DNA from: Aestuariivivens marinum
GTDB lineage: Bacteria > Bacteroidota > Bacteroidia > Flavobacteriales > Flavobacteriaceae
Assembly: GCF_022662175.1 (NCBI RefSeq)
Contig: NZ_JAKMCR010000001.1
Coordinates: 496,001-560,000, forward strand
Direction: 5' to 3'
DNA length: 64,000 nt
Below, in pieces: positions 1-64,000 of the stretch. Made by a program: the position numbers and the translations under genes. Positions within the stretch are counted from its first letter, which is position 1, and each line of letters begins with the position of its first letter. A model generated the notes under the pieces. That model had not been told where the DNA came from, ran no database searches, and saw only the letters and a list, made by a program, of their open reading frames with translations.

Positions 1-2036
1 ATAACTTGTCCATTTGCTTTAAATGACAGAAAAATGTTTGATGAATCAGCAAACAACTCCATTCTGTTTATCAGTCTTTGAGGCTTTATGGTTAATTTTA
101 AATGTCTGGCTTTTTGAATTACCGTATCCTTTTTAATCTTAATACTAGGCTGCTCTATAAACTTTAAAGGAGCGGGCTTTGTATAGGTGAATCGTGTTGA
201 GTATTTACTGTCTACAATATGTTTATTTAAACTTGAAACAACTTCCGGTTGTTCTCCAAAAATTGGTCGAGTCCAGTCGTCCAAAAGCTTATCGTAAGTT
301 GCCCAAACGGCTGTGCTGTCGTTAGCATTAAAAACATAGAGCAAACTATTAGGTTTGGGTCGCTCTTGTGTAAATCCAGATTTTGAATGTGCAGAAATTA
401 AAAAAAGTACAGCTATTAAAACACTTAAATATCCCAATCGTTTTTTATACTTAAACCTCCCAAATACAGGCAATAGTAATCCAAATAATAAAACTACTAG
501 AACAGTGTTGGTTAACATCATTTTTAAACCAAGGCCTACGGGAAACAATTGAACTAGTGGTGTTATTAAAATTAGTAATGGTAAAGATAGTAATGCCATT
601 AAAATAAGGCTTGGCTGCTTTTGTCGGATTAAAACAAACAAACACAATAAAGCAAAATATACGGGGAAAATAAAAAAGCTAGCTCCTTTTAATTTTAAAG
701 CCATGCCGACACAAATAATGATCCAAAACGTTATTGGTGCTACAATTAAACTTGCCGTATTGCCCTTTTCATAAACTTTATGGTAAACAAAAAAACATAA
801 GGCTAAAGTCCCGAAGGCAAAAGCAGCAATATAATCATGTCCATTATAGGTAAAACCCTGTAACATTTCATCATAATACGGATAAATTGTTTTTAACATT
901 GGCCAAGCAAAATAACCAATTAGCCCAGCCAAAATTAAAGCAATAAAAAAAGCCAAAAAGCCTTTACCAATAGGTTTAGCTCTAAGCATCTTTTGTTTTA
1001 TGCCATAAATTAACAATCCTCCAAATACGACGATAGCAATAACAAGCATAGGGTGAATCCATGAAAACGGATAGGAAACCATTTTAAAAATAGGTGCATT
1101 AAAATAGATATTGTCCTCATTACTCTTCAACGCTTCTAAATCAGCTTCAGCAAAATAATATAACATAGGCATTAGATAACTACCTTGATGCTTTAGAGTG
1201 TTTCTATCCAATCTTTCATAAGTATCTAATTGAGTATGATAATCGAAATGATCATCTATAAACGCCAAGTTAAACCCATCGATATTACCATCTTCACGAA
1301 AGACGGTCAAATCGGTATCATTAGGTAAAATTTTATAGATACTGTAAAACAAGGAACTGCTTACGGGAAACTCTGGATTGGCTTTAACAAAGCCTTTTAT
1401 TAAATTGGCATTGCCCTGATTGGTTTCAATAAACATTAAGCTAGGTCCCCCACTGCCCCTAGCTTCAAAATTAATGACCAAACCAATATTATCGGCCCAT
1501 TCATGTTTATTTACAAAAATATTCGCTCCGTTTAGCCCTAATTCCTCGCCATCTGAAATCAAGACTATTATATCATTTTTTTGTGTTTTATTGCTATTTA
1601 AAAAGGCTTTTAACCCTTCTAAAATAGTTACCACACCGGAACCGGCATCACTTGCTCCTATAGCCGAATGTGGATCACTATCGTAATGTGTTAACAACAA
1701 TAATGCTTTTCCTTTTTCTTTGCCTCGCAAACGACCAATAATATTTTTTGGCTTGGTAAGATTTCCATAATTATCTACAGAAAAACCCTCTTGTATTTGT
1801 GTTTCCAGTCCAAGTTGTTCTAATTGTGCTATAATATAATCACGCACCCTATGGTGTTCTTCACTGCCCACATAATGCGGAGCCTTGGCTATTGTCTTTA
1901 GATGCATAAGTGCCCGATGGGTTGAGAATTGGTTATCGGGAACATCGATGGATATCCCCTCTTTGGGCATAAGGGAAGAAAAACTCCAATACACGCCCCA
2001 AACGATTATTAACAAAGCAATGGCTTTTTTAATCAT
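1..2036 (-). CDS. M28 family membrane metallopeptidase (3' end outside window)
   Basis: The frame is open from ATG at 2036 to the left edge, so the C-terminus is missing; at least 678 codons are visible. One N-terminal membrane segment (about residues 4-22) leads into a zinc peptidase domain. Visible M28 signatures are the THYDSDP block (His117), GASDAGSG (Asp130) and SDGEELGL (Glu164/Glu165), with a later YHTQLDT block supplying the last metal-binding His. After about residue 330 there are several hydrophobic segments and then a soluble tail. That layout matches the ER-aminopeptidase-like (Fxna type) M28 proteins common in Bacteroidota. It probably cleaves peptides from the N-terminus at the outer face of the inner membrane; substrate unknown. 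It is divergent from the CBS gene at 2164 with a 127-nt AT-rich shared leader. Confidence 0.88.
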   Translation of the reverse strand, partial: MIKKAIALLIIVWGVYWSFSSLMPKEGISIDVPDNQFSTHRALMHLKTIAKAPHYVGSEEHHRVRDYIIAQLEQLGLETQIQEGFSVDNYGNLTKPKNIIGRLRGKEKGKALLLLTHYDSDPHSAIGASDAGSGVVTILEGLKAFLNSNKTQKNDIIVLISDGEELGLNGANIFVNKHEWADNIGLVINFEARGSGGPSLMFIETNQGNANLIKGFVKANPEFPVSSSLFYSIYKILPNDTDLTVFREDGNIDGFNLAFIDDHFDYHTQLDTYERLDRNTLKHQGSYLMPMLYYFAEADLEALKSNEDNIYFNAPIFKMVSYPFSWIHPMLVIAIVVFGGLLIYGIKQKMLRAKPIGKGFLAFFIALILAGLIGYFAWPMLKTIYPYYDEMLQGFTYNGHDYIAAFAFGTLALCFFVYHKVYEKGNTASLIVAPITFWIIICVGMALKLKGASFFIFPVYFALLCLFVLIRQKQPSLILMALLSLPLLILITPLVQLFPVGLGLKMMLTNTVLVVLLFGLLLPVFGRFKYKKRLGYLSVLIAVLFLISAHSKSGFTQERPKPNSLLYVFNANDSTAVWATYDKLLDDWTRPIFGEQPEVVSSLNKHIVDSKYSTRFTYTKPAPLKFIEQPSIKIKKDTVIQKARHLKLTIKPQRLINRMELFADSSNIFLSFKANGQV

Positions 2037-2163
2037 AAAGTTTAAAGATTATGTTATGCTATAAATGTACATAAATTGAGAAGCTTATAAAACTCAACAG
2101 TTTTTGTTTTTAGGAAAAATCAAAAAAATTAGCTACATTTAATTTTATTAAAAAATAGGAATC

Positions 2164-2634
2164 ATGGGCATAAAGAGTTTTATAGGCGCAAGAAGGAATA
2201 AAAATAGTACTGATGATAACATACCGCTAAAAGTTAGTGATTATATGACTCGTCATTTAATAACCTTTAAACCAGACCAAACTATTGAAAGTGTGATGCA
2301 GACCTTAATAAAACATCGTATTTCTGGAGGACCTGTAGTTAATGAAAAAAATGAGTTGATCGGCATTATTTCAGAAGGTGATTGTATAAAACAAATTAGT
2401 GAAAGCCGCTACTATAATATGCCAATGCAAGATAAAACCATTGAAAAACATATGGTGGCAGATGTTGAAACTATTGATGGTAATATGAACATATTTGATG
2501 CCGCCAATAAATTTTTAAATGCTAAGCGCCGCCGTTTCCCTATAGTTGAAAATGGTAAATTGGTAGGCCAAATAAGTCAAAAGGATGTCCTTAAGGCTGC
2601 CATGAAATTAAAGGGTCAAAATTGGTGGAAGTAA
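2164..2634 (+). CDS. CBS domain-pair protein
   Basis: 156 residues consisting almost entirely of two CBS domains (about 24-80 and 95-150). Typical elements are MTRHLITFKPDQTI, the SGGPVVNEKNELIGIISEGD turn and a second RRRFPIVENGKLVGQISQKD. CBS pairs bind adenosyl nucleotides and regulate partner proteins. No catalytic or membrane domain is fused, so this is a stand-alone regulatory module whose partner is not evident. A short basic N-terminus (residues 1-20) precedes the first domain. It is transcribed alone and converges with the GIDE-domain gene; the 71-nt gap holds only a weak TGCCT/AGGCA inverted pair. Confidence 0.9.
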   Translation: MGIKSFIGARRNKNSTDDNIPLKVSDYMTRHLITFKPDQTIESVMQTLIKHRISGGPVVNEKNELIGIISEGDCIKQISESRYYNMPMQDKTIEKHMVADVETIDGNMNIFDAANKFLNAKRRRFPIVENGKLVGQISQKDVLKAAMKLKGQNWWK

Positions 2635-2705
2635 TGCCTCGACTACCTAGAAAAACCTGTGTTAGGCAAACAATACTATCTTAACGTTTACGTTTAAATA
2701 CTTTA

Positions 2706-3407
2706 TTACAACCTCCTATCTAATGGTGTAACAGCTTTTGGATGGTCGGTAATTATAAGTTTTTGTTTGGGACCACTTTCTAAAGCAGCAATTTTTGAAT
2801 AATTATGTCCATTAATGGGCTCATTAAGCACTTTCCATTTGGCAATGCCCCCTACGGTAATGGTTTCCCCAATTTCAAGAATACGTTCGGTATATTTTAA
2901 TGTTTTATTAAAGCCTAGCCAGGTTTCGCTATCGACCCCATACTCATCCAGCACTTTTTTGAATTCGGGTGAAGGATCTTTAAAAGTTCCCGATCTAATA
3001 CTTTGGTCTTCGACCATAAAACTGTAAAAATTACTGGATTGCATTGAGGGTTTTACCATAACCAAGTCGCCCCGTTGTTCTATAAAAAAATCCTGAATAT
3101 CTTCTTTCTTCACCAAGGTTTTCCAATGAGAACTTTTGCCCGTACTCACCCGTTGCTGTATTTTAAAAATATAGGCAACACAGGGCCGTTTACTAAACGG
3201 TGCCACAAAAGGCGTTTCGACCTCCAAAACCTTACCTGTTACCTTGGTAAGCTCGTTATTCCTAAACTGGGAGATACGATTGTGTTTAAACTTGGCCAAT
3301 TTTCTCAACACAATATTTTTTCTACTCAACACAACGGAAAGCACTATAATTAATACAACAACACTAAAAATGAGAATAGGAATAAAAGAGGCTGGAGTAA
3401 GAAACAT
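2706..3407 (-). CDS. Membrane-anchored GIDE/BAM-domain protein
   Basis: 233 residues. One strong transmembrane helix (about 8-28) is followed by a basic segment and a beta-rich domain. The pattern GKVLEVETPFVAPFSKRPCVAY, then a W-K/R-T strand, a segment around DLVMVKPS and finally ERILEIGETITVGGIAKW matches the BAM domain (PF12483, named from the mitochondrial E3 ligase MULAN/GIDE). The RING finger of eukaryotic MULAN is absent, so no ubiquitin ligase activity is implied. The domain is thought to face the periplasm or lumen; its bacterial role is unknown. It is first in a possible minus-strand run with the zinc-ribbon gene lying upstream. The family assignment is from the motif pattern only. 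Confidence 0.7.
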   Translation of the reverse strand: MFLTPASFIPILIFSVVVLIIVLSVVLSRKNIVLRKLAKFKHNRISQFRNNELTKVTGKVLEVETPFVAPFSKRPCVAYIFKIQQRVSTGKSSHWKTLVKKEDIQDFFIEQRGDLVMVKPSMQSSNFYSFMVEDQSIRSGTFKDPSPEFKKVLDEYGVDSETWLGFNKTLKYTERILEIGETITVGGIAKWKVLNEPINGHNYSKIAALESGPKQKLIITDHPKAVTPLDRRL

Positions 3408-3457
3408 AAATAGATAGTTTTAATATTAGTAAAGATTATATTTAAAACGTTACATGA

Positions 3458-3808
3458 TTAACCTTCACGTTTTACCAAGGCGAAATAATCGCCTTCTAAA
3501 GGCAAATACCCTTGGTCGTAGACAAAATAATACACTGTTCCTACCTTAGTGGTGTAAATACTGGTAAAATAATTAAAATCAAACCCTGCCTCTATAAGCT
3601 TGGCCCTTGATGTTTTTGTTTTTTGCTCAGGGTTAAGGGTTTCCAATATGCGATAATTTTTACGCAATCGGTTATTGGTATTGCGTATTAGATTTTTGCT
3701 ATCCTTGTTTACGCGATTGTTATAGGCATTTCTACAGGCATCGTCACAGAATTTTTTATCAATTCGGCCGACAATTTTTTCACCACATTCTAAACATGTT
3801 TTCTCCAT
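3458..3808 (-). CDS. Small protein with N-terminal zinc ribbon
   Basis: 116 residues. The N-terminus carries a CxxC...CxxxC zinc-binding pattern (Cys5, Cys8, Cys21, Cys25) with the KKFCDDACRNAYNN signature seen in small zinc-ribbon proteins. A basic helix follows (about 30-65), then an aromatic beta segment (YTTKVGTVYYFVYDQGY). No enzyme motif is visible. The basic middle could contact nucleic acid, but that is inference. Its start lies 12 nt from the stop of the DinB gene, and DinB is 9 nt from the GNAT gene, so these three minus-strand genes are probably one transcript, GNAT first. Confidence 0.75.
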   Translation of the reverse strand: MEKTCLECGEKIVGRIDKKFCDDACRNAYNNRVNKDSKNLIRNTNNRLRKNYRILETLNPEQKTKTSRAKLIEAGFDFNYFTSIYTTKVGTVYYFVYDQGYLPLEGDYFALVKREG

Positions 3809-3820
3809 ATTATTTACTTT

Positions 3821-4330
3821 TTACCAGTTCCCAGCATAGTCCAGGTTAAGTCTGCTATGGGATTTTAAAAAATTATATTGTAATCTTAAAATCTGTCTGA
3901 TGTGCAAATAATCGTGAGCCAACCAATTGGCAAGAAATAACTTGGCCGACATCTCACCTAATTTGGGATGCTTTAGTTTTTGTTCCCAATTTGCATCTAT
4001 CTGTCCTTTTAACCAAGTAACCGACTGCTGGCGTTCATCTAAAAAAGTAGCGACCACCTCCTCATAATTTTTGGACATATAATCATGCTCCTTAATCCAT
4101 GCTACAGGATTTATGGAAGGCAAATCATACTCTGGTTGTTCAAAAATATACTGGATACGAGCTTTAAAATCCTTTTGCTCTTCGTCCAATAAATGACAGG
4201 CAATTTCCAACAAACACCATTTACCTTCTTCAGGTCGCCACAAGCTCTCTTCAGGTAATTTGTTTTGCAACAGGCCTTTAAAAACGGTTTGGTTTTGTTT
4301 AAGCTGATTAATGGCATACTTGATATCCAT
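3821..4330 (-). CDS. DinB-like metal-binding protein
   Basis: 169 residues predicted as a four-helix bundle. The three DinB-type metal ligands are visible: His in LLEIACHLLDEE, and two in NWLAHDYLHIRQILRL. This superfamily includes bacillithiol and mycothiol transferases and many proteins of unknown activity, so a divalent-metal-dependent thiol transferase role is possible but unproven. The ATG at 4330 is well placed 9 nt from the stop of the upstream GNAT gene. Nothing indicates a DNA-damage promoter. Confidence 0.83.
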   Translation of the reverse strand: MDIKYAINQLKQNQTVFKGLLQNKLPEESLWRPEEGKWCLLEIACHLLDEEQKDFKARIQYIFEQPEYDLPSINPVAWIKEHDYMSKNYEEVVATFLDERQQSVTWLKGQIDANWEQKLKHPKLGEMSAKLFLANWLAHDYLHIRQILRLQYNFLKSHSRLNLDYAGNW

Positions 4331-4339
4331 AACACTATT

Positions 4340-4813
4340 TTAGGTTTTAATTGCGTTCCATCTTATTTTAACTGCTGAGATATTATCAAGTATAAGTCTG
4401 TCATCGGCTAATCTTTCAAATCCATTTTTCAAGTAAAATTTTAAAGGAGATTTGTAGACCTCTCCATTTTTCTTCCTATCATCATTATGATCAATTACCC
4501 AACCATTCAATTCTATTTCTTTTTTTTTTACCATACTTAAAATTTTTGTTCCCAATCCCTTTCCTTGATGTTTAGAATCTAAAAGAATAACAAACCATTT
4601 TTCTCTATTTCTAATAAAATCAAAATACCACCCTATAATTTCTTTATTCTCATTAATCACTAAAATATGGGATTGCCCAGACAGCTTGGTTAAATAATCT
4701 TCAAAACCTTTAAGGGTTTTATGGTTTAATCCTGTAGGATATTCATTATTCCAAAGCATACGAATGTCCTTCATTTGCTTTTTTGAAAGTCTATATAACC
4801 TAACGAACTCCAA
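4340..4813 (-). CDS. GNAT family N-acetyltransferase (TTG start)
   Basis: 157 residues. The GNAT acetyl-CoA site is visible as LLDSKHQGKGLGTKILSMV (R/QxxGxG/A pattern, here QGKGLG). Downstream FYLKNGFERL is the usual beta6/beta7 end of the fold. The reading frame has an in-frame stop just upstream and no ATG before residue 14; TTG at 4813 is the likely start because the first residues (EFVRLYRLSK) form the expected first strand. It heads a likely operon with the DinB and zinc-ribbon genes. Substrate unknown. Confidence 0.78.
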   Translation of the reverse strand: MEFVRLYRLSKKQMKDIRMLWNNEYPTGLNHKTLKGFEDYLTKLSGQSHILVINENKEIIGWYFDFIRNREKWFVILLDSKHQGKGLGTKILSMVKKKEIELNGWVIDHNDDRKKNGEVYKSPLKFYLKNGFERLADDRLILDNISAVKIRWNAIKT

Positions 4814-4879
4814 TGGATTTTTTAATTGATCAAATTATACAACCCTTATATAACAGTACTAATATAAGAATAATTTATC

Positions 4880-4912
4880 CATTTACAAACGACTACAAAC
4901 ATTTACAAACGA
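4880..4912. repeat. Two 13-nt direct repeats, 20-nt period, upstream of ssb
   Basis: CATTTACAAACGA occurs at 4880-4892 and again at 4900-4912, exactly 20 nt apart (about two helical turns). A partial copy, CTACAAAC, sits between them. The pair lies about 110 nt before the ssb start and 67 nt from the GNAT start, so it could serve as an operator for either gene. Confidence 0.5.
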
Positions 4913-5020
4913 ATTTAAACAAGTAACAACCGAGTAAGACTATAAAACCTTTACAATTTTGCATTGTTGAATCGCTGAAGGTTCAATAGTATTAACTGTT
5001 TAACAATAAAAATTAAAATT

Positions 5021-5353
5021 ATGAACACGCTTAGAAACAAAGTACAGTTGATTGGTAACTTAGGAAATGACCCGGAAGTCATTAATTTAGAATCTGGAAG
5101 GACATTGGCAAAATTCAATATTGCCACAAATGAAAGCTACACCAATAACAAAGGTGAAAAAGTAACTGAAACCCAATGGCATAATATAGTGGCTTGGGGC
5201 AAAACCGCTCAAATCATTGAAAAGTATTTAACCAAAGGTAAAGAAGTAGCCATAGAAGGCAAATTAACTTCACGCAGCTACGATGATAAAGATGGCAACA
5301 AGCGATACATTACCGAAGTAGTTTGTAACGAACTACTTATGCTAGGGAAATAA
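5021..5353 (+). CDS. ssb: Short single-stranded DNA-binding protein lacking the acidic tail
   Basis: 110 residues, one OB fold. It begins MNTLRNKVQLIGNLGNDPEV, the standard SSB N-terminus, and contains TQWHNIVAWGKTAQI and the KGKEVAIEGKLTSRSYDD strand. Housekeeping SSBs are usually 140-180 residues and end with an acidic DDDIPF-like peptide that recruits repair proteins. Here the protein stops right after the OB fold (CNELLMLGK), so it is probably a secondary SSB that binds ssDNA without recruiting SSB partners. It is monocistronic: a 34-bp palindromic terminator begins 10 nt after the stop. The direct repeats at 4880-4912 may control it. Confidence 0.92.
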   Translation: MNTLRNKVQLIGNLGNDPEVINLESGRTLAKFNIATNESYTNNKGEKVTETQWHNIVAWGKTAQIIEKYLTKGKEVAIEGKLTSRSYDDKDGNKRYITEVVCNELLMLGK

Positions 5354-5363
5354 TTGCTACTTG

Positions 5364-5397
5364 TTAACTGGAGCTTTATTAATAAAGCTCCAGTTAA
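5364..5397. terminator. Perfect 34-bp palindrome, bidirectional terminator
   Basis: TTAACTGGAGCTTTATT at 5364-5380 is followed directly by its exact reverse complement, ending at 5397, then by a T run on the plus strand. It serves ssb on the plus strand and nadB on the minus strand. The nadB stop codon (5394-5396) lies inside the right arm. Confidence 0.88.
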
Positions 5398-6950
5398 TTT
5401 TTTACATTATCTAAATTAAAATACCCTCCCTTGTTTTCCTTACGTTGAAGTGACTGATTTATAATTAGGTGTGCCACATTAACCATATTACGTAATTCGC
5501 AAAGCGATGTCGTAATTTTTGAAGCCTTGTACAGGTCTTCAACCTCAGTATAAATTAAATTAAGATGTTTTATTGCTTTATTTAAGCGATCATTACTACG
5601 AACAATTCCAACATAATCCCTCATTAATGCCTGTAGCTGTCTTAAATTATGTTGAATTAACACGTGTTCTTTGGCAATAGATGTCCCTTCATCGTTCCAG
5701 TCTGGAATGATAACATTTACAGGTTGAAGCTCATTATTACTGTGATATTTAAAAATATTATGGGCATAAACCAAAGCTTCCAATAATGAATTTGAGGCTA
5801 ACCTATTGGCACCATGCAATCCTGTTCTTGTACATTCACCACAGGCAAACAAATTAGGGACAGAGGTTTTACCATCTTGGTCTACTACAATCCCTCCACA
5901 TAAATAATGAGAGGCTGGCACCACAGGAATCCAATCTTTTTCAATATTTATATGATTAGTTATACATTTATCGTAAATATTGGGAAAATGAACTTTAAAT
6001 GCTTCAATATCCAGATGTGTACAATCTAAAAAGACATGGGTTTCTCCATATTTTTTTAACTCATTATCAATACTTTGCGATACAATATCCCTAGAAGCTA
6101 ATTCAGCACGTTCATCATATTTTAGCATAAAACGTTCGCCATTCTTATTTCTCAGGTAAGCCCCAAAGCCCCTAACGGCTTCTGATATTAAAAAAGACGA
6201 TTCGCCTCCAACCTCGTATAAAGCTGTAGGGTGAAATTGCACAAATTCCATATCCCTAATTAAAGCCTTTGCACGATAGGCCATAGCAATACCATCGCCC
6301 GTCGCAATGATGGGATTAGTAGTGTGTCCATAAACACGTCCTATACCGCCCGAAGCCAACAGCGTACTTTTGGCTTTTATAGTGAAAATGGTATTGTTTT
6401 TTTGGTCGAAAACATAAGCCCCATAACAGGCTTCTGCTTTAGGTTTATCGCCCTTTATATGGTGGTTTGTAATTATATCTATGGCAAAATGGTGCGGTAA
6501 AAGAGTTATATTTTTCAATTGGTGTGCTCGTTCTAACAAGGCGCGTTCTATTTCGGCCCCAGTGACATCTTTATGGTGTACAACACGATATTCTGAATGT
6601 CCGCCTTCTTTACCTAAATCAAGGTTACCACTTTTATCGACATCAAAATAGGCCCCCCACTCCACCAGTTCCTTAAACCGTTTTGGACCTTCTTTAATGA
6701 CCATTTCAACTACGGCTTTGTCACATAAGCCGTCTCCCGCAATTAAGGTGTCTTGAATATGCTTTTTAAAGGAGTCGTTTTCGAAATCCAAAACCACGGC
6801 CACACCGCCTTGTGCATACTTAGTATTGGACTCCTCCTCATTAGATTTAGTAATGATGGTTACTTGCCTGTTGGGGAATTTCTCGGCTATTTTAACCGAA
6901 AACGTTAACCCAGCAATACCAGAACCAATGACTAAATAGTCCGTAACCAT
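5394..6950 (-). CDS. nadB: L-aspartate oxidase
   Basis: 518 residues, usual length. It oxidises L-aspartate to iminoaspartate with FAD, the first step of de novo NAD synthesis. The FAD-binding start is clear (DYLVIGSGIAGLTFSVKIA), followed by NTKYAQGGVAVV, the HTTNPIIATGDGIAMAYRA segment, the EFVQFHPTALY active-site strand and the GECTRTGLHGANRLASNSLLE loop. The C-terminal helical domain (about 420-510) is present. The start lies 5 nt downstream of the nadA stop, so nadA-nadB is an operon with nadA first. Cytosolic; acts together with NadA because iminoaspartate is unstable. Confidence 0.96.
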   Translation of the reverse strand: MVTDYLVIGSGIAGLTFSVKIAEKFPNRQVTIITKSNEEESNTKYAQGGVAVVLDFENDSFKKHIQDTLIAGDGLCDKAVVEMVIKEGPKRFKELVEWGAYFDVDKSGNLDLGKEGGHSEYRVVHHKDVTGAEIERALLERAHQLKNITLLPHHFAIDIITNHHIKGDKPKAEACYGAYVFDQKNNTIFTIKAKSTLLASGGIGRVYGHTTNPIIATGDGIAMAYRAKALIRDMEFVQFHPTALYEVGGESSFLISEAVRGFGAYLRNKNGERFMLKYDERAELASRDIVSQSIDNELKKYGETHVFLDCTHLDIEAFKVHFPNIYDKCITNHINIEKDWIPVVPASHYLCGGIVVDQDGKTSVPNLFACGECTRTGLHGANRLASNSLLEALVYAHNIFKYHSNNELQPVNVIIPDWNDEGTSIAKEHVLIQHNLRQLQALMRDYVGIVRSNDRLNKAIKHLNLIYTEVEDLYKASKITTSLCELRNMVNVAHLIINQSLQRKENKGGYFNLDNVKN

Positions 6951-6955
6951 TATAC

Positions 6956-7882
6956 TTATTTAGATAACTCCAACATACGCTCTATAGGCAATAAAGCCCG
7001 CTCAATAATCGCTTCATCTACCTCTATTTGTGGCGATTCATTAAGCAAGCAATCATAAAGCTTTTGCAATGTATTCATTTTCATAAAATGACACTCACTA
7101 CAGGCACAGGTATTGTCTTCTTTAGCAGGAGCCGGAATGAGTTCGGTATTTGGCATTTCTTCTTTCATTTTATGCAAAATACCTGCTTCGGTAGCCACAA
7201 TAAACTTTTGGTCTTGATGCTGCTTTACATAATTAATCATCCCCGATGTAGACCCAATGTAGGTTGCCGTTTTCAAAATATGTCCCTCAGATTCGGGATG
7301 GGCTATAATTTTATAATCGGGATGCTTTTTATGAAGCTCAATTAATTTGTCCATGGAAAAAGCCTCATGAACCACACAACTACCATCCCACAGCAACATA
7401 TCTCGTCCTGTTTCTTTAATAATGTAAGCCCCCAAATTTTTATCTGGCGCAAAAATAATAGGTGTATCCATAGGAATGGATTGCACAATCTTTAAGGCGT
7501 TGGAAGAGGTACAAACAATATCGCTTAAAGCCTTAATTTCAGCCGAACAGTTTACATAGGTAATCACAACATGATTGGGATGCGCTTCTGTAAATTGTTT
7601 AAAAGCATCTGGCGGACAAGAGTCTGCCAAAGAACAACCCGCATTTAAATCGGGTAGAACTACCATCTTATTGGGGTTTAATATTTTAGCCGTCTCGGCC
7701 ATAAAATGCACCCCTGCAAACACAATAATATCGGCATCGGTTTCGGCTGCTTTTTGAGAGAGCCCTAAACTATCCCCAACATAATCAGCAATATCCTGTA
7801 TTTCTGGCACCTGATAGTAATGTGCCAAAATCACAGCGTTCTTTTCCTTTTTAAGACGTTTTATTTCTTTTACTAAATTCAT
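6956..7882 (-). CDS. nadA: Quinolinate synthase
   Basis: 308 residues. It condenses iminoaspartate with dihydroxyacetone phosphate to quinolinate using a [4Fe-4S] cluster. Visible signatures are [24 protein letters not shown] near the N-terminus, the [13 protein letters not shown] loop, [10 protein letters not shown], and the C-terminal [14 protein letters not shown] segment, which together supply the cluster cysteines. It is of the short NadA type. It is the first gene of the nadAB operon, and is divergent from ppc across a 287-nt leader with no obvious riboswitch. Confidence 0.96.
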
Positions 7883-8169
7883 AAATAAAGCTTCAGGATA
7901 TTATTCTATATAAATAACTTTAAGTAGTCACAAAAATTCTTTGCAAATATCATAAATATAATTTGTATTCGGTTGGTATTCACATAAATCTTCACACATA
8001 CGCTTTACAGGTAGGTTGGCATTAAAAAATTTATAATCAGTATTTATTTTTTTAAATTTTTCACAATCAGAGTTAAAGAAACGTTGTAAATCGATAAATA
8101 TTTTTAATAACCATGCTTGTTAACCGAAGCTTCACTACTTTTATGCTTAATTTTTATTAGATTGATACT

Positions 8170-10758
8170 ATGTCTGTAGAACCAAAGTTAAAACGATTTA
8201 AGCAAAATGTATTGTCTAAATACCAAATATACAACAGTATATTTATGACTTTACCTTTTGATACCATTACAAAAACGGGCGTTTTATTACCGTTGTTCCA
8301 CGAAACTTGCCAAAAAGGGTTTGCCAAAGGTGAAGACCCAACAACCATAGTCGATACATTTTTTAAAAAATACCAAGCGAGGCGCACCAAAGAAAGCCAG
8401 ATAAATTTATTATTTAGGTTCATACAATATATTGAGCGTCAAGTGGTTTTGTTTGATGCTATTGAAGATGCCGCTTTCCCGATAATAAATAATATGGAAG
8501 GGCTTGGGACCTTACGTAATTTAAAAGAAACGGCCAATTCCGAAAACCGTTTACAAGAACTTAAGGATTATTTAGAGGAGTTTAAAGTACGCATTGTGTT
8601 AACAGCACACCCCACACAGTTTTATCCAGGTTCTGTTTTAGGGATTATAACCGATTTAACCGAAGCTATTAAGGAAAACAACCTGTCTGAGATTAGTAAC
8701 CTTTTTGGACAATTAGGAAAAACCCCGTTTTTTAAGAGGGAAAAACCAACACCTTATGATGAGGCGATAAGCTTAATTTGGTATTTGGAAAACGTATTTT
8801 ATGCCTCTTTTGGAGAAATTTATAATTACATCCAACAAAATATTTACGATGATGGTAAAAAACACAACGAAATTATTAACGTTGGTTTTTGGCCCGGAGG
8901 GGATCGTGATGGGAATCCATTTGTTAAGCCCGACACCACTTTAAAAGTAGCTAAAAAGCTTAAACAGGCAATTCTTAAAAAATATTATCAGGACTTAAAA
9001 AGCCTAAGACGACGACTTACGTTTAGAGATGTAGAAGAACGTGTTATTAGGCTTGAAACCATAATGTACAATTACAGCCTAGACCCTTATTCTACAGATG
9101 GTATTACATACAAAGAGCTTATTAAAGAATTATTAAGTATAAGAAACCATATTGTAAAAGAACACCAGTCGTTATACGTTTCCCAAATAAACAATTTAAT
9201 TAACAGAATCCATATTTTTGGATACCACTTTGCTACGTTGGACATTAGACAGGATAGTAGAATACACCATGCTGTTTTCACTACGGTTATCGATCATTTA
9301 ATTGAAAAGGGAAGTGGATATTTCCCTAAAAATTACCACGATTTAACCGAAGCTGAACAAATTGATATTCTCTCGAAAGCCAATGATGATATTGATGATT
9401 TAAGTGTTTTTGATGATGAAATGGTAGTAAATACCTTAAAAACCATTAAATGCATAAAGGACATTCAGGCCAATAATGGTGAAAAAGGAGCCAATCGCTA
9501 TATTATTAGCAATAATCAAACGGCTTTAAACGTCATGCAATTATTCTCCATGTTAAAAATGATTGCATTTAAGGACAATTTAACCGTTGATGTGGTCCCT
9601 TTGTTTGAAACCATTACCGATTTAGAAAATGCCCCTGCCGTGATGGAGCAGTTATATAGTAACCCAGCCTACAGGGCACATGTAGCCAAACGTGGTAATA
9701 AGCAAACCATTATGTTAGGCTTTTCAGATGGCACCAAGGACGGCGGTTACCTCATGGCCAACTGGGGTATTTTTAAAGCCAAGGAACTCCTAACCGAAAT
9801 GTCAAGAAAGTACGATATCACTGCCATATTTTTTGATGGTCGTGGTGGACCACCAGCAAGAGGTGGTGGAAAGACCCATAATTTCTATGCTTCATTGGGC
9901 CCAACAATAGAAGATAAGGAAGTACAATTAACCATACAGGGGCAAACCATTAGCTCTAATTTTGGCACTTTGGAATCTTCACAATATAACTTAGAGCAAC
10001 TTATAAGTTCGGGATTGTTTAACCGTTTTGGGAAGAACAAAATTCCATTGAGTCAAGAAGACAGGGCCGTGATGAACGATTTGGCAGAAACAAGTTATCA
10101 AACTTATAAGAATTTTAAAAGTCACCCCATGTTTATCCCCTACCTGGAACGCATGAGTACTTTAAAATATTACGCCAAGACCAATATTGGTAGCCGCCCT
10201 TCAAAGCGGGGTTCTTCCGATAGCTTGGTTTTTTCAGATTTAAGAGCCATTCCTTTTGTGGGCTCTTGGAGCCAATTAAAACAAAATGTTCCGGGATTCT
10301 TTGGCGTAGGTACAGCCATAAAGGCCTATGAAGACAGAGGAGAGTTAAACAAAGTCATACGACTTTATAATAACTCTAAATTCTTTAAAACACTACTGGA
10401 TAACAGTATGATGTCCTTAACTAAATCGTTCTTCGACCTCACTAAATACATGGCTAAAGACAAAGAGTTTGGTGCTTTCTGGACCATTATTTACGAAGAA
10501 TACTTAACCACCAAACGCCTACTTTTAAAAGTATCCGGATATACCGAACTTATGGAAAATGAGCCTTCTGGCAAAGCCTCTATTGAAGTTCGCGAATCCA
10601 TTGTATTGCCTTTGTTGACCATTCAGCAATACGCTCTTAAAAAAATACAGGATTTAAATAAAGCTGAGGTTAAGGACGAAGAACAACTAGAGATTTTTGA
10701 AAAAATTGTAACCCGCTCCTTGTTTGGTAATATTAATGCCAGTAGGAACTCGGCTTAA
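8170..10758 (+). CDS. ppc: Phosphoenolpyruvate carboxylase
   Basis: 862 residues. It carboxylates PEP with bicarbonate to oxaloacetate, an anaplerotic step. Active-site blocks are all present: VLTAHPTQFYPGS (catalytic His), GFWPGGDRDGNPF, GFSDGTKDGGYLMANW and FFDGRGGPPARGGGKTH, then SNFGTLESSQYNLEQL. The C-terminus reads NINASRNSA rather than the QNTG end of the classical enzyme. It is transcribed alone. The nearby SulP/carbonic anhydrase genes could supply bicarbonate, and gltBD would consume the carbon skeletons; both links are inference. Confidence 0.96.
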   Translation: MSVEPKLKRFKQNVLSKYQIYNSIFMTLPFDTITKTGVLLPLFHETCQKGFAKGEDPTTIVDTFFKKYQARRTKESQINLLFRFIQYIERQVVLFDAIEDAAFPIINNMEGLGTLRNLKETANSENRLQELKDYLEEFKVRIVLTAHPTQFYPGSVLGIITDLTEAIKENNLSEISNLFGQLGKTPFFKREKPTPYDEAISLIWYLENVFYASFGEIYNYIQQNIYDDGKKHNEIINVGFWPGGDRDGNPFVKPDTTLKVAKKLKQAILKKYYQDLKSLRRRLTFRDVEERVIRLETIMYNYSLDPYSTDGITYKELIKELLSIRNHIVKEHQSLYVSQINNLINRIHIFGYHFATLDIRQDSRIHHAVFTTVIDHLIEKGSGYFPKNYHDLTEAEQIDILSKANDDIDDLSVFDDEMVVNTLKTIKCIKDIQANNGEKGANRYIISNNQTALNVMQLFSMLKMIAFKDNLTVDVVPLFETITDLENAPAVMEQLYSNPAYRAHVAKRGNKQTIMLGFSDGTKDGGYLMANWGIFKAKELLTEMSRKYDITAIFFDGRGGPPARGGGKTHNFYASLGPTIEDKEVQLTIQGQTISSNFGTLESSQYNLEQLISSGLFNRFGKNKIPLSQEDRAVMNDLAETSYQTYKNFKSHPMFIPYLERMSTLKYYAKTNIGSRPSKRGSSDSLVFSDLRAIPFVGSWSQLKQNVPGFFGVGTAIKAYEDRGELNKVIRLYNNSKFFKTLLDNSMMSLTKSFFDLTKYMAKDKEFGAFWTIIYEEYLTTKRLLLKVSGYTELMENEPSGKASIEVRESIVLPLLTIQQYALKKIQDLNKAEVKDEEQLEIFEKIVTRSLFGNINASRNSA

Positions 10759-10828
10759 ACAATTTTTTTCTTTAAAAAGGTTTGGTTAAATTATGTAGCC
10801 TTTATTCAGGACGGGGCAAAGTTGTTGC

Positions 10829-11019
10829 CAACGGCTCGGCCATGAAGCGTAAGTGAATATTAGCCAGTTTTCACTACCAAACTTCACTGAGCCAAACGTT
10901 GTATTTGTTTTTATCTTATCCATTTTAAAGCCAAATCAACGATTTGGCGCTGGTTGCCGAAGCTTCAGCCAATCAAAATGAGTCGACTCACTTATGCTTT
11001 ATTAGCCATTGTTAGGCAC
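10829..11019. repeat. Folded, attC-like flank of a serine hydrolase cassette
   Basis: This intergenic stretch (10759-11026) holds nested inverted repeats. CAAC/GTTG (10829-10832 with 10898-10901) plus GGCTC/GAGCC (10833-10837 with 10889-10893) form an arm with a 4-nt bulge; AGTGAA/TTCACT (10852-10857 with 10870-10875) lies inside it. A separate hairpin GCCAAATC-AAC-GATTTGGC covers 10930-10948. A palindrome GAGTCGACTC lies at 10980-10989. The segment ends with GTTAGGCAC (11011-11019), whose inverse GTGCCTAAC lies at 12274-12282 on the other side of the hydrolase gene. GTTAGGC fits the GTTRRRY integron core pattern; the left boundary does not match RYYYAAC well. Confidence 0.5.
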
Positions 11020-11026
11020 TTTATTT

Positions 11027-12205
11027 TTATTTTACCAAAGCCAAACTTGCTATATCTCTAGAAAGATTAAAAGCATTTTGGCGAGTTCCAAAGCTATTCG
11101 ACAAAACAACTGAAACAATCTTACGGTCTAGATAGATTGCGAAAAATGCACTAGTTCCTGGTTGAGTACCACCATGTTGGATTATTATTCCATCTTTTGA
11201 ATCATTATATACCGACCACCCAAAACCATATGGGTCGTCTCCTTTTGCAGGAGAGAGTTCATCGGTTGCGTTTATCATCATATTCAGACTTGTACTATCT
11301 ATAAGCTTGTGACTCAGCACAGCCTCTCCGAATTTAAGCAAATCTTTGGCTGTAGACTGAACACCTCCTGCAGGATATATTATGCTTAAATCAGTTTTTG
11401 GGCTTTTGATATATGTTGATTTTACTTTAAGATAGAGCCGTGATTTATTATTATAAACTTGTTGTTCTTCGAGGCTTGTATTTGACATTCCAGCTTTATC
11501 CCAAATATTTTTTTTCATATATTCCCCATAACTCATTTGGGATACTTTTTCAATGATTGCACCTAAAACCGTATATCCATAGGAAGAGTACATATATTGA
11601 GTCCCTGGCTCAAATTCCAATTCTTTTTTCTTAAAAGCATCTAATGCGGCTACTAATGATGGATAATGAGTGAATGATAGTGCATCCCATTTGGACGAGT
11701 AATGAGAAATTCCAGATGTGTGTTTTAGCAGATGTCTTATTGTAATATCTCCCTTAGCTTTTTTTGGAAATTCCTTTAAATAAGTTTGAATTGGTTTATC
11801 CAAATCCAATATTCCTTTTTCGTAAAGTTGCATAATTGCAATTGCCGTCATTGGTTTGGTAATAGATGCAATTCTTCCAAGCATATCGCTATTTGTTCTT
11901 TTTTTGGCGCTTTTATTAGTAAAACCTGCTCCACATAGATAAGTACCGCAATTTTCTATATACAATCCTGCCGTAACTCCCAAAAAGTTTTTGGAAGCTA
12001 TATGCGCATTGATTATTTCATTCGCTTTACTTTCCAATTCGCTATTTACGGCTAAATGCGGTTCGTCACAATTAAACTTAGTTTGACTTTTGGCTTCAGG
12101 AATTTCGACTTGAATAAAAGGATTGAAAGTTAGTGGTTCAATAATCCAAGTAACTCCTATAGTTAGAATAAGAATGATCAATAATAATACTTTTCTTTTT
12201 TTCAT
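11027..12205 (-). CDS. Serine hydrolase, class C beta-lactamase/DD-peptidase type
   Basis: 392 residues. An N-terminal membrane anchor or signal segment (about 5-22) precedes a beta-lactamase-related domain. The nucleophile motif SxxK is SITK in ASITKPMTAIAIMQLYE. The YxN motif reads YSS (MYSSYGYTVLGAII), and the KTG-equivalent is HGG (IQHGGTQPG). This combination is typical of esterases and D-Ala peptidases of the family rather than true cephalosporinases. It acts outside the inner membrane on an unknown substrate. The gene stands alone, divergent in style from its neighbours and enclosed by inverted GTTAGGC/GCCTAAC sites, which suggests acquisition as a cassette. Confidence 0.88.
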   Translation of the reverse strand: MKKRKVLLLIILILTIGVTWIIEPLTFNPFIQVEIPEAKSQTKFNCDEPHLAVNSELESKANEIINAHIASKNFLGVTAGLYIENCGTYLCGAGFTNKSAKKRTNSDMLGRIASITKPMTAIAIMQLYEKGILDLDKPIQTYLKEFPKKAKGDITIRHLLKHTSGISHYSSKWDALSFTHYPSLVAALDAFKKKELEFEPGTQYMYSSYGYTVLGAIIEKVSQMSYGEYMKKNIWDKAGMSNTSLEEQQVYNNKSRLYLKVKSTYIKSPKTDLSIIYPAGGVQSTAKDLLKFGEAVLSHKLIDSTSLNMMINATDELSPAKGDDPYGFGWSVYNDSKDGIIIQHGGTQPGTSAFFAIYLDRKIVSVVLSNSFGTRQNAFNLSRDIASLALVK

Positions 12206-12424
12206 TAGTTGTATTAAAGGTAACTTAAATAAGACGCCACAACATACTTTTTGTTACTATGCATTTCAATATTGTGCCTAACTATTATATAAGCACATTA
12301 CTCTTATCCTCCTCAAAACTATATATAAGGGCCTCTACACAAAGCTAACCATTTTATAGTTTTGCTTATGGGTTGTAGCATTTTAATAATAGACAAAAAC
12401 CAAATATCATTGCTCATAATAGCC

Positions 12425-12453
12425 TAAAAAAACGCCCCACAATTGCAGGGCGC
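12425..12453 (-). terminator. Terminator of the porin-glnK-amtB operon
   Basis: CGCCC (12433-12437) pairs with GGGCG (12448-12452) around a CAATTG-containing loop. On the minus strand the hairpin is followed by seven T residues. It lies 32 nt downstream of the amtB stop. Confidence 0.8.
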
Positions 12454-12484
12454 CTTAAAAATCTAACTAAACTAAGGTTATTTA

Positions 12485-13714
12485 TTAATGTTCATTCAAC
12501 CTGAAATCTGGATAGGCATTCATACCATGTTCGTGGGCATCCAAGCCTTCCAATTCTTCTTTTTCAGAAACTCGAATACCAACAGTTTTCTTCATTACAA
12601 AGAAAATCAGGTATGAAGATACAATACATATAACAGCATAAGACAATACGCCTACTAGTTGGCTAATAAATTGGTCCCAACCTGCTAAAGCTCCAAAAAT
12701 ACCAACAGCTAAAGTTCCCCAGATACCACACACCAAGTGCACGGCAATGGCACCTACAGGATCGTCCAAACGTAACCTATCAATAACACTCACAGCAAAA
12801 ACGATAATGGCTCCTGCAATAGCGCCTATTAAAATAGCATCTGTTGGTCCCATTTGATCAGCTCCTGCTGTAATTCCTACAAGTCCGCCTAAAATACCAT
12901 TTAAGAACATGGTTAAGTCTAAATTCTTAAACTTTAAAAACGACACTAAAGCTGCAACTACACCACCAGCAGCAGCCGCTAAACATGTAGTCACTAAGGT
13001 TAATGATGTTAATGCAGGGTCTGCAGAAAGTACAGATCCTCCGTTAAATCCAAACCATCCCAACCACAGAATTAAAACACCGGCAGTAGCTAATGGTATA
13101 CTGTGTCCAGGAATCGCTTGGGGCTTTCCGTCTTTAAATTTACCAATTCTTGGCCCTAATAGACATACGGCTATTAAAGCTGCCCAGCCACCAACAGAGT
13201 GTACCAAGGTTGAACCTGCAAAATCATAAAAAGGTGTATCCCTCATATCTAAAAATCCACCGCCCCACTTCCATGAACCAGCCAGAGGATAAATAATCCC
13301 AACGTATATAATAGTAAAAATCATAAAAGGTCCTATCTTGACACGTTCAGCAACCGCTCCAGACACTATAGTTGCTGCTGTTGCGGCAAACATCCCTTGA
13401 AATAAAAAGTCGGTCCAATAGGTATAGCCTTCATTATAAGCCAAATCGGCCGCAGCAGCTGCATCCAAACCAAATCCTGCAAAGCCAAAGAACCCTGATG
13501 ATCCTTCAGCAAAACCTGGATACATTAAGTTAAAGCCCACTAGACAGTATAGCAAAAGGCCTATTGTAATGATAAAAATATTTTTAAACAGAATATTAAT
13601 TGTATTCTTTTGTCTTGTCAATCCAATTTCCAAAAATGCAAAACCAGCGTGCATAAAGAAAACTAAAGCTGTACAGATCATCATCCATACATTATTTGTT
13701 GTAAGTAATTCCAT
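12485..13714 (-). CDS. amtB: Ammonium transporter
   Basis: 409 residues with about 11 transmembrane helices. It conducts ammonium/ammonia across the inner membrane. The twin pore histidines are visible in STLVHSVGGWAALI and GAIAVHLVCGIWGTLA, and the family signature DFAGSTLVHSVGG is intact. The N-terminus (ELLTTNNVWMMICTALVFFMHAGFAFLEIGL) matches bacterial Amt proteins without a long signal sequence. The P-II gene lies 21 nt upstream on the same strand, the usual partner that plugs the pore when nitrogen is sufficient. Last gene of a porin-P-II-amtB transcript. Confidence 0.96.
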   Translation of the reverse strand: MELLTTNNVWMMICTALVFFMHAGFAFLEIGLTRQKNTINILFKNIFIITIGLLLYCLVGFNLMYPGFAEGSSGFFGFAGFGLDAAAAADLAYNEGYTYWTDFLFQGMFAATAATIVSGAVAERVKIGPFMIFTIIYVGIIYPLAGSWKWGGGFLDMRDTPFYDFAGSTLVHSVGGWAALIAVCLLGPRIGKFKDGKPQAIPGHSIPLATAGVLILWLGWFGFNGGSVLSADPALTSLTLVTTCLAAAAGGVVAALVSFLKFKNLDLTMFLNGILGGLVGITAGADQMGPTDAILIGAIAGAIIVFAVSVIDRLRLDDPVGAIAVHLVCGIWGTLAVGIFGALAGWDQFISQLVGVLSYAVICIVSSYLIFFVMKKTVGIRVSEKEELEGLDAHEHGMNAYPDFRLNEH

Positions 13715-13735
13715 AATTTTAATGTTTGATGCGTG

Positions 13736-14074
13736 TTATCTTAAAGTTTCTCCTCCCTTTTCTCCTGTTCTTATTCGGTAAATTTCATTGATGTCGGACA
13801 CAAAGATTTTACCGTCACCTACTTCTCCAGTAGCGGCGGCCTTAAGAATGGCCTCTATAGTAACCTCTTCGAAGTCGTCGTTTACAACAATGGATAAAAA
13901 CCGACGTTGTATATCACTAGTACTATAGGAGATCCCCCTATACACATGACCTTCCTTTTCATTTCCAATACCGGTAACATCCCAGTAGGAGAAAAAATTT
14001 ACCCCAACTTCGTGCAATGCTTCTTTTACTGCACTGTATTTGGATTTTCTAATAATTGCTTCAATTTTCTTCAT
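13736..14074 (-). CDS. glnK: P-II family nitrogen regulatory protein
   Basis: 112 residues from ATG 14074 (MKKIEAIIRKSK), the normal P-II size; an upstream ATG at 14101 would add nine atypical residues. The B-loop VGDGKIFV and C-loop RIRTGEKGGETL are intact, so ATP/ADP and 2-oxoglutarate binding are expected. The T-loop is unusual: EGHVYRGISYSTSDIQRRF replaces the common KGHTELYRGAEY form, although both tyrosines keep their five-residue spacing. It sits between a porin and amtB and probably gates AmtB. Symbol glnK is chosen from linkage to amtB; glnB cannot be excluded. Confidence 0.93.
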   Translation of the reverse strand: MKKIEAIIRKSKYSAVKEALHEVGVNFFSYWDVTGIGNEKEGHVYRGISYSTSDIQRRFLSIVVNDDFEEVTIEAILKAAATGEVGDGKIFVSDINEIYRIRTGEKGGETLR

Positions 14075-14152
14075 ATTTAAGCATGTTTTATGGTTAGACA
14101 TTTATATTTGTAAAGCATTGCTAACTATTTTAACAATGCTTTATTTTTATTC

Positions 14153-15184
14153 TTAGAACGAATAGATGGCGGCCAACACAAAAGAACCTAAACTCTTGGT
14201 TGCAGCTAAATCATTATCTATAAACGCATCATCTGATGCATTATCTAATCTAAATTCTGGCTTAATGGTTAAATCGTCAACTGCCAAGCTTCCTGTAAGA
14301 GTTAAAGCAAAGACACTGGAATCTTCTACCCCTGTACCAATAGCTCCAAAATCCTTATCCTCAACAAAATATTCTCCTCTTAGTCCAATGGTAAAAGTAT
14401 CGGATGTTGCTAACTGAGGGTATAATGCTACTCCAGTAAATCCTCCAGCATCATCCTCTAGGCTTAAATGGGCTGCATTTATCCCTAGGTAGAAAGAATC
14501 TGAGATATCAAATCCACCAGTAAAATCAATTTCAAAGAAAGAAGGATCCAACAATACATTTAAGTATTGCCCAGAATACCCCAATTGCGCACCAAAGGCA
14601 TAATCGCCCGTTGGATTAAATTCGGTTAAATCGGTATCGTTCATCACTCCTAGCATTAAGCTAAAATCATTGCCAAGATCAAAATCTGCCTTTAACCCTG
14701 TATGCGAAAATGGCCCATAAGAGAATAAGTACGAAGTACTATAGTTAAAATTGCCTGTTGGAGAAATAACTTCATATCCTAAAAAGGTATTAAAGTTACC
14801 CATGGTTAATGTGACAGACTCACTCACATTCCAATAAGCGTACAATTGATTTATAATATTCCCAGTAGCCGAATACATTGGAGAAGCAAAAATAGCATCG
14901 GTCCCTCTGGGCCCAAATACCAAATCGGCAACAAAACCTACTTTTTCGCCCTCATAACTCGCAATAACGTTGGCCATACCTAGTGAAAAACCAGATAAAT
15001 TAGCAAATGAAGAGCCTGGTGCAATGGCATTCTCATCATTCGGTGCAGTTAGGTTTGCTCTATAATAGGCATCAACACTACCGCTAATCGATAATTTCTT
15101 TTCTTTTGTTTCTTCTTGTGCAAATAATACTGTTGCCATAAAAAGCATTGAAACTGTAATACATTTTTTCATAATAGTTTTCAT
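14153..15184 (-). CDS. Outer membrane beta-barrel porin linked to ammonium transport
   Basis: 343 residues. A signal peptide (KKCITVSMLFMATVLFAQ, cleavage near residue 22) is followed by alternating amphipathic strands ending in an aromatic residue (SLGSFVLAAIYSF), as in outer membrane barrels. The pattern resembles the OmpL/BBP2-type porins of Bacteroidota. It is first in the minus-strand operon with P-II (gap 78 nt) and amtB, so it may let ammonium or another nitrogen source cross the outer membrane. The leader upstream carries paired TTAGGTCT/AGACCTAA sites. Confidence 0.85.
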   Translation of the reverse strand: MKTIMKKCITVSMLFMATVLFAQEETKEKKLSISGSVDAYYRANLTAPNDENAIAPGSSFANLSGFSLGMANVIASYEGEKVGFVADLVFGPRGTDAIFASPMYSATGNIINQLYAYWNVSESVTLTMGNFNTFLGYEVISPTGNFNYSTSYLFSYGPFSHTGLKADFDLGNDFSLMLGVMNDTDLTEFNPTGDYAFGAQLGYSGQYLNVLLDPSFFEIDFTGGFDISDSFYLGINAAHLSLEDDAGGFTGVALYPQLATSDTFTIGLRGEYFVEDKDFGAIGTGVEDSSVFALTLTGSLAVDDLTIKPEFRLDNASDDAFIDNDLAATKSLGSFVLAAIYSF

Positions 15185-15201
15185 TTTAAGTTATTAATCT
15201 C

Positions 15202-15259
15202 TTAGGTCTGAAAATTGATTTTAGTTTTGAGTTAATTTTTTAAATAAGTTTAGACCTAA
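15202..15259. promoter_or_regulatory. Inverted TTAGGTCT/AGACCTAA pair in nitrogen-gene leader
   Basis: TTAGGTCT (15202-15209) and its reverse complement AGACCTAA (15252-15259) lie 50 nt apart just upstream of the porin-glnK-amtB operon. A related AGACCTAGTCT palindrome occurs at 15630-15640, 49 nt before the gltB start. The sharing suggests a common regulator, unproven. The rest of the 15185-15688 interval is very AT-rich; the open frame 15335-15541 in it looks like low-complexity noise, and a C-run/G-run pair (ACCCC...GGGGT) sits near 15300-15320. Confidence 0.4.
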
Positions 15260-15688
15260 AATTCCCTTAAGACGATGTAAAACTATGTTAAAAATATTTT
15301 ACCCCCCAAAAAAATAGGGGTGTAATAATAATTTTTGTCAATATTACATTTTAACCCTTATTTTTTTATGGGTATAATTTCAATATTGTGTTTTTTTGAG
15401 TTTTTAACAATTCGAATCATTGAATTATTGTTAGCTTTTATACTTTTTTACAGCTATTATTTTTGGATTTCTCAGTATTTGTTATCAATAATTCATGTTT
15501 TTGTTTTTATTGCTAAATTTTACATATTGAATTTTTATTAAAAATTACCGATATAATTGTTATATGCTTATTTTTATATTCCCTAAGTTCCTAAAATCGG
15601 AATAATGAAATAGCCTCCATTGGTTTTCCAGACCTAGTCTCTATCTTAGCTTTTCCAACTCAAGTTTTTAAACCAAATTTTGTTGATT

Positions 15689-18600
15689 ATGCTGAATAAA
15701 CAAGGGCTCTATTCCCCAGAATTCGAACACGAAAATTGTGGTGCTGGTTTTATCTGTAACCTTAAAGGAGAAAAAACAAATCAAATTATACATGACGCTC
15801 TGGAAATCCTAGTAAAACTGGAACATCGTGGTGGTGTTAGTGCCGATGGAAAAACAGGTGATGGCGCTGGTTTGTTAATTGATATTCCCCACGATTATTT
15901 TAAGCGTGTTTGCGATTTCAATATTCCAAATCCAAGAGAATATGCTGTTGGGATGGTATTTTTGCCTAAAATAGCAAACCAATACCAATACTGTAAGAAT
16001 ACTTTCGAAAAAGAAATACAGGCACAAGGTCTAGAAATCCTTGGCTGGAGAAAAGTCCCTGTAGACCCCACTCAATTAGGTGAGATTGCTCTTGCTTCTG
16101 AACCTACCATAGAACAGGTATTTATTGGCAAAGCAGAAGATTACAACGAATCTGTTTTTAAGGCAAAACTTTATGCCGCTAGAAAAATTACCGAACATGT
16201 TATTAGGCAATCCAAAATTTCACAAAGCGGCTATTTCTATGTACCAAGTTTATCTAACACAACCATAATATATAAGGGCATCATCATGCCCGAAGATATT
16301 GGTCCCTATTATACCGATTTACAAGAAAAGGATTTGGTAACACGATTGGCTTTGGTACACCAACGTTTCTCCACTAACACCATGCCTACCTGGGAATTGG
16401 CACAGCCATTCCGATTTATGTGCCAAAATGGAGAAATAAATACCCTTCGTGGCAATGTAAGTAGAATGCGCGTACGTGAGGAAATAATGAAAAGTGAGGT
16501 GTTTGGTCCCCAAATCGATAAATTATTCCCTATTATCTTACCGGGTAAGTCCGATTCGGCTTCCATGGATATGGTTGTGGAACTACTCACGCATACCGAT
16601 AGATCACTACCTGAAATTATGATGATGATGATTCCCGAAGCATGGGAAAAACATAAAACAATGTCGCCTGAAAAAAAGGCATTCTATGAATATAATTGCT
16701 GTATCATGGAGCCTTGGGATGGCCCAGCTTCAGTGCCATTCACAGACGGTGATTATATAGGTGCTTTATTGGACAGAAATGGCTTAAGACCTTCTCGTTA
16801 TACACTTACCAAAAGCGGTAAATTAATCATGTCTTCCGAAGTTGGTGTTGTTAATCTCGACCCAAGCGATATTGAAAAACACGGCAGATTAGAACCTGGC
16901 AAAATGTTTTTAGTAGACATGAACGAAGGACGTATTGTTGATGATGAAGAGATAAAGAATAAAATTGTTTCCGAAAGACCCTATAAAGAATGGTTGGACA
17001 AAACAAGGTTACATTTAAGAGATGTACCTTATACTAACGAAACATGCCCTATTGAAACCATCGACATTAAAACACGACAGCGTTTATTTAACTATACTTT
17101 TGAAGATATTCAGGAGATTATCACCCCCATGGCAGTTAATGCAAAAGAAGCCTTGGGCTCTATGGGTACAGATACGCCTTTGGCTGTTTTATCGGATAGA
17201 CCTCAGTTGATTTCAAATTACTTTAAACAATTGTTCGCACAGGTTACCAACCCTCCACTGGACGGTATCCGCGAGGAAATTGTTACCGATATTAGCCTAA
17301 ATCTGGGTAAAGACCGAAATATCTTCAGTATTACTGAGCGACAATGTAGAAAGCTTCGTATTCAAAACCCAGTGATTTCAAATGCCGATTTAGAAAAAAT
17401 TAGGACCATTCAAATTGAAAGCTTCAAAGCTGAGACCATTCATATGCTTTACCCTAAAGCTCAAGGATTAAATGGCCTTGAAGATGCGTTGGAAGATATT
17501 ATTAAACAAGTTGAAAAAGCACTGGACAGAAAGACCAATATTATCATCCTATCCGATAGAGGTGTCAACAAAGATTTTGCTCCAATACCTGCTTTACTGG
17601 CTTGCTCATATGTAAACCATCAATTAAACAGACTTCGCAAGCGCTCTTATTTCGATATCATCATAGAATCTGCAGAACCACGTGAACCTCATCATTTTGC
17701 CACCCTTTTTGGCTATGGTGCAAGTGCCATAAACCCATACATGGTAAACGAAATCATTAGAATGCAGGTAAAAGAAGGCTTCATTACCGGTATAGATGAA
17801 GATAAAGCTGTAGGGAATTTCAATAAAGCAATTGGTAAGGGTTTATTGAAGATTATGAATAAAATAGGTATCTCAACGTTACATTCGTACAGAGGTTCAC
17901 AAATATTCGAAATTGTTGGTTTCAATTCCCAATTTGTTGAAAAATATTTCCCTTATACCGCATCGAGGATTGAGGGCATTGGTCTTTACGAAATTGAAAA
18001 GGAAATTAATGAACGTTATAAATATGCCTATCCGGACAACTATATTGATAAACGTTTAGGGCTTAACATAGGTGGTGATTATAGGTGGAGACGAAACGGT
18101 GAACGTCACATGTTCAATCCAACCACAGTAGCCAAGCTACAGCAGGCGGTTAGACTAAATGACCAAAAAAGTTACGATACCTATGCTAAGGCAGTTAACG
18201 AACAGTCTGAGAATTTAATGACCATTAGAGGTTTATTTGAGTTCGACAATTTAAACCCTATTCCAATTGAAGAAGTAGAGCCTTGGACCGAAATCGTTAA
18301 GCGTTTTAAAACCGGTGCCATGTCCTACGGTTCCATTTCAAGAGAAGCCCACGAAAACCTAGCTATTGCCATGAACCGTATTGGCGGAAAATCCAATTCT
18401 GGTGAAGGTGGTGAAGACAGAAAACGTTTTCGCTTAGATGCCAATGGCGATAATCGTAACTCTGCCATAAAGCAAGTGGCTTCAGGTCGTTTTGGCGTTA
18501 CTTCGCATTACCTAACCAATGCTAAGGAAATTCAAATTAAAATGGCTCAAGGCGCCAAGCCTGGTGAGGGTGGCCAGTTACCAGGTGAAAAAGTATTGCC

Positions 18601-20203
18601 TTGGATTGCAGCCGCACGTAACTCAACACCTTTTGTAGGATTGATTTCACCACCACCACACCATGATATCTATTCCATCGAAGATTTGGCACAATTAATT
18701 TTCGATTTAAAAAATGCCAATCGCGATGCTAGAATCAATGTGAAGTTAGTTTCCGAAGTTGGTGTAGGTACCATTGCTGCCGGGGTAGCCAAAGCCAAAG
18801 CCGATGTAGTACTTATCTCTGGTTATGATGGTGGTACGGGTGCATCTCCTTTAACGTCATTAAAACATGCAGGGTTGCCATGGGAACTTGGCCTGTCTGA
18901 AGCACAGCAAACCCTTGTTTTAAATAAACTAAGAAGTCGAATTGTTGTAGAATGCGATGGTCAGTTAAAAACAGGTCGCGATGTAGCCATTGCTGCCCTT
19001 TTAGGCGCAGAAGAGTTTGGTTTTGCTACAGCACCACTAGTCGCTTCAGGTTGTATTATGATGCGTAAATGCCATTTGAATACGTGTCCTGTTGGTGTGG
19101 CTACACAAGATAAAGAATTACGTAAAAACTTTAAAGGCACACCTGAACATGTTATTAATTTCTTCTATTATGTAGCCGAGGAATTAAGAGGCATCATGGC
19201 GCAATTAGGTTTTAGAACCTTAGCGGAAATGGTAGGACAAACCCACAAGATAAACGCCAATAAAGCTATAAAACATTATAAGGCCAAAGGATTGGATTTA
19301 ACAAATATTCTACACAGGCCCGCTGTTTATAGTCAATTACCAGTAAGAAACACTGAACAACAAGATCATAATTTAGATGGTGTATTAGACTTTAAAATAT
19401 TAAAGGATTCCCATAAAGCCATTTATAGAAAAGAGAAAACCGCACTTAATTATAAAATTAAAAATACCGACCGTACTGTTGGTGCCATAATCAGCAACGA
19501 AATTTCCAAGATTTATGGTCATTTAGGTTTACCTGAGGATACGCTTAATGTTAATTATACTGGATCTGCAGGTCAGAGTTTTGGAGCCTTCGGTGCAAAC
19601 GGATTAACCTTTAAATTAGAAGGCAATACGAATGACTATCTAGGAAAAGGATTGTCTGGAGCTAAAATTATTGTGAAGAAACCGGCTAAGGCCACTTTTG
19701 TTGCTGATGAGAACATTATTGTTGGTAATGTGTGCCTATTTGGTGCCATAGAAGGCCAAGCTTACATTAATGGTATTGCAGGTGAACGTTTTGCAGTACG
19801 AAACTCTGGAGCAACCGCTGTTGTTGAAGGCGTTGGAGACCATTGTTGTGAATATATGACAGGAGGAAAAGTTGTTGTACTGGGCAAAACAGGACGAAAC
19901 TTTGCTGCTGGTATGAGTGGTGGCTATGCTTATGTGTTAAATGAAAGCGGTCAATTCACTAAAGGGCTTTGCAATGAAGAAACGATTGACTTTGACCCGA
20001 TCAACAATGAAGATGAAACCGAATTAAAAAACCTTATTGAAAAGCATGTAGCTTATACTAATAGCGAAAAAGGTTCAGCAATCCTAGCCAACTGGCAAGA
20101 TTACTTACCAAAATTCGTTAAGGTGATGCCTAAAGAATATAAAGTCGCTTTAAAGCGCATTGAGACAGAAGAACCAATGGTTGAAGAATTAACAATAGCA
20201 TAG
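15689..20203 (+). CDS. gltB: Glutamate synthase, large subunit
   Basis: About 1504 residues from ATG 15689 (a TTG nine nt upstream is less likely). It transfers the amide of glutamine to 2-oxoglutarate. The N-terminal glutaminase has its nucleophile at Cys17 in [12 protein letters not shown], so a 16-residue propeptide would be removed. The central domain, the FMN barrel ([37 protein letters not shown]) and the 3Fe-4S cysteines ([15 protein letters not shown]) are present. The C-terminal GXGXG helix includes [11 protein letters not shown] and [15 protein letters not shown]. gltD follows after 4 nt. An AGACCTA motif shared with the ammonium operon precedes it. Confidence 0.97.
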
Positions 20204-20207
20204 TGTC

Positions 20208-21671
20208 ATGGGAAAAGTAACAGGATTTAAAGAATTTGAAAGACAAGATGAGCAAAACGAACCTGTAAAGGATCGTGTAAAAAACTATAAAGAATTTACG
20301 ATTCCGTTAAGTGAACCCGAATTGACCAAACAGGGATCACGTTGTATGGACTGTGGCATTCCTTTTTGCCACAGTGGTTGTCCGTTAGGAAATTTAATTC
20401 CTGATTTTAACCACATGGTCCATCAAGGTGAGTGGCAAAAAGCCTCTTGGATATTACATTCAACCAACAACTTTCCAGAATTTACAGGGCGTTTGTGCCC
20501 AGCACCCTGTGAAAAATCATGTGTACTAGGTCTTATAGAAGATCCTGTATCTATTGAAAATATTGAAAAAAACATCGTAGAACGCGCCTTTAAAGAAGGC
20601 TGGATTAAACCTCAACCACCAAAAACAAGAACGGGAAAAACCATTGCCGTAGTAGGTTCTGGCCCTGCAGGTTTAGCAGCTGCACAACAATTAAACCGAG
20701 CAGGACATACTGTAACTGTATTTGAGCGCGACGATGAAATTGGAGGACTACTGAGATATGGTATCCCCAATTTTAAAATGGAAAAGGAAATTATAGACCG
20801 TCGCTTAGACATTTTAAAAGCTGAAGGCATTACCTTTAAGACCAATGTAAATGTTGGGGTTAATTACGATGTTGAAGAACTCAAAGCATTTGATGCTGTG
20901 GTTTTATGTGGTGGTGCTACAGAAAGACGCAGTTTACCAACACCAGGAATTGATGCTGATGGCGTAGTACAGGCCATGGATTTTTTAACCCAACAAACCA
21001 AAGTATTGTTTGGTAAAGAGGTAAAAGACCAGGTGCTAGCTACCGGAAAAGATGTAATTGTTATTGGTGGAGGTGACACTGGGTCAGACTGTATTGGAAC
21101 CTCAAACCGTCAAGGGGCCAAATCGGTGACCAATTTCGAGATTATGCCAAAACCTCCAGGTCATCGTTCGCCTACAACACCTTGGCCATTTTGGCCCTTG
21201 CAGTTAAAAACATCGTCCTCACACGAAGAAGGTGTTGAACGTAACTGGCTAATAAACACCAAAGAATTTATTACAGATAAAAATGGGAAACTAACCGCTC
21301 TTAAAACAGTAAATGTTGAATGGAAAATGGTTTCTGGTGAACGTCCCCAACTAATAGAAATTGAAGGCACCGAAAAAATATGGCCTTGTAATTTGGCTTT
21401 ATTGGCTCTTGGTTTTACTGGACCGGAAAGCACATTGGCCGATAAATTAGGTATTGAAAGGGATGCTCGTTCTAATTATAAAGCAGAATATGGCAAATAT
21501 CAAACCAATATCCCGAATATATTTACAGCTGGTGATATGCGTCGTGGACAATCGCTGATTGTTTGGGCGATTTCAGAAGGTCGTGAAGCCGCCAGACAAG
21601 TGGATATTTACCTTATGGGTAAATCGGATTTAACCACTAAAGATGCTAGTGGTGATTTAGTAGCCTTATAG
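20208..21671 (+). CDS. gltD: Glutamate synthase, small (NADPH) subunit
   Basis: 487 residues, standard length. It takes electrons from NAD(P)H and passes them to GltB. The N-terminal region has the cysteine sets CMDCGIPFCHSGCPLGN and GRLCPAPCEKSC for [4Fe-4S] clusters. The FAD site is VVGSGPAGLAAAQQL followed by FERDDEIGGLLRYGIP. The NADPH site is VIVIGGGDTGSDCIG, and the C-terminal NIFTAGDMRRGQSLIVWAI completes FAD binding. Start lies 4 nt after the gltB stop, so the two are co-translated. Confidence 0.97.
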   Translation: MGKVTGFKEFERQDEQNEPVKDRVKNYKEFTIPLSEPELTKQGSRCMDCGIPFCHSGCPLGNLIPDFNHMVHQGEWQKASWILHSTNNFPEFTGRLCPAPCEKSCVLGLIEDPVSIENIEKNIVERAFKEGWIKPQPPKTRTGKTIAVVGSGPAGLAAAQQLNRAGHTVTVFERDDEIGGLLRYGIPNFKMEKEIIDRRLDILKAEGITFKTNVNVGVNYDVEELKAFDAVVLCGGATERRSLPTPGIDADGVVQAMDFLTQQTKVLFGKEVKDQVLATGKDVIVIGGGDTGSDCIGTSNRQGAKSVTNFEIMPKPPGHRSPTTPWPFWPLQLKTSSSHEEGVERNWLINTKEFITDKNGKLTALKTVNVEWKMVSGERPQLIEIEGTEKIWPCNLALLALGFTGPESTLADKLGIERDARSNYKAEYGKYQTNIPNIFTAGDMRRGQSLIVWAISEGREAARQVDIYLMGKSDLTTKDASGDLVAL

Positions 21672-21688
21672 ATTTGTACATCTTAGTT

Positions 21689-21787
21689 TCATTCAGAATT
21701 GGACAAAAGGGCAGCTTGAAGAACCTTTTTTGTTTTTAGTATAAAGATTCTTCATTTATTGCAAGTAATTAGGTCCGTTCTGAATGA
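21689..21787. repeat. Long-range inverted repeat after gltD
   Basis: TCATTCAGAA plus GGAC (21689-21698 and 21701-21704) pair with GTCC plus TTCTGAATGA (21773-21776 and 21778-21787), enclosing about 70 nt. An inner stem GAAGAA/TTCTTC pairs 21718-21723 with 21748-21753 across a T-rich loop. It may be a 3' end structure of gltBD, a leader of the following small gene, or a degenerate mobile repeat. The ATG at 21784 is part of the right arm. Confidence 0.5.
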
Positions 21788-21861
21788 TATTTTTTATTTT
21801 TAAATTTCTGTTAACAATTTTAAAGAAGCTAAATAGTATATTTGCTTTTCAAATTTTAAAA

Positions 21862-22158
21862 ATGTCCAAAAACACAATAGCAACATTTTTCATAGTAATA
21901 TTTATGGGCTTTATTATGGCTCCATCAATCATTACTATCCTAGATGACGCTGTTGACATTTCTATTTTTTACTCTTTAGCTGAAGAAGAGGAAAAAGGCA
22001 GTGAAAAAGACAAAAACATAGAAATTCTTTTTTCTTCGGCCAATTTATTTGAGTCTGACTTGTGTTTGGACGAATCGGAAAACAACTTGGCATATTTTTT
22101 TAAAACGTATGCTAAACCTCATTTAAACCTTATCTCTCCTCCTCCAGACCTTGGTTAG
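21862..22158 (+). CDS. Small envelope protein of unknown function
   Basis: 98 residues from ATG 21862; an upstream ATG (21784) would add 26 residues but lies within an inverted repeat arm and is less likely. One hydrophobic N-terminal segment (TIATFFIVIFMGFIMAPSII) could be a signal or anchor. The remainder is acidic (AEEEEKGSEKD) and ends YAKPHLNLISPPPDLG, a proline tail. No known domain was recognised. It precedes the SulP-carbonic anhydrase genes on the same strand by 87 nt and may belong with them. Confidence 0.55.
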   Translation: MSKNTIATFFIVIFMGFIMAPSIITILDDAVDISIFYSLAEEEEKGSEKDKNIEILFSSANLFESDLCLDESENNLAYFFKTYAKPHLNLISPPPDLG

Positions 22159-22245
22159 TTTATCTTGTTTTAAATACAATCTATTCCAAAGCGGAATCAG
22201 GTTGTTATCTTTTTATTTATTCAATTTAAATTAACTTTTTATTAC

Positions 22246-23838
22246 ATGTTTAGAACTATTAAAAATGACTTACCAGCGAGTATAGTCGTATTTTTTGTTG
22301 CACTACCTTTATGCTTGGGTATAGCATTGGCGAGTGGTGCACCACTTTTTTCAGGATTAATTGCAGGAATTATTGGAGGTATTGTTGTTGGCAGTCTAAG
22401 TGGCTCCAAAATTGGGGTTAGTGGCCCCGCAGCCGGTTTGGCTGCTATTGTTTTAACGGCTATTGGCACCCTTGGAGGGTATCAAAATTTTCTAGTTGCC
22501 GTAGTATTGGGGGGGATTATACAACTCATTTTTGGCGTGTTAAAAGCTGGTATTATCGGTTATTATTTTCCGTCATCGGTAATTAAAGGCATGCTTACGG
22601 GTATTGGTATTATTATTATTTTAAAACAAATACCCCACTTTTTTGGATATGATGCCGGTCCTGACGGAAAGGATGGGTTTTTTCAGACTTCAAGTGAAAA
22701 CACATTTTCTTCCTTATTACACATTACCGACAATATCATTTTGGGATCTTTGATTATTGGTATTGTTAGTCTAGCTATTTTAATTCTTTGGGATAAGGTC
22801 TTATCTAAAAAAGCCAAAATTTTTCAATTAATACAAGGCCCTTTGGTTGCTGTTATTGTCGGTATTATCTTTTTTTCATTAACCCAATCGCATAGTACTT
22901 TATCTATATCACAATCACATTTGGTAAATGTTCCGGTACCAGAAGATGCCAGTTCCTTTTTAGCGCAATTTAACTTTCCTAATTTTGGAGTTATTACTAA
23001 TCCAGATGTGTGGGTTATAGCATTTACCATTGCATTAGTGGCAAGTTTGGAAACCTTGTTGTGTGTAGAGGCTACAGATAAATTAGACCCTCACAAAAAT
23101 GTTACTCCAACAAACAGGGAGTTATTGGCGCAAGGTACGGGTAACATTATTTCGGGATTAATTGGAGGCTTGCCCATAACTCAGGTAATCGTAAGGAGTT
23201 CTGCAAACATTCAATCGGGAGGTGTTTCAAAATCATCAACTATAATACATGGAATTTTATTGCTAATCTCTGTGGTATTAATTCCTACATTATTAAATAT
23301 GATCCCCTTGTCTGTGTTGGCAGCTATTTTGTTTGTAGTGGGATATAAGCTTGCTAAACCAAAGCTATTTAAACAAATGTATGATTTAGGCTGGAAGCAA
23401 TCCGTTCCATTTACTATTACAGTGCTCGGTATCGTATTTATTGATTTACTATGGGGTATTGGTTTGGGCTTGGCTGTTGGTGTAGTTGTCATCCTTCTAA
23501 AAAGTTACCAAAATTCGCATTTCCTTCATATAGAAGATAAGAGTAATGGTAAGCATAAAATAAAAATGACCCTAGCCGAAGAAGTAACCTTTTTCAATAA
23601 AGGAGCTATTTTAAAGGAATTGGATAGCTTACCAAGGGATACATACTTAGAGCTCAATCTTATTAAAACGCGATACTTGGATAACGACATTATCGAAATT
23701 TTAGAAGACTTTGCCATAAAGGCCAAAGAGCGCAACATTGACATTAATCTTGTTTCTAAACGTGGAGTAGTAGAAAACCCGCCTAGTTTTGTTCAATTTT
23801 TTAAAGAACGACCTAAATCGAGTTTAGGCTTAAATTAA
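22246..23838 (+). CDS. SulP family anion transporter, probable bicarbonate uptake
   Basis: 530 residues with 10-14 membrane segments. The SulP start DLPASIVVFFVALPLCLGIALASGAPL and the SLETLLCVEATDKLDPHK and GGLPITQVIVRSSANI blocks are characteristic. The C-terminal ~90 residues resemble a degenerate STAS domain without the DxS phosphorylation motif (IKTRYLDNDII instead). SulP proteins carry sulfate, bicarbonate or related anions. The linkage with a universal stress protein (6 nt downstream) and a beta-carbonic anhydrase favours bicarbonate, by analogy with BicA; sulfate cannot be excluded. Confidence 0.88.
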   Translation: MFRTIKNDLPASIVVFFVALPLCLGIALASGAPLFSGLIAGIIGGIVVGSLSGSKIGVSGPAAGLAAIVLTAIGTLGGYQNFLVAVVLGGIIQLIFGVLKAGIIGYYFPSSVIKGMLTGIGIIIILKQIPHFFGYDAGPDGKDGFFQTSSENTFSSLLHITDNIILGSLIIGIVSLAILILWDKVLSKKAKIFQLIQGPLVAVIVGIIFFSLTQSHSTLSISQSHLVNVPVPEDASSFLAQFNFPNFGVITNPDVWVIAFTIALVASLETLLCVEATDKLDPHKNVTPTNRELLAQGTGNIISGLIGGLPITQVIVRSSANIQSGGVSKSSTIIHGILLLISVVLIPTLLNMIPLSVLAAILFVVGYKLAKPKLFKQMYDLGWKQSVPFTITVLGIVFIDLLWGIGLGLAVGVVVILLKSYQNSHFLHIEDKSNGKHKIKMTLAEEVTFFNKGAILKELDSLPRDTYLELNLIKTRYLDNDIIEILEDFAIKAKERNIDINLVSKRGVVENPPSFVQFFKERPKSSLGLN

Positions 23839-23844
23839 AACGTC

Positions 23845-24657
23845 ATGAAAACAAATAAATACAAAATAGCAGTGCTTACAGACTTTAAAAGTCCTGTAAA
23901 TACGATGCTAAACAATTCGGTGTCACTGGCGAAAATAATCAACGCCTCGGTCGAGATCTTGTGCGTAAAAGAACCTTCCGGTGTTATAAAAAGCGACAAC
24001 CAATTATCGGCCATGCGCACCATGAACCAAGAATACCTTAATACGAAAAAAGTAATATTAAGAAATATTACACCTATTTCTAAAAAACATGGTATCGAAA
24101 TAAGCCATACTTTATCTTATGGCAATGTGAAAGATGAAATAAGGCATTATATTAATGAGTACAAACCAGACGTTATTGTTCTTGGTAAAAGAAAACCAAG
24201 GCGAACACAATTGTCCGGGGATTCTATTACACCTTTCGTGTTGAAACATTTTAAAGGTACCGTTATAATTTCTTCTGAAGAAAATCTCTTTGAACCAAAT
24301 AAAGCATTGAACATTGGTCTGTTAAATAATTTTGAAGGTTCGCTTAAGTTTGATTTTGAGAAAGAATTAATGGATTGTACCAACAGCCCTTTAAAGGCTT
24401 TTCAAATGATTAAACCAAACCATCCCTTAAAAGAAAGGCCAAAACCCTTTTCTAAAGATGTAGAGGAATATATTTTTGAACATAATGATAATTCGGTTAA
24501 AAATCTTTCAAATTATATTTTGAAAAATAATGTTAACTTACTTTGCTTAAATAGAGCGTCCCAAAAAGCAAAAACAAAGACAACGCTAAAAGGGTCGGAC
24601 ATAAACCAAATTATCAATAATCTAGATATTTCATTATTATTATCGGGGGTTAATTAA
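23845..24657 (+). CDS. Universal stress protein (Usp) family
   Basis: 270 residues, about twice a single Usp domain. The first half carries the alpha/beta Usp pattern (KIAVLTDFKSPVNTMLNNSVSLAKII ... DVIVLGKRKPRRTQ). The nucleotide loop GxxG(x)9G(S/T) is not complete, so ATP binding is uncertain. The second half is a weak repeat of the fold. The start is 6 nt after the SulP stop, and carbonic anhydrase starts 36 nt after it, so the gene is in the same transcript. It may sense the state of the transporter; that is inference. Confidence 0.82.
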   Translation: MKTNKYKIAVLTDFKSPVNTMLNNSVSLAKIINASVEILCVKEPSGVIKSDNQLSAMRTMNQEYLNTKKVILRNITPISKKHGIEISHTLSYGNVKDEIRHYINEYKPDVIVLGKRKPRRTQLSGDSITPFVLKHFKGTVIISSEENLFEPNKALNIGLLNNFEGSLKFDFEKELMDCTNSPLKAFQMIKPNHPLKERPKPFSKDVEEYIFEHNDNSVKNLSNYILKNNVNLLCLNRASQKAKTKTTLKGSDINQIINNLDISLLLSGVN

Positions 24658-24693
24658 ACACTCCAATCAAAGAACATTAATTAAAAATAAATT

Positions 24694-25323
24694 ATGAAAG
24701 CACATACAAGAGAAACACAGGCCACAATGACACCAGAAAAATCATTACAGTTCCTAAAGGAGGGAAATGTAAGATTTCAAAATAATCTTAAAGCCAATAG
24801 AAACCTTTTAGAACAAGTAAACGATACTAGTGAGGGACAATTTCCTTTTGCTACCATTTTAAGCTGTATAGATTCGAGGGTATCAGCAGAGTTGGTGTTC
24901 GACCAAGGACTTGGTGATATTTTTAGTGTAAGAATTGCCGGAAACTTTGTTAACGAAGATATTTTAGGCAGTATGGAATTTGCATGCAAACTAGCTGGAA
25001 CTAAGTTAATTGTGGTACTGGGTCACACTAGCTGTGGCGCTATAAAAGGAGCTTGCGACCATGCCGAAATGGGTAATTTAACCAAGCTTATTCAAAAGAT
25101 AGAACCAGCCGTTAATGCTGTTGAAGAACCAAAAAATGAAAGTCAAAGAAATTCTTCCAATCTAGATTTTGTAGATAGCGTATCTGAAAAAAACGTACAC
25201 CTCACTATAGAAAGAATTCGTAAAGAAAGTCCTATTTTGGCTGAAATGGAACAGAATGGAGAAATTAAAATTATTGGTGCTATGTACGACATAGCAACAG
25301 GCGCTGTTACATTTTATGAATAA
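24694..25323 (+). CDS. can: Beta-carbonic anhydrase
   Basis: 209 residues. It interconverts CO2 and bicarbonate. Zinc ligands and catalytic dyad are in place: Cys58, Asp60, Arg62 in SCIDSRVSAELVFDQ, and His111/Cys114 in GHTSCGAIKGA. No signal peptide, so cytosolic. Together with the flanking SulP transporters it could trap or release bicarbonate for PEP carboxylase and other carboxylases. The gene name is a family guess. Confidence 0.94.
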   Translation: MKAHTRETQATMTPEKSLQFLKEGNVRFQNNLKANRNLLEQVNDTSEGQFPFATILSCIDSRVSAELVFDQGLGDIFSVRIAGNFVNEDILGSMEFACKLAGTKLIVVLGHTSCGAIKGACDHAEMGNLTKLIQKIEPAVNAVEEPKNESQRNSSNLDFVDSVSEKNVHLTIERIRKESPILAEMEQNGEIKIIGAMYDIATGAVTFYE

Positions 25324-25347
25324 AAACCGTTGTTGGGAGAAAATTTT

Positions 25348-26013
25348 ATGAAAAAGAAAATAATACTAATGGCATTAACCTTTATGTTAATGCCATTAGT
25401 CTACATACAGGGTCAAGAAAGTAATTTTGGTAATTGGTTAATTTATATTGGGAACAAAAAGCTTAATAACAAATGGAACATCCATAACGAAGTCCAATAT
25501 AGAAATTATAACGCCATTGGTGATTTAGAGCAATTGTTATTACGTACTGGATTAGGGTATAGTTTTAACGAAAACAAAAATAATATCCTGTTAGGTTATG
25601 GTTATATCTTATCTGAAAATTATTTTAATGAAGATGATAAAATATCCATCAACGAGCATAGAATATTCCAGCAGTTTATTACTAAGCAATCTGTTGGCCA
25701 GGTCAAATTAAATCACCGTTACCGATTTGAGCAACGTTTTGTGGAATCAGATTTTAAATTACGCTTTCGGTACTTCTTAGGGATTAACGTGCCTTTACAA
25801 TATAAAGAGTCGGGTAAAAACCCGTTATATTTTTCAGCTTATAATGAGATTTTCCTAAACTCAAAATCTTCGGTTTTTGATAGAAATCGTTTGTACGGTG
25901 GTTTGGGGTATAAATTTTCAGATGCCGTAAAAGTAGAGTTAGGTTACATGAACCAATTTTTTGAGAATTCTGGAAGAGACCAACTAAACATTATCACTTT
26001 TGTCAATTTCTAA
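25348..26013 (+). CDS. DUF2490 outer membrane barrel protein
   Basis: 221 residues from ATG 25348; an upstream TTG adds six atypical residues. A signal peptide (IILMALTFMLMPLVYIQGQ) is followed by beta-strand-rich sequence (FGNWLIYIGNKKLNNKWNIHNEVQYRNY) matching the DUF2490 layout, and the chain ends with an aromatic residue (NIITFVNF), as barrels do. It lies 24 nt after carbonic anhydrase and 127 nt before a second SulP gene. A role as an outer membrane channel for the anion system is plausible but only inferred. Confidence 0.8.
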   Translation: MKKKIILMALTFMLMPLVYIQGQESNFGNWLIYIGNKKLNNKWNIHNEVQYRNYNAIGDLEQLLLRTGLGYSFNENKNNILLGYGYILSENYFNEDDKISINEHRIFQQFITKQSVGQVKLNHRYRFEQRFVESDFKLRFRYFLGINVPLQYKESGKNPLYFSAYNEIFLNSKSSVFDRNRLYGGLGYKFSDAVKVELGYMNQFFENSGRDQLNIITFVNF

Positions 26014-26140
26014 TCAAACCACTTTTAAAAAACCAATAGAATAAAACATCTTAAACACTCCTTATAGTTTTAGGCTTTATACTTACTTTTTTGTTTTGTG
26101 CTAAAAAAAAGTAAATTAGTAGAAATAAAAGACTACAACT

Positions 26141-27997
26141 ATGAAGAATTTGTTTTCAAATATTAAAGGAGATGCTTTTGGAGGTATTACGGCAGGTATT
26201 GTTGCATTGCCTTTGGCATTGGCTTTTGGGGTGTCATCTGGTTTAGGTCCCACGGCAGGGTTATACGGAGCTATATTTATTAGTTTTTTTGCTGCCCTAT
26301 TTGGTGGTACCAATACGCAAATATCGGGACCAACAGCACCAATGACAGCCGTAAGCATGGTGGTTATTGCCAGTATTATAGCGGTTAACGACGGTGATGT
26401 TAATAAAGCCCTACCCATTATACTTACTGTGTTTTTATTGGCGGGACTAATGCAAATAGGTCTTGGGGTTTTAGGCCTGGGAAAATACATTAGGTACATT
26501 CCCTATCCTGTAGTTTCTGGATTTATGACCGCTATTGGTGTTATTATTTTGCTGACCCAAATTTTACCGTCTTTAGGGTATTATCCCAAAGAAGATTCAG
26601 AATTTGTAAATCAATTTAAGCCTCAAGCTGAAGAAGTAATTCTAGAAAACATCCTAAAAGAAGAAGCTGGTGAAGGTATTTTAGTGTTAGAAAATTTTAA
26701 GGAAACCATAAGCCGTGCTGAAAAAATAACCGATGCCGATATTTTAAAGGAATCACAAACCCTAGCAGCCAAAGATGCTTCTGGGGCTTACGGAGCCATA
26801 AAAGTATTGCCACGGGCATTAGAACATATTAATTGGTTAGAGCTTTTACTAGCCATTGGCACCATTATTATCATTTATGGCTTTAAGCGTATTACTAAAG
26901 CAGTACCTAGCACCCTTGTTGCCTTAGTGATCATGTCGGGTATTGCCGTAGGATTCGGTTTGAATTATAGACCTATTGAAGAAATACCAAGCGGACTACC
27001 AGTACCAAATTTGGAAATCTTTACAAGCTTTAGCTTAAGTAGCCTTACTCCTTACATTTTCACGGCATTGACCCTAGCCTTACTTGGGGCCATCGACTCG
27101 TTGCTTACCAGTGTTGTAGCCGACAACATGACCAAAACCAAGCACAAACCCAATAAGGAATTGGTAGGTCAAGGTATTGGCAACAGTATCGCTGCCGTAT
27201 TTGGTGGTATTCCAGGTGCCGGGGCGACCATTAGAACTGTTGTAAATATTACTTCTGGCGGAAAAACTAAACTTTCAGGAATGATTGCCGGCATTATGCT
27301 ACTCGTTATTTTACTGGGCTTAGGACCTGTGGCCTCTAAAATACCTGCCGCTGTTTTAGCAGGTATTTTAATTACTGTAGGCATTGGCGTTATGGACTAT
27401 AAAGGCTTAAAAGCCATCCCCAGCTTACCTAGAGATATAACCCTAGGAGGTGTAAAATTAAGTTCTGAAGTATTGATTATGCTTACTGTTTTATTACTTT
27501 CAACCTTCTGGAATCTAGTATACGCTGTAGGTATAGGTTTGGTCATTGCTTCGTTAATGTTTATGAAGAAGATAGGCGATTTAACTGCCGAACGCTCTGA
27601 TGTAGAGCCCCTAAAAGAAAAGGCTTGGGCAGACGAAGTCGATTTTCCTGAAAATTTAAAAGAGCAGGTATTTATAAAACACATTAAAGGCCCTTTGTTT
27701 TTTGGATCTACCAGTGAGTTCCAACAACTGGCAAAACAAATCCCTAATAATGCTAAAGCCGTTATTATTAGAACCGGTCGCATGCAATATATTGATCAGT
27801 CAGGTTTGTATGCTTTGGAAGACGTTTTGGTTGATTTGGAAAAATCGGGTATCACTGTACTTTTGGTCAACGTGTTGAAGCAGCCACGTTATATGATGGA
27901 ACGTATTGATATTATCCCCGATTTAATTCCCAAAGAGCATATTTTTGACAATTTTAAGGAGTGTACCAAGTGGATTAAGGCCAATATGAAAGAATGA
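26141..27997 (+). CDS. SulP family transporter with C-terminal STAS domain
   Basis: 618 residues. The N-terminus (GDAFGGITAGIVALPLALAFGVSSGLGPTAGLYGA) and QISGPTAPMTA are SulP signatures, followed by SVVADNMTKTKHKPNKELVGQGIGN and FGGIPGAGATIRTVVNI. The last ~110 residues are a STAS domain with IRTGRMQYIDQSGLYALEDV. A ~70-residue soluble loop (about 150-220) interrupts the membrane domain and is longer than in the first SulP protein. Likely substrate is sulfate or bicarbonate. It is separated from DUF2490 by 127 nt and may have its own promoter. Confidence 0.9.
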   Translation: MKNLFSNIKGDAFGGITAGIVALPLALAFGVSSGLGPTAGLYGAIFISFFAALFGGTNTQISGPTAPMTAVSMVVIASIIAVNDGDVNKALPIILTVFLLAGLMQIGLGVLGLGKYIRYIPYPVVSGFMTAIGVIILLTQILPSLGYYPKEDSEFVNQFKPQAEEVILENILKEEAGEGILVLENFKETISRAEKITDADILKESQTLAAKDASGAYGAIKVLPRALEHINWLELLLAIGTIIIIYGFKRITKAVPSTLVALVIMSGIAVGFGLNYRPIEEIPSGLPVPNLEIFTSFSLSSLTPYIFTALTLALLGAIDSLLTSVVADNMTKTKHKPNKELVGQGIGNSIAAVFGGIPGAGATIRTVVNITSGGKTKLSGMIAGIMLLVILLGLGPVASKIPAAVLAGILITVGIGVMDYKGLKAIPSLPRDITLGGVKLSSEVLIMLTVLLLSTFWNLVYAVGIGLVIASLMFMKKIGDLTAERSDVEPLKEKAWADEVDFPENLKEQVFIKHIKGPLFFGSTSEFQQLAKQIPNNAKAVIIRTGRMQYIDQSGLYALEDVLVDLEKSGITVLLVNVLKQPRYMMERIDIIPDLIPKEHIFDNFKECTKWIKANMKE

Positions 27998-28007
27998 TAA
28001 TTAAACT

Positions 28008-28045
28008 CATTTCATAATCTCAGTTACCAAAAGGTTATGGAAATG
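28008..28045. terminator. Imperfect hairpin between convergent SulP and fbp
   Basis: CATTTCATAA (28008-28017) pairs with TTATGGAAATG (28035-28045) with one bulged base. It lies in the 84-nt gap between two convergent genes. No clear T run follows, so a terminator function is only suggested by position. Confidence 0.35.
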
Positions 28046-28081
28046 TGTTTATCGAAGTGGTTTATAAACTTACCAAAAAGT

Positions 28082-29092
28082 TTAATTTCTATGCCCCACC
28101 ATAAACGCTTCTGCTTTTTCAACCATGTTTTTACTCCCACATACAAAAGGCACACGTTGATGTAACTCTGTAGGTTCAATATCCAAAATGCGGGTAAAGC
28201 CATCACTGGCCTTACCATTAGCTTGTTCGGCTAAAAAAGCCATAGGGTTACACTCGTATAGTAAACGTAATTTCCCGTTAGGATTGTTAGAACTCTGTGG
28301 GTATAAATAAATGCCCCCTTTTATCATATTCCTATGGAAATCGGATACTAAAGATCCTATATAACGCGATGTATATGGCCTATCACCTTCTTCCTTTTGG
28401 CAGTACTTGATATAATCCTTAATGCCTTGCGGAAAATGAACGTAGTTCCCTTCATTAACCGAATAAATAGTACCATCTAAAGGAAACTGCATATTGGGAT
28501 GTGATAGGTAAAAGGTCCCTATTGCTGGGTTAAGCGTAAACCCATTAACACCATTCCCAGTAGTATAAACTAGCATGGTAGACGTACCATATACCACATA
28601 GCCTGCCGCTACCTGTTTACTTCCTTTTTGAAGGAAATCATCAAGTCCAACAGGAGTCCCAATGGGAGTAACACGACGGTAAATGGAGAAGATAGTCCCT
28701 ACTGAAACATTAACGTCAATATTAGAAGACCCATCCAAGGGATCAATTAAAACAACGTATTTATTCTGGTGGTTTTCATCCTGACTGTTAATACTTATAA
28801 AATCGTCTTCCTCTTCGCTGGCTATACCACAAACAATGTTACGTTTGGTAAGGGTTTGTATAAACTTTTCATTCGCATAAACATCCAGCTTTTGCTGGTT
28901 TTCCCCTTGAACATTAGTATCGCCCACATCACCTATAATATCGACCAACCCAGCCTTATTGACTTCGTGATTTACTACTTTCGCCGCCAAACGAATGGAA
29001 TTGAGTAAACTGGACAATTCCCCAGAGGAGTATTTAAAAGAAGTCTGGTTTTCAATAATAAATTCACCTAAAGTCTGCTTTTTATAGGACAT
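28082..29092 (-). CDS. fbp: Fructose-1,6-bisphosphatase, class 1
   Basis: 336 residues, standard size. It dephosphorylates fructose-1,6-bisphosphate in gluconeogenesis. The metal site is [21 protein letters not shown], with upstream [11 protein letters not shown]. The substrate-binding region includes [19 protein letters not shown] and the C-terminal [17 protein letters not shown] with NGKASDGF. Monocistronic on the minus strand. It fits growth on amino and organic acids, with PEP carboxylase refilling the cycle. Confidence 0.97.
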
Positions 29093-29212
29093 ACGTGGTT
29101 ATTTTTTGCTGCAAATATCCAACAAATTTTAGCTAACTACAACGTTTTCGTAAACTAATCATGGCTTTAAATAATCAACTTTAAACTATATTTGAAAAAT
29201 CTCAAAACAATT

Positions 29213-29692
29213 ATGGACTATATAATAAGAGACGCTACAAAAGATGACATGTCTGCCGTTCTGGAACTGATAAAAGAATTAGCGGTTTTTGAAAAAGAAC
29301 CCGATGCGGTTGAGGTAACGGTTGAAGATTTACAAAATGATGGCTTTGGTGAGGCTCCGGCATTTCATTGTTTTGTTGCCGAAATTAACTCAAAAATAGA
29401 AGGTATCGCCTTAATATATAATCGTTACTCCACATGGAAAGGCAAGGCTATTCATTTGGAAGATTTAATAGTAAGCGAATCCATGCGTGGCAGTGGACTT
29501 GGTACAGCACTGCTGAATGAAGTTGTAAAATACGCCCATAAGCTAGGTGTTAAACGTGTGAACTGGGAAGTGTTGGATTGGAACGAACCGGCCATTAAGT
29601 TCTATGAAAGCAAAGGTGCTAATGTGATGCGCGAATGGGACGTGGTGCATTTAAATGAAACTGCAATAAAAAATTATGTTGATAATATTTAG
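29213..29692 (+). CDS. GNAT family N-acetyltransferase
   Basis: 159 residues from ATG 29213; a TTG 21 nt upstream is less likely because the fold begins at DYIIRDATKDDMSAVLELIKE. The acetyl-CoA motif is SESMRGSGLGTALLNEV, followed by VNWEVLDWNEPAIKFYESKGA. This is the diamine/thialysine acetyltransferase (SAT-like) pattern, including a WKGKAIHLEDLIV strand. It might acetylate a polyamine or a lysine analogue. The gene stands alone. Confidence 0.88.
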   Translation: MDYIIRDATKDDMSAVLELIKELAVFEKEPDAVEVTVEDLQNDGFGEAPAFHCFVAEINSKIEGIALIYNRYSTWKGKAIHLEDLIVSESMRGSGLGTALLNEVVKYAHKLGVKRVNWEVLDWNEPAIKFYESKGANVMREWDVVHLNETAIKNYVDNI

Positions 29693-29747
29693 TCGTTTAG
29701 AATTGAATTATTGGGTTATTAAGTTATAATGGTTATTTGATAAAAAC

Positions 29748-30473
29748 ATGACAAATCTTGAAATTATAAACAAACTCAGATCATCAACTTTTACTGATGA
29801 AGATGGAGAAAATTACCAACTTGAATTTCAGGAGGGAGTATCTAATTCAGAAATTGAACAACTAAAAGAGCTTTTTCCAAATCAAAAAATTGACAACGAG
29901 TTAATAGAGGTACTAAAAGAAACTAGAGGGTGGGACGGATATGGCCCAGAGATGGTTTATTTTGACTCAATTGGTCATTTTGGTTTTTTAGAGCTATCTA
30001 AGTACTCTATAACACTTGGACATGACGGATTTGGAAATTATTGGATTCTGGATTTGGATAAAAATGGTAATCTTGGCAAAGTGTTTTTTGCTTGTCATGA
30101 TCCTGCTGTTTTTGTTATTCACTCCCAAAATCTTAATGATTACCTTCAGCATCTGCTTGAATTTTATGAAAACCCTGCGAAATGTCATCTTAATGAAGTT
30201 CATGACAAAACAGTAATGACTATTTGGAATCATAATGAGTTTTGTTTTTCAAAAGAGGTATTCGCTGTTAACAACCCTGAATTTAAAGATTTTTTAGGCA
30301 AATTTGATGGAGTTGAATGGACAGTTGCAGACTTAAGGAATGGACAAAATAATAACGGATTTGCATGGGGGAAATTTGGTGCCAACCAAATTATTGAAAG
30401 ACACCCAAACGATTTGGTTTGGATGATTAAGAATAAGAAAAAAGGTTTTTTGTCTAGACTATTTGGAAAGTGA
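29748..30473 (+). CDS. SMI1/KNR4 (SUKH) family protein
   Basis: 241 residues. The SUKH core is recognisable: RGWDGYGPEMVYFDSIGHF, then ITLGHDGFGNYWILDL and KVFFACHDPAVFVIHS. The C-terminal part after about 150 is less typical and ends with a basic tail (KNKKKGFLSRLFGK). SUKH proteins are often immunity proteins against nuclease toxins, but many are orphan. No toxin gene is adjacent, so the role stays open. Short TA-rich repeats (CTAATAA units) lie between its stop and the aspartate kinase start. Confidence 0.75.
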   Translation: MTNLEIINKLRSSTFTDEDGENYQLEFQEGVSNSEIEQLKELFPNQKIDNELIEVLKETRGWDGYGPEMVYFDSIGHFGFLELSKYSITLGHDGFGNYWILDLDKNGNLGKVFFACHDPAVFVIHSQNLNDYLQHLLEFYENPAKCHLNEVHDKTVMTIWNHNEFCFSKEVFAVNNPEFKDFLGKFDGVEWTVADLRNGQNNNGFAWGKFGANQIIERHPNDLVWMIKNKKKGFLSRLFGK

Positions 30474-30536
30474 AAATTGTTAAGACAGCCCTAATAACTA
30501 ATAACCATTAACTAATAACTTCAAATAAAACCCAAC

Positions 30537-31787
30537 ATGCAAATATTCAAATTTGGAGGCGCTTCAGTAAAAGATGCCAACGGTGTAAAAAACCTAGCTA
30601 ATGTTTTACAAACTATAGGTTATGATAATACCTTGGTCGTGGTTTCGGCAATGGGAAAAACCACTAATGCGCTGGAAGTGGTCATTAAAAACTATTTCAA
30701 CAACAAGCCCCAGCTACAAAGTGCATTACAAGAGGTTAAAAAATACCATAATGAAATCCTTTTAGAACTTTTCGACAACGAGAACCATTCAGTATTTAAA
30801 AACGTTAGTACACTTTTTAATGAATTAAACACTTTTTTATACACTAACAAATCGCCCGATTATAATTTTGTTTATGATCAGATTATTGGTTATGGTGAGT
30901 TAATTTCTACTACCATAATAAGCGAATACCTTAACAGCGTCAATATAAAAAACAATTGGATAGATGTTAGAAATTATATTAAAACAGACACCTATTACCG
31001 ACGTGCCAATGTTGATTGGGAAGCGACGCAGCGTTTAATAAGCCAAAACCTAAACACAGCAACGCTAAACATTACACAAGGGTTTTTAGGCAGCGATGCC
31101 AATAATTTTACGACCAGTTTAGGCAGGGAAGGAAGCGATTATACCGCCGCCATTTTTGCCTATTGCCTTAACGCCAAAAGTGTAACCATATGGAAAGACG
31201 TTCCGGGCGTGTTAAATGCAGATCCTCGCTATTTTGAAAATGCCAAATTACTCAACAAAATATCCTATCGCGAAGCCATAGAACTGGCTTTTTATGGTGC
31301 ATCGGTAATACATCCTAAAACCCTTCAGCCTTTACAACGTAAGGAAATACCTTTGTTTGTGAAATCATTTTTAAACCCCAAAGCCAACGGCACAAAAATA
31401 TGTAAGGATATTGTTTTAGAACCCATGATACCCTGTTTTATCGTTAAAAATAATCAAGTGCTCATTAGTTTGTCCTCATTAGACTTTTCATATATTGTTG
31501 AAGAAAACATAAGTAATATTTTCAACTTGTTGCATCAGCATAAAATGAAGGTGGACGTTATTCAAAATTCGGCTATTAGTTTTTCAGTATGCGTGGACAA
31601 CATTTATAATAATCTGGACAAATTATTGTTGCAATTAAAAGCTAAATTTAAAGTGGTTTGCCACCAAAATGTGTCGTTGTACACCATTAGACACTATAAT
31701 GATAAGGCCATTTTCCAAATCGAAACTGGTAAAACGGTATTATTAAAACAATTAACACAAGAAACTGTTCAAGTCGTTACCCAATAG
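30537..31787 (+). CDS. lysC: Aspartate kinase (monofunctional)
   Basis: 416 residues. It phosphorylates aspartate, the entry to lysine, threonine and methionine synthesis. The kinase core has the KFGGASV start, SLGREGSDYTAAIFAYCL and WKDVPGVLNADPR. The C-terminal ~120 residues form a weak ACT-like region (SISLSSLDFSYIVEENI-type strands are poorly conserved), so allosteric control may differ from classical enzymes. The olsF gene begins 17 nt downstream on the same strand, so the two may be cotranscribed although unrelated in function. Confidence 0.92.
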   Translation: MQIFKFGGASVKDANGVKNLANVLQTIGYDNTLVVVSAMGKTTNALEVVIKNYFNNKPQLQSALQEVKKYHNEILLELFDNENHSVFKNVSTLFNELNTFLYTNKSPDYNFVYDQIIGYGELISTTIISEYLNSVNIKNNWIDVRNYIKTDTYYRRANVDWEATQRLISQNLNTATLNITQGFLGSDANNFTTSLGREGSDYTAAIFAYCLNAKSVTIWKDVPGVLNADPRYFENAKLLNKISYREAIELAFYGASVIHPKTLQPLQRKEIPLFVKSFLNPKANGTKICKDIVLEPMIPCFIVKNNQVLISLSSLDFSYIVEENISNIFNLLHQHKMKVDVIQNSAISFSVCVDNIYNNLDKLLLQLKAKFKVVCHQNVSLYTIRHYNDKAIFQIETGKTVLLKQLTQETVQVVTQ

Positions 31788-31804
31788 TTTTATTTAGTAC
31801 ATTT

Positions 31805-33637
31805 ATGCCCATGACCAAACCACAACATTCTGGATTAGTATCTGCAAAAGAAGTTGCCAAGGCCATCCAAATGGATAAATATGGTGTTATAGGCACGTTC
31901 ATCGGTTGGATTTTAATGAAACTACTTAAAATATCCACCCTCAACAAAATTTACCTCAGCAACAAACACCTAAAAGATCTAGACTTTTTAAACGGTATTT
32001 TAGATGATTTCCAAATCAAATTTGAAATTCCCGAGGAAGACCTAAAACGCTTGCCCAAAGAAGGGCCATATATTACCGTGTCCAATCATCCGCTGGGAGG
32101 CATAGATGGTATATTGCTTTTAAAACTAATGTTGGAACAACGCAAGGACTTTAAGATTATCGCTAATTTTTTATTGCATCGCATAGAGCCACTCAAACCT
32201 TATATTATGCCGGTTAATCCTTTCGAGGACAGAAAGGAAGTGATGTCTAGTGTTTCTGGATTTAAAAATTCCATTTTACATTTAAGGGATGGGCATCCTT
32301 TAGGTATTTTTCCAGCTGGAGAAGTATCGACCTACAGGGATGGTAAATTGGTGGTTGATAAGCCTTGGGAAGAGGCTGCTATGAAACTCATTAAAAAAGC
32401 TGAAGTGCCTATTGTACCCATTTATTTTCACGCCAAGAACAGTAAGCTATTTTACAAGTTATCAAAAATTAATGACACTTTTAGAACGGCCAAATTACCT
32501 TCGGAACTATTAACGCAAAAACGACGTGTGATTAAGGTAAGGGTTGGGAAACCCATTGCTGTAGCCGATCAAAAAGAGTTTGAAGGACTAGAGGAATTTT
32601 CAAACTTTGTGCGCAAAAAAACCTATATGTTGTCTAATGCTTTTGAGGATAAACCAAAAATATTAGAAAATATATCCTCGTCCTTAAAAACCCCTAAACT
32701 TCCTAAAAATATCGTTACTCCGGTTGACAGTAATACTATGAACCAAGAAGTTGAAGCCCTTCGAGAAAAAGACAACCGCTTATTAACAAGTAAAAATTAT
32801 GAAGTGTTTTTAGCCGAGGCTGAACATATTCCTAATATTTTAAGGGAAATAGGACGGTTACGGGAAATTACCTTTAGGGAAGTTGGAGAAGGTACCAACG
32901 AAGCCATAGATCTGGACAGCTTTGATAGTTATTACCACCACATGTTTTTATGGGATAACGACAAGCAAGTTATCGTTGGGGCTTACCGTATGGGCTTAGG
33001 ATCGCTAATTTTTGACCGTTATGGAATTAACGGGTTTTATCTGCAGGATTTGTTTCGTTTTGAACCAGAATTGTACAAGATGATGAGCCAGTCCATAGAA
33101 ATGGGACGTGCCTTTATTATTAAAGAATACCAGCAACGCCCTATGCCTTTATTTTTACTTTGGAAAGGTATTGTACATACCACCTTACGCTATCCAGAAC
33201 ATAAGTATTTAATTGGTGGGGTAAGTATTAGCAACCAGTTTTCTAACTTCTCAAAGTCGCTGATGATTGAGTTTATGAAATCGCATTATTACGACCCCTA
33301 CATAGCACAATACGTGCACCCAAAAAAGGAATTTAAGGTGAAGTTGAAGGATGCCGACAAGGACTTTGTTTTTGATGAAACCGAAGCCGACTTAAACAAG
33401 TTCGATAAAATTATTGATGAAGTGGAACCAGGGGCCTTGCGCTTGCCCGTACTGCTTAAAAAATACATTAAACAAAACGCCAAACTGGTTGCCTTTAATG
33501 TAGACCCCTTATTTAATAATGCGGTAGATGGGTTGATGTACATTAAAATTGCTGATCTTCCAGAAAGCACCGTACGTCCAGTTATGGAAGAATTCCAGGC
33601 CGAATTGGAACGTAAGCTGGAGAATAACGGGGATTAG
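31805..33637 (+). CDS. olsF: Bifunctional ornithine-lipid acyltransferase, OlsF type
   Basis: 610 residues. The N-terminal half is a lysophospholipid acyltransferase domain: TVSNHPLGGIDGILL (His95, Asp101) and LGIFPAGEVSTYRDGK. The C-terminal half is a GNAT-like N-acyltransferase (OlsB-type): LREITFREVGEGTNEAIDLDSFD, then IVGAYRMGLG, and SIEMGRAFI. This fusion is the layout of OlsF, described for Serratia and Flavobacterium johnsoniae, which makes phosphate-free ornithine lipids: the GNAT part adds an N-linked 3-hydroxy fatty acid and the other part the second acyl chain. Membrane-associated. Its stop overlaps the convergent sulfatase stop by 4 nt. Confidence 0.82.
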   Translation: MPMTKPQHSGLVSAKEVAKAIQMDKYGVIGTFIGWILMKLLKISTLNKIYLSNKHLKDLDFLNGILDDFQIKFEIPEEDLKRLPKEGPYITVSNHPLGGIDGILLLKLMLEQRKDFKIIANFLLHRIEPLKPYIMPVNPFEDRKEVMSSVSGFKNSILHLRDGHPLGIFPAGEVSTYRDGKLVVDKPWEEAAMKLIKKAEVPIVPIYFHAKNSKLFYKLSKINDTFRTAKLPSELLTQKRRVIKVRVGKPIAVADQKEFEGLEEFSNFVRKKTYMLSNAFEDKPKILENISSSLKTPKLPKNIVTPVDSNTMNQEVEALREKDNRLLTSKNYEVFLAEAEHIPNILREIGRLREITFREVGEGTNEAIDLDSFDSYYHHMFLWDNDKQVIVGAYRMGLGSLIFDRYGINGFYLQDLFRFEPELYKMMSQSIEMGRAFIIKEYQQRPMPLFLLWKGIVHTTLRYPEHKYLIGGVSISNQFSNFSKSLMIEFMKSHYYDPYIAQYVHPKKEFKVKLKDADKDFVFDETEADLNKFDKIIDEVEPGALRLPVLLKKYIKQNAKLVAFNVDPLFNNAVDGLMYIKIADLPESTVRPVMEEFQAELERKLENNGD

Positions 33638-34968
33638 TTTTTAAATGCTTTGTTATATAACTCAGCATCAAACACAATCATAATTTGCTTTAATCGGTCA
33701 ACAATAGCTGGGTGCTTTTCAGCAATATTATGTTGCTCACCAATATCAGTTTTTAAATTATAAAGTGCCGTTTGAAATTCGCCATCTTCCTTAGCATTCC
33801 ATCCCAAACTTTTTGAAATGTGCAGTTTCCAATCACCTAAGCGAACGGCTTCCAAATCACCGTTCCTGGCATAATAATAAAATGGGCGTTCTTTTAATTT
33901 CACAGAATTAGGGCGTGTTATAAAGGCTGAAATATCATCCCCATCCAATCCTTTTAACGTTTCAATATTTGCACCTACCACCTTGGCTAAAGTTGGGAAT
34001 ACGTCCAAAGTTGTCACCATTTCTGAGCTTACAGTACCCTTAGGTATTTTTTTTGGCCAACTCATAATTCCTGGAACACGTTGGCCTCCTTCCCAGGTTT
34101 GGGCTTTTTTACCCCTTAAAGGTTTTGCAGAACCAATTTGTGGCCCATTATCTGATGTAAATATAATTATTGTGTTTTCATAAATCCCCTCTTCTTTTAA
34201 TGCGCTAACAATCTCCCCCATACTCCAGTCTAACTCCATTATAACATCACCGTAAAGACCTAAAGTACTCTTTCCTGAAAATTGCTCAGACACATGTAAT
34301 GGGGTATGGGGCATAGTATGCGCCAAATACATAAAAAATGGTTGCCCTTTTTGCTGCTCTTTTATTTGCTTAACAGCTTCTTCGGTATACCGTTTGGTCA
34401 ATAAGCGTTGGTCTATACCTTCACCAACGAGCTCTGTATTTCTGTAAAACGGCAATGGCGGTGATTGAAAACTGTTATGGGAATAATAATAGCCATCCAT
34501 ATCGTTGGAATAGGGTACACCATAAAACTCATCAAACCCCTGATTATTGGGCATAAATTCTTCCAAATGTCCTAAATGCCATTTGCCTATACAGGAGGTT
34601 GTATATCCATTGTCCTTTAATAACTCAGCTAGTGTGTATTCATTGGGATCTAGTCCGCTAGTTGAATATGGTGAAAGCACGCCTTCTTGCATATTCACGC
34701 GTTTTGGGTATTTCCCTGTTAATAAGGCGACCCTAGAAGGGGTACACACCGTTGCAGGAACATAAAAATCGGTAAACCTTATACCATCATTAGCCAAGGC
34801 ATCTAAGTGCGGTGTTTCGAATCCTTCAGCACCATAAACCCCTACATCGGCATAACCTTGATCGTCTGTAAAAAAGATGATGATATTTGGTTTATTTTCT
34901 CTTACACCTCCTCGACAAGAGCAAAGTATCATGAATAAAAGCCCTAAAACAAACGCTGGTTTTTTCAT
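33634..34968 (-). CDS. Lipoprotein sulfatase, family S1
   Basis: 444 residues. A lipoprotein signal (LLFMILCSC, Cys18 region) targets it to the envelope. The formylglycine motif is Cys75-Thr-Pro-Ser-Arg79 in VCTPSRVALLTGKYPKR; metal ligands begin at FFTDDQGYADVG and recur at FTSDNGPQ. It hydrolyses sulfate esters, probably of a polysaccharide. It would need a formylglycine-generating enzyme encoded elsewhere. It lies far (about 23 kb) from the fucosidase operon, so a shared substrate such as a sulfated fucan is only a suggestion. Confidence 0.92.
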   Translation of the reverse strand: MKKPAFVLGLLFMILCSCRGGVRENKPNIIIFFTDDQGYADVGVYGAEGFETPHLDALANDGIRFTDFYVPATVCTPSRVALLTGKYPKRVNMQEGVLSPYSTSGLDPNEYTLAELLKDNGYTTSCIGKWHLGHLEEFMPNNQGFDEFYGVPYSNDMDGYYYSHNSFQSPPLPFYRNTELVGEGIDQRLLTKRYTEEAVKQIKEQQKGQPFFMYLAHTMPHTPLHVSEQFSGKSTLGLYGDVIMELDWSMGEIVSALKEEGIYENTIIIFTSDNGPQIGSAKPLRGKKAQTWEGGQRVPGIMSWPKKIPKGTVSSEMVTTLDVFPTLAKVVGANIETLKGLDGDDISAFITRPNSVKLKERPFYYYARNGDLEAVRLGDWKLHISKSLGWNAKEDGEFQTALYNLKTDIGEQHNIAEKHPAIVDRLKQIMIVFDAELYNKAFKN

Positions 34969-35013
34969 TGGACAAACAAAGTTTATCCAAAAATAACATT
35001 TATTTTAAAGGGA

Positions 35014-35439
35014 TTAACCCCTAAAATACTCTGATACAAAATCCTTAAAATACGCTTTAATTTCCTCTCTGGCCTTTAAGAAAGCGGTATGCTTTTCGTC
35101 TTCTGTTCCTTCTAATTTTGATGGATCATAAAAATTATGGTGTAAGCGCAGGGCATTCTTACTTGGGATATATGGGCAATTTTCGTTGGCATGGTCACAA
35201 ACGGTAATGATGTAGTCGAAGTTTATATGGCTATATTCATCTACATGGTTTGAAGTGTGATGGTCTATACTAATGCCATCTTCTTTCATAATGGCCGCAG
35301 CTCCCGGATTAATACCATGGGTTTCAATTCCAGCACTATAAACGGCAACATTTCGCCCTTTCAAAAAATGGTTTATGTAACCATGGGCAATCTGACTTCT
35401 ACAGGAATTTCCTGTACATAAAACAAGTATGTTTTTCAT
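35014..35439 (-). CDS. arsC: Arsenate reductase, low-molecular-weight phosphatase type
   Basis: 141 residues. The P-loop is LCTGNSCRSQIAHG, with nucleophile Cys8 and Arg14. Cys81 and Cys88 in TVCDHANENCPY form the relay disulfide used by thioredoxin-coupled ArsC. It reduces arsenate to arsenite. It lies downstream of arsR and DUF6428 on the minus strand, separated from DUF6428 by a REP-like element. No arsenite pump (Acr3 or ArsB) follows; the next gene is a sulfatase. Confidence 0.93.
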   Translation of the reverse strand: MKNILVLCTGNSCRSQIAHGYINHFLKGRNVAVYSAGIETHGINPGAAAIMKEDGISIDHHTSNHVDEYSHINFDYIITVCDHANENCPYIPSKNALRLHHNFYDPSKLEGTEDEKHTAFLKAREEIKAYFKDFVSEYFRG

Positions 35440-35445
35440 CTCAAT

Positions 35446-35525
35446 TTGTCATTCCTGCAAAGGCAGGAATCTATTTTTAAATGGTTTTTTCATCATATGG
35501 ATTCCTGTCTTCTCAGAAATGATAA
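35446..35525. repeat. REP-like palindromic element with CATTCCTGC/GCAGGAAT arms
   Basis: ATTCCTGC (35451-35458), spacer AAAG, and GCAGGAAT (35463-35470) form a hairpin. A second GGATTCCTG half-unit starts at 35499, and the outer ends TTGTCATT (35446-35453) and AATGATAA (35518-35525) are nearly complementary. Paired TTCCTGC-type units of this kind are dispersed in many flavobacterial genomes. It fills most of the DUF6428-arsC gap. Confidence 0.65.
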
Positions 35526-35532
35526 CTGTTTT

Positions 35533-36048
35533 CTAACAACAATTTCCACTTGGTGAACAACAGGGTTCCTCTACTAATGCATGTTGCTCTTCTGGTTCAC
35601 TTGTACTGAGCGTAGTCGAAGTGCCACATGTGGATTTTGCCTTGCAATCTGTTTTTTCAACGGCTAATTTAAACATTAAGTTATTACCTCGTATTTCGAA
35701 ATCGTTAACAAATAACTGAGTCGTATGGAAAGTCGTATTGCCATATTCAAACTTTACCTCGGAAGTTAATTGAAACGGTTTCATTTTTTCTACTTTCTTT
35801 AAAATAGAAAGAGCTTTGTATACCGACATATATTCTGTTTTACCCAACTCCATAGGACTTTCCCATAACTGAATGATTGTTTCTTTCCATGCATCGGTTT
35901 GTGCACCACAATCTACAGAGTCAATTGTTACATGTTTTACTTCGGTAATGTGATAATTAGCACCAACCAACAAGTTAGGCGCATACTCAAACAACAAAGA
36001 TTTATCTTTATTGCTCTTCAATACTGTGAATAATTCTTGTGTTTTCAT
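35533..36048 (-). CDS. DUF6428 protein of the arsenic operon, Cys-rich tail
   Basis: 171 residues. The core starts MKTQELFTVLKSNKDKSLLFEYAPNL and contains HVTIDSVDCGAQTDAWKETI with a WESP motif, as in DUF6428 proteins that accompany arsR and arsC in Bacteroidota. Function unknown; a metalloid-binding role is inferred from cysteines and context. The C-terminus has CGTSTTLSTSEPEE followed by EEPCCSPSGNCC, ending in two Cys pairs. DNA encoding TSTTLSTS matches a REP-like palindrome (35598-35623), so the repeat appears to have been inserted in frame. Confidence 0.8.
   Translation of the reverse strand: MKTQELFTVLKSNKDKSLLFEYAPNLLVGANYHITEVKHVTIDSVDCGAQTDAWKETIIQLWESPMELGKTEYMSVYKALSILKKVEKMKPFQLTSEVKFEYGNTTFHTTQLFVNDFEIRGNNLMFKLAVEKTDCKAKSTCGTSTTLSTSEPEEQHALVEEPCCSPSGNCC
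35598..35623. repeat. REP-like element inside the DUF6428 gene
   Basis: The segment has ends CACTT (35598-35602) and AAGTG (35619-35623) and the core ACTGAGCGTAGTCGAAGT (35605-35622). On the minus strand this is the TTCGACTACGCTCAGT motif, which is a frequent dispersed repeat in many bacterial genomes. It is read in frame as STTLSTS without creating a stop. Confidence 0.6.
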
Positions 36049-36156
36049 GATTATTTTAATGTGTGTTATTTCTTGTTAAACTTTTTTCATTGCCGTTTTG
36101 TTTTATTGTAATGGCAAAAAGAGACTAATTACTCAATTTCATCCTGTTAACTTCAT

Positions 36157-36480
36157 TTAACAACAGTTTGACTTTGTGGTATTAAAAAATTGATTCAATT
36201 GCTTTTGAATTGCAGTCCAGCGCTCAATATCAATACAGTAACACATACTTTTTCCTTCTACTTCGCCTTTAAGCAATCCAATGGTTTTAAGTTCTTTTAA
36301 GTGTTGGGAAATGGTGGCTTGAGCCAAGCCTATTTCTGCAACCAAATCATTACAAATACAAGCATTTTGATTGCTTATATACTGTAAAATAGCAACTCTG
36401 GCAGGATGTCCCAATACCTTAAATAACTGAGCCAAATCGTTTTGTTGCTCTGTAAATATTTGTGTTTTTGTTACTCCCAT
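36157..36480 (-). CDS. arsR: ArsR family transcriptional repressor
   Basis: 107 residues. The winged helix is clear (NDLVAEIGLAQATISQHLKELKTIGLLKGEVEGKSMCYCI). NQNACICNDL places a Cys-x-Cys at the alpha3-type metalloid sensor site. The protein ends TTKSNCC with another Cys pair. It likely represses the arsR-DUF6428-arsC operon and releases DNA on arsenite. It is the first gene of that operon; DUF6428 begins 108 nt downstream. Confidence 0.92.
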   Translation of the reverse strand: MGVTKTQIFTEQQNDLAQLFKVLGHPARVAILQYISNQNACICNDLVAEIGLAQATISQHLKELKTIGLLKGEVEGKSMCYCIDIERWTAIQKQLNQFFNTTKSNCC

Positions 36481-36572
36481 GATTTTAATTATTTACATAT
36501 CGCAATATTACGATATTAAAATGAAATAAAAAAGCCAAAACTTATATTTTTGACTTTTTATTATTTGTAATA

Positions 36573-36977
36573 TTAAAACCAAGGTTTTTTCCCTGCTTGA
36601 TAGGTGTTATAAAATTCTGAATCAGACTTCGTCAAATAGATGATACCTTCAATAAATCCAATAACACCAGGTATCCAAACAAACAAAATACCAATACCAA
36701 CACATGATAAAAGAATACCTATTAATGTTGCTCCCAGAAGAATCCCTCCTTCCTTATTATAACCCAAAATAAACTTATGTATACCAAGTCCGCCAAAAAG
36801 AATGCCTAAAACTCCAGCCAATATTTTTTTGTTTTCGCCAGAAGCAAAGGTTTCTTTAGCTCCTTCAGCAAACTCTGAAGCTGATTCTTTGGCCTCTTTT
36901 GCAAATTCATTTGCTTTTTCCTTAGCGTCACCTAACATATCATTTAGGTCATCTCTTAAATTTTTATCATCAGACAT
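36573..36977 (-). CDS. TM2 domain membrane protein with amphipathic repeat
   Basis: 134 residues. Residues 1-50 are a charged amphipathic helix with repeated AKE/SA units (GDAKEKANEFAKEAKESASEF). Two transmembrane helices follow with the TM2 signature GGLGIHKFILGYNKEGGILLG. TM2 proteins are small inner membrane proteins of unknown role. The long helix may interact with a membrane surface or partner, which is inference. It lies between arsR and the TSUP gene on the same strand. Confidence 0.82.
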   Translation of the reverse strand: MSDDKNLRDDLNDMLGDAKEKANEFAKEAKESASEFAEGAKETFASGENKKILAGVLGILFGGLGIHKFILGYNKEGGILLGATLIGILLSCVGIGILFVWIPGVIGFIEGIIYLTKSDSEFYNTYQAGKKPWF

Positions 36978-37029
36978 TTTAATTGATTTTAAATTAGTGG
37001 TTTAAATTTAGCAAAAAAAAACTCACATT

Positions 37030-37800
37030 TTACCTAAACAACATTAAAATACCTCCCAAAGCCGTGACGAATAAAATAAAGCGCCTGTAATTTAAATTAG
37101 AGATTAACTTTACTACAGATGCTCCAATAAAAAAAGCCATTACAACTGCTGGCACCATAACCAAATTTAAAACTAGGGTTTCCTTACTCACGGTATGCCA
37201 CACAAAAAAGTGAAATGGTAACTTAAACACATTAATAATAAAGAAGAGCCATGCGGCCGTTCCAATAAATTCGTTTTTTGGTAATCGAGTAGCCAGAAAG
37301 TAGATGTTCGATATTGGTCCAGCTAAATTGCCTATCATGGTTGTAAACCCAGCCAAAAAACCAGCTGAACCAGAAAACAATTTATGTTTAGGTAACACTA
37401 AAGTCTTTTTGTTTTCGGTATAAACCATAATAAACACAGAGACTATAATAATGATCGCCATGATTCTTTTAAACAGTAACTCTGAAATATCATTGCCTAT
37501 CCAAACTCCAATCAAAACACCAACTATCATCCAAGGCATTAATTTTTTAATATAAATCCATTGGGTGTGTCTATTATAGTATATCACAGCCAAAATATCG
37601 GCCACAATAAGCATGGGCAACAATATCCCCGTGGATGCTTTTTCGCCAAACACAAAAGCAAGAATAATGACAATAATAATCCCTATGCCCTTAACACCTG
37701 CTTTGGCTAGACCTAATAAAAAAACCGCAAAACTTATGGCTATCCATTGTAGTGCAGTTAAGTTATAAGATTCTAGTATTTCTATGTAAGACAAGAGCAA
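37030..37800 (-). CDS. TSUP/TauE-SafE family membrane transporter
   Basis: 256 residues with about eight membrane segments. The motif GLAKAGVKGIGIIIVIILAFVFG and the second-half repeat TTMIGNLAGPISNIYFLATRL match the TSUP family (sulfite, sulfonate or related anion export). An in-frame TAA lies directly before the first codon, and no ATG is near, so translation starts at TTG 37800 or TTG 37794. It could be an export partner of the ars genes or of the sulfatase, but nothing in the sequence settles the substrate. Confidence 0.82.
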   Translation of the reverse strand: MLLSYIEILESYNLTALQWIAISFAVFLLGLAKAGVKGIGIIIVIILAFVFGEKASTGILLPMLIVADILAVIYYNRHTQWIYIKKLMPWMIVGVLIGVWIGNDISELLFKRIMAIIIIVSVFIMVYTENKKTLVLPKHKLFSGSAGFLAGFTTMIGNLAGPISNIYFLATRLPKNEFIGTAAWLFFIINVFKLPFHFFVWHTVSKETLVLNLVMVPAVVMAFFIGASVVKLISNLNYRRFILFVTALGGILMLFR

Positions 37801-37818
37801 TTATTTGAAGCAACGAAG

Positions 37819-38110
37819 TTACAAAAAAGCACTATCTATAGGTTCCCACAATTCAATTTTATTCTCCCGGTTATCTATAATCCAACCAAACTTACCATAT
37901 TAATAAGTTTTAACTTGGCCAATTACAGTAATGTCTTCATCTTTAAAAAACCTAAATAAGTTTCTCGAGGTTCTCCACACGATAGTTAAACATAATTTTT
38001 TGAAGGTTTATCGTATTTTGTATCCTTGGTAAACATACTCCACTACAAGCTACCATCATTTCCTTGATTGTTTTTCTTCCATAAAATACAGACCATCTAT
38101 TCTTCTAACG
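37819..38110 (-). pseudogene. Decayed VOC/glyoxalase-like gene
   Basis: Reading the minus strand across three frames recovers a glyoxalase/bleomycin-resistance family tail: SMFTKDTKYDKPSKN, then NYRVENLEKLI, then FFKDEDITVIGQVKTY and YGKFGWIIDNRENKIELWEP, ending IDSAFL and a stop at 37819. At least two in-frame stops (TAG and TAA) and two frameshifts separate these pieces. The N-terminal third (above about 38110) is no longer recognisable. It occupies most of the gap between TSUP and DUF1801 genes. Confidence 0.8.
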
Positions 38111-38193
38111 TTTAGTTTCAGTATCGTCTTTTTGCAAGTAGTTATTGTGTAAGTTCTTATAATGTTTCATTAGAGTGATTACTTTTTTAAAAC

Positions 38194-38649
38194 TTATTTT
38201 TTTATTACAGTTTCATAATAAGTTATCCATTCATTAGCTGATATTTTACCTGCCAGCTCACCTATTAAACCAAAGGGAATATCTTCCCCCTTTTTAAACC
38301 GTATACAACTTTTCCCCATATCCAATTTTTTGGTCGATTGCTTTTTATAGGTATCCACAAACCATTTCTTTAAACTTTCATTGGTATAAATCCCCATGTG
38401 ATATACATTTATAGAATTTTTTTGTGAAGCAATATTCATAAAGGGTAAAGGCAGTTTTGGATCGCAATGATATCCGTTTGGATAAACCGAATGTGGAATG
38501 TAATACCCTATCATATTATAGTTTATGCCTTCTTCAAAACCTTCAGGTAAGTTTGCTGCAATGGTTTTTCGTAGCTTTATTAAGGCATCCCGATGGTCTT
38601 TTGGAACCAGATTGATATAATCATCGGGCGATGTGGCTTTGTATTGCAT
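38194..38649 (-). CDS. DUF1801 domain protein
   Basis: 151 residues. The DUF1801 (YdhG-like) pattern is visible: LPEGFEEGINYNMIGYYIP, PFMNIASQKNSINVYHMGIY, and the KSCIRFKKGEDIP strand. These small soluble proteins have an unknown function; a metal-chaperone-like (CyaY-type) fold has been reported for the superfamily. It lies just upstream of the VOC pseudogene on the same strand, so the two may once have formed a pair. Confidence 0.85.
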   Translation of the reverse strand: MQYKATSPDDYINLVPKDHRDALIKLRKTIAANLPEGFEEGINYNMIGYYIPHSVYPNGYHCDPKLPLPFMNIASQKNSINVYHMGIYTNESLKKWFVDTYKKQSTKKLDMGKSCIRFKKGEDIPFGLIGELAGKISANEWITYYETVIKK

Positions 38650-38675
38650 AGCATGGACTTAAGTAAAACCTAAAG

Positions 38676-39653
38676 TTAACAAAATTTTGCCTTAATCTTA
38701 TCTACTATGGTCTGTGCCAATTTTATTTTGCTTTCAACCGTCCAACCTGCTACATGTGGGCTCAATAGAACATTTTCAGCTGAAATTAAATATCGAAATG
38801 CCTTTGGCATTTCTTCATCCATTTCTTTTGTCTCTATTTTGTTTGAAACATCTCTTCTCTTAAAAAGGTTCTCGAAAGAGGCTTTTTCGTATTCTAAAAC
38901 ATCCAAACCTGCCCCTAAAATTTTCCCTGATTGTAATGCCGCAACCAAATCGGCCGTCACTACACTTTTACCACGAGCCGTATTTAAAAACCAAAATGGT
39001 TTTTCAAAGGCAGAAATAAATTCGGTATTAATCATATTCATTGTTAAAGGGGTTTGTGGCGTATGCAAACTAACCACATCTGCCTTTTCTTGAAGCTTTG
39101 TTAAAGAAACTTGCTTCGCGTTTTCATCTGCAACGCCATTTTTAATATCATAGCAAAGAACCTCAACGTCAAATCCTCTTAGTTTCTTTGCAAAGGCTTT
39201 TCCCATGTTGCCATAACCAATAAGTCCGACTGTTTTGCCATCCAATTCAATACCACGATTATCTTCACGTAACCACCTGCCTTGCCTAACCTCTGCGTCC
39301 GCTTTATTAAGCTTGTTAAACAAGGACAACAACATACCTAAGGTATGTTCACCCACCGCATTGCGGTTACCTTCGGGCGCAGCTATTAAATGCACTCCTT
39401 TTTGTTGTGCATAATCACAATCAATATTCTCTAGCCCAGCACCCACTCGACCAATGAATTTTAAATTAGTTGCAGCATCTAAAAATGATCTATCTATTGT
39501 AAAACGACTTCTAATTATTATACCATCATAAACCATAATTTTTTCTTCAATGTCAGCCCTTGAAGACTTATAATCTTCATGGTTAACGAATCCTAAATCA
39601 TTAAGCTGATCTATTAAAAGTGGATGATTGGTATCGAGATGGAGGATTTTCAT
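38676..39653 (-). CDS. D-2-hydroxyacid dehydrogenase, SerA-like
   Basis: 325 residues. The NAD-binding domain has KTVGLIGYGNMGKAFAKKLRGF (GxGxxG) and the catalytic region has LHTPQTPLTMNMIN, FLNTARGKSVVTADL (Arg), and LLSPHVAGWT (His). The enzyme could oxidise 3-phosphoglycerate for serine synthesis, or another 2-hydroxyacid. No C-terminal ACT domain is present, unlike long SerA enzymes, so regulation by serine binding is not expected. It stands alone. Confidence 0.85.
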   Translation of the reverse strand: MKILHLDTNHPLLIDQLNDLGFVNHEDYKSSRADIEEKIMVYDGIIIRSRFTIDRSFLDAATNLKFIGRVGAGLENIDCDYAQQKGVHLIAAPEGNRNAVGEHTLGMLLSLFNKLNKADAEVRQGRWLREDNRGIELDGKTVGLIGYGNMGKAFAKKLRGFDVEVLCYDIKNGVADENAKQVSLTKLQEKADVVSLHTPQTPLTMNMINTEFISAFEKPFWFLNTARGKSVVTADLVAALQSGKILGAGLDVLEYEKASFENLFKRRDVSNKIETKEMDEEMPKAFRYLISAENVLLSPHVAGWTVESKIKLAQTIVDKIKAKFC

Positions 39654-39720
39654 AAAAAATGAATATTGCTCAAATGTAAAAAATAATGGAATGTTTAAAC
39701 AAGTTCAGCATATAATATGC

Positions 39721-41091
39721 TTAAATCCCCAAAATCAATTTTGCTATCCAAAAATAGATAAGGATGCCAAAAATATCGTTGCTCGTGGTTATAAATGGGC
39801 CTGTTGCAATGGCTGGGTCTATACCTCGTTTATCTAAAAATAAGGGCACAAAAGTACCTATGAGCCCTGCTACAATAATAACGGCCACCAAGGATATTGA
39901 AATTGCAAAAGCGGTATTCATTTCACCTTTGGAAGCCCATACAAATAGAAATAAAAATGCAGCTAAAATAAGTCCATTTAAAGCTGCAAGAAGCATCTCT
40001 TTGATTAAACGACTATTAACACTGCCTTTAACATCGTCGTTTGCCAAACCCTGCACTATAATAGCACTGGATTGAACCCCTACATTACCCGCCATGGCTG
40101 CTATAAGCGGCGTAAAAAAGAACAAAACGGCATATTTATTAAATGCTTCTTGAAAGCCCTCCATAATCAAAAACGCCCCAACACCACCAACCAAACCCAA
40201 AAACAACCATGGTAAACGTGCTTTGGTTAGATCTAAAATACTATCATCTGAATCGACATCTTGGGTAATACCAGCGGCGAGTTGGTAATCTTTATCGGCT
40301 TCTTCCTTTAAAACATCTACAATATCATCAATGGTAATTCTTCCCAACAGCGTTTTATTGTCGTCTACAACTGGGATGGCTTCCAAATCGTATTTGGCCA
40401 TGATTTTAGCTACATCTTCTACGTCATCATTAACGTGTACCCAATCCACACTACTATTCGAAATATCTGCTATTTTTTGTTCGCTTTTGGCGACGATTAA
40501 ATCTTTTAGGGACAAACGTCCCACCAATTTATCCTGCTTATCCACAACATAAATGGAGTGTACTCGGGTTACTTCTTTAGCCTGACCCCTAATACGACGT
40601 AAACAACCTGCTACCGTCCATGTTTCGTAAACTTTTACTAACTCTTTGGCCATTAGACCTCCTGCAGAATCTTCATCATAAGCTAAAAGCTCTTCAATTT
40701 CAGCCTTATGCTCTTGGTCTTCAATTTGGGAGATAACAACCTGTTGTCGTTCTTCAGGTAATTCGGCAATAATATCAGCAGCATCGTCGGTATCTAGTTC
40801 TTCAATTTCTTCAGCGATTTCTTTGTCCGATAGGTTTTTTAGAACTTTCTCACGAATATCTTCGTCAAGCTCCATTAACACATCGGAAGTTGTCTCAGAA
40901 TCCAACAATTTTATGACATAGATGGCTTCTTCCAGATTGAGTTCATCTAGAATTTCAGCAATATCTGCATAGTGGAACTCATCCAGCAATTTTTTAAGTT
41001 CCTTATCGTTTTTTGTTTCGATAAGCAACTCCACTTGCTCGATAAGCGCATCGGTCAATTCAAATTGTATGTTCTCCTTTTCTTCAGACAT
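39721..41091 (-). CDS. mgtE: Magnesium transporter MgtE
   Basis: 456 residues from ATG 41091. The acidic N-domain (residues 1-130, rich in DEEL) is followed by two CBS domains (GRLSLKDLIVAKSE and LGRITIDDIVDVL) and five C-terminal helices with PLIAAMAGNVGVQSSAI and the Mg-binding region. A TTG 36 nt upstream would add SFRQSATTRN-type sequence derived from a REP-like repeat, so the ATG is preferred. The gap to the rsmA stop is 41 nt. MgtE imports Mg2+ and its CBS/N domains close the pore when magnesium is high. Confidence 0.95.
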   Translation of the reverse strand: MSEEKENIQFELTDALIEQVELLIETKNDKELKKLLDEFHYADIAEILDELNLEEAIYVIKLLDSETTSDVLMELDEDIREKVLKNLSDKEIAEEIEELDTDDAADIIAELPEERQQVVISQIEDQEHKAEIEELLAYDEDSAGGLMAKELVKVYETWTVAGCLRRIRGQAKEVTRVHSIYVVDKQDKLVGRLSLKDLIVAKSEQKIADISNSSVDWVHVNDDVEDVAKIMAKYDLEAIPVVDDNKTLLGRITIDDIVDVLKEEADKDYQLAAGITQDVDSDDSILDLTKARLPWLFLGLVGGVGAFLIMEGFQEAFNKYAVLFFFTPLIAAMAGNVGVQSSAIIVQGLANDDVKGSVNSRLIKEMLLAALNGLILAAFLFLFVWASKGEMNTAFAISISLVAVIIVAGLIGTFVPLFLDKRGIDPAIATGPFITTSNDIFGILIYFWIAKLILGI

Positions 41092-41130
41092 GAGATTTCT
41101 CGTCGTTGCACTCTGTCGAAATGACAAAGT
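41089..41130. repeat. REP-like element overlapping the mgtE start codon
   Basis: On the minus strand this reads TGTCATTTCGACAGAG, then GACGAGAAATCTCATG. TGTCATTTCGAC with a GAGAAATCTC partner is a dispersed repeat in flavobacterial genomes. Here the final ATG of the element is the mgtE start codon (41089-41091). Confidence 0.55.
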
Positions 41131-41132
41131 TA

Positions 41133-41924
41133 TTATCCTTGTATATTGGTTTCAATTAATTGCACCAGTTCTATAAACTGCTGCACACTTAATTGTTCTG
41201 GACGTTTTCCAAATATACTATTTGCTTTTAAATTATCGGGTAAATTGAATGTTTTTAAACTGTTACGCAATGTTTTTCTACGCTGCCCAAAAGCCGTTTT
41301 TACCACTTTAAAAAATAAAGCTTCACCGCAAGGCAACGTATAATTCTCTTTTCTAATAAGCCTTAGTACTCCAGAATCTACCTTTGGCGGCGGATTAAAT
41401 ACCGATGGCGGTACGGTAAACAAGTATTCGGCTTCGTAAAATGCCTGAGTTAACACCGATAAAATACCATATACCTTACTACCTTCCTTAGAACAAATAC
41501 GTTGTGCTACCTCCTTTTGAAACATGCCTGAAAACTCAGGAATTTGGTGACGCATTTCTAAGGCTTTAAAAACAATTTGTGACGATATGTTATATGGATA
41601 GTTTCCAATAATAGCAAAAGGATCATTATTAAATACTTGGTTTAAATCGTACTTTAAAAAATCTTTTTCAATAATTCGTGATGCCAAATTTAAGTAATTG
41701 ACTTTTAGGTATTCAACCGATTCTGTGTCAATTTCTATAACATAAGTTGTTAAGTCCTTTTTAAGTAAATACTTGGTAAGAACCCCCATACCTGGACCTA
41801 TTTCCAACACCTTCTTGTAACCTTTTAAGGTTAAGGAATCAGCTATTTTTTGGGCAATGTTTTCATCCTTCAAAAAATGCTGTCCTAAATGCTTTTTTGC
41901 TTTTACTTGGTAATTATCGGCCAC
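41133..41924 (-). CDS. rsmA: 16S rRNA dimethyladenosine transferase (GTG start)
   Basis: 263 residues. It dimethylates two adjacent adenines in helix 45 of 16S r[36 protein letters not shown] (SAM site) and the catalytic [12 protein letters not shown] (NxPY type) are all present, with the C-terminal [10 protein letters not shown] block. The only start near the conserved N-terminus is GTG 41924 ([17 protein letters not shown]). It lies 41 nt upstream of mgtE on the same strand. Confidence 0.95.
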
Positions 41925-41994
41925 AGATTTTCAACTTTTGATTAAAACAAAAGTAAACTATCTAAATGGATTCCTAGCTCTGCTAAAATGGGAA

Positions 41995-42318
41995 TTACTT
42001 AAATTCTACTGAATATTCATCTATAATCTCCAACTCTGTTCTAAACGCCAGCATCTTATCGGCAAACTTTTTTAAACCATCAGTCCTTAACCGTTCGGCA
42101 TCTTCTCTATAATATGTATCTAACGCCTCTCGGGAATAAGAACGGTATTGAATGGAATAGGTAACCCCTCCCATATCCTCTTCAACCAGCACTCTTGATA
42201 GCGTTGCTTTATCAAATTTACCAGTACCCAATACTTGTGGGATATGTTCTTTTATCCACTGCAACCATTCGTCGTGGATACTTTCGTCTATGTTTACGGT
42301 GACGTTGTATATTATCAT
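41995..42318 (-). CDS. DUF4286 family protein
   Basis: 107 residues. MIIYNVTVNIDESIHDEWLQWI and the central GGVTYSIQYRSYSREALDTY match DUF4286, a ferredoxin-like alpha/beta domain common in Bacteroidota. No catalytic residues are assigned to the family. It is often found near rsmA and the TPR gene in Flavobacteriaceae. A decayed GGATTCCT-type repeat lies between its stop and rsmA. Confidence 0.85.
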   Translation of the reverse strand: MIIYNVTVNIDESIHDEWLQWIKEHIPQVLGTGKFDKATLSRVLVEEDMGGVTYSIQYRSYSREALDTYYREDAERLRTDGLKKFADKMLAFRTELEIIDEYSVEFK

Positions 42319-42409
42319 AATCTAAAAAATTCCGAAAAAATTAAATAACAAATTCCAAAAACAGCTCAGTAATTAAATTGTTATCTGGGATTTAGTTAGT
42401 GCGTTAGAT

Positions 42410-42922
42410 TTATAAATCTTTTGCAAATAACAAGAGTTCCTTGTCTTCATCAAAAGGATTTATTCTTTTTTCAAAGGTTAACCCTAATTTTTCCAACAAC
42501 TTAATTGATTTACCATTATCTGGATCTGTAATGGCCAATATCCTTCTAATCTTGAATTTTTCTTTAGCCCATTTCAACATTTCCACTGAAGCTTCATAAC
42601 CATAGCCTTGCTTTTCATATTGAGGAAGCAATGCGAAACCAACATCGGGATGTTCCATGACTTCACGTTTTAAAATACCAACAACACCAATGGGTATATT
42701 GGGTTGTTCCCTTAAGGTCAATTTATAGTATCCAAACCCATACGTATTATAACTTTTTAAAAATCTATTTTTTATATGTTCCCTAGCATCTTTCTGCGAT
42801 TTAATATACCTATCTCCAACGTATTTTAAAAAACTTGGTGTATTCATGAGTTCTACAAAAAAGGAAGCCTCTTTTAATGTAATTTTTGAGAGTAGGAGTC
42901 TTTCTGTTTCTGCTTGTATCAT
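42410..42922 (-). CDS. GNAT N-acetyltransferase, RimJ/RimL type
   Basis: 170 residues. It begins MIQAETERLLLSKITLKEASFF, the RimJ/L-type start, and has an acetyl-CoA site at LLPQYEKQGYGYEASVEML (QxxGxG/A with Tyr). LLEKLGLTFEKRI closes the fold. Probable substrate is a protein N-terminus or a small amine. It sits between DUF4286 and the TPR gene without an evident shared function. Confidence 0.87.
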   Translation of the reverse strand: MIQAETERLLLSKITLKEASFFVELMNTPSFLKYVGDRYIKSQKDAREHIKNRFLKSYNTYGFGYYKLTLREQPNIPIGVVGILKREVMEHPDVGFALLPQYEKQGYGYEASVEMLKWAKEKFKIRRILAITDPDNGKSIKLLEKLGLTFEKRINPFDEDKELLLFAKDL

Positions 42923-43002
42923 TGATTAAATTCCAAAAAACTAAAATCTCAAATCCAAAAAAAGAATATCCCCAAGTTTTAAAATTTGAAAATTTTAATT
43001 TG

Positions 43003-44778
43003 TTAATTAATAGCGTCTCCTCTTAACGTTCTATATAATTTCCTAGCCTCTACGAAATAAATACTATCAGCATGGTGAAAAATAATTTGCTCTAATAAGG
43101 ACTTGGCTTTTTCGACTTCGTTGAACTGTTTCAAATATATTTTGGCCAATCTAAAAAGGGCATCGTCCATTAAAATACCATCACGATAATTGCCAATAAC
43201 CAATTCGTAATTGGTAACCGCCTTATCATATTGTTCTTGCTCCTCAAACAATTGACCTTGCTTATATAGTGCTTGGGCTATAATAGGTTCTGTTTTATGT
43301 GCTTTCAAAATCTTATCAAGTATAGCTATTGCAGCCTCTTTTTTGTTTTGAAACGCTAACAAATCGGCCTTAGCATAAAGCTTTAAAGCCGTTTGGGTTG
43401 AGTCTTCATACTTATTGTCTGAAATCAATAATTTCAAATCTAGGGCATCGTTCGCAATAAGTTGGGACGTTGATGATTTTAAAATTTTTAATTGTGCTTC
43501 GGCCCATTTAAAATCGCCTTTGTAATAACTTGCCTTAGCCACTTTAAAGCGCGCTTCTTGTGAAATGGTGCTGTTTTTTAAATTCCGCTGTATTTGTGAA
43601 AAATAAATTAGCGCTTTATTGAACTTTTCCTGAAGTAATAAAATATCACCCAATTCCAACTTCACCTCGGCTTTTTCCAATGCTGTCAAGGGCAGTTCCA
43701 AAGCAGCTTCCAAAACTTCGGTCGCTTGTTTAGGGTCGTCCATATAAAATGCCAAGAAGTGGGCATAGGAGATTTGAATACCCAAGGTTTGGGGCAATTT
43801 ACCATATAATTCAAATATTTTTAGGTATTGCTCATTAATGTCTTCATAATCTGTTTTACTTGCCAACTTTGTTTTAATAAGCATAGTATTGTAGTAAGCG
43901 CTTAATTGGGTGTCGATATCTTGGGCAGTGTCAATTAAAAATGTAAAGATATCCAAGGCAATAATATCTTGACCGTCATTAAGTGCAATAAGTGCTAGCT
44001 CTTCCAATCCGGATATACCTCCTTCTTCACGATTAAAAATGGCCTTCTCTTGTATAAATGCTTTTTTAAAATCCTTTTGTTGAATAAAAAGCCAGCTTAA
44101 TAATCGGTTCCATAACACATTGGGCTCTTCCTGAATTTTTCTAAGCAGGATTTTCCTAAAAAGAATATTATTTTCATTGGTACTATCTTCCGTTATAAAA
44201 TTATTAATCGCTCGTTTAATCGTGTTAAGTGCAACTGGATTGGACAATGTATAATCTACATAACTAACAAACATCTGTTCAATATTACCTTGCTCACCAT
44301 ACAGTTGTGCCAACTGAAGATCAAAATTAAATTCAGGTTTTAACGCTTTGGCTTTGGTATAGGATTGAATAGCTTGATCCAAAAGCGTATGTATTTGAAA
44401 GGTCCTAGCAATACCAAATACATGATTTGGGTTCTCCTCTATGCTTAGCAATGCCTTATTGTAATAGCTATTTGCTTTATCCAAATCGTTTTTCAACTGA
44501 AAATTATATCCCAATTCAACAAAAAAAGCAGGGTAATTAAGCCGTTCCATGATGCTTAGTAAAAATGTCTCAGCTTCATCATACTGTTCCAACTGCTGAT
44601 GGGTACTTACTATTTGGTTTATGTAATTGATGTTGGAAGGTGATTGGGCATATAATTTTTTATATTCATGTAATGCCTTTTCAAAGTCTCCATTATTATA
44701 ATAGTCTTTAGCAATAGCATCGTTCTGTGCTACGCCACCAAGTGTAAAAAGAAAACATATAATATAGAGGACTCTCAT
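43003..44778 (-). CDS. TPR repeat protein, secreted/periplasmic
   Basis: 591 residues. A short signal peptide (YIICFLFTLGGVAQ) is followed by many tetratricopeptide-type helices: YYNNGDFEKALHEYKKLYAQSP, NSYYNKALLSIEENPNH, LLLQEKFNKALIYFSQIQ and QYDKAVTNYELVIGNYRDG. TPR arrays are protein interaction scaffolds. It acts in the periplasm or on the envelope; partner unknown. Upstream on the same strand lies the 40-aa peptide gene with its own terminator, so the TPR gene is an independent unit. Confidence 0.87.
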   Translation of the reverse strand: MRVLYIICFLFTLGGVAQNDAIAKDYYNNGDFEKALHEYKKLYAQSPSNINYINQIVSTHQQLEQYDEAETFLLSIMERLNYPAFFVELGYNFQLKNDLDKANSYYNKALLSIEENPNHVFGIARTFQIHTLLDQAIQSYTKAKALKPEFNFDLQLAQLYGEQGNIEQMFVSYVDYTLSNPVALNTIKRAINNFITEDSTNENNILFRKILLRKIQEEPNVLWNRLLSWLFIQQKDFKKAFIQEKAIFNREEGGISGLEELALIALNDGQDIIALDIFTFLIDTAQDIDTQLSAYYNTMLIKTKLASKTDYEDINEQYLKIFELYGKLPQTLGIQISYAHFLAFYMDDPKQATEVLEAALELPLTALEKAEVKLELGDILLLQEKFNKALIYFSQIQRNLKNSTISQEARFKVAKASYYKGDFKWAEAQLKILKSSTSQLIANDALDLKLLISDNKYEDSTQTALKLYAKADLLAFQNKKEAAIAILDKILKAHKTEPIIAQALYKQGQLFEEQEQYDKAVTNYELVIGNYRDGILMDDALFRLAKIYLKQFNEVEKAKSLLEQIIFHHADSIYFVEARKLYRTLRGDAIN

Positions 44779-44824
44779 ATTGTAAATATAATAAATGAGA
44801 ACTGGCTACATTGCTAATATGGTT

Positions 44825-44853
44825 ATAAAAAATGCCCGAATAGAAATTCGGGC
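44825..44853 (-). terminator. Rho-independent terminator after the 40-aa peptide gene
   Basis: GCCCGAAT (44834-44841) and ATTCGGGC (44846-44853) form a perfect 8-bp stem with loop AGAA. On the minus strand it is followed by ATTTTTT. It would end transcripts coming from 45076 toward lower coordinates. The wider gap 44779-45228 also holds a TTAACTA/TAGTTAA pair. Confidence 0.8.
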
Positions 44854-44953
44854 ACTAACCAACCAAAATAAATTTGCCTATTAACTACCGTTAGTTAAAA
44901 AACGATATAATTACTCGATTGGGGACAATAATTTTAATTAAATAATCCCTGTG

Positions 44954-45076
44954 TTATTTACTAACAATTGCCGCAATTTTGTTTTCAGATTTTATGATTT
45001 CGAAATCTGAAAACAAAACTTTACTTACGAAAAAAACAAGAGTAATAAGCAAAATAATGCGTTTAACATTTTTCAT
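44954..45076 (-). CDS. Putative 40-aa membrane peptide
   Basis: A short frame from ATG 45076 encodes 40 residues: a basic start (MKNVKR), a hydrophobic helix (IILLITLVFFVSKVLF) and a charged tail (SDFEIIKSENK). That layout fits a small inner membrane peptide. A terminator 100 nt downstream supports real transcription. The coding DNA itself contains a perfect 16-bp inverted repeat (44977-44992 with 45003-45018) with a 10-nt loop, so the message may fold strongly. The gene was too short for ordinary gene prediction. Confidence 0.45.
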   Translation of the reverse strand: MKNVKRIILLITLVFFVSKVLFSDFEIIKSENKIAAIVSK

Positions 45077-45228
45077 GGTAGGTTAAATTTGAGATTTGGT
45101 TGTGCTAACTTGAGAAATATCTAAGAAAACACAAAGGATTGTATAAAAAAATCGTCAAAAAACATGATAAACATGTATTTCAACGATGATTTTAAGTAGC
45201 GTTATTATATTTTGAAGGTATAGTCTTA

Positions 45229-46500
45229 CTAATTTATGATGCTAAAACCAGTATAGGATTGCAGTATTTCTGGCACAAGAATGCCTTCCTTTGTTTGATA
45301 ATTTTCTAAAATACCTGCTAGTACCCTTGGCAAGGCCAAAGAACTTCCATTAAGGGTATGGGCCAATTCATTTTTGCCATTGCTGTTTTTAAAACGCAAC
45401 TTTAATCGGTTGGCTTGAAAGGTTTCAAAATTGGATACAGAGGATATTTCCAACCACTTTTCCTGCGCTGTAGAAAACACTTCAAAATCGTAAGTCAATG
45501 CCGACGTGAAACCTAAATCACCCCCACAAAGTCTTAAAATGCGATAAGGTAGTTTAAGTTCCTTTAAAATAGTTTTCACATGATCTACCATGCCATCTAA
45601 TGCCCTATAAGAATTGGAGGGATGCTCTATACGTAAAATTTCAACCTTATCGAATTGATGCAATCTGTTCAGCCCCCTCACATGTGCTCCATAACTTCCT
45701 GCTTCTCGACGAAAACAAGGGGTATAGCCCGTAATGCCTATGGGCAAATCACTTTCGTTTAATAAGGTGTCCCTAAAAATATTGGTCCCAGGCACTTCTG
45801 CTGTAGGAATTAAATACAAATTATCTGCTGTGACGTGATACATTTGACCCTCTTTGTCCGGCAACTGGCCCGTACCAAAACCTGAAGCTTCATTTACTAA
45901 ATGGGGTAATTGATATTCGGTATAGCCTGCAGCAGTATTCTTATCTAAAAAATAAGCAATCAAAGCACGTTGTAATCGTGCACCTTTACCTTTATAAACT
46001 GGGAACCCAGCTCCTGTGATTTTGTTCCCCAATTCAAAATCTATTATGTCATATTTCTTAGCCAACTCCCAATGTGGTAAGGCGCCTTCAAATAATTTAG
46101 GGATATCACCCTCTCGGTAGACTTCTTCATTATCTTCATCGGTATTTCCATCTGGCACCAAATTATTGGGCACATTTGGAATTTTGTAGAGTAACTCATT
46201 AAGCTCAGTTACCTTATTGTTTAAAGCATCATTAAGCGTTTTAGAAGATTCCTTTAACTCCCCTGTCTTTGCTTTTAAGGCATTGGCTTGCTCTACGTTT
46301 CCCGATTTATATAACAATCCTATTTCTTTAGAAATACTATTAGACTCGGCCAAGATATTATCCAATTGGGTTTGAATGCTTCTTCGCTCTTCATCTAAAG
46401 CAATAACAGCATCGACCATAATGACAGCATCAATATTACGCTTTGCCAACCCTTTAATTACCTGCTCTTTGTTTTCTCTTATAAATGGGACCTGTAACAT
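45229..46500 (-). CDS. serS: Serine-tRNA ligase
   Basis: 423 residues, normal size. The N-terminal coiled-coil arm (about 30-110) that contacts the tRNASer long arm is present. Class II motif 2 (TAEVPGTNIFRDTLL ... CFRREAGSYG) and motif 3 (LAHTLNGSSLALPRVLAGILE) are intact. It charges tRNASer with serine. Start lies 58 nt downstream of the ribF stop on the same strand. Confidence 0.97.
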   Translation of the reverse strand: MLQVPFIRENKEQVIKGLAKRNIDAVIMVDAVIALDEERRSIQTQLDNILAESNSISKEIGLLYKSGNVEQANALKAKTGELKESSKTLNDALNNKVTELNELLYKIPNVPNNLVPDGNTDEDNEEVYREGDIPKLFEGALPHWELAKKYDIIDFELGNKITGAGFPVYKGKGARLQRALIAYFLDKNTAAGYTEYQLPHLVNEASGFGTGQLPDKEGQMYHVTADNLYLIPTAEVPGTNIFRDTLLNESDLPIGITGYTPCFRREAGSYGAHVRGLNRLHQFDKVEILRIEHPSNSYRALDGMVDHVKTILKELKLPYRILRLCGGDLGFTSALTYDFEVFSTAQEKWLEISSVSNFETFQANRLKLRFKNSNGKNELAHTLNGSSLALPRVLAGILENYQTKEGILVPEILQSYTGFSIIN

Positions 46501-46557
46501 GTAATGAAAATTTAAGCGACAAATTTAGTGAATTCGTAAGCGTAAAGAAATATTTCT

Positions 46558-47487
46558 TTAGTTATTATCTTCATTTAAAATATACGACAACAAGACTTTT
46601 TTATCTTCGAGCAATTGGGCCTTGAGCCTATCCACAGAGTCAAACTTTTGTTCATCACGTAAACGTTGCAATAATTCAATTCTAATTTTTTTGTTATAGA
46701 TATCTTTGTTGAAGTTAATAAAATGGACTTCAATAGACAACCTTTCTCCACTTACGGTTGGATTTACACCTATATTCATCATGCCATAAACTAAAACGCC
46801 GTCAATTACCGAACTTACAATATAAGCCCCTTGCTTAGGTATAAGTTTATAGTCTTCGTTAATATGAACATTAGCTGTTGGAAAACCCAATTGTTTTCCT
46901 AATTTCCTGCCTTTAACAACCGTACCGTTAAGCATAAAATTATAGCCTAAATAAGCATTGGCCTTAATGATATCCCCTTCGTTTAATGCGTTTCTAATTT
47001 TTGTAGAACTCACCGCTACCTCATCAATGTCTTGGGCAGAGATTTCTTCAACTGCAAAGCCATATTGGTCTCCAAATCGTTTTAAATCGTCTATGTTGGC
47101 ATTTCTATTTCTACCAAACCTATGGTCGTAACCAATAATTATCTTTTTAGCATGTAGTTTATCCACCAAAATATCCTTAACAAAATCTTCGGCCCCCATA
47201 CGGGAAAATTCTTTGGTAAATTTTTTAATGAGCAGATAATCCAACCCCAAGGACTCCAAAATGGCATAGCGCTCGTCTATAGTGTTTATTAATTTTATGC
47301 TGGCATCTTTTTGCAATACCATTCTGGGATGTGGAAAAAACGTGAGTATTGCCGATTTTAAACCTTCTTCCTTAGCAGTATTAACCAGACGTGAAATAAT
47401 TTTTTGATGACCAATATGTACACCATCGAAGGTTCCAATAGTGACAATAGAACCCTGATTTATTTCTATTTTGTTGAGTATTTTCAA
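46558..47487 (-). CDS. ribF: Bifunctional riboflavin kinase/FAD synthetase (TTG start)
   Basis: 309 residues. The N-terminal FAD synthetase has the nucleotidyltransferase motifs TIGTFDGVHIGHQKI and VSSTKIRNALNEGDI. The C-terminal flavokinase has VVKGRKLGKQLGFPTANV (the GxPTAN motif) and MMNIGVNPTV. It makes FMN and FAD, cofactors needed by gltBD and nadB in this window. The frame starts with TTG 47487 (KILNKIEINQGS), the only start near the conserved N-terminus. A terminator at 47506-47540 separates it from the M43 gene upstream. Confidence 0.95.
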   Translation of the reverse strand: MKILNKIEINQGSIVTIGTFDGVHIGHQKIISRLVNTAKEEGLKSAILTFFPHPRMVLQKDASIKLINTIDERYAILESLGLDYLLIKKFTKEFSRMGAEDFVKDILVDKLHAKKIIIGYDHRFGRNRNANIDDLKRFGDQYGFAVEEISAQDIDEVAVSSTKIRNALNEGDIIKANAYLGYNFMLNGTVVKGRKLGKQLGFPTANVHINEDYKLIPKQGAYIVSSVIDGVLVYGMMNIGVNPTVSGERLSIEVHFINFNKDIYNKKIRIELLQRLRDEQKFDSVDRLKAQLLEDKKVLLSYILNEDNN

Positions 47488-47505
47488 ATTAATATAATTA
47501 GAGCA

Positions 47506-47540
47506 AAAATAAAAAAGAGGATTATATTATAAATCCTCTT
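47506..47540 (-). terminator. Terminator of the M43 protease gene
   Basis: AAGAGGATT (47515-47523) pairs with AATCCTCTT (47532-47540), loop ATATTATA. A T run follows on the minus strand. It lies 26 nt downstream of the M43 gene stop and just before ribF. Confidence 0.8.
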
Positions 47541-47565
47541 AGAATATATTTACTAAAAAGTAATT

Positions 47566-49539
47566 TTATTTTTTTACAAAAGGAATAGTAATAAATTCAT
47601 TTTGCTTATATACTTTAATAAAATACATACCTTTATTTAGAAATGTAGTTTCCATAGCTAAATGGTCGATATTGGTTATGGTTTGTTGTTTAACAAGTTG
47701 TCCCAACATATTATATATTTTGTAGCCTTCAGGCAACACATTCCCATAAGCCAACTTAATATTAAGTTTATCACTAGTAGGGTTGGGATATAAAATTATC
47801 CTGTTACTGGTAAAAAACGAATTAACGCTTAATGTTTGGGTTGAAATGCTTACTGTTTCTGAATCTGTAAACGCCCCGCCTGAAGCAATCGGTGTGTTAT
47901 TGTCAGTTTCTAACAAATAAGAGCCATCACCATAGCCACAACAAATACCATCATCAGCTGAATCAAATATGGTAAAGGTATAGCACTCATCGGCAACAAC
48001 ATTAAACTCCTCATTAACCGTTTTATTATTGTCTTGTGGACTAATATAATTACCACTATATAATAAATTATTACTACTATCCCTAAACTCCCAGCTAGTT
48101 TCTGATGCATAATCATCGAGAACAAGTGTTAAAAGTACTTTAGTTGTTGAATCATAGGAATCGCCTATAATAAAATTACTGCTGCTATTATCATTACAAA
48201 TTCTTTGGTCAGAAGTCCCATTAACACCAGCAACAGAAATATTAAATGTATGACTTCCTGATGTGCTTACTAATACAGGTAATGTAATTTCTTCCTCAAC
48301 ACCTTGGGCCAAATTACCAGACCAGTTATAAACCATATTGGAACCTCCATCAACATTATAAGACAGTGAAGCTGAAGTCATGGGAACATCTCCCCAATTC
48401 GTAATCTTTACTAATGGAGTCATGTTGAGACTACATCCTTGAGTCTCTAGCATAACGACATGAACTCCAGCGTCATTATTTTCTCCAGTCACTAAATTAT
48501 TTTTTGTTGAACTCGCCAAAGAGGACCTGGTTGATCCCAATATGCCCTGCATTCTTGTTTTTTGACCATCAGTAAATGTATCAAAACAAACATCATCAGA
48601 ATAATCCATGTAATTTTCAATCATATCGTCATCACCTCCAGGACAGGTGTCTGGAATAGTTTGCGGGCAACCGTAATTGGGACGTCCACTATTTGGTGTA
48701 TCGGCTATATTATCATCATCACCACAACTATTATCATCTGGGTCTCCTTCTGTCCAATTGTCTCCCCATGTATGTAATAACCCTAAATAGTGTCCAACTT
48801 CATGAGTTGTTGTTCTTCCTAAATTATAGCTCCCCGCAAGAGATACGTTAGGATCATCATCTGTTCCAAAATATTTATAATCCAAGACAACACCATCTGT
48901 ATTGACTGAGCCCCCTGGTAATTGTGCATACCCCAATAATCCAGAGCCCCCTCTAAACTTAACGGTCCATATATTTAAATAGACTGTAGCATCCCAAATC
49001 GATGAAGGTTTTAACGCATTCATTTGATTTTGGGCATCATTTTGGCTACTTTCATTAATACCATCTTGCCCAATATTTACTCTATCAATACCATTTGTTG
49101 GACAACCACTAGGATCTTGCTTAGCTAGCTGAAATTGAATTTCAGTATCGACTCCGCCTCCATCTCCTCTGGTTCCAGATAACTTTCTAAAATCTTGGTT
49201 CAAAACTGTAATTTGAGATAACACCTGTGCTTCAGATAAATTTGGGCCATCTCCTATTGGCTCTCCATTATGTAATACATGAACCACAACAGGAATAGTT
49301 ATTACAGCAAGTTTATTTGAAGCAGCAGATCGTTGTAATTTATAAGCTTCGGTAAATTGTTTTAACCTATCTTCAAAAACATCACTACCCATCATTTCGG
49401 GGAACTCAGTTAAAAGCGCTTTATTGTACTCTACAGAACCACAACGAATGAGATGTGGTTCTTTCGATTCAATTTGACCAAAAGTTTTAGTAAAAGCAAT
49501 AATAGAAATCCAAAGGAATATTAGAGTAGTTCTTTTCAT
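47566..49539 (-). CDS. Secreted M43 (pappalysin-like) metalloprotease with T9SS sorting domain
   Basis: 657 residues. Signal peptide (TLIFLWISIIAFTKTFG), propeptide, then a zinc protease domain with TTHEVGHYLGLLH: His246, Glu247, His250 and His256 form the HExxHxxGxxH site. MENYMDYSDDVCFDTFTDGQ gives the Met-turn. A CARDB-like domain (about 350-450) and a beta-sandwich (about 455-560) follow. The last ~80 residues (ILYPNPTSDKLNI ... KGMYFIKV) are a type IX secretion C-terminal sorting domain. It is exported to the cell surface or medium and probably degrades protein. Followed by its own terminator. Confidence 0.93.
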   Translation of the reverse strand: MKRTTLIFLWISIIAFTKTFGQIESKEPHLIRCGSVEYNKALLTEFPEMMGSDVFEDRLKQFTEAYKLQRSAASNKLAVITIPVVVHVLHNGEPIGDGPNLSEAQVLSQITVLNQDFRKLSGTRGDGGGVDTEIQFQLAKQDPSGCPTNGIDRVNIGQDGINESSQNDAQNQMNALKPSSIWDATVYLNIWTVKFRGGSGLLGYAQLPGGSVNTDGVVLDYKYFGTDDDPNVSLAGSYNLGRTTTHEVGHYLGLLHTWGDNWTEGDPDDNSCGDDDNIADTPNSGRPNYGCPQTIPDTCPGGDDDMIENYMDYSDDVCFDTFTDGQKTRMQGILGSTRSSLASSTKNNLVTGENNDAGVHVVMLETQGCSLNMTPLVKITNWGDVPMTSASLSYNVDGGSNMVYNWSGNLAQGVEEEITLPVLVSTSGSHTFNISVAGVNGTSDQRICNDNSSSNFIIGDSYDSTTKVLLTLVLDDYASETSWEFRDSSNNLLYSGNYISPQDNNKTVNEEFNVVADECYTFTIFDSADDGICCGYGDGSYLLETDNNTPIASGGAFTDSETVSISTQTLSVNSFFTSNRIILYPNPTSDKLNIKLAYGNVLPEGYKIYNMLGQLVKQQTITNIDHLAMETTFLNKGMYFIKVYKQNEFITIPFVKK

Positions 49540-49621
49540 GTCTATACTATTAATTCGAGGAATTTTTTTCTAAAAATAATACTTTTATTGATATGTCTAT
49601 CAACAATTTAATTACTTACAC

Positions 49622-50188
49622 CTACTTACCATTAAAAGCATTCATTGTATTATTAACTCCCGATAACACAAAAGATTTAATGAGTTCTATGGATTTATCT
49701 AAGCGTTCAGGTAGTTTTTCGGTTTCCTCTACAGTCCATTCACCCAATACATAATCTACCTGTCTGCCTTTGTTAAAGGCATCGCTTATGCCAAATCGAA
49801 AACGGTTGTATTTAGTGGTATTCAATTTGTCTTGAATGTCCTTCAACCCATTATGTCCACCATCGCTTCCCTTTGTTTTCAAACGAATGCTTCCAAAAGG
49901 TAAATTTAGGTCATCGGTAATCACCAATAGATTTTCTAAAGGTACTTTTTCTTTAGTTAACCAATAAAGCACTGCCTTACCGCTTAAATTCATATAAGTA
50001 CTTGGCTTAAGCAATGTAAATGTTCTCCCTTTTAGCTTATAAGTTGCTATTTCACCTAGTTTTTGGGTTTCAAAAGTTAGCTCCTCTTGTTTCGCAAAAT
50101 AATCCAAGATTTTAAACCCGATATTATGACGTGTATTTTCATATTTTTCTCCAATATTACCTAAACCAACAATTAAAAATTTTTTCAT
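49622..50188 (-). CDS. pth: Peptidyl-tRNA hydrolase
   Basis: 188 residues from ATG 50188, the normal size. It recycles tRNA from peptidyl-tRNA. FLIVGLGNIGEKYENTRHNIGFK (catalytic His in TRHN), LKPSTYMNLSGKAV, and GSDGGHNGLKDI are the family motifs. The frame continues upstream to a GTG at 50257, adding a basic leader (FRFIKKLFKKSV); related flavobacterial genes are sometimes annotated with it, so the start is not certain. rplY is upstream, separated by a terminator at 50277-50312. Confidence 0.94.
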   Translation of the reverse strand: MKKFLIVGLGNIGEKYENTRHNIGFKILDYFAKQEELTFETQKLGEIATYKLKGRTFTLLKPSTYMNLSGKAVLYWLTKEKVPLENLLVITDDLNLPFGSIRLKTKGSDGGHNGLKDIQDKLNTTKYNRFRFGISDAFNKGRQVDYVLGEWTVEETEKLPERLDKSIELIKSFVLSGVNNTMNAFNGK

Positions 50189-50276
50189 AGGGTTTTCTTC
50201 TTCAACAATAAAGGGCTTTACACTCTTTTTAAACAATTTCTTAATAAACCTAAACACTTAATCACAATTTGTGTAA

Positions 50277-50312
50277 AAATAAAAAAGCATCCTGAATAAA
50301 CGGGATGCTTTT
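50277..50312 (-). terminator. Terminator of rplY
   Basis: AAAAGCATCC (50283-50292) pairs with GGATGCTTTT (50303-50312), 10-nt loop. On the minus strand it is followed by T residues. It lies 23 nt downstream of the rplY stop, before pth. Confidence 0.85.
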
Positions 50313-50334
50313 CGTATTTCTTAAAATAGACTAT

Positions 50335-50967
50335 CTATTCCTGAGCTGCTTCTGCTGCTGGAGCTTCAGATGCAGTTGCTTCAGTTGTTTCTTCTTCATC
50401 TTCATCTTCAACATCCATAGAAGCTCTAGAGCGTCTTACTTGACATACTACTGTATTATCTGGATGCATAAATCTGTAAGCATCGTTTTCTAAAGCAGTG
50501 ATATACAACTTACCACCTATTCTAAGCGGTGTGATATCTGCCTCTATAAAATCTGGCAAATTAGCTGGTAATGCTTTTACCCTTAAGCTACGCTTGTTTT
50601 TACGTAAAACACCACCATTTTTAACACCTCTAGAGTTTCCAACAAATTGAACTGGAATATCCATAGTTATTTCTTTGTTTTCGAATAACTGATAGAAATC
50701 GATGTGCAAGATGTTGTCGGTTACCGGGTGAAATTGGATGTCCTGTAAAATGGCGTTAAATGTTTCGCCATTGTCTAAAGCAATCACAACTGTATGCGCA
50801 TTAGGCGTGTATACAAGTTTTGAGAATGCCAATTCTGGTGCTGAGAAATGCACTGGCTTATCTCCTCCGTATAATACGCAAGGAACCTGACCAGCATTAC
50901 GTAAGGCTTTTGTTGCTTTTTTGCCCACGCTTTCTCTTTGAGATCCGTTGATTGTAATTGATTTCAT
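50335..50967 (-). CDS. rplY: 50S ribosomal protein L25/general stress protein Ctc
   Basis: 210 residues. The N-terminal L25 domain binds 5S rRNA ([33 protein letters not shown], then [17 protein letters not shown]). The C-terminal Ctc domain follows (about 100-185). The last ~25 residues are an acidic Ala/Glu tail ([13 protein letters not shown]). prs is 54 nt upstream on the same strand, a gene order conserved in many bacteria. A strong terminator follows the gene. Confidence 0.96.
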
Positions 50968-51021
50968 TTTGTTTATATATTAATTTAAATTATACAATTT
51001 TAGTAGCCGAACATGTATAAG

Positions 51022-51963
51022 CTACATTATAAATTTAGAGCTTATGGAACTGTTCTCATGCACACGATGCATGACATCGGCAAACAGATCGGCACAACTC
51101 AACACCCTAATTTTATCACTTTCTTTTGATAAAGGAATGGAGTCTGTAACGATAAGCTCTTCTAATTTAGAGTTTTCTAAATTATCGTAGGCCTTTCCAG
51201 ATAGTATAGGGTGTGTACAAATAGCCCTAACACTTAAGGCCCCACGTTCCATCATTAAGTCGGCTGCTTTTGTCAATGTTCCTGCTGTATCTACCATATC
51301 GTCTACCAATACCACATTTTTACCCGTTACATCACCAATTAATTCCATATGTGATATGACGTTGGCCTTAGCGCGTTGCTTATAACAAATAACCACATCG
51401 CTCTCTAATGCCTTTGAATAGGCGTAAGCCCGTTTAGAGCCTCCCATGTCTGGAGAAGCTACCGTTAAGTTATCCAGATTTAAACTTTTTAAATAGGGTA
51501 AAAAGATTGTAGATGCAAACAAATGGTCTACAGGTTTTTCAAAAAATCCTTGTATTTGGTCGGCATGTAAATCCATAGTAATAATACGGGTTGCCCCAGC
51601 CGATTCAAGCATTTTAGCGACCAATTTCGCTGCTATAGGCACTCTAGGTTTATCCTTTCTATCTTGTCTGGCCCAACCAAAATAAGGCAATACCGCCGTA
51701 ATATGCCTTGCCGATGCACGCTTAGCTGCATCAATCATTAAGAGCATTTCCATTAAGTTTTCTGGTCCAGGATTCGTGGATCCTATAATGAAAATACGTG
51801 TTCCTCTTATAGATTCTTCGTAAGACGGTTGAAATTCGCCATCGCTATATTTAGAAGTAATAACATTGCCTAGTTCTGTCCCAAAAGCTTTTGCTATTTT
51901 TTCTCCTAGAACTTTACTTTGGGTACACGCAAAAATTTTGGCTTCTGTAATTACAATTGGCAT
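51022..51963 (-). CDS. prs: Ribose-phosphate pyrophosphokinase
   Basis: 313 residues. It makes PRPP from ribose-5-phosphate and ATP. The PRPP-binding loop is VVLVDDMVDTAGTLTKAADLM. AVLPYFGWARQDRKDKPR, SPDMGGSKRAYAYSKAL and the DLHADQIQGFF metal loop are intact. PRPP feeds purine, pyrimidine, His and NAD synthesis, linking it to nadAB. It heads the prs-rplY unit and is divergent from tRNA-Leu. Confidence 0.97.
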   Translation of the reverse strand: MPIVITEAKIFACTQSKVLGEKIAKAFGTELGNVITSKYSDGEFQPSYEESIRGTRIFIIGSTNPGPENLMEMLLMIDAAKRASARHITAVLPYFGWARQDRKDKPRVPIAAKLVAKMLESAGATRIITMDLHADQIQGFFEKPVDHLFASTIFLPYLKSLNLDNLTVASPDMGGSKRAYAYSKALESDVVICYKQRAKANVISHMELIGDVTGKNVVLVDDMVDTAGTLTKAADLMMERGALSVRAICTHPILSGKAYDNLENSKLEELIVTDSIPLSKESDKIRVLSCADLFADVMHRVHENSSISSKFIM

Positions 51964-52063
51964 AGTTAACTTCTTGTTTTTTAGCGTACAAAGACGACAT
52001 GATTTTTAACGAGGTGCAAATTTATACATTTATTTTTACCTAAAAAGTATATTGAATGCTATT

Positions 52064-52097
52064 TTTGTGATTATTTAGGGAAAAATATATATTTTTG
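52064..52097 (+). promoter_or_regulatory. Bacteroidota-type promoter of tRNA-Leu
   Basis: TATTTTTG (52090-52097) fits the TAnnTTTG -7 box, and TTTG (52064-52067) fits the -33 box with 22 nt between. The tRNA begins 12 nt after the -7 box. Confidence 0.5.
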
Positions 52098-52108
52098 CTG
52101 TCCGAAAT

Positions 52109-52192
52109 GCTCAAGTGGCGGAATTGGTAGACGCGCTGGATTCAAAATCCAGTGATAGCAATATCGTGTGGGTTCGATTCCCACCTTGAGTA
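52109..52192 (+). tRNA. tRNA-Leu (CAA anticodon)
   Basis: 84 nt without encoded CCA. Acceptor GCTCAAG (52109-52115) pairs with CTTGAGT (52185-52191), discriminator A. The anticodon stem-loop CTGGA-TTCAAAA-TCCAG gives anticodon CAA, decoding UUG. A variable arm of class II length (GATAGCAATATC region) and a TTCGATT T-loop are present. It lies between prs (divergent) and an accessory region, so it is a possible integration target. Confidence 0.96.
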
Positions 52193-52198
52193 CAGATA

Positions 52199-52237
52199 AA
52201 ATCCGTAACTAATTATTAATTAATAAGTTGCGGATTT
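52199..52237 (+). terminator. Terminator after tRNA-Leu
   Basis: AAATCCGTAACT (52199-52210) pairs with AGTTGCGGATTT (52226-52237), 12 bp with one T-G wobble, AT-rich 15-nt loop. Confidence 0.75.
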
Positions 52238-52368
52238 CTTGCTTATATAACTCTACGGTTTTTGTACTCTTAAACAATTCTTTTTTAGTGAAACTATACT
52301 ATAATAAAAAGTCTACCATCTCTTATATAATTTAAAAAGATAACCACAAAAAAAGAATTAAGGCTGTC

Positions 52369-52593
52369 TCAAACTGGGGACAAAAATAATGGTTTCTCAG
52401 CAAGATGATTTTGGCAAAATTTGTTTATATAATATTCAGTAGATTCGATTAATTCCTTTTTTATTTTTAAATCTATGCAGATGACATTTAGAAATTTACT
52501 AACTACTTCTAATGCCTCTTCAATTGTTATATCTTCTTGTTTAATAAATTCTAACAATTCATTATTACTGCCTATTATTATTTCCTTCTCCAT
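52369..52593 (-). CDS. Hypothetical small acidic protein
   Basis: 74 residues, mostly helical and acidic (EIIIGSNNELLEFIKQED, IEEALEVVSKF), no signal, no known motif. It ends LAEKPLFLSPV. The stop TGA sits within TTTGAGACAGCC (minus strand), a string resembling ends of some insertion sequences; no matching second end was found. It may be an orphan or a remnant. Found in the tRNA-Leu-proximal accessory zone. Confidence 0.4.
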   Translation of the reverse strand: MEKEIIIGSNNELLEFIKQEDITIEEALEVVSKFLNVICIDLKIKKELIESTEYYINKFCQNHLAEKPLFLSPV

Positions 52594-52677
52594 GACTAAT
52601 AAACTGAGTTCGATAGTGAAAAAACAAAAAACAGACTTTTTTTGCTAAACTCAATTAGCTTTGGTAAAGAGAACTCA

Positions 52678-52785
52678 ATGAATACAACAATAAACTTATT
52701 AGACAATATTATATCAAACTATGAAAATGATTACAAAGAAAATAAACAACATACCTTGAAAATTATTAGACTACAAAAGATATAA
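52678..52785 (+). CDS. Possible 35-aa peptide
   Basis: ATG 52678 to TAA 52785 encodes a polar, Asn/Lys-rich peptide (MNTTINLLDNIISNYENDYK). No domain, terminator or promoter supports it. It is recorded because the surrounding 52594-52849 stretch has no other gene. Confidence 0.2.
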   Translation: MNTTINLLDNIISNYENDYKENKQHTLKIIRLQKI

Positions 52786-52849
52786 TGAAGTATTTTAGCT
52801 GCTTTTAAGCACAATGATACGCTTATTAATAAATGTAGCACTCATAACT

Positions 52850-53152
52850 CTAGTTAAAACAAGGACTTTCAGATTTTCGAAAACTATTATCACTTGTTAT
52901 AATACCAGTATATTTATTATCACTAGAAGAAGTTATTGTGATAATATCACAAGATCTTGAAAGTGCCGCTAGCCTATCATATTCAGCCTTTGAAATACAA
53001 TACCAAGTTTTACTGCTTGTATCACTGCAAACTGCACTTAAACCTACTTGATATCTTTCGTTTTTTGTTAGTTGACTGCCTATGTCTGCAATATCTTCAG
53101 CATCGCAATTAAACATCATAAAAATCAATAGAATTAAAAATGATTTTTTCAT
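52850..53152 (-). CDS. Hypothetical lipoprotein
   Basis: 100 residues. The N-terminus MKKSFLILLIFMMFNCDAED is a lipoprotein signal with Cys16 as the likely lipidated residue, in the form common in Bacteroidota. The mature part has four further Cys (Cys38, 47, 68, 98) that could form disulfides and contains TWYCISKAEYDRLAALSRSC. No domain was recognised. The next ~270 nt (53153-53421) hold no gene I can see. Confidence 0.55.
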   Translation of the reverse strand: MKKSFLILLIFMMFNCDAEDIADIGSQLTKNERYQVGLSAVCSDTSSKTWYCISKAEYDRLAALSRSCDIITITSSSDNKYTGIITSDNSFRKSESPCFN

Positions 53153-53421
53153 AATTAATGTATTTAACGTATAAATGTTTCTTTTTAGAGGAGATAGTTT
53201 CTTAATCTCTTGCTTTATGTTTCATTTACAGTACTAAATTTAAACTTAACAAATAAGAGTATTATCCCAGATAATATTCTATAGAGAAATTCGGATAATT
53301 TAAGATTTAAAAAAATTAGTGTCCGTGATTATTCCATTGAAATGACTCAAGCTGTTTTGAGATTGCTAAGAAATAATAAGATGACATCCTATCATTAAGA
53401 GTTATTAAAAGCGAAACAAAC

Positions 53422-53685
53422 TTAACTTTTGTTTTTGCCGCCAAGGATGGCAAGGAATGCTCCTATAGTAATTAATAAAGTAATAATACCAATCAAACAA
53501 AGGCCGACAACGATAACCCCACCCTCGAAAGCATCCGGAGGAGGGGTAACACCTTCAATTGATTGCCTAATTCCTTCAACAACATGGGCAAAACCAAACA
53601 TTAACCCAAATGCGCTAATCGGTAGGGAAATAATTAGAATAATAAAATTAAACCAAAAAGGAAATTTTAAAAATGGATTCTTCAT
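53422..53685 (-). CDS. Small two-helix membrane protein
   Basis: 87 residues from ATG 53685 (a TTG nine nt upstream is less likely). Two hydrophobic helices (FPFWFNFIILIISLPISAFGLMFGF and GVIVVGLCLIGIITLLITIGAFLAIL) flank a soluble loop with SIEGVTPPPDAFEGG. The C-terminus is basic (GGKNKS). No family recognised. Confidence 0.6.
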   Translation of the reverse strand: MKNPFLKFPFWFNFIILIISLPISAFGLMFGFAHVVEGIRQSIEGVTPPPDAFEGGVIVVGLCLIGIITLLITIGAFLAILGGKNKS

Positions 53686-53781
53686 GACCAACAAATGTAA
53701 TTAGAACTACAAAACCAAGAAATGATATTGGTCAGTCATGAGGTATTATTGCACCGCCCTGATGTCTTTGGTTATTTACTT

Positions 53782-55350
53782 TTAATCTAAAACTACAATA
53801 TTATTTGACACTGAATTGCCTTTAAATATTAATTTAGAAATGTAAATCCCTGTTTTTATTTTGTTTCCATTACAATCATATTCATCCCAATCTATTTTAT
53901 GCTTCCCTATATTTTTATTGGTAATTTCAAACCTTTTAACAAGTTGACCAAATAAGTTATAAACTTCTATTAGAACGTTTCCCTTGGATGGGATTTCAAA
54001 ATATAGTGTTGTGGTATTACTATTTTTAATGGGTGTTTTTTGGTTTAGTTTTAATTGTCTTTGGTTATTTTCATTTTCAAAGGAGAATTTCCAAACATCA
54101 TTATCTACATTTAAATAATTAAAAGGATCAAAGAAATTAAATGTTTCTCTGTCGCCGCCAAAACTAAAAATCATATCTGAATTATTTCCTTCTCCCTCAA
54201 CGACAACGGTATCAAAATCATATTTTATTTCTGAAGGATTATTCGCATTCCAGGGTGAATCACTAACTTTTTTCCAAATACTACCATTATTACTGGTCCA
54301 TACATCCATTGGGTTTGCAGGATTTATACCATTATCTGGGCCAAGTCCGAAACCTCCAAACAGTATAAATCTGTTTTGTGCCACCACAACCTGATGTCCA
54401 GGTCTTGCAACCCATGGAGCATTATCAGTAACTAATTCCCAGTCTATTCCATTTTGTGTTCGCCATACATCATTAAAATATGGAGGGTCAAGACATGGTG
54501 GTTGTTGTGTTGGAGGATAATTTGGATTGAAAGGACAGGTAAACCCTTCTTCGCCGCCAATCATGTACATGTAGTTGTCTTTAACTACTGCAATACCCCC
54601 AGCTCTTTCGGCCCAAGGTGCATGCTCAGTAACTAATTCCCAGTCTATTCCATCTGTAGATTTCCATACATCATTGTAATAAATCCTTTTAGGGCCTTGA
54701 GGTGTAATCGAAGAATCATCATTAACAGAACCGCCCATGACATAAATTTCATTATTAAAAACCACAGCGCTTAATCCAGCACGAGCACTCCATCCAGCAT
54801 TCTCCGTCATATTTGTCCAATTTATCCCATCTTCACTACGCCAAACGTCATTAAAAAAATCAGATTGAGAGTAAAAAGGAGGTAAATTTGGAATGCCTGG
54901 ATTTTGAACTATGTTAAAATTTTGACCACCAATGATATACATGAAGTCTCCTTTGCTAACAGCCTGAAAATAAGCTCGAGCAGGCCAATGCGAATTATCA
55001 TTGGTTTGAAGAATATTGTCCCATGAATTACCATAGTTTTCACTTTTCCAAACATCGCCCCAAATTATACTGGCTCCAGGAACAGGAAATGGTAAAGACG
55101 CTGGATTTAAAGGCGTTCTTCCTCCGAATAAAAAAAATTGATTTTGATGATTTAAAACTTTAAGTCCAGCTCTTGGGCTCCAATTCGCATTATTGTTTAC
55201 TTCTTCCCAAGTCCAGTGCTTTAAATTATTTCTATTATTGCCATTATTGCTTCTTCTTTGAGCATGTAAAGAAAAACAGAATACAATTAGTAAACATAAA
55301 AAAATTGATTCTAAATTTAGTAGGCTTCTTTTAAAAACAGATCTTTTCAT
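53782..55350 (-). CDS. Kelch-type beta-propeller protein with T9SS sorting domain
   Basis: 522 residues. Signal peptide (SIFLCLLIVFCFSLHAQ), then about five to six Kelch-like blades of the form DVWKSxDGxxWxxVTxxAPWxxRAG ... VYVMGG (for example NDVWRSEDGINWTNMTENAGWSARAG). Two blades share an identical 28-nt DNA stretch, which indicates recent internal duplication or conversion. The last ~75 residues (FEIPSKGNVLIEVYNLFGQLV ... KTGIYISKL) form a FlgD/T9SS-type C-terminal domain. Probably exported to the surface; ligand unknown. Monocistronic. Confidence 0.85.
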   Translation of the reverse strand: MKRSVFKRSLLNLESIFLCLLIVFCFSLHAQRRSNNGNNRNNLKHWTWEEVNNNANWSPRAGLKVLNHQNQFFLFGGRTPLNPASLPFPVPGASIIWGDVWKSENYGNSWDNILQTNDNSHWPARAYFQAVSKGDFMYIIGGQNFNIVQNPGIPNLPPFYSQSDFFNDVWRSEDGINWTNMTENAGWSARAGLSAVVFNNEIYVMGGSVNDDSSITPQGPKRIYYNDVWKSTDGIDWELVTEHAPWAERAGGIAVVKDNYMYMIGGEEGFTCPFNPNYPPTQQPPCLDPPYFNDVWRTQNGIDWELVTDNAPWVARPGHQVVVAQNRFILFGGFGLGPDNGINPANPMDVWTSNNGSIWKKVSDSPWNANNPSEIKYDFDTVVVEGEGNNSDMIFSFGGDRETFNFFDPFNYLNVDNDVWKFSFENENNQRQLKLNQKTPIKNSNTTTLYFEIPSKGNVLIEVYNLFGQLVKRFEITNKNIGKHKIDWDEYDCNGNKIKTGIYISKLIFKGNSVSNNIVVLD

Positions 55351-55693
55351 TGATAATGATTTTAAAAAGTAGATAAGTTTAAAAGAAATGAAACAACATT
55401 AAATTAAATAAAATTATTTTAAAAATAACTTTAATTAGACCAGAAGTAAGTAAATTTGATTAAATGTAACTTAAACACCAAATGTAATTATTACCAACAA
55501 TTAATTTTAATGTCTTTGGCAACATAATTATTAAGAAAAATTCTTTCTCCCAAATAATTGCATGTTTTTTCAAGTGTTATGTAGTTTTCCTTAATTCACT
55601 GCACATGAAATTTGGGATGCATGCACATACCTCTATTCGGCCCTAGATTAGCTCGGTTGTTAGCTCCTGAAAATTGTTTTGAAGTATCTCTAT
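55351..55693. other. Intergenic region with GC-richer open stretch
   Basis: No complete gene. From 55590 to 55690 the minus strand has an open frame without a proper start that reads RDTSKQFSGANNRANLGPNRG and ends MCMHPKFHVQ. It is richer in GC than its surroundings and carries two TTAGCTC copies. It may be a remnant of a former gene or of an insertion. Confidence 0.3.
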
Positions 55694-56449
55694 TTACAGT
55701 ATGATGTCACTATTAAGCCAGTGCTGTAAGAGGAGATCATTATTTGATATAGCAACAATATGGAATTTTGAAAAACTTTTAAAAACCCGAGAAGCTTCTA
55801 GAGGTTCCATGCAAACCAATCCCGGTGAAAGGTAGTTAGAGTGTATCAAAAACAATAGGCCATCACGTTTAAGAAGATAACCAACATGCCCCTTGTCAAA
55901 ACCAATAAAGTAGAGTCCTTCGGTTGTCAGTCGATTAATGTGCTCAAATGCTTTTGTGTCACTATCTTGATCAATGTTGTGAATGATCGTTCCGCAACTA
56001 ATCACCTTAGCCTCGTCAATAGGTGATTTTTGTGCTAATTTATAGCGGTTTAGTTTTATCCCCATATCACGTAACGTTGTAGAAATAAAATACCCGCAGG
56101 CAATCTCACCTTGATTAGGTACAGCTGTATGGCCCTCAAAACTCCATGGAGTACCATACCAATGTGGAATAATCCTATCTACTAAATGATTGGTAAATTC
56201 AATTTTTATCTGGTCAAAAGAAATGTCACCCTTTTTATATCTTTCGTTTAAATTTTTCCGAAGCTCATGAATATCTGCCTTGGCAGAAGCATAGGTTGCA
56301 TCCGGATCGGTTTTGGCAGCTAATGATTTAGCTTTAAAGAGAGTCTTAGCCCTTTCTTTAACGATACTGTGTTCCATAGCTAATCCTACTGTAGGAGGCC
56401 ATTGGTTATTGGGGCCAAAAAGAAATAACATAGAAAATAATAATATCAT
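55694..56449 (-). CDS. Papain/NlpC-like cysteine hydrolase, predicted secreted
   Basis: 251 residues from ATG 56449; an upstream TTG (56515) would add 22 atypical residues. A hydrophobic N-terminus (MILLFSMLFLFG) looks like a signal. A helical stretch (30-95) precedes the core: WYGTPWSFEG, then EIACGYFISTTLRDMGI (Cys118), GFDKGHVGYLL (His188) and LFLIHSNYL (His203). This Cys-His order and spacing resemble NlpC/P60 or amidase-type cysteine hydrolases that cut peptidoglycan peptides or amide bonds. It is last in an operon with a lipoprotein and a membrane protein. Assignment is from motif layout, not a known family name. Confidence 0.65.
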   Translation of the reverse strand: MILLFSMLFLFGPNNQWPPTVGLAMEHSIVKERAKTLFKAKSLAAKTDPDATYASAKADIHELRKNLNERYKKGDISFDQIKIEFTNHLVDRIIPHWYGTPWSFEGHTAVPNQGEIACGYFISTTLRDMGIKLNRYKLAQKSPIDEAKVISCGTIIHNIDQDSDTKAFEHINRLTTEGLYFIGFDKGHVGYLLKRDGLLFLIHSNYLSPGLVCMEPLEASRVFKSFSKFHIVAISNNDLLLQHWLNSDIIL

Positions 56450-56554
56450 CCTTTTTAATAATTGAATTTTGTCTTCAATGTCACAAACGCACAAATTGAA
56501 GACAAATTTTATCAAGAATGTTAAAATTTTCTGGGTCTAAGGGTTCTAATACTT

Positions 56555-57433
56555 TTAAATACTAAGGTTGACCCCCCACCATACCTCATAATCATTAGGG
56601 TTTAGTGGTCTATAGCTCTGAAATCCCTGGTCGGCTATTCGTAAGCCAATAATTTTATTTTTTTCATCACGTACATAGCCCATGAAAATAAAGGAGTGTC
56701 CATAGGGATCAAAATCTTTATCGCTTGTGCCATTTACAACCATTTCATAATCCAATCGGTATCTCCACACTTGCAACATGGCTCCCGGGTTGAGTTTTCC
56801 ATGCCATATTCCCAAACTATCAACCAGTGCCCCCATACCGGCATAAGCGATGGCCCCGGCATTGCCTCTGCCTCGATATTCAATAGGTAAGGTTTGCCAC
56901 CCTATATGGGTGCCTGAAGCAGAAAAATAAAGAAAATCGAATACCTCTTTCGGCGTATAGTAAGGTGTTGCTATACTAGCAGGAAGGTCTTCATACACCG
57001 AATGCCCATAAACATCTTTGTACGCCTTTTCAAAACGGGTTTTACTTACAATAAGGCAATGACCTCCTGGCTCCTTGTTTTTGCTTTTTAGATAATTTTC
57101 TACAATCCTAATGGCAACAGGGCTTTTAGGTTCCGAATATGAAACCATTCCGTGTTCCTTATTATTGATATTTCGTGAAGTAATTTGAAGTCTCTTATTC
57201 TCTTTAACCGTTTGTCCTAAGGTGTCTGTTGGATGTAATATCCAATACGCATTGGTTTCCGGAGTCACCATATTCCCTTCATTAGTAGTAGGGGTAGATG
57301 TATTATTGCCTATGTATTGTACAAATTTATGATCCGTCCCATATTTTATTTTTTCCTCGTTAGGGTTTGCAATAGAAGCGCACCCCAAAAGAACCATGTT
57401 TAAAAGAAATACAAATTGAACTTGAGCACTCAT
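56555..57433 (-). CDS. Lipoprotein with a NlpC-like core, apparently lacking the catalytic Cys
   Basis: 292 residues. MSAQVQFVFLLNMVLLGC gives a lipobox with Cys18. The C-terminal half has an order seen in papain-fold hydrolases: an AIAYAGMGALVDSLGIW helix (195-210), PGAMLQVWRY (217-225), then PYGHSFIFMGYV (His246) and IADQGFQSYRPL. Where active relatives carry Cys at the start of the first helix, Ala198 is seen. The only other Cys is Cys126 in GGHCLIVS. It may be inactive or use Cys126; either is inference. The start overlaps the membrane gene stop by 4 nt. Confidence 0.6.
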   Translation of the reverse strand: MSAQVQFVFLLNMVLLGCASIANPNEEKIKYGTDHKFVQYIGNNTSTPTTNEGNMVTPETNAYWILHPTDTLGQTVKENKRLQITSRNINNKEHGMVSYSEPKSPVAIRIVENYLKSKNKEPGGHCLIVSKTRFEKAYKDVYGHSVYEDLPASIATPYYTPKEVFDFLYFSASGTHIGWQTLPIEYRGRGNAGAIAYAGMGALVDSLGIWHGKLNPGAMLQVWRYRLDYEMVVNGTSDKDFDPYGHSFIFMGYVRDEKNKIIGLRIADQGFQSYRPLNPNDYEVWWGVNLSI

Positions 57434-57831
57434 TTTTTTATACTTCGATGATTCACTAATCTTTTTCTCTTGAAATGACTGATAATAAAAAGCACTCCAA
57501 CGATAGCGAAAGGAATGGTGATGGTTAGAATAATGCCCAAACTCATAAAAATAGAATGGTTCATTCTATAATTATGTGAAAATACAACAGGGCTTAGGCC
57601 TAAACCTATTATCATAAATACTATACCTCCAATGAATTCCTTTTTCCAAGCTAAAATGAGTAGGGCTATTAAAATAAAGGAAGGTATGAGATGAATTAAA
57701 AACCCACCTATTTGCTGCCAAAACGACAATTCGGGCGAAAAGGCATCCAAAGCAAATAAGCTGATAAATAAAATGGCTATTATACAGAGTATACGGGGCG
57801 TCCAATACCATATTTTTACATTATTTTTCAT
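57430..57831 (-). CDS. Four-helix membrane protein
   Basis: 133 residues with four hydrophobic segments (ILCIIAILFISLFALDAF, IGGFLIHLIPSFILIALLILAW, GIVFMIIGLGLSPVVF, SLGIILTITIPFAIVGVLFIIS) and a basic tail. No family recognised. Its ATGA overlap with the lipoprotein start shows translational coupling. It is the first gene of the three-gene envelope module, preceded by a GTTAACA/TGTTAAC inverted repeat. Confidence 0.65.
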   Translation of the reverse strand: MKNNVKIWYWTPRILCIIAILFISLFALDAFSPELSFWQQIGGFLIHLIPSFILIALLILAWKKEFIGGIVFMIIGLGLSPVVFSHNYRMNHSIFMSLGIILTITIPFAIVGVLFIISHFKRKRLVNHRSIKK

Positions 57832-58370
57832 GATGATGTGTTAGATGAAAAATAAATATAATACTATAAGTATCAATACACTATGAGAAAAATCAGTTAA
57901 CAGGTAATTGTTAACCAAAGTAGTTTATTATCTAAGTCAACCCAAACCTAAAATATCGCACCGTTCTCATCGAGCACTGTGTTATAACATTTTAAAAATT
58001 TATTCTTTTAACTAAATACATTGACCATTAAACAATAAGTATTACCCTATAATCACAGCCTCATTTTTTTAGTTCGTTTATTTTACTTTTTAGTATCATA
58101 ATTGCTTTCAAAAAATAATGGCAACATCACTTGATATTAACTTTAGTCTCATTCTATTGGTAAAAGATACTTTTTAAAACACCTTTTTTAATAGCATGTG
58201 GCATTTTGAAAATGAGTAGACAATGCCTTTAATTATTTTAAATCAAGGTAAAGATTTAATTGTTTTCAAAAAATAGTAGGCGAAAAATTTCAAAGCTTAC
58301 TTGAACTATATATGATAATAAAAAAATATAAAGAACCTTAAAGAACAAAGCACTTTAATAGGTGTTAAGA
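57832..58370. promoter_or_regulatory. 539-nt AT-rich gap with an operator-like inverted repeat
   Basis: GTTAACA (57896-57902), 6-nt spacer, TGTTAAC (57909-57915) lies 65 nt before the membrane gene start at 57831, a fitting place for a repressor site. The remainder, up to the fuconolactonase stop, is AT-rich with no credible frame. Confidence 0.35.
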
Positions 58371-59195
58371 CTATAAGTTATAAAAACGCCCCGCATTTAG
58401 TCCCATTATATTATCTTTTTCTTCTTTTGAAAAGCCTTCAATATATTCTCGAACAATGTTCAATTGTTGTTCATATTTCGCGGCTAACAAACATACAGGC
58501 CAATCGGAACCATATAAGATTCGATTTGTTCCGAAAGCCTCAAAAATTACGTCGAGGTAAGGTGTGAAATCATCTTTTTTCCAATGTTGAAAATTGGCTT
58601 CGGTGACCATACCGGACACTTTACAATACACATTTTCAGCTTTGGCGAGTTCTTGCATATCGACTTTCCATTCCTCAATTTTTCCGTCTCTGATATAAGG
58701 TTTAGCAATATGATCGACCACAAATTTTTGATTTGGAAATTTATTTGCCAGAACCATTGCTGCCTTTAATTGTGGTGGAAACACCAAAATATCGTAAGTT
58801 AGATTAAACTGCTCCAGTTTTGATATGCCATTTTGAAAGGCTTTGCCCAACATAAAGTCATTGGCTTCTGCCTGTACAATGTGCCGTACCCCTTTAAATA
58901 ATTTGCTTTGTGAAAAATGCGCTAAACGATCTTCTACCTGTTCTGACCTTAAATCTACCCACCCTACAACGCCTTTTATAAACGGATTTTGTGCGGCACA
59001 GGAAAGCAAAAAATTGGTTTCTGTTTCACTTTGGTCTGCCTGAACAGCTACACAACCATCTATGCTATTTGATTTTAAAATTGGGGCTAAATCTTTTGGC
59101 AAAAAATCCCTTCGGATGACTGCCATAGAGTCGTCTATCCAGGCATCTCTTACCGGATCGTAAATCCAAAAATGTTGGTGTGCGTCTATTCTCAT
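58371..59195 (-). CDS. Amidohydrolase, L-fuconolactonase-like
   Basis: 274 residues. The amidohydrolase-2 (COG3618) start MRIDAHQHFWIYDPVRD has the metal-binding HxH. Further family features are GVVGWVDLRSE, the KFVVDHIAKPYI strand and LYGSDWPVCLL (Asp) near the end. The family hydrolyses sugar lactones such as L-fucono-1,5-lactone in oxidative fucose catabolism. It follows two alpha-L-fucosidase genes on the same strand, which supports that substrate. No signal peptide, so cytosolic. Confidence 0.85.
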   Translation of the reverse strand: MRIDAHQHFWIYDPVRDAWIDDSMAVIRRDFLPKDLAPILKSNSIDGCVAVQADQSETETNFLLSCAAQNPFIKGVVGWVDLRSEQVEDRLAHFSQSKLFKGVRHIVQAEANDFMLGKAFQNGISKLEQFNLTYDILVFPPQLKAAMVLANKFPNQKFVVDHIAKPYIRDGKIEEWKVDMQELAKAENVYCKVSGMVTEANFQHWKKDDFTPYLDVIFEAFGTNRILYGSDWPVCLLAAKYEQQLNIVREYIEGFSKEEKDNIMGLNAGRFYNL

Positions 59196-59317
59196 GGTTT
59201 TATTATTAATTCATTATATTTTTTTCTGATAAAATTTCCCCAAACATAATAACCCTCTGGTTTCAAATGTATTCCATAAACACTATAATAATCTGGGTTT
59301 AAATTAAAACTGTTTAG

Positions 59318-61546
59318 TTATTCAAAAAAATCAATCTCGGCAATAGCCGCTGTTTGTTTGCCTCCTGCAATAGTCTTAGTCTCAATTCTAACATAACGTG
59401 TCGTTAGGGCTTCCTTAAAATAGTGGGTTCGTGGGGTTGGGTCATTTATGAGATTCCCAAACTCAAAGGTTTCAAATGGTTTCCATGTTATAGCATCATC
59501 ACTTATTAATATAACTCCTTTTTCAATCATGCCATCAAAATTAGTTTTTGGTGGCGTATACGAAAAGGCATTAATTGTTTTCACAACTCCTAAATCTATA
59601 TTTAAATGATGTTTAGAACCTGTTGCTTTAGATTGCCAATAGGTATTTGGATCTTCATCAAATGCATTTGTATCAAAATGTTCTGGTATAAAACTGTCGC
59701 CTGCTAAACTTTTCCAATCTGTCTTTAAAATACCAAAAACCTGTGATGTTATACTGCCTTGTTCATCCTTACTAAAAGCAACGGCTTTTACTTCTGTTGA
59801 AGCAACAATTTCAGGTTCATTAAATAGTTTGGACGTTCTTGTTGGTTTGGTGCCATCTGTAGTATAACGGATTTCAAAACTTGAGTTCAAATTACTTATA
59901 GCATCTTCGCCATGAGGTTTCCAACCAAACTCATGTCTTTTTGGAGTAATATTGAGTTTCCCTGAAACATCTCTTTTAATGGTTAACTGTGGTGGTCGCG
60001 TTCTAAAATAGTGTGCTGAAACATTTGAAACTGCAGGAACAAATCGTGATGCCGTAACACGAATTCTAAATTTGTTGGAAGTTACCTCCTTAAAACGCAA
60101 GATGCGCTTATATCCTATATTGGTTGCATGAGCAACTTCTTTCCAAGCATTATCTATCCATGCATCAAGTACATGTGCCTCAATGCGTTCACCATGTGTG
60201 GTTATGGCTTCCTGAAGCATCAATCGATTAATGGTGACGGGTTGCTTCGTAGAAATAATAATTTCATTTGAATTATCTAGCAATTCATAACTTTCAATAT
60301 CCCCATCCAAAACCTTTTCAGGTCCTGTCGCCCCTTCAAACAAATTAGTAGTGTAGGTTGCTTCAATGCGTTTGCCCACTTCATTTAATACCTGAACATC
60401 TTCATATGAAAACCTACCATCCCTATTGGGTGGAATATTTAATAAAAAGGTTGAATTGCCGCCAACGGAACGTTCATAAATATCAAACACATCGTCTGAA
60501 CTACGTACTTTCTGTTTATCTTCATCCCTATAAAACCAGCCTTCACGAATAGAGGTGTTGGTTTCTGCCTGTTGGTAATGCAAAAATTTAGCCTCGTAAA
60601 GTTTTTCCCTACTTGCTATATCTTCCTCTGTAATATCTGCAAAACTGTTCATTTTATGAGGATTATTTTGATAAGGAATTACATTCCACTCGGTATCTCT
60701 TGTAGCTCCAGATTCATTACCGCACCAACGTATGTCCTGCTTACCAAAGATAACGGCTTGTGGAGCCAGTGTTGCTATTAGCTCTTTCCAGGCCAGATAA
60801 TTATATTTTTGCCCGCCTTTACGTTTAGGATGTGCTCCATCAAACCAAACTTCATGGATGGGACCATACTCGGTAAGCAACTCAAACAACTGATTTAAAA
60901 AATACTCATTATAGTCGTCAACATTAAAGTTAAAAGTGGTTTTGTTTTCAAACGGACGGCCTTCAACAGGTCTTGGAATGGTTCTGTCTGTATATTTGCT
61001 TAAATTACCATATAGTCCTTCTTCATTTTCAATTTGATATAGATCGGCCGGTGATAGGTAAACCCCTAATTTTAAACCATGTTTTTGACAGGACTCCGAT
61101 AGTTCTTTCAAAATATCTCCCTTACCTTCTTTATAAGGTGACGACATAATGCCATGTTTGGTATACCGACTCTGCCAAAGCACAAAACCATCGTGATGCT
61201 TTACTGTGATAATAACCATTGTCATCCCTGCATTTTTCATAACCTCGCACCACTGATTAGTATCCAAGGTTTTTAAATCAAAAATTTTGGGGTCTTCCAT
61301 ACCGTTGCCCCATTCCATTCTAGTAAAAGTATTAGGTCCAAAATGGATAAAAGCTATAAACTCATTTTTTAACGCTTCGTATTGATTTTTTGTTGGAATT
61401 ATATGAGCTGCCTTTAATATGATGGAATCTCTGGAATCAGTTTCAGTTACTTCAATTGTGTTACTTGTTTGTAGTACTAGACCATTATCCGTTTTACAAG
61501 AAATAAATATTGTTAATACAATAAATAGACTATATAACTTGTTCAT
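59318..61546 (-). CDS. GH29 alpha-L-fucosidase with C-terminal carbohydrate modules
   Basis: 742 residues, lipoprotein signal (SLFIVLTIFISC, Cys17). The catalytic barrel (about 50-400) has FIHFGPNTFTRMEWGNG, TVKHHDGFVLW and the nucleophile Asp236 in EVWFDGAHPKRKGG. Downstream are an F5/8-like sandwich (about 400-510), a chitobiase C-terminal-like module (SFEIRYTTDGTKPTRTS), and a second F5/8-like module ending the protein (YVRIETKTIAGGKQ). It releases L-fucose from glycans at the cell surface. It lies 6 nt from the second GH29 gene and upstream of the lactonase. Confidence 0.92.
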   Translation of the reverse strand: MNKLYSLFIVLTIFISCKTDNGLVLQTSNTIEVTETDSRDSIILKAAHIIPTKNQYEALKNEFIAFIHFGPNTFTRMEWGNGMEDPKIFDLKTLDTNQWCEVMKNAGMTMVIITVKHHDGFVLWQSRYTKHGIMSSPYKEGKGDILKELSESCQKHGLKLGVYLSPADLYQIENEEGLYGNLSKYTDRTIPRPVEGRPFENKTTFNFNVDDYNEYFLNQLFELLTEYGPIHEVWFDGAHPKRKGGQKYNYLAWKELIATLAPQAVIFGKQDIRWCGNESGATRDTEWNVIPYQNNPHKMNSFADITEEDIASREKLYEAKFLHYQQAETNTSIREGWFYRDEDKQKVRSSDDVFDIYERSVGGNSTFLLNIPPNRDGRFSYEDVQVLNEVGKRIEATYTTNLFEGATGPEKVLDGDIESYELLDNSNEIIISTKQPVTINRLMLQEAITTHGERIEAHVLDAWIDNAWKEVAHATNIGYKRILRFKEVTSNKFRIRVTASRFVPAVSNVSAHYFRTRPPQLTIKRDVSGKLNITPKRHEFGWKPHGEDAISNLNSSFEIRYTTDGTKPTRTSKLFNEPEIVASTEVKAVAFSKDEQGSITSQVFGILKTDWKSLAGDSFIPEHFDTNAFDEDPNTYWQSKATGSKHHLNIDLGVVKTINAFSYTPPKTNFDGMIEKGVILISDDAITWKPFETFEFGNLINDPTPRTHYFKEALTTRYVRIETKTIAGGKQTAAIAEIDFFE

Positions 61547-61552
61547 AAATAC

Positions 61553-63034
61553 TTAGTTTTTTGTTATTTTAATGGTATATGCATAATTATCGGTTTCCTT
61601 CATTTTATTAGGCTGATACACTGGAAGGGTTATAACAAAATCTTTACCCGCTTGTTTGCCCAATAAGGTCTCCCCAGTGGCCAAAAATGTTATTTTGGTA
61701 TTCTTTGAAGGCTTAAAATTCCTAATAGTAATTTCTGAATTCCATTTAGGCATAATTACAAAATAGGCTTTATTATTTTGTGTAAAGAACAACTCTTTTA
61801 CTGCATAACCTGGCTCAGGATCAACGGTTTGTTTTAAAATAACATCTCCTCCCAAATAATGCTGTTTAGGAATATAATTCTTTTCCCCTTTTAATGACCA
61901 TTGAAACGAATGGTTCCATGGTCGTGTTCCATAAATTGCTTCACCATTGTTTTCCAGCCAGCTTCCTATTTGTAATAAGCGTTCTTGCATAATCACAGGT
62001 ATTCTTCCTCTAGCATCAGGTCCTATATCCAATAATAAATTCCCACCCGTACTTACAATGTTTACCAATGTTAACACCAACGCTTTAGGAGAATTATAGT
62101 CCTGTGCATCTTCGTTGCGATTATACCCAAATGAAAATCCCATACCGCGACATTCTTCCCAAGGCTTATCAAATTCGGGCGTTTCCGCTTCATATTCTGT
62201 GGTAAAGTAACCTCCATGATGTTTTCTAATGCCCTTTCCCCATCTGTCATTAATAACAATGCTATCTTTTACATTGGATTCATTGAACAGCCAAGCTAAA
62301 AGTTCCTTAGATTTCCATTTATCATCTTCCATATCCCACTCACCATCAGCCCATAATATATCTGGATTGTATTTAGTTACCAGATCTTTTACTTGGGGAA
62401 TAAAATGTTCATCCACAAAACGTTCCTTGTCATTTTGCCACCACGGATGGTACCATTCATAAAGTGAATAATATAAGCCCATTTTTACATTGGTTTTCTT
62501 AACAGCTGTAGTTAATTCTCCTACTAAATCCCTTTTGGGCCCAACATCCATACTATTCCATGCAAACCCCCTGTCATTAGCCTGTTCGTTGGGCCAAAGA
62601 GTGTATCCGTCGTGGTGTTTAGAAGTTAATACAATATATTTTGCTCCCGCCTTTTTAAAAAGTTGCGCCCAATCATCAGGTTTAAACAAATCGGCTTTAA
62701 ACATTTTACCAAATTCATAATAACTAAAATGGGGCCCATAGGTTTTTTTGTGATAAGCCGTTACTTCATCTCCATTAAAGTTGCCATTACCAAAAAGGGA
62801 TTTGCTTTGCATCCAATACTGATACCACTCTGAGTATGTCCCTTTAGGTGACCACGCTGGTACAGAATAAGGTCCCCAATGGATAAATATCCCAAACTTA
62901 GCATTCTCGAACCAACTTGGTATTGGTCTTGAATCTAAAGACTCCCATGTTGGCTCATAAGCTTTATTTTGCGCCCCGCATAAAAAAACACTTATTGATA
63001 GGGCCAGAAAGACAATATATTGATAGTATTTCAT
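61553..63034 (-). CDS. GH29 alpha-L-fucosidase
   Basis: 493 residues. Signal peptide or lipobox (YIVFLALSISVFLCGAQ). Barrel motifs: KFGIFIHWGPYSVPAW, LTSKHHDGYTLWPNE (His140/His141) and the nucleophile Asp230 in DILWADGEWDM. The C-terminal beta-sandwich is short, with no extra binding modules. It removes fucose from oligosaccharides. It is the first gene of the fucose operon, with the larger GH29 6 nt downstream. The promoter must lie in 63035-63299. Confidence 0.94.
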   Translation of the reverse strand: MKYYQYIVFLALSISVFLCGAQNKAYEPTWESLDSRPIPSWFENAKFGIFIHWGPYSVPAWSPKGTYSEWYQYWMQSKSLFGNGNFNGDEVTAYHKKTYGPHFSYYEFGKMFKADLFKPDDWAQLFKKAGAKYIVLTSKHHDGYTLWPNEQANDRGFAWNSMDVGPKRDLVGELTTAVKKTNVKMGLYYSLYEWYHPWWQNDKERFVDEHFIPQVKDLVTKYNPDILWADGEWDMEDDKWKSKELLAWLFNESNVKDSIVINDRWGKGIRKHHGGYFTTEYEAETPEFDKPWEECRGMGFSFGYNRNEDAQDYNSPKALVLTLVNIVSTGGNLLLDIGPDARGRIPVIMQERLLQIGSWLENNGEAIYGTRPWNHSFQWSLKGEKNYIPKQHYLGGDVILKQTVDPEPGYAVKELFFTQNNKAYFVIMPKWNSEITIRNFKPSKNTKITFLATGETLLGKQAGKDFVITLPVYQPNKMKETDNYAYTIKITKN

Positions 63035-63299
63035 TTAATTATTTATTGTTAACAGATTCTTTTACCATAATTGATTAATAAAACAAAGCATTGACCTTAA
63101 ATTCAAAAATCAGCAAAAAACACTTTAAAGGAATCTTTAAATAAAGTTCCTTTACAAACTTAAGTTTACAATACCTAATTTACTACTATTTATAAAACTA
63201 AAATATATACTTTTTTTGCCTGGTAAGTCCTTTATAAGCTTATTAGAGCAATATTTAATTGTATAACAGATAAAAACCTAAGCTTTAAATACAATTACA

Positions 63300-63422
63300 A
63301 TGAAAAATATTACAAATTTTTTAGTAAGTGCAAAAAAAGTATTAGTTCTAGTCTGTTTATTAGTAGCGACCTATCACTTCTATATATACATTTGTAATGT
63401 AGTTAAGATTATTTTGAGTTAG
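63300..63422 (+). CDS. Putative 40-aa membrane peptide with own terminator
   Basis: ATG 63300 to TAG 63422 encodes 40 residues: MKNITNFLVSAKK then a hydrophobic helix (VLVLVCLLVATYHFYIYICNVV) with two Cys. A strong terminator begins 41 nt after the stop, which supports a dedicated transcript. It is divergent from the fucosidase operon. Not similar in sequence to the other 40-aa peptide at 44954-45076, only in size and layout. Function unknown. Confidence 0.5.
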   Translation: MKNITNFLVSAKKVLVLVCLLVATYHFYIYICNVVKIILS

Positions 63423-63462
63423 TCACATAATTTAGTCGAAAGATGATTATTTATGTAGTTTA

Positions 63463-63502
63463 CTAGGGGCTTAGATTGAATTCTTTGCCCCTAGGTTTTT
63501 TA
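63463..63502 (+). terminator. Strong Rho-independent terminator
   Basis: CTAGGGGC (63463-63470) pairs with GCCCCTAG (63487-63494), followed by GTTTTTTAG. The 16-nt loop is AT-rich. It ends the short peptide transcript. Confidence 0.85.
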
Positions 63503-63688
63503 GTAGCATTTCATTATTCCAATTTTTCTATCCAAAAGAAAGCAATTTGTCTCTTAAAATACTTTGATACAAAACCCCATTTTTTGATAGTCATTTTATA
63601 ATTGGCTATTTCGTCCCAACACTTACAGTATTGGTCTATATTATTTTTCTATTATGTCTTTGGAAATTTTCAAATGAAAAAATTCATG

Positions 63689-63696
63689 TACTTTTG
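63689..63696 (+). promoter_or_regulatory. TAnnTTTG -7 box before the YicC gene
   Basis: TACTTTTG is an exact match to the Bacteroidota -7 consensus, 22 nt before the start codon at 63718. The best upstream TTTG (63659-63662) is 26 nt away, longer than usual. Confidence 0.5.
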
Positions 63697-63717
63697 CATA
63701 ACTTAAATCATCCGTCT

Positions 63718-64000
63718 ATGATACATTCTATGACAGGTTATGGAAAATCTGTACTGCAATTACCAACTAAAAAGTTAACCATAGAGCTTAAGTCACTTAA
63801 TAGTAAGAACCTTGATATAAACTCACGAATGCCCTCTATCTATAGAGAAAAAGAATTAGCGATTAGAAAATTGCTTGCTAATGAACTGTTACGTGGTAAA
63901 ATAGATTTTTCCATTTATGTTGAAACTACTGCCGAAGACACCTCAACTCAAATAAACACTCCTGTTGTTAAGCAGTACATACAACAACTAAGTCAAGTTG
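63718..64000 (+). CDS. YicC family endoribonuclease (3' end outside window)
   Basis: 94 codons are visible from ATG 63718. MIHSMTGYGKSVLQLPTKKLTIELKSLNSKNLDINSRMP is the YicC/YloC N-terminus (SMTGYG, then SLNSKNLD). YicC-family proteins act as endoribonucleases involved in RNA turnover in several bacteria. The protein continues beyond the right edge. A second in-frame ATG at 63730 is possible, but the SMTGYG motif usually follows the first Met by a few residues, as here. Confidence 0.93.
   Translation, partial: MIHSMTGYGKSVLQLPTKKLTIELKSLNSKNLDINSRMPSIYREKELAIRKLLANELLRGKIDFSIYVETTAEDTSTQINTPVVKQYIQQLSQV

Follow-up and report, generated by a model that had tools for sequence, protein, structure and literature searches.

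Two adjacent papain-like proteins of Flavobacteriaceae, most likely exported cell-wall hydrolases, and the kinship of one of them with Rhs- and LRR-linked domains

What does a small cluster of envelope-related genes in Aestuariivivens marinum do, and which of its members belong together? The window, that is, the whole stretch of 64,000 nucleotides that was analyzed, includes a gene for a membrane protein followed by genes for a lipoprotein and a putative hydrolase, here designated lip and hyd, respectively (Table 1). A preliminary description had read these as a three-gene module, in which a papain-type hydrolase is coupled to a Cys-less pseudo-enzyme and a membrane partner. ORF calling bore out the positions and the strand of the three genes, as well as the ATGA overlap between the end of the membrane protein gene and the start of lip, and the presence of a lipobox-like LLGC agrees with the description of the latter as a lipoprotein gene. 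In the window, lip and hyd are separated by a spacer of 105 bases (56450-56554); the hyd ORF is callable from an upstream TTG, too (55694-56515), and the paired relatives start near the ATG at 56449. A gene for a Kelch-repeat protein (53782-55350, minus strand), whose C-terminus is FlgD-like and weakly type IX sorting-like (below the cut-offs), adjoins the pair, as do genes for an amidohydrolase and an alpha-L-fucosidase (58371-61546, minus strand), which are perhaps a sugar-utilization cluster.

Table 1. Features of the lip-hyd locus, in window coordinates
Feature	Position	Strand	Evidence
hyd, NlpC/P60-like hydrolase (predicted), 251 aa	55694..56449	-	ORF, predicted model, fold search, residue invariance
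Conserved stretch of 42 bases between lip and hyd, TTTAAC ... AATT ... CGTT	56484..56525	-	Spacer alignment, genome pattern scan
lip, lipoprotein, 292 aa	56555..57433	-	ORF, predicted model, fold search, residue invariance
DUF7670 membrane protein, 133 aa	57430..57831	-	PF24709, E 3.7e-37; co-occurrence survey

The conserved unit consists of two genes, lip and hyd, and not of three. In a scan of species genomes with the lip alignment, the two are adjacent and on the same strand in 41 of 43 loci, and a survey of 199 genomes of the family, which overlaps in genomes with the species scan, recovered lip in 8 and hyd in 17, with the two adjacent on one strand in 8/8 of the lip-bearing genomes. By record title, Maribacter accounts for 24 of the 41 pair loci, and the other genera include Zobellia, Kriegella, Cellulophaga, Pricia, Croceitalea, Gelidibacter, and Aestuariivivens. 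The spacer measures 90 to 129 bases in the pair loci, with the exceptions of L051 (61) and L084 (35), and in L080 the two ORFs as called overlap by 28 bases. Alignments, spacer counts, flank comparison, and dN/dS were based on 38 of the 41 loci, L060, L072, and L081 having been set aside on visual inspection as probable near-duplicates of L059, L066, and L079. The genes flanking the pair mostly vary: when two genes per side were compared across 38 loci, the largest common group had 5 members. The two non-pair exceptions among the 43 loci are an Rhs-linked case (L086), considered below, and, in Maribacter sp. ACAM166, a second, decayed pair (L087, 272-839) that retains remnants of both genes (lip, E 3e-18; hyd, 25 residues, E 5e-4) and part of the spacer element. 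Both genes are under purifying selection in the comparisons made, with a dN/dS of 0.39 for lip in the single comparison over 80% identity and of 0.09 to 0.41 for hyd in the 14 comparisons listed. Protein distances of lip and hyd correlate with an r of 0.86 over 703 comparisons from 38 loci, which are not independent and for which a correlation is also expected from shared descent.

Wider searches with the lip domain matched 6 of 395 genomes of the phylum, 2 of 198 in the class of genome G480, 1 of 12 in the order of genome G727, and 2 of 236 in the window's own order, the last being both pair genomes. Three of the six phylum matches (L092 to L094, E near 0.001) were dropped, as blastp finds no lip-like ORF there. 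The corresponding search with hyd matched 10 of the 395 phylum genomes. Neither gene was matched in a plasmid search, and viral contigs yielded no match to lip and a single 30% stretch resembling hyd (L141), a similarity that is probably due to chance. PADLOC returned nothing, and PHROGs returned two weak matches of unknown function (E 0.038 and 0.093); among the open-access papers searched, no title on the lip-hyd pair was found.

The spacer itself holds a gapless 42-base stretch with three short blocks (Table 1), which ends 24 to 44 bases before the hyd start. It was found in 35 of 39 spacers (the window plus 38 loci): in 33 it lies inside the spacer, in L051 and L080 a called ORF reaches into it or covers it, and in L082, L083, L084, and L085 it is absent or weak. 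A weight matrix trained on these same spacers, and scanned over the window and 43 loci, scores the 33 sites at 24.2 to 52.6 bits, L080 at 31.5, L051 at 37.6, and L060 at 21.5. Four matches above 12 bits lie outside the spacers (23.0, 18.2, 18.1, and 13.5), none of them directly before lip, and the strongest is near the weakest true spacer sites. In the window's own genome, the site of the pair is the only zero-mismatch match to a degenerate pattern, and up to 2 mismatches give 13 matches versus 13 for a reversed control. A strict pattern detected nothing in the 250 bases before lip, but it did not recognize the spacer site of the window either. RNAalifold gave no pairs for the element, and a column-shuffled control was likewise empty, so that this comparison has low power. 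Pairing between the TAAC and GTTA ends is conceivable, but these ends show hardly any variation. We regard the element as likely, or at the least perhaps, a promoter or operator of hyd, and its conservation suggests a separate, regulated start for hyd. The window spacer (56450-56554, minus strand) also contains the inverted repeat TTTGTCTTCAAT / ATTGAAGACAAA, which by eye is not kept in most other spacers. Upstream of the pair in Kriegella (L030, 8515-9646) are an ECF-sized gene of the sigma-70 family and a gene for a protein with a hydrophobic stretch, which may have a regulatory connection to the spacer element.

As to the hydrolase, the predicted model of hyd (pLDDT 84.4), in which a helical region precedes the core, presents an NlpC/P60-type papain-like fold, in agreement with the papain-type fold anticipated in the preliminary description. 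Its nearest solved structures are 7v6u (a "bacterial peptidase," Z 12.2), MepS (12.1), and Spr (10.9), where Z differences within 1 count as ties, and, judged by their titles, the first 30 rows of the fold search consist mostly of wall-hydrolase entries, including NlpC/P60 and DUF1460. Foldseek returned nothing below E 0.001, its best row being a clostridial autolysin at E 0.0025 (probability 1.00). The Cys118/His188/His203 order proposed earlier is confirmed in the sequence. In the model, Cys118 opens a helix, His188 opens a strand, and His203 lies in the next strand, and the three residues are invariant both in 39/39 paired proteins and in 24/24 rows that combine 11 paired with 13 stand-alone relatives. 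This order matches the catalytic order of NlpC/P60, given as Cys-His-His (CHH) for NLPC_P60 in the available text of PMC10318531. The likeness to NlpC/P60 endopeptidases of the MepS/Spr kind (PF00877) extends from the predicted fold and this residue order to the surroundings of the nucleophile, with GTPW/GTPY, GG or GH, and the Cys. When profiles were compared, hyd aligned to the two NlpC/P60 proteins of its own genome at E 0.0011, with a probability of only 20%, pairing GTPW/GTPY as well as both His regions.

Nevertheless, hyd departs from that family in several respects besides the helical region before its core. It has no match to PF00877 at E values up to 1, in a genome with two other places that do match PF00877, and no family of Pfam or NCBIfam at E below 0.05. 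The "GD" motif, located on the first strand in the NlpC/P60-CHAP cluster according to the available text of PMC10318531, corresponds in hyd to G178 followed by Leu, Ile, or others, the Asp being missing (alignment, by eye). By eye, its N-terminus is hydrophobic and has no lipobox, with the hydrophobic part in the window protein being short and preceded by no Lys or Arg, and several stand-alone relatives have lipoprotein-like starts. A 33-row tree, built from 12 stand-alone proteins and 21 of the 39 paired ones, puts the paired versions on one side of a branch with a support of 99/99; its bootstrap had not settled, and it has some long branches. In L127 (6789-7547) and L129 (7209-7967), what looks by eye like a tryptophan gene cluster encloses a stand-alone relative that starts like a lipoprotein, and in three genomes (L043, L044, and L045) the stand-alone relatives are split or contain stops.

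The lip protein is laid out as a lipobox with Cys18, a low-confidence linker (residues 19 to 97), and a predicted papain-like domain (about residues 98 to 292), with a mean pLDDT of 73.9, the linker under 50, and 135 residues at 90 or more. The model thus upholds the papain-type fold signals noted previously, if more weakly than for hyd. Its nearest solved folds are the CHAP endolysin Ly7917 (Z 8.2), the endolysin Lys2972 (7.7), the T6SS amidase effector Tae3 (6.9), and MepS (6.4), with the effector Tae1/Tse1 at 5.8; the best of these values falls in the range common for models without a clear match (the tool cautions at 7 to 8). MepS also shares the layout of a lipoprotein followed by a papain-like domain. 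Unlike Ly7917, Tae3, and Tae1, to which structures of the CHAP/Tae kind it has about 10% identity, lip is a stand-alone lipoprotein with no recognized delivery module and no adjoining LRR-type immunity gene. Searches against Pfam and NCBIfam gave no family at E below 0.05 and no toxin model, and profile comparisons matched lip neither to the genome's own NlpC/P60 proteins nor, for common ancestry, to hyd.

In the lip model, Cys126 opens the helix 126-142, His246 is second in the strand 245-255, and Asp268 lies right behind the strand 261-267. Papain-type enzymes carry the nucleophile, the histidine, and the third residue at such places. These three and Gln269 are invariant in 40/40 rows of the lip alignment (39 paired rows plus L086), and a 12-row set with three distant relatives retains Cys, His, and Gln in 12/12 and Asp in 11/12, with Asn in L140. 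Cys126, which opens a helix and is invariant in the 40 rows, is the likely nucleophile. The preliminary description had instead assigned the place of a missing Cys to Ala198; in the model, however, this residue comes after another helix (190-197) and not at the start of the nucleophile helix. Since lip conserves a Cys-His-Asp/Asn set where its predicted fold calls for one, it does not look like a pseudo-enzyme, which argues against the proposed pairing of an enzyme with an inactive partner.

Taking these findings together, we lean, if only slightly, toward the proposal that lip and hyd are two different papain-fold enzymes that act outside the cytoplasm on the envelope of their own cell, most likely on peptidoglycan peptides; the folds are those of predicted models, and we infer catalysis, substrate, export, and location. 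The lip protein would be anchored in a membrane through its lipidated cysteine, a flexible linker (about 80 residues) would let it reach the wall, and Cys126, His246, and Asp268 would do the cutting. For hyd, the proposal is an exported, NlpC/P60-like enzyme that would cut another bond via Cys118, His188, and His203, with the spacer element perhaps providing its separately regulated start.

The substrate is where this proposal meets its most serious alternative, namely, that the two proteins act on envelope proteins or lipids, as in surface-protein maturation or acyl transfer, and not on peptidoglycan. Papain-like families act on many substrates (PMC10318531, available text), and lip, like hyd, is devoid of the "GD" Asp, having an invariant G217-A218 at that position (alignment, by eye). 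No match in Pfam, in NCBIfam, or among PDB sequences ties either protein to a peptidoglycan hydrolase; querying PDB sequences with individual proteins and with profiles returned ribosomal proteins, designed TIM barrels (up to E 0.0014), and weak others, which we take as chance matches. Further, Foldseek gave nothing below E 0.001 for the lip model and placed staphopain proteases, which are not wall enzymes, at the top (E 0.13 to 0.19), and non-wall papain-like enzymes (UfSP2, phytochelatin synthase, and SpeB) appear at Z 5.9 to 6.0 in the fold search with lip. Against this, rows 1 to 8 of that search and most of the rows for hyd are, by title, wall enzymes or wall-targeting effectors, and we consider a nonpeptidoglycan substrate somewhat unlikely.

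A different perspective on lip comes from its relatives outside the pair, which are rare across the genome searches made. Its domain is related by sequence to one that is found directly behind an Rhs core in an uncultured Aquimarina (L086; 44% identity), with the core recognized by TIGR03696 (42.3 bits versus a cut-off of 32.5) and another Rhs-core ORF coming next. Other forms comprise a 267-aa version with a hydrophobic start (L091, genome G480) and a 455-aa version with no obvious signal peptide by eye (L140, genome G727). In 3/3 non-pair relatives, the next gene on the same strand, at distances of 0, -4, and 4 bases, codes for an LRR protein, an arrangement that resembles that of a toxin with its immunity gene. 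The three LRR proteins are similar to each other, although such repeats align easily, and the target may lie outside the cytoplasm because they begin like secreted proteins (signal-peptide-like, by eye). Zhang et al. 2012 (PMC3482391) described both Imm-LRR and papain-like or NlpC/P60 toxin tips among polymorphic toxins, which the Rhs core and the LRR-followed relatives recall. In the available text of that paper, Imm-LRR is not joined to papain-like tips and is listed beside T5SS toxins, with Bacteroidetes absent, and no immunity protein is listed for Tox-NLPC/P60. The lip protein of the window differs from these toxins in that it is a stand-alone lipoprotein that does not lie behind an Rhs core, matches no toxin model, and has no LRR neighbor, no LRR family being detected among the eight scanned window genes. 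Hence the domain appears toxin-like where an LRR gene adjoins it and is a lipoprotein without such a neighbor in the flavobacterial pair. The link to cell-wall or interbacterial functions that had been suggested for the locus is supported.

Given such kinship, the pair could still be an interbacterial weapon, in which a membrane-tethered toxin domain and a second hydrolase are used on neighbors or released in vesicles. The Rhs-linked domain of Aquimarina and the LRR genes directly next to the non-pair relatives fit this idea. However, both paired proteins look exported by themselves (by eye), with no delivery module, no protein matching the three LRR proteins is present in the pair loci (blastp, E 1e-4), and an unguarded wall toxin should harm its own producer, all of which render it unlikely. 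It is very unlikely that the pair is a toxin with an enzymatic antidote, in which hyd trims or remodels the wall so that lip cannot damage its owner, an idea that stems from the slot behind the lip domain being held by an LRR immunity-like gene in the relatives and by a second papain-fold enzyme in the pair. We return to two own-envelope enzymes as the favored reading. Since toxin-like genes next to an LRR gene share the lip domain, the pair may combine a toxin domain that has been domesticated with an envelope hydrolase of wider distribution, the direction of domestication being one that we infer.

There remains the membrane protein, a DUF7670 protein that was described as four-helical: its hydropathy delineates three hydrophobic blocks (5-36, 39-86, and 92-121), which are compatible with four helices. 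Only the window and two loci of Aestuariivivens (2/41 other pair loci) have it next to the pair, on the upstream side. In the family survey, DUF7670 has matches in 21 of 199 genomes, 15 of them exceeding the cut-off, and lip and hyd are absent within about 1 to 1.5 kb on each side in 15/15 other DUF7670 loci (L107 to L109 and L111 to L122, of which L122 is below the family cut-off; L123 to L126, all below it, fall outside this check). None of the open-access papers searched contains "DUF7670." The three genes are consequently not conserved together, although lip and hyd are, and we rejected the three-gene module; DUF7670 is a local neighbor outside the conserved pair. That all three form one functional complex is scarcely credible, since the ATGA overlap in the window and the intergenic distances in Aestuariivivens (6 and 55 bases at its two loci) are set against 39/41 other pair loci in which DUF7670 was not found and its occurrence elsewhere without the pair. 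Equally hard to credit is a pseudo-enzymatic lip that regulates hyd, which we also rejected: position 198 is Ala or Gly in 12 rows (Gln in L140) and never Cys, but it is the conserved Cys126 that opens the nucleophile helix of the model, and Cys, His, and Gln persist in all rows that include the three distant relatives.

Thus, lip and hyd are most likely two exported, active-looking cell-wall hydrolases, to judge from predicted folds and conserved residues, with the lip domain being shared with an Rhs cassette and with LRR-paired genes. They represent two papain-like families unmatched by Pfam and NCBIfam, one of which is linked to an Rhs protein and LRR neighbors, and provide a compact system for testing whether, in marine Flavobacteriaceae, a toxin-type domain has turned into a tethered enzyme of the bacterium's own envelope.
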